Shown piece by piece: positions 1 through 36,609 of a stretch of DNA of 36,609 bases. Location: NCBI GenBank assembly GCA_900290335.1, contig OKRD01000097.1, positions 1 to 36,609 of the forward strand, in the 5' to 3' direction. The notes below the pieces were generated by a model that saw only the letters and a list, made by a program, of their open reading frames with translations, was not told the DNA's origin and did not search any database. This DNA is from Burkholderiales bacterium. Lineage in GTDB: Bacteria > Pseudomonadota > Gammaproteobacteria > Burkholderiales > Burkholderiaceae_F. The position numbers and the translations under genes were made by a program. The first letter of the stretch is position 1. Each line of letters opens with the position of its first letter.

Positions 1-59
1 TGAGGTGGCGGCGGGCTGGGCGATCCGCCGCGCCCGCCGCTTGCTGGTACGCCCCGCCC

Positions 60-2642
60 TCAGTGAACCGTGCGCTCGAACGTGAACGCGCCGTCGCGGA
101 AGTCCACCGGCACCACGTCCTTGGGTCCAATCTTGCCCTCCAGCACGCGCATGGCAAGCGGATTCTCGATCTGCTGCTGGATCGCCCGCTTGAGCGGCCG
201 CGCCCCGTAGAGCGGATCGAACCCGACCTTGGCGATCTCCGCCAACGCCGCGTCGCTTACGACCAGCTTCATTTCTTGCGCCGCCAGCCGGGCCTCGAGC
301 CGGCGCAGCTGGATGCGCGCAATCTCGGCAATCTGCGCCCGGTCCAAGGCCGCGAATACTACGATCTCGTCTATGCGATTGATGAACTCCGGCCGGAAAT
401 GCGAACGCACCTCGCCCATCACGGATTCGCGGATGAGTTCGGGGTCCTGCCCGGCGAGCCGCTGGATCTCGTGGGAACCCAGGTTCGAGGTCATGACGAT
501 CACGGTGTTCTTGAAGTCCACTGTGCGCCCTTGGCCGTCGGTCATTCGCCCATCGTCGAGCACCTGCAGCAGCACGCTGAAGACATCGGCGTGCGCCTTT
601 TCGACCTCGTCGAGCAAGATCACGCAGTAGGGCTTGCGGCGCACGAGCTCAGTGAGCTGCCCGCCCTCCTCGTAACCGACATAGCCGGGAGGGGCACCGA
701 TGAGACGCGCCACCGAGTGCTTTTCCATGTACTCCGACATGTCGATGCGGATCAGGTGCTCCTCGCTGTCGAACAAGAATTCGGACAGCGCCTTGCACAG
801 CTCCGTCTTCCCGACCCCCGTGGGACCCAGGAACAGGAACGAGCCGTAGGGACGGTTGGGGTCGGCCAGTCCCGCGCGGGAGCGCCGGATGGCGTCCGAT
901 ACCAGGCGCACGGCCTCCTCCTGGCCGACCACGCGCTGCCGCAGGCGCTCCTCCATGTGCAGCAGCTTCTCGCGCTCGCCCTGCATCATCTTGGAAACCG
1001 GGATACCGGTTGCCCGCGACACGAGCTCGGCGATCTCCTCGGCGCCGACCTCCTTGCGCAGCAGCTTGAACTCGCGCTTGGACCCCGAAGCCTCGGCTGC
1101 TTTGAGCTGGTTCTCGAGCTGGGGCAGCTTGCCGTATTGGATCTCGGCAAGCTTGTCGAACTGGCCATGGCGCTGCAAGTCGGCCATCTTGGCGCGCAGC
1201 CGGTCGATCTCGGTCTTGATGTTTGCCGCCCCCTGCACCGCGGCCTTCTCCGAGCGCAGCACTTCGTCCAGGTCGGCGTATTCGCGTTCCAGATTGGCGA
1301 TTTCTTCCTCGATGAGGAGCAGGCGCTTGCGGGAGGCTTCGTCGTTTTCCTTCTTGACGGCCTCGCGCTCGATCTTGAGCTGTATCAGGCGCCGGTCGAG
1401 CCGGTCCATCGATTCGGGCTTGGAATCGATTTCCATCTTGATGCGCGCGGCGGCCTCGTCGATCAGGTCGATGGCCTTGTCGGGCAAGAAGCGATCGGTG
1501 ATGTAGCGGTTCGACAGCTCCGCCGCGGCCACGATCGCCGGGTCGGTGATTTCCACGCCGTGATGCAGCTCGTAGCGCTCCTGCAGTCCGCGCAAGATGG
1601 CAATGGTCGATTCCACCGATGGCTCGCCGACGATGATCTTCTGGAAGCGCCGCTCCAGTGCCGCGTCCTTTTCGATGTACTTGCGATACTCGTCGAGGGT
1701 CGTGGCGCCGATGCAATGCAGCTCCCCGCGCGCCAGCGCCGGCTTGAGCATGTTGCCAGCGTCGATCGCCCCCTCGGCCTTGCCCGCCCCGACCATCGTA
1801 TGAATCTCGTCGATGAAGACAATGGTGCGGCCCTCGTCGGCGGCAATCTCCTTCAGCACGGCCTTGAGCCGCTCCTCGAACTCGCCGCGGTACTTGGCGC
1901 CCGCCAGCAAGGCGGCCAGGTCCAGGGTCAAGACGCGCTTGTCCTTGAGCGTCTCGGGAACTTCCCCGTTGACGATGCGCTGCGCCAATCCCTCGACGAT
2001 TGCGGTCTTGCCCACGCCGGGTTCACCAATGAGTACCGGATTGTTCTTGGTGCGCCGCTGCAGGATCTGAATAGAGCGCCGGATCTCGTCGTCGCGGCCG
2101 ATCACCGGATCGAGCTTGCCCGCGCGCGCCCGTTCGGTCAGATCGATCGTGTACTTCTTCAAGGCCTCGCGCTGGCCTTCGGCCTCGGCCGAGCCGACGT
2201 TGGCGCCGCCGCGCACCGCCTCTATGGCCGCCTCCATGCTCTTGCGGCTGGTCCCATGCTCCCGCAGCAGGCGGCCGGCCTCGCCCTTGTCATCGGTCAG
2301 GGCAAGGACGAAGAGCTCGCTGGCGATATACGCGTCGCCGCGCTTTTGCGCCTCTTTTTCCGTCTGGTTGAGCAGGCCCAGCAGCTCGCGGCTGATCTGT
2401 ACCTGTCCGTCGATGCCCTGCACCTGGGGCAGGCGCTTGAGCGCGGCTTCGACGGCGGTGCCCAGCGGTCCGACCGCGACCCCGGCGCGCTGCAGCAGCG
2501 AGCGGGCCGAGCCGTCGTCCTGGCGCAGCATCGCCGCGAGCAGGTGCACCGGCTCGATGTACTGCTGGTCATTGCCCAGGGCTATCGACTGGGCGTCGGC
2601 CAGGGCTTCCTGAAAGCGCGTGGTGAGCTTGTCTTGGCGCAT
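60..2642 (-). CDS. clpB: ATP-dependent chaperone ClpB
   Basis: 860 aa ORF with N-terminal repeat domain, two AAA+ Walker A motifs ([16 protein letters not shown]), coiled-coil middle domain and [13 protein letters not shown] motif. Confidence 0.98.
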
Positions 2643-2748
2643 GAGAGTCTTTGTCGTTGTCTATGGAAATTGCGCGGTCGTGACCGGCTTGGCCAGGCTC
2701 GGACCAACCTTGCCGGCCCCGGATCGGTACAACCCTGATGAGGACAAG

Positions 2749-2775
2749 GTTGGGGGTGCAAGCGCGAAATTCAAG
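2749..2775 (-). promoter_or_regulatory. putative sigma-32 (heat shock) promoter of clpB
   Basis: Reverse strand reads CTTGAA-(13 nt)-CCCCCAAC, close to the sigma-32 consensus CTTGAA-N13-15-CCCCATNT, about 107 nt upstream of the clpB start. Confidence 0.6.
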
Positions 2776-2806
2776 GTTGCCACCGCGCCAAGCCTCCCCT
2801 CTCGAT

Positions 2807-2838
2807 GAAAAACCCCCGGCCAGCTCCGCCGGCGGGTG
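2807..2838 (-). terminator. putative rho-independent terminator after moaE
   Basis: Reverse strand: CACCCGCCGGCGGAGCTGGCCGGGGG followed by TTTTT; imperfect GC-rich stem plus T-run downstream of moaE. Confidence 0.45.
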
Positions 2839-2897
2839 CCCACGCGGTCAGCTACCCTGGCGCCCCAAGAATCGGTCGCGGCCAGTGCCGTCGCCCC

Positions 2898-3383
2898 TTA
2901 CCGCTCGGGCGGCGCCGCTGCCGGGCCGCGATGCCACTGTTCTCGGGCCCGTTCATCGCTGTCCCGGGCCTCTACCCAGCGCGCGCCCTTGCCGCCGGAT
3001 TCGCGCTTCCAAAACGGCGCCTGAGTCTTGAGATAGTCGATGATGAAGCGGCAGGCGTCGAAAGCCGCGTCCCGATGGCTGCTGGCCGTTGCCACGAGCA
3101 CGATCCGCTCGCCCGGGCGCAGCGCGCCGACGCGGTGAATCACGCGCACCCGTATCAGATCCCATCGCGCGAGGGCCTGCTCGACGATGTCTTGCAGGCT
3201 GCGCTCGGTCATGCCCGGATAGTGCTCGAGGGTGATTTGCTCGACGGGAAAATCACCGCTGAAATCGCGCGCTATGCCCACGAAGCTCACGACCGCCCCG
3301 GTCGCCGCGCCGCCCAGAGCGTCGATTTCGGCACCCGGATCGAAATCCTCCTGCTGAACGCTTATCTGCCACCGCTGTGCCAT
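2898..3383 (-). CDS. moaE: molybdopterin synthase catalytic subunit MoaE
   Basis: MoaE-type sequence (AVVSFVGIARDF, LEHYPGMTERSL, VLVATASSHRDAAFDACRFIIDYLKTQAPFWKRE). Confidence 0.95.
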   Translation of the reverse strand: MAQRWQISVQQEDFDPGAEIDALGGAATGAVVSFVGIARDFSGDFPVEQITLEHYPGMTERSLQDIVEQALARWDLIRVRVIHRVGALRPGERIVLVATASSHRDAAFDACRFIIDYLKTQAPFWKRESGGKGARWVEARDSDERAREQWHRGPAAAPPER

Positions 3384-3420
3384 CCGCGCTCCCGCCCTTG
3401 GGGCCGACCTGCGCTGCCCG

Positions 3421-3678
3421 TCAACCGCCGGTCACCGGCGGAAAGAACGCCACTTCCGCGCCGTCGTGCAGCCTGGTCTCGTCCGGACTCACCACCTGAT
3501 CGAGCGCGATGCGAATCGGCTGCACCATGGAAAAAGCGCTCGACCAGGGTTCGCCGCGCAAGACGAGCCAGCTGCGAAGCTGTCCCACGCTGGTGACCGT
3601 CGCCGGCGGTTCGACGACTTCGCGCGTCCGGCCCACCGCCTCGCGCAAACGCGCAAAATACAAAATCGTCACTTGCAT
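3421..3678 (-). CDS. moaD: molybdopterin synthase sulfur carrier subunit MoaD (start at MQVTILYFARLREAVG)
   Basis: Ubiquitin-like small protein ending in the diagnostic C-terminal Gly-Gly (FFPPVTGG*); internal Met start chosen over the longer ORF to 3744. Confidence 0.92.
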   Translation of the reverse strand: MQVTILYFARLREAVGRTREVVEPPATVTSVGQLRSWLVLRGEPWSSAFSMVQPIRIALDQVVSPDETRLHDGAEVAFFPPVTGG

Positions 3679-3744
3679 GATAGGGCACTCGATGCCTGGG
3701 TGCTTGGTCCGGCTGCCGCCGCGCTGGCGAGGGCCCGGGCGCAA

Positions 3745-4947
3745 CTACGCCGGGCCCGTCAGCTCCGAAAAAGACAGAAAACGAACGCTTTGCCCGCGCT
3801 TGACCGGCGTAGCCGGCGGCAGATCGACGAGCCCGTCGGCCCACGTCACGGAGCTTAGCAGCGAGGAATTCTGGCTGGGGAACAGATCCAGCCCACCGGA
3901 ATCGTTGAGGCGCACGCGCAGGAACTCGCGCCGGGCGTTGTCGGCCGCGCGCTCGAAATCCGCGCGCAACGGCACGGCCTTGGGCGCCACATCGCGCACC
4001 CCCAGGCGGCGCAGCAGGAACGGGCGCACCAGCAGGACGAAGGTGACAAAGGCCGACACCGGATTGCCGGGCAACCCGATGAAGGGCACCTCGCGCACCC
4101 GCCCGAACGCCAGCGGTCTGCCGGGCTTCATGGCAATCTGCCACAGCTGCAATTCGCCCAACGCGGCCAGGGCCGCCTTGACGTGGTCCTCCTCCCCGAC
4201 CGATACCCCACCCGAGCTCAGAATCAAGTCGGCGTCGCCGGCCGCGTCCTCGAGCGCCTTGCGTGTCGCTTCGAGCCGGTCGGGGACGATTCCCATGTCA
4301 CGCACGTAGCAACCCAGCGTCTCGAGCAAACCGGTCAGGACGAAGCGGTTGGAGTTGTAGATGCGCCCGGGCGCGCGCGCCTCCCCGGGCATCGCCAGCT
4401 CGTCGCCGGTGCATAGCAGCGCCACGCGGGGGCGCCGGACCACCGCCAGATGAGCCACGCCCACCGAAGCGGCGATGCCCAGATGCTGCGCCCGCAGCGC
4501 CGCCCCGGCGGGCAATGCCACCGCGCCGCGGGCGATGTCGCTGCCGACGCGCCGGATCCACTGGCCAGGCTTGGGAGCCTCCAGGATGACGACGTTTTCG
4601 CCCTCGGCACGCGTGGCCTCCTGCATCACGACGGCGTCGCTGCCCTCGGGTATCGGGGCACCGGTGAAAATACGCGCTGCCGCGGCCGCCGGCAGTTGGC
4701 TCGGGCCCTGGCCCGCCGCAATCCGCAGGCGCACGGGGAGCGTTGCCGGGATCTGCCCCAGGTCGCCGCAACGAACAGCATAGCCATCCATCTGCGAGTT
4801 ATCCAGCGGCGGCACGTCAACGAGCGCGACCACGGGTCGCGCCAGCACGCGCCCGCCGCCCGCCTGGGTCGGCAGCTCCTCAGTCCCGGCCAGCGGCTGC
4901 GCCGCCGCCAGCATGCGCTCCTGAGCTTGTTCGATGGTCAGCACCAC
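3745..4947 (-). CDS. moeA: molybdopterin molybdenumtransferase MoeA
   Basis: 400 aa; motifs DNSQMDGYAVR, FTGAPIPEGSDAVVMQE, SSGGVSVGEEDHVK, GLPGNPVSAFVTF. Confidence 0.97.
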   Translation of the reverse strand: MVLTIEQAQERMLAAAQPLAGTEELPTQAGGGRVLARPVVALVDVPPLDNSQMDGYAVRCGDLGQIPATLPVRLRIAAGQGPSQLPAAAAARIFTGAPIPEGSDAVVMQEATRAEGENVVILEAPKPGQWIRRVGSDIARGAVALPAGAALRAQHLGIAASVGVAHLAVVRRPRVALLCTGDELAMPGEARAPGRIYNSNRFVLTGLLETLGCYVRDMGIVPDRLEATRKALEDAAGDADLILSSGGVSVGEEDHVKAALAALGELQLWQIAMKPGRPLAFGRVREVPFIGLPGNPVSAFVTFVLLVRPFLLRRLGVRDVAPKAVPLRADFERAADNARREFLRVRLNDSGGLDLFPSQNSSLLSSVTWADGLVDLPPATPVKRGQSVRFLSFSELTGPA

Positions 4948-5486
4948 GGCACCTCGAGGTGAATCGCGATGAATCGGGCAATCGCGTCGATATCGTTGAG
5001 ATCGAGCACCGGCACCGATGATTGTATCGATCCGGCCGGCGCCTGGTCCGACGCCAGCGCGATCACCGCCGGCGCCGCGCTGGCCGCTTGCCCGGGCCCA
5101 GCGGGCCGATCGGGATCTTGCGCGCCGCGGTCCCGGCGCACTTCGATGAACGGTATGCCCGCCTGCCCGCGGTAGCCCTCGACCAGCACCAGCTCGCAGG
5201 GATCGAGCCGGGCCAACTGGCGCAGCAGTTCCGTGCCCGGCGCGGGCGCGGGCGCGTCTTCATCGCTCAGCAGCGCCCAGCGCTGCCCCGATGCGATCAG
5301 CACTTGGGCCGCGCCGGCGGCGCGGAAACGGTACGAGTCCTTGCCGGGTCGATCGATATCGAAGCCGTGGTGGGCATGCTTGATGGCCGCCACTCGCAGG
5401 CCGGCGCGGGAAAAGCGCGCGATCAGGCGCTCGATCAGCGTGGTCTTGCCTGCGCCGGAACTGCCGACGAATCCGATTGCCTTCAA
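4938..5486 (-). CDS. mobB: molybdopterin-guanine dinucleotide biosynthesis adaptor protein MobB
   Basis: MKAIGFVGSSGAGKTTLIERLI P-loop, KHAHHGFDIDRPGKDSYRFRAAGA motif; overlaps the moeA start. Confidence 0.93.
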   Translation of the reverse strand: MKAIGFVGSSGAGKTTLIERLIARFSRAGLRVAAIKHAHHGFDIDRPGKDSYRFRAAGAAQVLIASGQRWALLSDEDAPAPAPGTELLRQLARLDPCELVLVEGYRGQAGIPFIEVRRDRGAQDPDRPAGPGQAASAAPAVIALASDQAPAGSIQSSVPVLDLNDIDAIARFIAIHLEVPWC

Positions 5487-5557
5487 GAGGGCCCCCTGGG
5501 TCTGCGGCAGAGGTCGGAGTCGAGTCGCGCGCGGCTTGGGGTCGGCGGCACTGCGCG

Positions 5558-6964
5558 CTACAGCGCATGCGCCTGCAAGAACTGGCGCAGCCGCTCGGGG
5601 TCGGCCGCAAGCTGTTCATAGCGCTGCGGCAACTGCTCGATGTCCCGAAACGCGGCCGGCCGCTCCGGGTCCCGGCCGATCGCCTCGCGGATCGTCTCGG
5701 CAAATTTTGCGGGCAGGGCCGTCTCCAGGCAAACCATCGGTATACCGGCGCGGCGATGCTCGCGCGCCACCTTCACGCCGTCGGCGGTGTGCGGATCGAG
5801 TATGCGCCGGTCGTGCTCGTATTGGCGACGGATCGTCGCCAGGCGGTCGGCATGGAAGCTGCGTCCCGAGGCAAATCCGCTGGCCACGACCGCACTCCAG
5901 AACGGCGTGTCCTTTAGCTCGAAGGAGCCTTGCGTGTCGACCTGCCACCACAATTCGCGCAGGGCGGCCGGATCGCGACCGACGATGTCGAAGATGAAGC
6001 GCTCGAAGTTCGATGCCTTGGAGATGTCCATGGACGGACTGCTCGTGGCATGGGTCTGCGCCCCAGGCCGCACGCGATAGCGGCCGCTGCGGAAGAACTC
6101 GTCGAGCACGTCATTCTCGTTGGTGGCCACCACGAGGCGCCCGATCGGCAGACCCATTTGGCGCGCGATCCAGCCAGCCAGCACGTTGCCGAAGTTGCCC
6201 GACGGAACGCAAAAGTCGACCTCCTGGGACTCGTCGGCCGTCACCGCGAAGTACCCGCGGAAGTAATACACCACCTGCGCCACGATTCGCGCCCAGTTGA
6301 TGGAATTGACCGCTCCCAGACGGTGGCGCCGCTTGAATGCCAGGTCCGACCCGATCGCCTTCACGAGATCCTGGCAGTCGTCGAAGCTGCCCTCGATGGC
6401 AAGGTTGAAGATGTTCGCATCCTGCAGCGAATACATCTGCGCCCGCTGGAAGGCGCTCATCCGTCCCAGCGGCGAGAGCATGAACACGCGCACCCGCGGC
6501 CGCCCGCGAAGCGCGACCTCGGCCGCCGAACCGGTGTCGCCGGACGTAGCCCCGAGGATGTTGAGATTCTCCCCGCGATGGGCAAGCTCCTCCTCGAACA
6601 GGCTCCCCAGCAACTGCATCGCGATGTCCTTGAAGGCCAGGGTCGGCCCATTGGAGAGCTGCAGCAGGTGCATCCCGGGCTCGATCTCGACCACCGGAGT
6701 GATGCTCTGGCTGCCGAAGATGGCCGGCGTATACGTGGCCCGCACCAGCCGCGTCAGCGCCGAGGGCTCGTAGTCGTCGGCGTACAGCCACAGCACTTCC
6801 CGCGCCAAGTCGGCATAGGACAGAGGGCGCCAGCGCGCCAGGACCGAAGTCACGCGCGGATAGCGCGAGGGCACAACTAGGCCCCCGTCGGGCGCCAGCC
6901 CTTCGAGCAGCACCTCGCGAAAGCGCGCCGGAGCCATGTTGCCGCGGGTGGAGAGGTATTGCAT
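5558..6964 (-). CDS. thrC: threonine synthase
   Basis: 468 aa; MQYLSTRG start, SNGPTLAFKDIAMQLLG PLP-lysine motif, GATSGDTGSAA, VPSGNFGNVLAG. Confidence 0.97.
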   Translation of the reverse strand: MQYLSTRGNMAPARFREVLLEGLAPDGGLVVPSRYPRVTSVLARWRPLSYADLAREVLWLYADDYEPSALTRLVRATYTPAIFGSQSITPVVEIEPGMHLLQLSNGPTLAFKDIAMQLLGSLFEEELAHRGENLNILGATSGDTGSAAEVALRGRPRVRVFMLSPLGRMSAFQRAQMYSLQDANIFNLAIEGSFDDCQDLVKAIGSDLAFKRRHRLGAVNSINWARIVAQVVYYFRGYFAVTADESQEVDFCVPSGNFGNVLAGWIARQMGLPIGRLVVATNENDVLDEFFRSGRYRVRPGAQTHATSSPSMDISKASNFERFIFDIVGRDPAALRELWWQVDTQGSFELKDTPFWSAVVASGFASGRSFHADRLATIRRQYEHDRRILDPHTADGVKVAREHRRAGIPMVCLETALPAKFAETIREAIGRDPERPAAFRDIEQLPQRYEQLAADPERLRQFLQAHAL

Positions 6965-6977
6965 CGTCGCCGATTCC

Positions 6978-8288
6978 TCAGGCCAGGGATTCCTGGCGAA
7001 TCCGGATCACCGGCGCCAGCACGGTTTCCAGGGCTTCGATGCGCCGCAGGGCAACATTGACGTCACGCTCCCACGCCTCGTGCGTCAGCATGATCACGTC
7101 GGCTTGGTTCTCGCCCTCTGCCGGCTCGCGCTGAAACAGTGCGTCGATCGAGATCCGGCAATCGGCGAGGATGCGCGCAATGTCGGCCAGCACGCCGGGC
7201 TGGTCGGCAACGCGCATGCGAAAGTAATACGAGGTGAGCGTGTCTTCGATCGACAGCCAGGGCAGGCGCAACATCGAATCGGGCTGGAAGGCCAGGTGCG
7301 GCACGCGGTCGTCGGGATCGGCCGTGTGCATGCGCGTGACATCGACCAGATCGGCCACTACGGCCGACGCCGTCGGCTCCGATCCGGCGCCGGGCCCGTA
7401 ATACATGGTGGTTCCGACCGCGTCGCCCTTGACCAGAACGGCGTTCATCGCCCCTTCGACGTTGGCGAGCAGCCGCTGCATCGGCACCAAGGTCGGATGG
7501 ACCCGCAGTTCCACCCCGCCCGGCGTCAGCCGCGTTATGCCCAGCAGCTTGATGCGATAGCCCAGCTGTTCGGCATACCGGATGTCGACCGCTGCCAGAT
7601 CGGCGATACCCTCGACGTGCGCCGCGTCGAAGCGTATCGGCACACCGAAGGCGATCGCCGAAAGAATCGCGATCTTGTGGGCGGCATCGGTCCCGTTGAT
7701 GTCAAAACTCGGATCGGCCTCGGCGTAGCCGAGCTCCTGTGCCTGGCCAAGCGCTGCCTCGAACGTGGCCCCCGTGTCGCGCATGCGCGAGAGTATGTAG
7801 TTGCTCGTGCCGTTGATGATGCCGGCGATCCACTCGATGCGGTTGCCGGTCAGCCCTTCGCGCAGCGCCTTGATGATGGGGATGCCGCCGCCGACGGCGG
7901 CCTCGAACGCCACCATCACGCCCATCTTTCGCGCCGCGTCAAATATCTCGTTGCCGTGCACCGCGAGCAGCGCCTTGTTGGCCGTGACAACATGCTTGTC
8001 ATGGGCGATGGCATCGAGCACCAGCGCCCGGGCGGGCTCGTACCCCCCGATCAGCTCGACAACGATGTCGATATCCGGGCTGCGCACCACCTCCTGCAGG
8101 CGATCGGTGACCGGCACCGCATCGGCGATCAGCGCCCGCGCCCGCGCCACGTCGCGCACCGCCACCATCGCGATTTCGATGCCGCGACCGGCCCGCCGGC
8201 GTATCACCTCCTGATTGCGCTGCAATACATTGAAGGTCCCCCGGCCAACGGTGCCCAGGCCCAGCAAGCCAACTCGTATTGGTTTCAT
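6978..8288 (-). CDS. hom: homoserine dehydrogenase (ACT domain)
   Basis: GLLGLGTVGRGTF Rossmann motif, VTANKALLA, AAVGGGIPIIKALREGL, GIINGTSNYIL. Confidence 0.97.
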   Translation of the reverse strand: MKPIRVGLLGLGTVGRGTFNVLQRNQEVIRRRAGRGIEIAMVAVRDVARARALIADAVPVTDRLQEVVRSPDIDIVVELIGGYEPARALVLDAIAHDKHVVTANKALLAVHGNEIFDAARKMGVMVAFEAAVGGGIPIIKALREGLTGNRIEWIAGIINGTSNYILSRMRDTGATFEAALGQAQELGYAEADPSFDINGTDAAHKIAILSAIAFGVPIRFDAAHVEGIADLAAVDIRYAEQLGYRIKLLGITRLTPGGVELRVHPTLVPMQRLLANVEGAMNAVLVKGDAVGTTMYYGPGAGSEPTASAVVADLVDVTRMHTADPDDRVPHLAFQPDSMLRLPWLSIEDTLTSYYFRMRVADQPGVLADIARILADCRISIDALFQREPAEGENQADVIMLTHEAWERDVNVALRRIEALETVLAPVIRIRQESLA

Positions 8289-8319
8289 CGGTTTTTCTCG
8301 GGGGCAGCCCCCATCGTTG

Positions 8320-9528
8320 CTACGCGGCCTTGACCGTCATCCCGTCACGGCGAAACATGTCGCGAATTCCGCGCACCGCCTGCCGGATCCGCAACTCGTT
8401 CTCGATCAGCGCAAAGCGCACGTGGTTGTCCCCGTACTCGCCAAAGCCGATGCCGGGCGAGACCGCCACCTTGGCCTCAGCCAGCAGCTTCTTGGAAAAT
8501 TCCAGCGAGCCCATATTGGCATATGGGGTCGGGATCTGGGCCCATACGTACATCGATGCCTTGGGAACCTCGACCATCCATCCGATCTCGTGCAGCCCCT
8601 TGACCAGCACGTCGCGCCGGCGCAGGTACTGCTGGGCGATTTCGCGCACGCAGTCCTGCGGACCCTCGAGCGCAGCGATGGAGGCCACCTGGATCGGCGT
8701 GAAGGTGCCGTAGTCGTGGTAGCTCTTGATGCGAGCCAGCGCGGCGACCAGATCGCGGTTGCCGACCATGAAGCCGATGCGCCAGCCCGCCATGTTGTAG
8801 CTCTTGCTCAGCGTGAAGAATTCCACGGCGACCTCCCGCGCCCCCGGGATCTGCATGATCGACGGTGCCCGTTCGCCTTCGAAGACGATGTCGGCGTACG
8901 CCAGATCGTGGACGACATAGATCGAGTGCTCGCGCGCCAGCGCGATGACGCGGCCGAAGAAGTCCAGGTCGACGCACTGCGCCGTGGGGTTGCTCGGAAA
9001 GCCCATCACGATCATGCGCGGCTTGGGCAGGGACTCGCGGATCGCGCGTTCGAGCTCGCCGAAAAAGTCCACGCCCGGGGTCATCTGCACCGAGCGGATG
9101 TCGGCCCCGGCAATGATCGCGCCGTAGATGTGGATCGGATAGCTCGGGTTGGGCACCAGCACAGTGTCGCCCCGATCGAGCGTGGCCAGCATCAGGTGCG
9201 CCAGACCCTCCTTGGAGCCGATCGTGACGATGGCCTCGGTTTCGGGATCGAATTCGACCTGGTAACGGTCGCGATACCAGTTGCTGATGGCGCGGCGCAG
9301 CCGCGGAATGCCCTTGGATACCGAATAGCCATGGGTATGGGGGCGCTGCACCGAATCGAGCAATTTCTGCACGATATGGGATGGCGTGGGCCCATCCGGA
9401 TTGCCCATGCTCATGTCGACGATGTCTTCCCCACGGCGTCGGGCCGCCATCTTGAGCTCGCCGGTAATATTGAACACGTACGGGGGCAGGCGCGTCAGGC
9501 GCGAAAACTCCGGCATTTGGTGAACCAT
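8320..9528 (-). CDS. PLP-dependent aminotransferase, alanine/AlaC-like (class I/II)
   Basis: Aminotransferase I/II signature, [28 protein letters not shown]; located beside hom-thrC. Confidence 0.9.
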
Positions 9529-9694
9529 TAAATCCCCATGACAAGCGCCGCGCCAAAACCACGACGGATGCGTCGACTCCAGAAAGCGGCCCTTCCGCGT
9601 GCCGGCTGCCGGCAGCGCGATTTAGCTGCATAATTTACCTGATCTGCGCCGCGCAACCCCGGGACTCATCCGCGGCGCGGCGCGCGGAGCGCGA

Positions 9695-10096
9695 TTGAAG
9701 CTGCACGCCCAGGCGCCGTCGACCCTAAACACCGTAACCGCCTACGGAGCGGACTACATTGAGGTCAATCGGGTCCGGCATGCCGGCTCGCTGATCTTCG
9801 CGCCCGATTCGCCGATCCGGACATGGGAGGCGAGCGCTTTCGAGCGGCTGCGGGCCGAGCATTTCGTGCCGGTACTCGAGCTCCAGCCCGAGCTGGTGCT
9901 CATCGGCACGGGCGCCAGCCAGCGCTTTCCGGCGCCCCAGATCACCTTGCTGCTGGCGCAGGCGGGGGTCGGTTTTGAAATCATGGATACTGCGGCAGCC
10001 TGCCGGACCTTCAATATCCTGACGGCCGAAGGCCGGCGGGTCGTCGGCGCCTTCCTGGCCCGAGCGGCGACCTCCACTAACGGGAGCCTGGCGTGA
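9695..10096 (+). CDS. Mth938-like domain-containing protein (DUF498 family)
   Basis: 133 aa; GSLIFAPDSPIRTWEA, LVLIGTGASQRFP, FEIMDTAAACRTFNILTAEGRRVVGAFL pattern. Confidence 0.85.
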   Translation: MKLHAQAPSTLNTVTAYGADYIEVNRVRHAGSLIFAPDSPIRTWEASAFERLRAEHFVPVLELQPELVLIGTGASQRFPAPQITLLLAQAGVGFEIMDTAAACRTFNILTAEGRRVVGAFLARAATSTNGSLA

Positions 10097-10569
10097 ACAG
10101 TGGCAGAACCATTGTGCTTGATCGAACGGTGCCGGATTTTTCCACCAACTCCACCGCCGGCGTGTTCCGCCTGTCGCAGCAGCGCGGCCACATCGTGGTG
10201 CTGTATTTCTATCCCAAGGACAATACGCCCGGATGCACCACCGAATCCCAGGACTTTGCCGCAGCCAACGACAAGTTCGCTGCCGCCGGCGCCCGCATCA
10301 TCGGCGTGTCGCGCGATTCGCTGGCCTCGCATGAGAAGTTTCGGGCCAAGTACGAGCTGCCCTTCGAACTGGCCTGCGATGCCGACGAATCCCTGTGCAC
10401 GCTCTTTGCCGTGATCAAGCAAAAGAAGATGTATGGAAAATCGGTGCGCGGCATCGAGCGCAGCACCTTTTTGATAGACGCTCAGGGCGTCTTGCGGCGC
10501 GAGTGGCGCGGGCTCAAGGTCGCGGGTCACGTCGACGAGGTGCTGCAGGCCGTCCTGGCGCTGGCCTAA
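10093..10569 (+). CDS. bcp: thioredoxin-dependent peroxiredoxin, Bcp type
   Basis: YFYPKDNTPGCTTESQDF active-site motif; GTG start overlaps the upstream stop codon by 4 nt. Confidence 0.94.
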   Translation: MNSGRTIVLDRTVPDFSTNSTAGVFRLSQQRGHIVVLYFYPKDNTPGCTTESQDFAAANDKFAAAGARIIGVSRDSLASHEKFRAKYELPFELACDADESLCTLFAVIKQKKMYGKSVRGIERSTFLIDAQGVLRREWRGLKVAGHVDEVLQAVLALA

Positions 10570-10609
10570 CCCCCCTTCCGATCAACCCTTCAACGAGCAA
10601 CTCCCGCGC

Positions 10610-12211
10610 ATGCCCCTGCCCAAGGCACCCAGCAAGCCCGCAACCATTCTTCATCCGACCGCCCACGACACCGCCGCCGCTCCCGATCGGCGCCCGGCGC
10701 CAGGACGCTCCCCTGCCGAACCCGTCCCGCTCAAGCCGGTGGAAACCTCCGCCGACGCACGCCTGACGCTGGTGGAGACGCGGCCGCCGCTGGCCGAGGC
10801 CCGCAGAAGCCGCCGGCAAGCGTCCCCGGCACGCCGGCGGCTGTTCGTGCTCGATACCAACGTCCTGATGCACGACCCGACTTGCCTCTTTCGCTTCGAA
10901 GAGCACGATCTATTCCTGCCGATGATGACGCTCGAGGAACTCGACGGGCACAAGAAGGGAATGTCCGAGGTCGCCCGCAACGCGCGGCAGGCAAGCCGCT
11001 CGCTCGATGCGTTGGTTGCCTCCTGCAAGACTCCCATCGAGGATGGCATCGCCCTGTCGACGCTGGGCAACGTCGATGCCACGGGCCGCCTGTTTCTGCA
11101 GACGCAGGCGATCGGGGCGGCGCTGCCGGCGAGCCTGCCCGTTGGCAAGGCGGACAACCAGATTCTGAGCGTCGTTCGCGCACTCAAGGAGATACACCCC
11201 GAGCGCGACGTGGTTCTGGTGTCCAAGGACATCAACATGCGCGTCAAGGCGCGCGCGCTCGCTCTGGCCGCCGAGGACTATTTCAACGACAAGGTGCTCG
11301 AGGACACGGACATCCTCTACACCGGTGTGTACGCCCTGCCCCCGAGCTTCTGGGAGCGCCATGGCAAGGGCATGGAATCCTGGCAGCAGGCCGGCGTGAC
11401 CTACTACCGCATCAACGGACCGGTGGTTGGGGATCTGCTCGTCAATCAGTTCGTGTACCTCGAAGACGGCGCGCCCTTCTACGCGCAGGTGCGGGAAATC
11501 CGCGGCAAGACCGCGGTTCTGCGGGTGCTGCGCGACTACCTGCACGCCAAGAACGCGGTCTGGGGAATCACCGCGCGCAACCGCGAGCAAAGCTTCGCGC
11601 TCAATTTGCTGTGCGACCCCGAGTGCGACTTCGTCTCCCTGATCGGACAGGCCGGCACCGGCAAGACGCTGCTGGCGCTGGCCGCGGGTCTGGCGCAGAC
11701 CTTCGAAGCCAAGCGCTTCTCAGAGATCATCTTCACGCGCGCCACGGTGCCGGTGGGCGAAGACATCGGCTTTTTGCCGGGCACGGAGGAAGAAAAAATG
11801 GCACCCTGGATGGGTGCCCTCGAGGACAATCTGGAGGTCCTGAACCGCAGCGATGAAGCTGGCGGAGAATGGGGACGGGCGGCGACCAACGATCTGATCC
11901 GAACGCGGATTCGCATCAAGTCCATGAGTTTCATGCGTGGGCGCACGTTCATCAACAAGTTTCTCATCATCGACGAGGCGCAAAACCTCACGCCCAAGCA
12001 GATGAAGACCCTGGTCACCCGCGCCGGCGCCGGGACCAAGGTGGTCTGCCTGGGGAATATCGCGCAGATCGATACGCCCTATCTGACCGAGGGCAGCTCG
12101 GGGCTGACCTTCGCCGTGGATCGCTTCAAGGGCTGGCCGCACGCCGGCCACGTGACCTTGCAGCGGGGCGAACGATCGCGGCTGGCGGACTACGCGGCCG
12201 AGGCGCTTTGA
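10610..12211 (+). CDS. PhoH-family ATPase with N-terminal PIN domain
   Basis: PIN domain FVLDTNVLMHDP; PhoH ATPase GQAGTGKTLLALAAGL, RATVPVGEDIGFLPGTEEEKM, FLIIDEAQNLTPKQMKTLVTRAG. Confidence 0.93.
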   Translation: MPLPKAPSKPATILHPTAHDTAAAPDRRPAPGRSPAEPVPLKPVETSADARLTLVETRPPLAEARRSRRQASPARRRLFVLDTNVLMHDPTCLFRFEEHDLFLPMMTLEELDGHKKGMSEVARNARQASRSLDALVASCKTPIEDGIALSTLGNVDATGRLFLQTQAIGAALPASLPVGKADNQILSVVRALKEIHPERDVVLVSKDINMRVKARALALAAEDYFNDKVLEDTDILYTGVYALPPSFWERHGKGMESWQQAGVTYYRINGPVVGDLLVNQFVYLEDGAPFYAQVREIRGKTAVLRVLRDYLHAKNAVWGITARNREQSFALNLLCDPECDFVSLIGQAGTGKTLLALAAGLAQTFEAKRFSEIIFTRATVPVGEDIGFLPGTEEEKMAPWMGALEDNLEVLNRSDEAGGEWGRAATNDLIRTRIRIKSMSFMRGRTFINKFLIIDEAQNLTPKQMKTLVTRAGAGTKVVCLGNIAQIDTPYLTEGSSGLTFAVDRFKGWPHAGHVTLQRGERSRLADYAAEAL

Positions 12212-12251
12212 CCTGGCGGGCGCTGCGCGCACGCTGGCCGCGGGCCGGTAC

Positions 12252-12983
12252 TCAGATACCCAGGTGGCCCAGCACGATGGACTCCATCCCGGCAGCGGCG
12301 TCCTTGCACACGTCGGTGAGCTCCTCGAGCACCTCGTAGACGGCACGCAGCTTGATCAGCTCGCGCACGTCGGGCTCGTCGCGAAACAGCCGCGACATCG
12401 CCGACCGCAGCACGTGGTCGGCCTGCGCTTCGAGATCGTCGATCAGCGCACACAGGGCGAGCAACTCCTGGCTGTGCTCGGGCTGCGCCAGCATGCCCAC
12501 CGCGCGCTCGATGCCCCGCACACTCTCCAGCGCCAGTTGCGCCAGGCGTATCGCCTCGGGCGTTAGCGTGGTCACGTGGTACAAGTGGATGGTCTGCGCC
12601 GCATCCTCGGTCAGGTCCAGAATGTCGTCGAGCCGATTGATCAGGTCGACCATGGCCGAGCGCGGATGCGGCGGTAGCAGCGAACGACGCACGGCTGCGT
12701 GCACCTCGTCGACGATCGCATCGGCGCGCTTTTCCATCGCCTCGATCTCGCGCACCATGCCATGGGGATCGCGCAGATCGGAAAGCAGCTGGACCAGCGC
12801 CTCGACTGCGCCAACACACAGCTGTGCGTGCAGGTTAAACAGCGGAGAAAAGCGCCGATCGCGGTAGCGCAGGCGCATGAGCAGCGTGCGCCAGAACCGC
12901 GGTTCGGGTCGCTCCAGGACCGGGCGTGCGCCGCCGTCGGGCTGCTCCCCCGTCGGCTGCGCGAGTTTGCCCGCCTCGACCAT
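12252..12983 (-). CDS. DUF47/TIGR00153-family PhoU-like protein
   Basis: FSPLFNLHAQLCVGAVEAL, DLINRLDDILDLTEDAAQTIHLY, LEELTDVCKDAAAGMESIVL; PhoU-like helical pattern. Confidence 0.85.
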   Translation of the reverse strand: MVEAGKLAQPTGEQPDGGARPVLERPEPRFWRTLLMRLRYRDRRFSPLFNLHAQLCVGAVEALVQLLSDLRDPHGMVREIEAMEKRADAIVDEVHAAVRRSLLPPHPRSAMVDLINRLDDILDLTEDAAQTIHLYHVTTLTPEAIRLAQLALESVRGIERAVGMLAQPEHSQELLALCALIDDLEAQADHVLRSAMSRLFRDEPDVRELIKLRAVYEVLEELTDVCKDAAAGMESIVLGHLGI

Positions 12984-12985
12984 CG

Positions 12986-14389
12986 TCAGAACACCGGGCT
13001 CGAGAGCGAAAGATTGTCAAAGCGCGTGTGCTCGCCCCCGAAACGCAGCTGCACGCGGCCGATCGGACCATTGCGCTGCTTGCCCAGGATGATCTCCGCG
13101 ATCCCCTTGTCCGGGCTGTCGGGGTTGTACACCTCGTCGCGATAGATGAACAAGATCACGTCGGCGTCCTGCTCGATGGCACCGGACTCGCGCAAATCGG
13201 ACATCACCGGGCGCTTGTCGGTGCGCTGTTCGACCGTGCGGTTGAGCTGCGAGAGCGCGATCACCGGAACCTTGAGCTCCTTGGCAAGCCCCTTCAAGGA
13301 GCGCGAAATCTCCGAAATCTCGGTCGCGCGGTTCTCGCCCATGGAACTGGCCGACATCAGCTGCAGGTAGTCGACGATGATGAGCCCGAGCTTGCCGTAT
13401 TCGCGGGCCAAGCGCCGCGACCGGGCGCGCAGTTCCAGAGCGTTGAGCCCCGGGGTCTCGTCGATGTGCAGCGGCGCTGCGTGCATGCGCTCCATCGCTT
13501 CGCTCAGCCTGGGCCAGTCCTCGTCCGTGAGCCGGCCGGTGCGCAGGCGGTGGGCGTCGATGCGCCCGACCGAGCCCAGCAGGCGCATCGCCAGCTGCTC
13601 GGCGCCCATTTCCATGGAAAACACGGCCACGGGCATTCCCATATCGATCGCCACGTGCTGGCCGATATTGAGCGCCAGCGCGGTCTTGCCCATGGAGGGC
13701 CGACCGGCAATGATGATCAAATCGCCTTCCTGGAAGCCGGCGGTCTTGGCATCGAGGTCGGTGAATCCGCTCGGCACACCGGTCACGTCGCTGGGGCTCG
13801 CGCGTTCGAAAAGCTCCTGGATTCGCTCCACGACCCGGGTCAGCAGGGGTTCGAGCTTGACGAAGCCGCCGCGATCGCGCGCGCCCTGCTCGGCGATCTG
13901 AAAGACCTTGGTTTCGGCCTCGTCGAGGATTTGCTTGGCGTCGCGGCCCTGGGGATTGAGCGCCGCCGCCGCCACCTCCTCGCCGACGCCGACCAGGCGG
14001 CGCAGCACCGCGCGCTCGCGGACGATCTCCGCGTAGCGGCGGATATTGGCGGCCGAAGGCGTGTTCTGCGCCAGCGAATTGAGGTAGACCAGCCCGCCGG
14101 CGTCCCCCGCCTTGCCGCTGGTTTGCAGTGCCTCGTAGACTGTGATGGCATCGGCCGGCCGCGACTGCTCGATCAGGCGCGAAATGTGCTGAAAGATCAG
14201 CCGGTGATCATGGCGGTAGAAATCTTCCCCGACCAGGCGATCGGCAATGCGATCCCAGGCGGAGTTGTCCAGCAGCAGGCCCCCCAGGACCGATTGTTCG
14301 GCCTCCACCGAATGCGGCGGCGTTCGCACTGCCGCGAGCTGCGGATCGGCAACCGGCGAATTCATCGTCCCTCCCGAGTTGGCGGGCAC
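12986..14389 (-). CDS. dnaB: replicative DNA helicase DnaB
   Basis: 467 aa; GRPSMGKTALALNI Walker A, IIVDYLQLM Walker B, IALSQLNRTVEQRTDKRPVMSDLRESGAIEQDAD. Confidence 0.98.
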   Translation of the reverse strand: MPANSGGTMNSPVADPQLAAVRTPPHSVEAEQSVLGGLLLDNSAWDRIADRLVGEDFYRHDHRLIFQHISRLIEQSRPADAITVYEALQTSGKAGDAGGLVYLNSLAQNTPSAANIRRYAEIVRERAVLRRLVGVGEEVAAAALNPQGRDAKQILDEAETKVFQIAEQGARDRGGFVKLEPLLTRVVERIQELFERASPSDVTGVPSGFTDLDAKTAGFQEGDLIIIAGRPSMGKTALALNIGQHVAIDMGMPVAVFSMEMGAEQLAMRLLGSVGRIDAHRLRTGRLTDEDWPRLSEAMERMHAAPLHIDETPGLNALELRARSRRLAREYGKLGLIIVDYLQLMSASSMGENRATEISEISRSLKGLAKELKVPVIALSQLNRTVEQRTDKRPVMSDLRESGAIEQDADVILFIYRDEVYNPDSPDKGIAEIILGKQRNGPIGRVQLRFGGEHTRFDNLSLSSPVF

Positions 14390-14467
14390 TATAGCAAGTT
14401 GCCGGGGCGCAGCCCCGCCATGAACCGGCGCGGCGCGCGCTGGCGCCCGGTGCCAGGGCAGTTCCCG

Positions 14468-14920
14468 TTAGACGTGCTCGCCGAGCACGGAAACCGTGAT
14501 TTCCGCCACCACGTCCGAGTGCAAGGCGATCGAGACCTTGTGATCGCCAACGGACTTGAGCGGGCCCAGCGGCAGCCGCACGTTTGCCTTGGGAACCTCG
14601 AAACCCTGCTTGCCCAGGGCCTCCGAAATATCAAAGTTGGTGACCGAACCGAACAGGCGCCCGTCCACACCAGCCTTGGCGCTGATCTGCAGCGTCAGGC
14701 CTTGCAGGCGCTCTGCCAGCGCCTGGGCGGCCTGCAGCCGGTCGGCATGGACGCGCTCGAGATCGGCGCGGCGAACCTCGAACTCCTTGATGGCGGCCTC
14801 GGTGGCGCGCTTGGCTTTGCCCGAGGGGATCAGGAAATTGCGGGCGTACCCGTCCTTGACCCTGACCACCTCGCCGAGTTGACCCAGGTTGACGATTTTC
14901 TCAAGAAGAATGATTTGCAT
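14468..14920 (-). CDS. rplI: 50S ribosomal protein bL9
   Basis: [36 protein letters not shown] signature. Confidence 0.98.
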
Positions 14921-15028
14921 GGCGAATCCTGCAGCAAAGCCTCAAACGATCGGGACGGAACAGCAAGCTCCGTCGGCCTGTCTCCATCCGGCCCGCATCC
15001 TGCGGACCGGATCTGGTCGGTCCGGTTC

Positions 15029-15337
15029 TCAGTGGATATCGGTGTAGGGCAAAAGTGCCAAGAAGCGAGCCCGTTTGATCGCCGTATCGAGCTGGCGCTG
15101 GTAGTGGGCCTTGGTACCGGTGAGCCGTGCGGGGATGATGCGGCCATTGTCCTGGATGAAGTCGCGCAGCGTCTCCACGTCCTTGTAGTCGATCGTCTCG
15201 ACCTTCTCGGCCGTGAACCGGCAGAACTTTCTGCGCTTGAACAGCGCATTTTGCTGCTGCGAGCGACGCCCGTTGGGTTTGCCCTTGCCTTTGAAACCGG
15301 CCTTGCCCTTGCTGCCGCTCTTGCGCGCTGTTGCCAT
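15029..15337 (-). CDS. rpsR: 30S ribosomal protein bS18
   Basis: [27 protein letters not shown]...[19 protein letters not shown]; start at MATARKSG. Confidence 0.97.
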
Positions 15338-15370
15338 CGATGTACTCCGTCGTATCCCATCAACAATCAA

Positions 15371-15709
15371 TCAATCGTTCCGGTCTGCGCTCGCCGTTGC
15401 GGGAGCTGCCGGCCGCCGAAATTCCAGCACGTGCACCAACAAACGCGTACTGCGGCGGCTGCGCGGCGCCAGAAAACCGCTCAGCGCCAAATCGCTTCCC
15501 AGGTTCACCTCGGCCAGCTCTTTGGCAATGCCGCCGAGCGCGATTGCGCCGAAGGCAAATGCAAGCCGGCGGCCCATGCCGGCCTCCACGGTCTGCGAAA
15601 GGTGCTGCAGCTGCGCCTCGATCACCGCGATTCCCGCCGGCGTGTACCGCAGTGCCGTACGCTCGATCAAGGTGCCGCTCAGCTGTACGTGATTCACGTT
15701 GCTAAGCAC
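15371..15709 (-). CDS. priB: primosomal replication protein N (PriB)
   Basis: OB-fold protein VLSNVNHVQLSGTLIERTALRYTPAGIAVIEAQLQH; GTG start inferred; between rpsF and rpsR. Confidence 0.93.
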   Translation of the reverse strand: MLSNVNHVQLSGTLIERTALRYTPAGIAVIEAQLQHLSQTVEAGMGRRLAFAFGAIALGGIAKELAEVNLGSDLALSGFLAPRSRRSTRLLVHVLEFRRPAAPATASADRND

Positions 15710-15800
15710 CGTGCTGCTGCCCTCGCACTCGCGGACCGTCGACACCGAGGCGAGCGTGCGGCGCAACGGTGCCGGCCAGCCAGAGGCCGCCCGATCCCGT

Positions 15801-16172
15801 TCAGGCGCCGGCGCTGACCGGCTCGGCCACCGCCTTGCGTGCCTCTTCCTTTTCGACAACCTTCATCATCGGGCTGGGGCCGGTGATGGCTTTTTTCTGC
15901 CCCACCGTTAAGTGGCGCAGGACAGCGTCGTTGTAGCGAAAGCCATGTTCGAGCTCATCGAGCGTGGGCTTGCCGCACTCGATATTGAACAAGACGTAAT
16001 GCGCCTTGACCAGCTTGTCGATCGGATAGGCGAGCTGACGCCGCCCCCAGTCCTCGACCCGGTGGACTTTGCCGCCTTGCGACGTGACCAGGGTGCGATA
16101 GCGCTCGATCATCGCCGGGACCTGTTCGCTTTGGTCCGGATGAACGATAAAACAGACCTCATAGTGACGCAT
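15801..16172 (-). CDS. rpsF: 30S ribosomal protein bS6
   Basis: [26 protein letters not shown]...[27 protein letters not shown]; internal Met start. Confidence 0.97.
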
Positions 16173-16409
16173 GCATAGCCTCCTCGTGGATTTCCCTTTC
16201 GGGATCAGCTGCCCGCCATCTCGCATCCCACGGCACGTGTGCCCCGGGGCGAAGCGAAGCGGCCGTGCGCCGATGTCACCGGCCGTCGTGGCGACGGCCA
16301 AATGATCGCGGCAGTACGGGCCCCCTCGCGCAGGAAAAAATGCAGTGCAGCAAGGAAAAAGCCGTTAATGTTACCTTGAAAAGCAGGCCCGCAGCAAGGA
16401 AGAGTCTTA

Positions 16410-16434
16410 TCCAATGAGGTATGAGCCTGAACGG
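16410..16434 (+). repeat. terminal repeat copy 1 (TCCAATGAGGTATGAGCCTGAACGG)
   Basis: 24/25 identical to the copy at 16449-16473. Confidence 0.85.
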
Positions 16435-16448
16435 CCGGTTTTCGTGTT

Positions 16449-16473
16449 TCCAACGAGGTATGAGCCTGAACGG
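16449..16473 (+). repeat. terminal repeat copy 2 (TCCAACGAGGTATGAGCCTGAACGG)
   Basis: Direct repeat of 16410-16434 with a 39 bp period. Confidence 0.85.
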
Positions 16474-16526
16474 GTTTAGTTCGGCGACCTTTTAAGGGCC
16501 GCCGGGGTGGGTCGATCATCGACGGG

Positions 16527-17780
16527 ATGGTGATCGACATGAACGAATCGCAGATCCGCACCCTGGATCAGGTACGGGCGTTCCTGAATGGGACGCTCGC
16601 GGTTGAGTTCAAGCCCCTGGGCGACGATACGGCGCGCTACCGGCACATCTGTGAGGTGCTGCGCCGATTTAGCTACCACCGGCTCAGGAAGGGGGAGCGC
16701 GGATGGGTGCTGCGCTACCTGCGCGCCACCTGCGGCTTTAGCCGCGCGCAGCTGACCCGGCTGGTGGCCCGCGCCGCCCAGGGCGAGACGCTGGCCAAGC
16801 GCTACATGGCGCCGTCGCAGGCCTTCGCCCGGCGCTTTACCGATGCCGACATCGTGCTGCTGGCCAAGATCGATCAGCAGTTTGGCACCCTCTCGGGCCC
16901 GGCCACGGCGCATCTGCTGCAACGCGCCTTCTCGGTGTACGCCGACGAGCGCTTCGAGCGCCTGGCCGGTGTATCGGTCTCGCACCTGTACAACCTGCGC
17001 CACAGCTTCCGGTATTGCGCCCAGCGCGTCGCCCATACGCCAACCCACGCCACCGCCGTGAGCATCGGTACGCGCAAGGCCCCGGCCCCCGAGGGGCGAC
17101 CGGGCTTTATCCGCATCGACAGCGTGCACCAGGGCGATTGGGACGGGGCCAAGGGGGTCTACCACGTCAACGCGGTCGACTGCGTCACCCAGTGGCAGGT
17201 GGTGGGCTCGTGCCCCCGCCTTATCGAGGCCTTCATGCTGCCGTTGCTCGAAGCGATGTTCGCCCAGTTCCCATTCCGCATCCTGGGGTTTCATGCCGAC
17301 AACGGCGGCGAGTACATCAACTTTCACGTGGCCAAGATGCTCAACCGGCTGCACATCAAGTTGACCAAGTCGCGCCCTCGCAGCAGCAACGACAACGCCC
17401 TGGCCGAGACCAAGAACGGCGCCGTGGTGCGCAAAATCTACGGCTATGAGCACATCGCCCAGGAGCACGCGGTGCTCCTCAATGCATTCAATCGCCGCTA
17501 CCTCAACCCGCTTCTGAACTTACACCGCCCCTGCCTGTTCGCCACCGAAGTGCCCGATCCCGATAAGCCCGGACGCACGCGCAAGGTCTATCGCCACACC
17601 GACGTCATGACTCCGCTCGAGAAACTGACCACCGTGCCCGAGGCTGCCTCGTTCCTGCGTCAGGGCATCAGTCTGCAGGCGCTCCAGGAACAGGCCAGCG
17701 CCAAGACCGACCTGCAAGCGGCCACCGAATTTAACCGCGCCAAGGAAAAACTCTTCGCCACCATTCGGCGCGCCGCCTAA
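16527..17780 (+). CDS. DDE-type integrase/transposase (rve-like catalytic domain)
   Basis: RIDSVHQGD ... GFHADNGGEYIN ... SSNDNALAETKNG; exactly 35 residues between the second D and the E (D-D-35-E). Confidence 0.9.
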   Translation: MVIDMNESQIRTLDQVRAFLNGTLAVEFKPLGDDTARYRHICEVLRRFSYHRLRKGERGWVLRYLRATCGFSRAQLTRLVARAAQGETLAKRYMAPSQAFARRFTDADIVLLAKIDQQFGTLSGPATAHLLQRAFSVYADERFERLAGVSVSHLYNLRHSFRYCAQRVAHTPTHATAVSIGTRKAPAPEGRPGFIRIDSVHQGDWDGAKGVYHVNAVDCVTQWQVVGSCPRLIEAFMLPLLEAMFAQFPFRILGFHADNGGEYINFHVAKMLNRLHIKLTKSRPRSSNDNALAETKNGAVVRKIYGYEHIAQEHAVLLNAFNRRYLNPLLNLHRPCLFATEVPDPDKPGRTRKVYRHTDVMTPLEKLTTVPEAASFLRQGISLQALQEQASAKTDLQAATEFNRAKEKLFATIRRAA

Positions 17781-17807
17781 CCCACGGCAGCAAAACCTCC
17801 AGGCACG

Positions 17808-17826
17808 GCGGGGGCTGCGCCCCCGC
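17808..17826. other. strong GC hairpin downstream of the integrase gene
   Basis: GCGGGGGC-TGC-GCCCCCGC, perfect 8 bp stem 27 bp after the integrase stop codon; no T-run. Confidence 0.5.
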
Positions 17827-17925
17827 ACCCCCGCTAAAACATTCGAAAAATCCGAGGAAAACCCAACCCTCTAAACTGCTGGAATCTTTAACCAATCGAT
17901 CCACCCCGACACCGCTTCCAAACCA

Positions 17926-17954
17926 GCCCGGTCAGGCTCAAACCTGATTTGGAA
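17926..17954 (-). repeat. inverted copy of the terminal repeat
   Basis: Reverse complement TTCCAAATCAGGTTTGAGCCTGACCGGG matches copy 2 with one single-base gap and a few mismatches. Confidence 0.7.
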
Positions 17955-19037
17955 ATGACTGTGAGCTTTGAGCTCGGTGACCGGTCGTGGAAGCTCAGCT
18001 GCAGCGATGGGGTCCGCAGCCCAAGCCGGTACTCGGTCAATGCGGGTGACCAGGTGACGGTTCTGGACTGTCTGGACAAGGCGCGAGCGCGATGTGGGCT
18101 GGATCCGCAAGCCAAGGTGCATACCTGTTATGAGGCCGGCCGTGACGGCTGGTGGCTGCACCGCTGGTTGCGTGAGCAAGGCATCGACAACATCGTGGTC
18201 GACTCCTCGAGCATTGAAGTGAACCGGCGCGCAAAACGCGCCAAGACCGATCGGCTGGATGCCGACAAGCTATTGGCGTTGCTGCTGCGCTTTCACCGCG
18301 GTGAGCGGCGCGTGTGGTCCGTAGTGCACGAGCCCACGGCGAAGCAAGAGGATGCGCGTCGCACACACCGGGAGATCGGACGGCTGATACATGAGCGCAT
18401 CGCTCATACCAATCGCATTGGATCACTGTTGGTCATGCACAACCTGCGTCCTGGACGCATCGGTGGGCGCACCTGGCAGGGCTGGTGGGAGGGTCATTGC
18501 AAACAGGTACCGCCGCTGCTGCGCGCAGAGATCGAGCGCGAGTACGCAAGGCTGGTACTGGCCAAACAGCAGCTCAATGCCCTGGAGACCGAGCGACGAC
18601 ATGAGGTGGCCGAGGGCGCGCATCCGGTTGTGGCGTTGCTGGCCAAGCTTCGCGCCATCGGGCCGCGCGGTGCCTGGATCCTGGACAAGGAGTTGTTTGG
18701 CTGGCGGCGCTTTGCCAATCGACGCGAGCTGGCGGGCTGTCTGGGCCTGGCGCCCACGCCGTACGCCAGCGGTACCTCTGAGGGCGAGCAGGGCATCAGC
18801 AAAGCGGGGAACAAGCGATCGCGTGCGCTCCTGGTGGAATTGGCGTGGCGGTGGCTAAAGTTTCAGCCAGACAGCGCCTTGAGCCAGTGGTTTCATCTGC
18901 GCTTTGGCATCGCGGGCAAGCGCTCGCGGCGCATTGGCATCGTGGCGCTGGCGCGGCGTTTGGCGATTGCCCTGTGGCGATACATCGAATGTGGCGAGAT
19001 CCCGGCCGGGGCAACCCTCAAGACGGTCGAGGCTTGA
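17949..19037 (+). CDS. IS110-family transposase (DEDD/RuvC-like plus Transposase_20 domain)
   Basis: CYEAGRDGWWLHRWL, RAKRAKTDRLDADKL, AIGPRGAWILDKELFGWRRFANRRELAGCLGLAPTPYASG...GISKAGNKRSRALLVELAW; start uncertain (TTG 17949, ATG 17955 or GTG 17961). Confidence 0.93.
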   Translation: MEMTVSFELGDRSWKLSCSDGVRSPSRYSVNAGDQVTVLDCLDKARARCGLDPQAKVHTCYEAGRDGWWLHRWLREQGIDNIVVDSSSIEVNRRAKRAKTDRLDADKLLALLLRFHRGERRVWSVVHEPTAKQEDARRTHREIGRLIHERIAHTNRIGSLLVMHNLRPGRIGGRTWQGWWEGHCKQVPPLLRAEIEREYARLVLAKQQLNALETERRHEVAEGAHPVVALLAKLRAIGPRGAWILDKELFGWRRFANRRELAGCLGLAPTPYASGTSEGEQGISKAGNKRSRALLVELAWRWLKFQPDSALSQWFHLRFGIAGKRSRRIGIVALARRLAIALWRYIECGEIPAGATLKTVEA

Positions 19038-19080
19038 CGAATCCGCCCAATCGAACGGCCTGGCACGCGATACGACATCA

Positions 19081-19350
19081 TGATCAAAGGTCAACGCGCC
19101 CGAAGTGTCCGCGGGTCACCCGTCGGTGACCGTCCGAAAAGATGGGGCGCGTTGGTAACTGGGGCTTCACAGAGCGCCTTGCGCGCATACCGTATGTGGT
19201 GTCCGGACCTTTGCTCCGGCACGGATAGAAGCTCGTCCGAGCTCTGGCTCGAACGCTCATTACGCCCCGACCCAGGATCAGGATGCAACCGCCAGCCATC
19301 TTCAATTACCGAACAACGAGCGCCGCCATGAGTACCGGTTGACCGATCAA
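19081..19350 (+). ncRNA. candidate IS110/IS1111-type bridge RNA region
   Basis: Non-coding tail of an IS110 element with nested complementarity: TGATC-aaa-GGTCAAC (19081-19095) with GTTGACCGATCA (19338-19349); CAACGCGCCC (19092-19101) with GGGCGCGTTG (19145-19154); GGTCACC-cgtc-GGTGACC (19114-19131); GTG-t-CCGGA...TCCGGCAC (19199-19222). Confidence 0.5.
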
Positions 19351-19365
19351 AGTTTCACAAGGGGC

Positions 19366-19371
19366 TTGACA
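19366..19371 (+). promoter_or_regulatory. TTGACA -35-like box near the IS110 right end (possible junction-promoter half)
   Basis: Exact TTGACA near the probable right end; IS110-family circles are known to assemble a promoter from a right-end -35 and a left-end -10. Confidence 0.4.
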
Positions 19372-19386
19372 AATGAGTCCTCATAG

Positions 19387-19437
19387 AAGCGGACAATCAA
19401 TTAGCTACAAAACCGGACAGTTCTATTCGCTCTCGAC
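19387..19437. mobile_element. possible relic terminus of an IS21-like element
   Basis: AAGCGGACAATCAATTAGCTACAAAACCGGACAGTTCTATTCGCTCTCGACA has two spaced CGGACA boxes and the terminal dinucleotide CA, reminiscent of IS21-type multiple end repeats; no istA/istB present. Confidence 0.3.
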
Positions 19438-19497
19438 AGGAAGCCTGGAGCCAGGAAGCCTTGAGCCAGGAGGCCTGGAGCCAGGAAGCCTGGAGCC
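19438..19497. repeat. 4 x 15 bp tandem repeat (AGGAAGCCTGGAGCC)
   Basis: AGGAAGCCTGGAGCC/AGGAAGCCTTGAGCC/AGGAGGCCTGGAGCC/AGGAAGCCTGGAGCC, ending 1 bp before the methyltransferase stop codon. Confidence 0.95.
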
Positions 19498-19498
19498 C

Positions 19499-20353
19499 CT
19501 AGCGGCCGCCGGCGGTCGCCGCCCGCACGATGTGGCCGCCACGGTCCGATGCGGGCCCTTCGCGGGACGCAAAATAGCGCTGGCGGATCACGACCGGCCC
19601 CAAGTCCTCGAGCTCGCAAAAGCCCAGTGCCCGGAGCCTTGCCAGGAGCTGCGACGTTTCGAAGCGGCTCCGGAAGGCTTCTCCCAGGGACGCAACGCGC
19701 GCTTCGAGCGCCTCGCGGACGGCACGAATTTGCTCGTCGGCGCAGGCCGGATCCGGCGGGTTGGCGTAGTCAAAGACGACGTGGGCGCCCGCGGGCAGCT
19801 TGGCAATGAACTCGAGCGTGGCAAAAACCGCCTGCGGCGTCAGGTACGGCACGACGCCCAGCCAAGTGAAGAAGGTTGGCAGCGCAAAATCGAAACCGGC
19901 GGTCGCCAGCGCCTGCGGCAGGGCTTGCCGCTCAAAGTCGATCGGCACGAACGTGAGCGTGGCAGGCACCGCGATCGCGGCCTGCGCCAGGCGCTCTCGC
20001 TTCCAAGCCTGGGTGGCGGGGTGATCGACCTCGAAGATGTGCAGGCCCTGCGCCGGTGGCGCGCGGTAGGCATGCGTATCGAGCCCCGCTCCGAGTATCA
20101 CCAGCTGGCGCACGCCGTGCGCCAGCGCATCGGCCAGCGCGTCCTGGGCAAAGCGCGTCCGTACGGCAATGAACAGGCGCAGCGGCCGCACCGAGGGATC
20201 ACTGCGCGCCTCGCGCAGGGCCGCCTGCGCCTCGGGCCCCAGTATGCGCAGGGCAAGGGGATCGCGCAGGATGCGTCCGCCCTCGAGCTCCTGGTGGACG
20301 GCGCGGTGCGCCGCCGCTCCCAGCGCAGTTCGACTTGGCAGTCCTGGCTCCAT
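19499..20353 (-). CDS. class I SAM-dependent methyltransferase (TIGR00027/LCM-like family)
   Basis: RTRFAQDALADALAHGVRQLVILGAGLDTHAYR, FEVDHPATQAWKRERL, FTWLGVVPYLT. Confidence 0.88.
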   Translation of the reverse strand: MEPGLPSRTALGAAAHRAVHQELEGGRILRDPLALRILGPEAQAALREARSDPSVRPLRLFIAVRTRFAQDALADALAHGVRQLVILGAGLDTHAYRAPPAQGLHIFEVDHPATQAWKRERLAQAAIAVPATLTFVPIDFERQALPQALATAGFDFALPTFFTWLGVVPYLTPQAVFATLEFIAKLPAGAHVVFDYANPPDPACADEQIRAVREALEARVASLGEAFRSRFETSQLLARLRALGFCELEDLGPVVIRQRYFASREGPASDRGGHIVRAATAGGR

Positions 20354-20366
20354 CGCGGGGGCCCCC

Positions 20367-21161
20367 TCAAAGGCCTTTTTGTCGCCGCTGGCGTTGCGTC
20401 TCGAACAGACAAACGCCGGCCGCGACCGAGACGTTCAGGCTCTCCATGCCGCCGGACATCGGGATATGCACCAGCTCATCGCAGCCCTCCCGCGTCAAGC
20501 GCCGTAGGCCGGAGCCTTCGGCACCCAACGCCCAAGCACGCGCACCGGTCAGGTCGACCTCGTAGAGACTTCGCGCCGCTCCGATCTCGGCCCCGACGAT
20601 CCATATTCCCGCGTCCTGCATATCCTTCATCGCCCGGGCCAGGTTGGTGACCGCGATGATCGGCACGACCTCGGCTGCCCCGGCCGCCGCCTTGGCCGCT
20701 ACCGTGGTCAGCGAGGCGGAGCGATCGCGCGGCACCACGAGCGCATCAGCCCCGGCCGCGGCCGCAGTTCGCAGGCAGGCGCCCAGGTTGCGCGGATCGG
20801 TAACACCGTCGAGCAGCAGCAGCAAGGTTTTGGGGGTGACCGCGTCGAGCAGCCGATCAAGGTTTACGCCCGGACGCAGCGCCGCCACCTGGGCGACCAG
20901 TCCCTGGTGCGGCGCCTCGGGCGAGAATCCACGCAGGCGCGCGGCGTCCACACCGACGCAGCGCACCTGCGTCGCGCCGGCACGCGCCAGCAGCTGCTGC
21001 ATGCGCGCGTCGCGCCGGCCGGTGTCGAAGTACAAGACCTCGATGGAACCCGGGTCGGTGCGTAGGCGGGCACCGACGGCATGAAAGCCGGCCAGGATGC
21101 GGTGGGTACCGCTCGCCTGCCCCGGCGGGGACTCTGGCCCTGTTTTTCGATCCCCTCCCAC
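20367..21161 (-). CDS. rlmB: 23S rRNA (guanosine-2'-O-)-methyltransferase RlmB (SpoU/TrmH family)
   Basis: HRILAGFHAVGARLR, LLLLDGVTDPRNLGACLRTAAAAGADALVVPRDRSA, ALGAEGSGLRRLTREGCDELVHIPMSGGMESLNVSVAAGVCLFE; GTG start at 21161 inferred. Confidence 0.92.
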   Translation of the reverse strand: MGGDRKTGPESPPGQASGTHRILAGFHAVGARLRTDPGSIEVLYFDTGRRDARMQQLLARAGATQVRCVGVDAARLRGFSPEAPHQGLVAQVAALRPGVNLDRLLDAVTPKTLLLLLDGVTDPRNLGACLRTAAAAGADALVVPRDRSASLTTVAAKAAAGAAEVVPIIAVTNLARAMKDMQDAGIWIVGAEIGAARSLYEVDLTGARAWALGAEGSGLRRLTREGCDELVHIPMSGGMESLNVSVAAGVCLFETQRQRRQKGL

Positions 21162-21177
21162 GCGTGCGGAGCCCGGT

Positions 21178-23565
21178 TCACTTGCGCCGGCGACGGGCCG
21201 TCGGGCCGCTGGCCGTGACCCCGACCTTGGCCGAGGCCTGCTGGCCCTTGGCCGATTTGCCGCGCCGGGCGGCGATGCGCTCGGCGCGCGTGGCTTGACG
21301 CCGGCGCCGCTGCTCGACCCCCTCGCCCGGCGTGGAGCGGCCCGCGGTCCGGGCCGGACCTGGTTCCCCGGGACGCGGTTCCCCCGGTCGCACCATGCGA
21401 AAGTCGATGCGCCGCGCCTCCAGGTCGACGCGAGCGACCTGGACGGTGAGACGGTCGCCCAGGCGATAGCGGATTCCGGTGCGCTCGCCCCGCAGTTCAT
21501 GGGTGGCCTCGTTGAACTGAAAGTATTCGCTGCCCAGCTCCGAAACGTGCACCAGACCCTCGACATAGAGCTCGTCGAGCACCACGAAAAGACCAAAGGG
21601 CACCACGGCGCCGATCGAGCCCGAGAAGATCTCGCCGACGCGCTCGCGCACGTAGTAGCTCTTGAGCCACGCCTCGACGTCGCGGGAAGCCTCGTCGGCG
21701 CGCCGCTCGTTGGCCGAGCACAGCATGCCCAGCTGTTCCCAGCGGGCGATGGGCGGGATCTGCTCGTCGGCGCTGCCGGCGAGCTGCGGCAGGTAGCGCC
21801 TGTCCTCGAGGATTGCCTTCAGCGCGCGGTGCACCAGCAAGTCGGGATAGCGGCGGATCGGCGAGGTGAAATGGGCGTAGGCCTCGTAGGCCAGCCCGAA
21901 GTGACCGACGTTGTGCGGACTGTATTGCGCCTGCTGCATCGAGCGCAGCAGCAGCATGTTGAGCAAGGGAGCATCGGGCCGCGCGCGTATCTTTTCGATG
22001 AGCTGCGCATAGTCGCTGGGCTTGGGCGCCTCAGCGCCTCCCAGCTGCAGCCCCAGGGCCTTGAGAGTGGCGCGCAGGGTTTCGAGCTTCTGGGGCGTCG
22101 GTCCCTCGTGCACGCGCAGCAGGGAGTCGTGCTTCTTACGCTGCAGCAGGTCGGCCGCACACACATTGGCGGCAAGCATGCATTCCTCGATGAGTCGATG
22201 GGCATCGTTGCGCACCCGCGCCACGATGCGCTCGATGCGGCCGTTGGCATCGCAAATGATCTGCGTTTCGGTGGTTTCGAGTTCCAGTGCACCGCGCTTG
22301 GCCCGCGCCCGGGCGAACGCGCGGTAGACCTCATGGAGTTCGTGCAGCCGCGGCAGGAGTTTCTCGTATCGCGCCGCCGCCCGGCTCGACGGGTTCGACA
22401 ATGCGTCCCAGACCTCGTTGTAGGTCAGGCGGGCCTGCGAATGCATCACCCCAGGGTAGAACTGGTAGCCCCGCACGGCCCCTTCCTTGGTGATAGTCAT
22501 GTCGCACACCATTACCAAGCGGTCGACCGCGGGCCCGAGCGAGCAAAGGCCGTTGGAGAGCTCCTCGGGCAGCATCGGGATCACGCGGCGCGGAAAATAC
22601 ACCGAGGTCGAACGGTTCTGCGCCTCCTTGTCCAGGCCCGACCCGGTGTGAACGTAGTGATCGACATCGGCGATGGCGACCACCAGGCGCCAGCCGCGGC
22701 GGCCATCGCTCTCGCAATAGACCGCATCATCGAAGTCGCGCGCGTCCTCGCCGTCGATGGTCACCAGGGCAATGTCACGCAGATCAATGCGTCCGCGCAG
22801 ATCGGACTTGCGCACCTCCCGCGGCAGAGCCTTGGCAGCAGCGAGCACCTCCTCGGGAAACTCGTGTGGCACGCCGAATTTGCGCACCGCGATCTCGATC
22901 TCCATGCCCGGGTCGTCGATTTCCCCCAGCACCTGGACCACGCGCCCGACGGCCTGCATATTGCGTTGCGGCTGCTGCACGATCTGGACGACCACGACCT
23001 GGCCATCGCGGGCCCCGCCGCAGGCCTGCGGTGGAACCAGGATGTCATGACGGATGCGCTGGTCCTCGGGCACGACCACGCTCACCCCCCGCTCGTTGAG
23101 CAGGCGCCCCACCAGGCGGTCGGTGCGCCGCTCGATGACGTCGACGATCTCGCCTTCGGGCCGCCCGCGTCGGTCCACGCCCGTCACCCGCACCAGCGCC
23201 CGGTCGCCGTGCACGAGCTTGCTCATCTCGGCCTCAGAGAGCACGACATCGGGACCGCGGTCGTCGCGGATCAGGAAGCCGAAGCCGTCGCGATGCCCCT
23301 GGACTTGCCCTGAAACGAGGTTGGCGCGCGCCGCGATGAGCAGCAGTCCGGCGCGGTTTTGCACCACCTGCCCGTTGCGCTCGAGCTCGGCCAGCGTGTG
23401 CTCGAGTTCGGCCTGCCGCTCGGGCTCCAGGGCGAGCAAACCCGCCAGTTCCTGGGGTCGCAGCGGCGTGCCGGCGCGTGTCATCGCCTCCAGCACCGCC
23501 TGCGGCTGCACGGCTGCGAGGGCCGGGTTGGCGCCTTCGTCGGTTTCGGGTTTATTTCGGGCCAT
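21178..23565 (-). CDS. rnr: ribonuclease R
   Basis: 795 aa RNB protein; DARDFDDAVYCE, LSNGLCSLGPAVDRLVMVCDM, HFTSPIRRYPDLLVHRAL, C-terminal S1 domain and basic tail. Confidence 0.97.
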   Translation of the reverse strand: MARNKPETDEGANPALAAVQPQAVLEAMTRAGTPLRPQELAGLLALEPERQAELEHTLAELERNGQVVQNRAGLLLIAARANLVSGQVQGHRDGFGFLIRDDRGPDVVLSEAEMSKLVHGDRALVRVTGVDRRGRPEGEIVDVIERRTDRLVGRLLNERGVSVVVPEDQRIRHDILVPPQACGGARDGQVVVVQIVQQPQRNMQAVGRVVQVLGEIDDPGMEIEIAVRKFGVPHEFPEEVLAAAKALPREVRKSDLRGRIDLRDIALVTIDGEDARDFDDAVYCESDGRRGWRLVVAIADVDHYVHTGSGLDKEAQNRSTSVYFPRRVIPMLPEELSNGLCSLGPAVDRLVMVCDMTITKEGAVRGYQFYPGVMHSQARLTYNEVWDALSNPSSRAAARYEKLLPRLHELHEVYRAFARARAKRGALELETTETQIICDANGRIERIVARVRNDAHRLIEECMLAANVCAADLLQRKKHDSLLRVHEGPTPQKLETLRATLKALGLQLGGAEAPKPSDYAQLIEKIRARPDAPLLNMLLLRSMQQAQYSPHNVGHFGLAYEAYAHFTSPIRRYPDLLVHRALKAILEDRRYLPQLAGSADEQIPPIARWEQLGMLCSANERRADEASRDVEAWLKSYYVRERVGEIFSGSIGAVVPFGLFVVLDELYVEGLVHVSELGSEYFQFNEATHELRGERTGIRYRLGDRLTVQVARVDLEARRIDFRMVRPGEPRPGEPGPARTAGRSTPGEGVEQRRRRQATRAERIAARRGKSAKGQQASAKVGVTASGPTARRRRK

Positions 23566-23593
23566 TTGACAAGCAGGAGCCTCGACTTAGAAT
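23566..23593 (+). promoter_or_regulatory. sigma-70 promoter for tRNA-Leu
   Basis: TTGACA-(16 nt)-TAGAAT, 17 nt upstream of the tRNA 5' end. Confidence 0.7.
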
Positions 23594-23643
23594 TCGCCCT
23601 CCGCTGTCGTGCCCAGGTGGCGAAATTGGTAGACGCGCTAGAT

Positions 23644-26743
<3,100 letters not shown>

Positions 26744-26793
26744 TTTGGAAAGGCTCCAAAAAACGTTCTCGTGCCGATCGGTATCCCGGTATA

Positions 26794-26979
26794 TCAGTCC
26801 AGCAGAAGCAACAGCAGCACCAAGCCAACCAGGATCGATGCCATCCCGAAGAATCGAATCTGGCCGTCCGCCATGCCGCCGATGCGCCGCATCACCGAGC
26901 GCCAGGATGTCGGGGAAACGAGGGGCAGCAGACCCTCGAACACCAGCATCAGCGCCACGGCGGTCACGAAAGTCTGCAT
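26794..26979 (-). CDS. DUF2065 (YjeT-like) small membrane protein
   Basis: 61 aa, two hydrophobic segments, AVALMLVFEGLLPLVSPTSWR...RFFGMASILVGLVLL; between hisZ and hflC. Confidence 0.9.
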   Translation of the reverse strand: MQTFVTAVALMLVFEGLLPLVSPTSWRSVMRRIGGMADGQIRFFGMASILVGLVLLLLLLD

Positions 26980-27025
26980 GGGGGCGAGGTAGGCGAACGC
27001 ACGCCGGCGAGAACGGCGGCGGCCA

Positions 27026-27913
27026 TCAGTGCGTCGCGTTCGAACCGCTGGAGTTCTTCATGTATTTGAAGAACTCCGACGACGGATCCACCACCAGCGT
27101 ATCCGACCGGCTCTTGAAGCTTTGCCGATAGGCGTCGAGGCTGCGGTAAAAGTCGTAAAACTCGGGGTTGGCACCGAAGGCCCTGGCGTAGATCGCCGAG
27201 GCCTTGGCGTCGCCCTCGCCCTTGATGCGCTGCGCGTCCCGGTAGGCCTCCGCCAGCAGCACTTCGCGCTGCCGGTCCGCGTCGGCCTTGATCTTTTCCG
27301 CCTCGGCCGCGCCGATGGAGCGCTGCTCGTTGGCCACGCGCTTGCGCTCGGCCACCATGCGCGGATAGACCGACTCGCTCATGATTTCGGGCACGAAATC
27401 GACGTGGCGCAGGCGCACGTCGACGATCGTCACGCCCAAATCCTTGACCCGATCCTGCACCGCGACGCGGATCTCCTCCATCGCCTTCTCGCGTGCGCGC
27501 GAGGTGATCTCGGTAACCGTGCGCTTGTTCACCGCCTGATTCATGGCGTCGCGCACCAGGGTCGACATGCGCTCCTCGGCGGCGCGCTCGCTGCCCTGGA
27601 AGCTGATCCAGTACGCCCGCGCGTCGGTCACGCGCCACTTGACGAAGTAATCGATCAGCAGATTCTTCTTCTCCGAGGTCTGAACGCGATCGGGCGTGAC
27701 CGAGTCGATGGTCAGTATCCGCTTGTCGACCGTTTCAATGTTCTGAAACGGGGGCGGCATCTTGAAATGCAGGCCCGGCTCGCTGATGACCCGCACGATC
27801 TGGCCCAGTTCGAACACGATCGCGAACTGGCGCTGATCGACGATGAACACCGAGAGCCGGAAGAGGATCGCGGCAATCGCCACGACAACGACGGTAGCGA
27901 CGATTCGATTCAT
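27026..27913 (-). CDS. hflC: protease modulator HflC
   Basis: SPFH/band 7 protein; FIVDQRQFAIVFELGQIVRVISEPGLHFKMP. Confidence 0.96.
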   Translation of the reverse strand: MNRIVATVVVVAIAAILFRLSVFIVDQRQFAIVFELGQIVRVISEPGLHFKMPPPFQNIETVDKRILTIDSVTPDRVQTSEKKNLLIDYFVKWRVTDARAYWISFQGSERAAEERMSTLVRDAMNQAVNKRTVTEITSRAREKAMEEIRVAVQDRVKDLGVTIVDVRLRHVDFVPEIMSESVYPRMVAERKRVANEQRSIGAAEAEKIKADADRQREVLLAEAYRDAQRIKGEGDAKASAIYARAFGANPEFYDFYRSLDAYRQSFKSRSDTLVVDPSSEFFKYMKNSSGSNATH

Positions 27914-27917
27914 CGTC

Positions 27918-29195
27918 TCAGCGCCCTTCCCGCTCGCGGCTACGCGCGGCGTCGCGGTTGCGGTCGGCAGCCGCGGCCGCGTCGGCCGGGCTGACCGGGG
28001 GCGCAGCCGCCGCCGCGGCGTGCTGCGCCGCTTCCGCCGCGCCCTGCTGCAGCAGGTGGTCGAGGGGCAGGTACAGCAGCTGCGAACTGCCGTGGGTGTC
28101 CACCAGCAGCTTGGTGGTGCTGCTGAAGATCTGCTGCATCGTATCGATGTACATGCGCTCGCGCGTAACGGCCGGCGCCTTGGAATACTCCGTCAGAACC
28201 TGGCGGAAACGAGAGGCGTCGCCCTCGGCGGTCTCGACCACCTTGACCCGGTATCCATCGGCCTCCTGCAACAGGCGCGCCGCGTTGCCGCGCGCGCGCG
28301 GCACGACGTCGTTGGCGTACGCCTGGCCCTCGTTGATCTGGCGCTCCTTGTCCTGCACGGCCTTGGAGGCGTCGTCAAAGGCCGCCTGCACCTGATCGGG
28401 CGGCTGGGCATTTTGGATCGCCACGGCGGAAATCAGCAGCCCGGTGCTGTAGCGATCGAGCATCGCCTGCATGCCGGTGCGCACCTCGTCGGCGATCTGC
28501 TGGCGCGACCCGAACAGCACCTCGTCCATCTTGCGCCGGCCGACGACCTCGCGCATCGACGACTCCGCCGCCTGCAGGACCACGTGACTCGGGTCGCCGT
28601 CGCGGGCATCGCGCGTGAACCGGCTGCCGTAGATGTAGTCGCGCGCGCCTTCCGGACCCTCCTTGACGCGGTACTGCACCTCGAACTGCATGTCGACGAT
28701 GTTCTCGTCGTCCGTCAGCATGAGTGCTTCCTTGAGCCGGTCCTGGCCGCCGCGCATGCCAATGTCGACCTTGCGCTGCGTGAACACGTCGACGATCTCG
28801 TGCGCCTGGATGGGCCACGGGGCGCGCCAGCGCAGCCCAGGCGGCGTGGTCGAGTCGTAGCGGCCGAAGGTCGATACCACGCCGACCTGGCCCTCCTGCA
28901 CGGTGTAGATCCCCGTGCACATCCAGATGAGAAATACCGCGGCCAGAACCACCACCACGCCGATCCCCGCCTGGCGCGAATCGCGCTGGGACGGACCGCC
29001 GCCGGCCCCGTCCCCGCCGCCACCGAAGAGGCGGGTCAATCGCTGGTTGAAATCGCGCCAGAGTTCATCGAGGTCCGGCGGACCCTCACCGGAGCCGGGA
29101 CGACGCGGCCGCGGTCCCTCGGAGTTGTTTCCGCTGGCGTTGCGTCCCCACTGTGGCTCGTTCATGGACATCGCGATCGCACGATCAGAAGGCAT
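27918..29195 (-). CDS. hflK: FtsH protease activity modulator HflK (true start may be 29165)
   Basis: SPFH protein with GTYTVQEGQVGVVSTFGRYDSTTPPGLRWRAPWPIQ-like segment; MNEPQWGRN at 29165 avoids overlap with hflX. Confidence 0.96.
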   Translation of the reverse strand: MPSDRAIAMSMNEPQWGRNASGNNSEGPRPRRPGSGEGPPDLDELWRDFNQRLTRLFGGGGDGAGGGPSQRDSRQAGIGVVVVLAAVFLIWMCTGIYTVQEGQVGVVSTFGRYDSTTPPGLRWRAPWPIQAHEIVDVFTQRKVDIGMRGGQDRLKEALMLTDDENIVDMQFEVQYRVKEGPEGARDYIYGSRFTRDARDGDPSHVVLQAAESSMREVVGRRKMDEVLFGSRQQIADEVRTGMQAMLDRYSTGLLISAVAIQNAQPPDQVQAAFDDASKAVQDKERQINEGQAYANDVVPRARGNAARLLQEADGYRVKVVETAEGDASRFRQVLTEYSKAPAVTRERMYIDTMQQIFSSTTKLLVDTHGSSQLLYLPLDHLLQQGAAEAAQHAAAAAAPPVSPADAAAAADRNRDAARSREREGR

Positions 29196-30444
29196 CGATA
29201 ATATTGCTGCGTTCCAATTGGGAGCGGTGCAGGTCCTTCTGGGTGTCGATCGACGGGGCGCTGCCGTGCGCCGGATTCATCGCCGGGGCCATCGCCGGGG
29301 CGAGATCCGGATCCTGCTCTGCGTCCATCGCTTCCCCGGCGTGATCGCGCATACGTTCTGCGATCCGGTCCGCAATCACCTTGCGCAGCAAATCGATTCC
29401 GTCGCCCGTATTTGCACTCAACCAAACCCCGTCGATGCTACCACAGGCGTCGCGTTCTACCCCTGGCGCACGGGCAAGACGATCGACCTTGTTGTAAATC
29501 TGCAGCCGAGGAACTTGCTCGGCGCCGATCTCTTCGAGGACGCGTTCGACCTCCTGCGCCTGGTCGGCGCGCGCCGGACTGGCGGCGTCGATCACCTGCA
29601 GTAGCAAGTCCGCATGCACGGCCTCATCCAGAGTCGAGCGAAAAGCCTCCACGAGGGTGTGCGGCAGGGCGCGAACAAATCCAACCGTGTCCGACAGCAC
29701 GAACGCCACCCCGGGGGCGGCGAAACAGCGTCGGGACGTGGTATCGAGCGTTGCAAACAGCTGGTCCGCGCAGTAGGCATCGGCATGCGCGAGCGCGTTG
29801 AACAGGGTCGACTTGCCGGCATTGGTGTACCCGACCAGGGAGACGCGATACACGCCGCCGCGCATACGCGCCCGTCGCTGGGTGCCTCGCTGGCGATCCA
29901 GAAGCCGGAGCTTTTCGCGCAACTGCTTGACCCGCACGCCGATCATGCGCCGGTCCAGCTCGATTTGCTTTTCCCCCGGACCGCCGCGCAAGCCGATGCC
30001 CCCGCGCTGGCGTTCGAGGTGCGTCCAACCGCGCACCAGGCGCGTCGAGAGGTAGTTGAGCCGGGCCAATTCCACCTGCAGCTTGCCCTCCCGGCTCTGC
30101 GCCCGGCGCGAGAAGATGTCCAGGATCAGGGCCGTGCGATCGAGAACCGGCAGCGCCAGTTCGCGCTCGAGATTGCGCTGCTGTACCGGCGAGAGCTGGA
30201 CGTCGATGACCAGGACCGACGCCCCCAGCTCCTGGGCGCGCGCATGCAGCTCCTTGACCTTGCCACTGCCCAGGAAGGACGCCGGATCCGGGCGATCCCG
30301 GCGCGCCTGCACGAACTCCGCGGGCGCCATGCCCGCGCTCTCGACCAACTGCTGCAGTTCCTCCTGCGCGTCGGCATCAAACGCTCCCCCGCGCAACGCA
30401 ACCTGCACCAGCAAAGCGCGCGGCGGCAATGCCGCGCCGGACAC
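29185..30444 (-). CDS. hflX: GTPase HflX
   Basis: GGPGEKQIELDRR, VSLVGYTNAGKSTLFNAL, FATLDTTSRR, LSDTVGFVRALPHTLVEAFRSTL. Confidence 0.97.
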   Translation of the reverse strand: MSGAALPPRALLVQVALRGGAFDADAQEELQQLVESAGMAPAEFVQARRDRPDPASFLGSGKVKELHARAQELGASVLVIDVQLSPVQQRNLERELALPVLDRTALILDIFSRRAQSREGKLQVELARLNYLSTRLVRGWTHLERQRGGIGLRGGPGEKQIELDRRMIGVRVKQLREKLRLLDRQRGTQRRARMRGGVYRVSLVGYTNAGKSTLFNALAHADAYCADQLFATLDTTSRRCFAAPGVAFVLSDTVGFVRALPHTLVEAFRSTLDEAVHADLLLQVIDAASPARADQAQEVERVLEEIGAEQVPRLQIYNKVDRLARAPGVERDACGSIDGVWLSANTGDGIDLLRKVIADRIAERMRDHAGEAMDAEQDPDLAPAMAPAMNPAHGSAPSIDTQKDLHRSQLERSNIIDAF

Positions 30445-30455
30445 TCGATCGCTGC

Positions 30456-30689
30456 TCAGGCTTCGGACTCCGCGCTCAAATTCACCGGACGCGCGGGCAC
30501 CACCGTGGAGACGGCGTGCTTGTAGACCATTTGTGTCACGGTGTTACGCAACAAGACCACGTACTGGTCGAACGATTCGATCTGCCCCTGCAACTTGATT
30601 CCGTTGACCAAGTAAATCGACACAGGCACGTGTTCCTTGCGCAGCGCGTTGAGGAACGGGTCTTGTAGAAGTTGGCCCTTATTGCTCAT
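30456..30689 (-). CDS. hfq: RNA chaperone Hfq
   Basis: [65 protein letters not shown]. Confidence 0.99.
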
Positions 30690-30800
30690 GTTGGCTCCGG
30701 TCATTTGGCCGGGTGGCAACTACGCACACCCGATGTTTTGCGCCCCGACACCAGAGCGCGCATACCGATACGGGGCAGATAGAAAACCCCGCCGGTTGAT

Positions 30801-32198
30801 TCAATCTACTGGAAAAGTGTGTCCTTTGCCAGCGCGCCTCTTGCCCGGTCGCAGGCGCGCCTCGACAAAAGGGTTAGAACTGCTACGGAATTCAATACGC
30901 AGCGGCGTGCCCTGCAAATCGAACTCCTTGCGAAACCAACCTTCTAGGTAGCGGCGGTAGTTATCCTGAATGCTGGAAAGGGAATTGCCGTGCACGATGA
31001 TCAAGGGCGGATTGGAGCCTCCTTGGTGCGCATAGCGCATCTTGGGTCGCGACAGGCCCGCGCGCGCCGGTTCTTGCCGCTCGACCGCAGCGCGCAGGGC
31101 CCGCGTCAATTTTGGCGTCGGCAGCTTGGCAAACGCCGCTCGCTCGGCCACCACGACGGAGTTCATCAGGGCCGCCAAGCCGGTCCCGCGCAGCGCCGAG
31201 ATCTGGTGCACGCGGGCCCAATGCAGGAAATGCAACTTGCGATCCATCTCGCGCCGGATGCGTTCGCGCTGCTCTTTGTCGAGTCCATCCCACTTGTTGA
31301 TCGCCAGCACCAGCGCCCGGCCGCTTTCGAGGATGTAGCCAGCGATGTGGGCGTCCTGCTCGGCAATTTCGGCAGCCGCATCCAGCAGCAGCACGACGAC
31401 GTTGGCCTGGTCGATCGCCTGCAAGGTCTTCACGACCGAGAATTTCTCGACGGACTCGAATACCTTGCCCTTGCGTCGCAATCCGGCGGTATCGATGAGC
31501 ACGAAGGGCTGTCCGCCGTACTCGAACTCGACCTCGATCGCGTCGCGCGTGGTCCCCGGCGCGTCATAGGCGATCATCCGGTTCTCTCCGAGCAGGGCAT
31601 TTACCAGGGTCGACTTGCCAACGTTGGGCCGGCCAACGATCGCCACCCGGTTGCGCGGGCGCGGGCGATCGACCTCCTGGGGCGCCTCGGCCGGCACGCC
31701 GGACGGACCCAGGTGCGGCGCGAGCGCCTCCTCCATCAGGGACGAGATCCCTTCGCCGTGGGCGGCCGCGATCGGATGCGGTTCCCCCAGGCCAAGCTCA
31801 TGGAATTCGGCCATCGCCGACTCGGGCAGACCCTCGGCCTTGTTGACCACGGTCAGGATGCGCCGGCCGCTGGCGCGCAGGTACTCGGCGATTCGCCGAT
31901 CGTGGCTGGTGAGGCCGGCGCGCGCATCGAGCACGAAGAGCAGCACGTCGCTTTCCGCGATTGCCTGTTCGGCCTGCTGGTTGACGGCCTGCTGCATGCC
32001 ACTGCGGTCCGTGGGATCAAATCCTCCGGTGTCGATGACGAGGCATCCGACAGGACCGACGCGGCCTTCGCCGTAATGGCGGTCCCGCGTAAGCCCCGGC
32101 GCGTCGGCCACTAGGGCGGCACGCGAACGTGTCAGGCGGTTGAACAGGGTCGATTTGCCGACGTTGGGCCGACCAACGATCGCAACAACGGGTTTCAC
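30801..32198 (-). CDS. der: ribosome biogenesis GTPase Der
   Basis: Two tandem G domains ([33 protein letters not shown]) and KH-like C-terminus. Confidence 0.98.
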
Positions 32199-32217
32199 GA
32201 TGTCGGAACTCGATTCC

Positions 32218-33387
32218 TCATTCGCCGGCCGTCGTCAGCAGGAACAGCCGCCCGCGCGCCGTCTGAAACACAGCGGCGCCATTCCAGACTTGCGGCGTAC
32301 TGATCACCGGACCCGCCGAGGCATCGAAGCGTCCGACCAGCTTGCCGTCGTCCAGACTCAGGAAATGGATCTTGCCCTCGAAATCGCCGACCGCCAGCAG
32401 TTTGCCCACGACGACGGGCGCGCTCAGTCCCCGGTTGGCCAGCGCCGCGGTTTGCCACAGGCCCGCACCCGAACTGCGTTTGAATCCATTGACGTGCGAA
32501 CTCGTGTCGATGCCGTATACCCCGTCGGCGGAAACCGCAACCCCCGTGCCCGCCGAGAATTCGCGCGCCCAGCGCAGATCGCCGTTGCGCGCATCAAAGC
32601 AGCCGATGCGCCCTTGATAGGACGCCGTGCAGACGTCGTTGTCGGTCAGGCCAGGGACTCCGAGAACATCGGCCAGGCGTTCGACCTCGGTTGCCCCCTT
32701 GGGTTCCGAAACCCCGGCCTCCCAACGAGCCGCCCCGTTGGACAGCGCAACGGCTCCGAGCCGGCCGCCGGGAAAACCCACCAGCACGCTGTCACCGGCA
32801 AAGACCAGGTCCGCCTCCACGCGCAGGGTCAGCGACGGTTGCTGCTTCTGAAAAACCCAGCGGCGCTTGCCGGTCGCGCCTTCGTACGCCGTGATGCGTT
32901 GGTCGGTCGAGCGCACCAGGACCAGATCGTGTCCGACCAGCGGCGGCGCGATGACGTCGCTCGGCGCCTGCGCCTGCCACAGCTGTTTGCCTTCGGCATC
33001 GAAGGCCACCACGTTGCCGCGCGGACCGGCAACGGCGACGGTCAAGCCATCGCTGCCCACGCCGGCCGTGATACCGCCATCGACCGGTATGCGCCAAAGC
33101 TCCTTGCCCGAAGAAGGGTCGACCCGCACGAGATTGCCCTTGCGGGAGGCCGCAAAGATCGCGTGCTCGAGCACGCAGGGACGCAAGAAGGTGCCTTGCG
33201 AGTCTCCCAGATCAACTGTCCAAGCCGCGCGGACGTCGATCGGCGCGGCGATCGGAGTCAGCGCCGTCGGCTTGGCGGCGTGCTCCGAACTCGACGAACA
33301 GGCGGCCAGCAGCGCGAGGCAGCCGGACAGGGCGAAGAAGGCAGATCGAAGCCGATACGTTCCTGCGGGGCCGTGGCAACGGGGCAT
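32218..33387 (-). CDS. bamB: outer membrane protein assembly factor BamB (lipoprotein)
   Basis: Lipoprotein signal ([14 protein letters not shown]) and PQQ/WD-like beta-propeller repeats; der-bamB-yfgM-hisS order; start at MPRCHGPAG. Confidence 0.93.
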
Positions 33388-33388
33388 C

Positions 33389-34024
33389 TCAACCCGCCGC
33401 CGGCAAGGCATCGAGCTTGACCTGAATGAGGGGCCGCAGCGGACTTTGCGCGCCGGCCTGCTCCAATGCCTTTTGGTAGGCACTTCGGGCTTCCGCCGTC
33501 TTGCCCTGGGCATAAAGCAGATCGCCGCGACGATCGGCGTACTCAGCGGCCATCGCCGCCGGCGCATCGGCCTGCAACAGTGCCAGCCCCTCGTCGTACG
33601 CTTTCTGGTCCAGCAGAACACCTGCCAGGCGCACGCGTGCCAGGGCCGCCAGTTCCTTGTTGCTGGACTTGTCGATGACCCACTGCAGTTGCGCCTTGAC
33701 CGCGGCGCTGTCCCCCGCATCGCTGCTGGCACGCGCCTGCATCAGGGCAGCAAAGCTGGCGTAGGCGCTCGATGCGTGTTGCTGCAGCAGTGCGCTGGCG
33801 AGCTCACGGGCCTTGTTGGCGTCCTTTGCCACAACCGCCTGCTGATACTGGTCGTAGAGGGCGGAGGCCGCTAAGGATTCGCGCTGCTCGTACCAGCGCC
33901 AACCCCAGTTGCCACCGACCACGGCCAGTGCCACAAGCGCCGCCCCGAGCAGCCAGTTTGCGTTCTTGTCGAACCAGGCCTTCAGTTCGGCAATGGATTC
34001 TTGCTGCTCAACGTCGTATGCCAT
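33389..34024 (-). CDS. YfgM-like tetratricopeptide protein (ancillary SecYEG translocon subunit family)
   Basis: MAYDVEQQESIAELKAWFDKNANWLLGAALVALAVVGGNWGWRWYEQRE; single TM plus TPR-like repeats. Confidence 0.9.
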   Translation of the reverse strand: MAYDVEQQESIAELKAWFDKNANWLLGAALVALAVVGGNWGWRWYEQRESLAASALYDQYQQAVVAKDANKARELASALLQQHASSAYASFAALMQARASSDAGDSAAVKAQLQWVIDKSSNKELAALARVRLAGVLLDQKAYDEGLALLQADAPAAMAAEYADRRGDLLYAQGKTAEARSAYQKALEQAGAQSPLRPLIQVKLDALPAAG

Positions 34025-34038
34025 TGCACCATTCCCTA

Positions 34039-35379
34039 TCAAGATTCGTTCGGCGCTCGCGCCGGCGGGTCTTCTTGCGCGCCGATCCCGTCCAATGCGC
34101 AAAGCGCGTCGACCAGGCGTGGCACGAGTTCGTCCGTGGAAACGCGTTCCTGGCGCCGGAACGGCGCGTCCTCGCCGCTTGCTCGCAGCGCCTTGACGGT
34201 CGCAGTCGATGCAGCGGTTTCCTCCTGACCGATGATCACCGCAAACTCGGCGCCACTGGCATCGGCCTTCTTCATCTGCGACTTCAAGCTGGCCTCGTCG
34301 GCGTGCAGGATCACGTCCATACCCGCGTCGCGCATTTGCTCGGCGGCGCGTAGCGCGGCGTCGTACGTGCCTCCCCCCTGGTGCAGAACGTAGACGTCGC
34401 AGGCCGCGTCGCCATCGGCCGCCTCACCCATGAGTTCGAGCACTCGTTCCACGCCGATTGAGAAGCCGCAGGCCGGAGTCGGCCTGCCGCCCAGCAGCTC
34501 GAACAAGCCGTCGTAGCGGCCTCCGCCGCAGATCGCTCCCTGCGCACCGAGCCGATCGGTGACCCACTCAAATACCGTGAGATTGTAGTAGTCCATGCCA
34601 CGGACCAGGCGCGGGTTGATCTCGAAGGCGACCCCTTCCTGGCCCAGCAGCTGTTGAACGCGCTCGAAATGCGCCAGCGATTGACTCTCCAGGTAGTCCA
34701 GCAGACGCGGCGCCCGCATCAGGCAGGCCAGCGTGCCGGGATGCTTGGAGTCGAGGATCCGTAGCGGATTGGTCTCCACCCGCCGCTGCGCGTCGGCGTC
34801 GAGCTCGGCGCGGTGCGCCTGAAGAAAGGCGATCAGATCCTGGCGATGACGCAATCGCTCGGCCGTCTGTCCCAGCGTATTGAGCTGCAAGCGCACCGGC
34901 CCCAGTTCGAGCGCCTTCCACAGGCGCTGCAGCAGCAGGATCTGCTCCACTTCCACCTCGGGGCCGGCAAATCCCAGCGCCTCGGCCCCGACCTGGAAAA
35001 ACTCCCGATAGCGGCCGCGCTGCGGGCGCTCGTGGCGAAACATCGGGCCGTAGTACCAAAGGCGGCAGGGCCCGTCGTGCAGCAGGCTGTGCTCTATCGC
35101 GGCCCGCACCACCCCGGCGGTGTTTTCGGGACGAAGCGTCAGCGAATCGCCGTTGAGCGCATCGACGAAGGAGTACATCTCCTTTTCGACGATGTCGGTT
35201 GCCTCCCCTAGACTCCGGCGGAAGACCGCTGTCGACTCGACGATCGGCGTGCGGATTTGGCGGTAGCCGTAGCTGCGCAAGGCCGCAGTCGCCAGGCGCT
35301 GGAAGAGTTCTAGGACCGCCGCCGCGGACGGCAACAGATCGTTCATGCCGCGCACGGCGCTGATCTTGGGAGGAGACAT
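34039..35379 (-). CDS. hisS: histidine-tRNA ligase
   Basis: ISAVRGMNDLLP, SLTLRPENTAGVVRAAIEH, YYGPMFRHERPQRGRYREFFQVGAEALG, LVRGMDYYNLTVFEW. Confidence 0.97.
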   Translation of the reverse strand: MSPPKISAVRGMNDLLPSAAAVLELFQRLATAALRSYGYRQIRTPIVESTAVFRRSLGEATDIVEKEMYSFVDALNGDSLTLRPENTAGVVRAAIEHSLLHDGPCRLWYYGPMFRHERPQRGRYREFFQVGAEALGFAGPEVEVEQILLLQRLWKALELGPVRLQLNTLGQTAERLRHRQDLIAFLQAHRAELDADAQRRVETNPLRILDSKHPGTLACLMRAPRLLDYLESQSLAHFERVQQLLGQEGVAFEINPRLVRGMDYYNLTVFEWVTDRLGAQGAICGGGRYDGLFELLGGRPTPACGFSIGVERVLELMGEAADGDAACDVYVLHQGGGTYDAALRAAEQMRDAGMDVILHADEASLKSQMKKADASGAEFAVIIGQEETAASTATVKALRASGEDAPFRRQERVSTDELVPRLVDALCALDGIGAQEDPPARAPNES

Positions 35380-35401
35380 GAGCAAGCGAACCGCGGACCG
35401 G

Positions 35402-36609
35402 CTATTGCCCGCGGGTTCGCGGCCGGCCCGAGCCGGTCGGCGCGTAGCGCGACTGGACATACTCGTCGACCAGCGCCTGGAACTGCTCGGCAATGGTCTC
35501 GCCTTTGAGTGTCATGGTGTGCCGACCGTCGACGTACACCGGGGCCACCGGGGATTCGCCCGTCCCCGGCAGGCTGATGCCGATGTCGGCGTGCCGGCTC
35601 TCTCCCGGTCCGTTGACGACGCATCCCATCACCGCAACCTTCATCGCCTCGACACCGGGATACTGGCTGCGCCACAGCGGCATCTGCGCGCGCAAGTGCG
35701 CCTGGATCTTGGCGGCGAGTTCCTGGAACACCGTGCTGGTGGTCCGGCCGCAACCCGGGCAGGCGGCGACCATGGGGGCGAACGCGCGCAGCCCCAGCGA
35801 CTGCAGGATTTCCTGCGCGACCAAGACCTCGCGCGTTCGCGGCTCTCCCGGGCCCGGCGTGAGCGACACACGAATCGTGTCGCCGATCCCGTCTTGCAGC
35901 AGCACCGCCAGCGCGGCGGCGGACGAGACAATGCCCTTGCTGCCCATTCCTGCCTCAGTCAGGCCCAGATGCAAGGGATACTCGCTTCTTCGCGCGAGCT
36001 CGCGGTACACAGCAACGAGGTCCTGCACCCCGCTCACCTTGGCGGAGAGGCAGATGCGGTCGGCCGCCAGACCGAGCACCACGGCCCGGTCGGCACTATC
36101 AATCGCCGAACGTACCAGGGCTTCGCGCAGCACGTCACCGGCTTCCTGCGGTTCCGGCAGGCGCGAATTGTCATCCATCAACATCGCGAGCAGATCCTGA
36201 TCGAGGCTTCCCCAGTTCACGCCGATACGTACCGGTTTGTCGTGCCGGCGAGCGAGCTCGATCAACTGCGCAAAGTTGTCATCGCGCCGCGATCCGGTAC
36301 CGACGTTGCCAGGATTGATGCGGTACTTGGACAGTGCCGTGGCGCACTCCGGAACCTGGGTAAGCAGCTTGTGCCCGTTGAAATGGAAGTCGCCGATCAA
36401 GGGCACGTCGATTCCGCGCGCATCGAGACGCTCGCGGATCGCTGCCACGGCGCGCGCCGCCTCGAGCGAATTTACCGTGATACGCACCAGTTCCGAACCG
36501 GCCGCGCTGAGCTCGCAGACCTGCTCCACCGTGCCGTCGACGTCGGCCGTGTCGGTGTTGGTCATGGACTGGACCACCACCGGGTTCGCGCCGCCGATCA
36601 CGACTCGAC
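35402..36609 (-). CDS. ispG: 4-hydroxy-3-methylbut-2-en-1-yl diphosphate synthase IspG (5' end truncated by window)
   Basis: [66 protein letters not shown]. Confidence 0.96.

What the first reader, a model, noticed from the sequence alone, without database searches (positions are those of the whole stretch)
19081..19350. Candidate bridge RNA in the 3' non-coding tail of the IS110 element
IS110-family elements carry a structured non-coding bridge RNA with two internal guide loops; in the IS1111 group it is reported on the right-end side. Here ~350 bp downstream of the transposase has no convincing ORF but has several perfect inverted repeats: a 12 bp closing stem with 3 nt bulge (19081-19095/19338-19349), a 10 bp stem (19092-19101/19145-19154) around a 7 bp hairpin with 4 nt loop (19114-19131), and another bulged hairpin (19199-19222). 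Stem - internal loop - stem is the layout expected of a target-binding loop. CAAC at 19092-19095 is shared by two stems, so they cannot both be complete at once.
Basis: partly seen in the sequence, partly recalled or inferred. Interest (0 to 1): 0.75.

Follow-up and report, generated by a model that had tools for sequence, protein, structure and literature searches.

The report
Guide RNA gene of IS1111-type transposon
The stretch downstream of this transposase gene encodes a conserved, folded guide RNA of the recently described 'bridge RNA / seekRNA' kind, and its guide sequence can be read directly against the DNA the element sits in; it is a solid new example of a known system, in a copy that has lost its left end.

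Summary
The finding is right in kind and partly wrong in detail. Downstream of the IS110-family transposase lies a conserved structured RNA, window 19071-19280. About 28 relatives share it, with compensatory changes in 19 of 47 base pairs (0/500 shuffles). A covariance model built without the window copy or its closest relative finds it at 8.5e-55. The element belongs to the IS1111 group: relatives have subterminal inverted repeats and the non-coding region downstream of tnp. The guides can be read. The 5' side of the first loop (19106-19112, TGTCCGC) is the exact reverse complement of the DNA abutting the element's right end (19389-19395, GCGGACA). The same rule holds in 25 non-redundant elements (94% identity vs 54% permuted, 0/20000) and in 7 held-out ones (96%). 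The 3' side matches the left flank more weakly. The second loop matches the element's own ends. The window copy is 5'-truncated: an IS481-like element (16403-17960) replaces its left end and the first codons of tnp, so it is probably immobile. No transcript or protein binding was tested. Verdict: new member of a known kind, in a decayed copy.

The parts
17961..19037 (+). IS110-family (IS1111 group) transposase/recombinase gene, 5'-truncated by about 20 codons; the ORF now starts from TTG 17949 or ATG 17955 inside the terminal repeat of the neighbouring IS
   Evidence: Pfam PF02371 E 6.3e-14; NCBIfam NF033542 'IS110 family RNA-guided transposase' 174 bits, above cut-off 140; homology to L002 begins at 17960; the C-terminal SG motif (S274) aligns with IS621/ISCro4 structures 8wt6/9t56
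19071..19280 (+). bridge RNA / seekRNA gene (conserved structured non-coding region)
   Evidence: alignment of 28, covariation 0/500 shuffles, hold-out covariance model R2 E 8.5e-55
19082..19091 (+). 5' arm of the conserved closing stem (GATC...GGT)
   Evidence: helices 1 and 2, 94-95% of cells paired, changes on both sides in 3 pairs
19270..19279 (+).
19092..19154 (+). target-binding stem-loop: outer stem 19092-19101/19145-19154, inner hairpin 19114-19131
   Evidence: helices 3 and 4
19106..19112 (+). [quoted passage not shown]
   Evidence: exact reverse complement of 19389-19395; rule holds in 25 + 7 elements
19133..19141 (+). putative left-target guide TCCGAAAAG (same sense as the top strand of the left target plus core AG)
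   Evidence: left-guide test in 16 relatives 53% vs 34% permuted, 0/20000; not testable in the window, whose left flank is lost
19186..19196 (+). putative right-donor guide CATACCGTATG (pairs with the left end of the element in the circle)
   Evidence: GCAT/GTAT in the RNA follows ATGC/ATAC in the left end across relatives
19199..19222 (+). donor-loop inner hairpin
   Evidence: helices 7 and 8
19223..19231 (+). left-donor guide GGATAGAAG, same sense as the right end CATAGAAG
   Evidence: CACGGATAGAAG invariant in the alignment
19366..19389 (+). right end (RE): TTGACA (-35-like) plus subterminal repeat AGTCCTCATAG, ending CATAGAAG
   Evidence: conserved in relatives; sTIR partner in relatives' left ends AGATGCTATGTGGGACT
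19389..19440 (+). right flank = right terminal repeat of an ISNCY-family IS, the insertion target
   Evidence: about 83-93% identical to right ends of uninterrupted copies in other genomes; transposase of one such copy NF033594 346 bits
16403..17960 (+). IS481-like insertion sequence that replaced the left end of the element (terminal repeats AGTCTTATCC... / ...GGAAATGACT)
   Evidence: terminal repeat alignment, homologue ending at the same place, best NCBIfam hit IS481 but below cut-off

Best explanation
Window 19071-19280 encodes the bridge RNA (seekRNA) of an IS1111-group element. In intact relatives, excision joins right end and left end, apparently making a junction promoter (TTGACA in RE, 17 nt, GATGCT at the RE-LE joint); the RNA lies downstream of tnp. 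The RNA folds into a closing stem and two loops. [quoted passage not shown] Loop 2 pairs with the donor: its 3' side GGATAGAAG with the right end, its 5' side with the left end. The recombinase, held by the RNA, joins donor circle and target at a shared AG core. This copy went into the right end of an ISNCY element and later lost its left end to an IS481-like element, so it is now probably a fossil. Shown: conservation, covariation, guide-flank complementarity, donor-end complementarity, truncation. Inferred: transcription, recombinase binding, core position, catalysis, immobility.
For: Covariation: 93.8% of cells paired, 19 pairs and 48 cells with changes on both sides, 0/500 shuffles on all five measures, and slid partners drop to 30-45% paired. 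A model built without the window or its closest relative finds 19071-19280 at 183 bits, E 8.5e-55, and it is the only match at E <= 1 in the genome search. Model R1 finds the RNA directly downstream of tnp in seven plasmid relatives not used to build it, E 1e-27 to 1e-36. Right guide vs right flank: 25 non-redundant elements 94% identity vs 54% permuted, 0/20000; 7 hold-out elements 96% vs 51%, 2/5000 tie. Left guide: 53% vs 34%, 0/20000. Donor guides. The right guide of the window differs from that of its same-genus relative L002, and so does the flank, each guide fitting its own flank. Published experiments on other IS1111 elements show a downstream NCR-derived RNA bound to the transposase, with the top-strand match 5' of the bottom-strand match (PMC11187229); the order here is the same.
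Against: No transcript or RNA-protein data. The window copy has no left end and no left target half, so neither the left guide nor the donor junction can be checked in it. The predicted full target TCCGAAAAGCGGACAAT was not found at an intact ISNCY end in 200 related genomes; the three one-mismatch hits are elsewhere, about what chance gives. No Rfam match, which is expected if the family is not curated. The register of the guide varies by one base between elements.
Confidence: 0.95

Rival explanations
1. Conserved protein-coding or regulatory region (for example the 83-aa ORF 19080-19331 or an mRNA-level control element of the transposase) rather than a guide RNA.
For: An 83-aa ORF is open across the region.
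Against: Two short loop segments are hypervariable and track the genomic flank of each copy; indels of 1-2 nt occur in the alignment; compensatory pair changes. Neither a protein nor a simple mRNA element would follow the flank.
Confidence: 0.01
2. The inverted repeats are chance features of GC-rich DNA.
For: Folding energy of the 353-nt tail is no better than shuffles, z 0.07.
Against: Conservation, covariation and the hold-out model.
Confidence: 0.01
3. Right RNA, but the window copy is still functional: tnp expressed from the ATG provided by the IS481-like terminal repeat and acting in trans with its RNA on other IS1111-type ends.
For: The reading frame is intact, SG and acidic motifs are kept, and an in-frame ATG lies at 17955.
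Against: No other copy of the element or RNA in the 84%-complete genome; no junction promoter without a left end; about 20 leader residues missing.
Confidence: 0.05

Closest known systems
IS1111-group seekRNA (ISEc11, ISPa11, ISKpn4; Siddiquee et al. 2024, PMC11187229)
   Same: NCR downstream of tnp, sTIRs in relatives, two short guide segments in one RNA, top-strand match located 5' of bottom-strand match, different targets in close relatives
   Different: separate sequence family with no Rfam match; here the RNA is about 200 nt by conservation, whereas experiments found 82-96 nt peak forms and about 150 nt for the long form of ISEc11; not shown to be expressed
IS621 / IS110-group bridge RNA (Durrant et al. 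2024, PMC11208160; structures 8wt6-8wt9)
   Same: two loops, one for target and one for donor; short core; donor pairing on one side looks discontiguous (RNA CATGCAGCA vs DNA TGCTATG)
   Different: RNA at the right rather than left end; guide order reversed; core appears to be AG; right guide is 7-9 nt

Membership tests
IS110 family (DEDD/serine recombinase) | RuvC-like N-terminal and PF02371 C-terminal domain with SG motif | tested here: met
   PF01548 matched below its cut-off (24 vs 29 bits), NF033542 above cut-off; the first acidic residue appears to be E in this subfamily
IS1111 group | subterminal inverted repeats at both ends (intact relatives) | tested here: met
   LE CTATGTGGGACT / RE AGTCC(C)CATAG
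IS1111 group | subterminal inverted repeat at the left end of the window copy itself | tested here: not met
   no left repeat in the window; left end replaced by an IS481-like element, so the copy is a truncated member
IS1111 group | longer non-coding region downstream of tnp | tested here: met
Bridge RNA / seekRNA | conserved structured RNA with two internal loops | tested here: met
Bridge RNA / seekRNA | one loop complementary to both strands of the target | tested here: met
   right half strongly, left half moderately; in the window only the right half can be tested
Bridge RNA / seekRNA | other loop complementary to the donor (joined element ends) | tested here: met
   ATAGAAG shared with RE in all relatives checked; GCAT/ATGC vs GTAT/ATAC follow each other; compared by eye, no permutation test run
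Bridge RNA / seekRNA | RNA is transcribed, bound by its recombinase and needed for transposition | not testable with these tools
   needs experiment

The most novel reading that the evidence does not exclude
This subfamily is a naturally retargeted series: closely related recombinases and RNA scaffolds whose 7-9 nt right guides and left guides have been exchanged many times, so that the targeting rules of an IS1111 recombinase (guide length, core AG, tolerance of register shifts, discontiguous donor pairing as in IS621) can be read from genomes alone.
Probability: 0.6. Interest if true: 0.4.

Novelty: new member of a known kind. Interest (0 to 1): 0.3.

Why it matters
It gives a bridge-RNA subfamily with no Rfam match, a 39-47 pair model, readable guides and many natural target changes in Burkholderiales. 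Intact relatives (Variovorax, Paraburkholderia, Rhizobacter) are ready candidates for RNA-guided recombination tests, and the series tests the guide-target rule by natural covariation. The biology itself is the already published mechanism.

Tried and rejected
Rfam at gathering and at E <= 1: no match. Thermodynamic folding as evidence: not informative. Search for the window's left repeat: absent. Search for an empty predicted target in related genomes: only chance hits. Search for further copies in the genome: none. A viral-contig scan gave no answer and was not repeated. PDB search with the single protein found nothing; with the alignment it found IS621 and ISCro4, C-terminal part only. A scan of 299 genomes of the order with the RNA model found only the window and one weak partial match, so the family is rare within this part of the order (stricter filters).

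Full report
Setting. The window is one contig of a draft Burkholderiales genome (2.76 Mb, 175 contigs, 84% complete); the order is inferred from its same-genus relative, the peat-soil MAG SbB2 that supplied L002. The ORF 17949-19037 is an IS110-family transposase. It is the only copy in the genome.

Observation. A fold of the whole tail is not better than shuffles (z 0.07), so the case cannot rest on energy. Relatives decide it. Of 53 loci encoding a relative, about 30 complete ones carry a similar stretch downstream of tnp, alignable from window 19075 to about 19290, then a variable linker, then a second conserved stretch at the right end. Left ends of relatives do not resemble the window's.

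Structure. On an alignment of 28 sequences a nine-helix structure, drawn from the RNAalifold consensus and partly by hand, pairs in 93.8% of cells, with changes on both sides in 19 of 47 pairs; none of 500 shuffles reached any of the five measures, and sliding the partners by 1-3 columns drops pairing to 30-45%. Relatedness inflates such shuffles, so I also built a model from 26 sequences without the window and without its closest relative L002; it finds 19071-19280 with 183 bits, E 8.5e-55, and nothing else in the whole-genome search at E <= 1. The conserved closing stem is GATC..GGT (19082-19091) with ACC..GATC (19270-19279).

Target loop. Between the outer stem (19092-19101/19145-19154) and the inner hairpin (19114-19131) lie two variable segments. 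The 5' segment, read as reverse complement, equals the DNA that follows CATAGAA at the right end: window TGTCCGC: GCGGACA (19389-19395); L003 GCAGTCGTT; L012 GTGGGCATCG; L029 GGGACTTCGC; L041 GCGGTGACA. Over 25 non-redundant elements, allowing a one-base register shift in data and permutations alike, identity over 8 bases is 94% against 54% permuted, 0/20000; in seven elements not used to find the rule it is 96% against 51%, with two of 5000 permutations tying. The 3' segment fits the left flank plus AG, e.g. L013 CCCGTAAG, L081 CTTATAG; over 16 elements 53% against 34%, 0/20000, weaker partly because no register shift was allowed. The order, top-strand match 5' of bottom-strand match, is that reported for IS1111 elements (PMC11187229).

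Donor loop. GGATAGAAG (19223-19231) repeats the end of the element CATAGAAG, in all relatives checked. The other side reads GCAT where the left end reads ATGC, and GTAT (GTAA in L002) where it reads ATAC. This was compared by eye, not permuted. In most elements the pairing skips two RNA bases (CAT-GC-AGCAT vs ATGCT-ATG), resembling the discontiguous donor pairing described for IS621 (PMC11208160); that similarity is my reading.

State of this copy. Relatives start with AGATGCTATGTGGGACT and have sTIRs; the window has none. Instead an IS481-like element with terminal repeats occupies 16403-17960 and homology to the IS1111 element begins at 17960/17961. The right flank is the end of an ISNCY-family IS: twelve copies of that end in other genomes are uninterrupted at this point. 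So the element went into an ISNCY end and later lost its left part together with the left target half. The predicted target TCCGAAAAGCGGACAAT was not found intact in 200 relatives; ISNCY ends elsewhere do mostly read AAAAGCGGACA or similar.

Verdict. A bridge RNA / seekRNA of an IS1111-group element: new member of a known kind, in a truncated copy. Transcription, binding and activity are untested.

Noticed in passing
window 17961-18000 and alignment: The position expected for the first acidic residue of the DEDD motif reads E (SFELGD) in the window and nearly all aligned relatives, D only in L027; the alignment to solved IS621/ISCro4 structures covers only the C-terminal part, so the equivalence is not proven.
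   Followed up: partly
window 16403-17960: IS481-like insertion sequence with repeated terminal motif GAGGTATGAGCCTGAACGG (twice at its left end); a 76-base copy of its left end lies at the edge of contig C38 of the same genome.
   Followed up: partly
window 19389-19440: About 50 bp remnant of the right end of an ISNCY-family IS, used as the target.
   Followed up: yes
L017 3089-3285: A relative whose RNA has lost the 5' guide and part of the outer stem (GGTCTGGGTCAC), a likely broken bridge RNA next to an otherwise similar element.
   Followed up: no
L012 3668-4350: Two bridge RNAs with different guides lie about 470 bp apart, each with its own right end; looks like nested or tandem element remnants.
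   Followed up: no
window 19440-19500: Short tandem repeat (aagcctggagccagg) just beyond the 3' end of the LCM-type methyltransferase gene on the minus strand (19499-20353).
   Followed up: no
window 23611-23695: tRNA-Leu (CAG).
   Followed up: no
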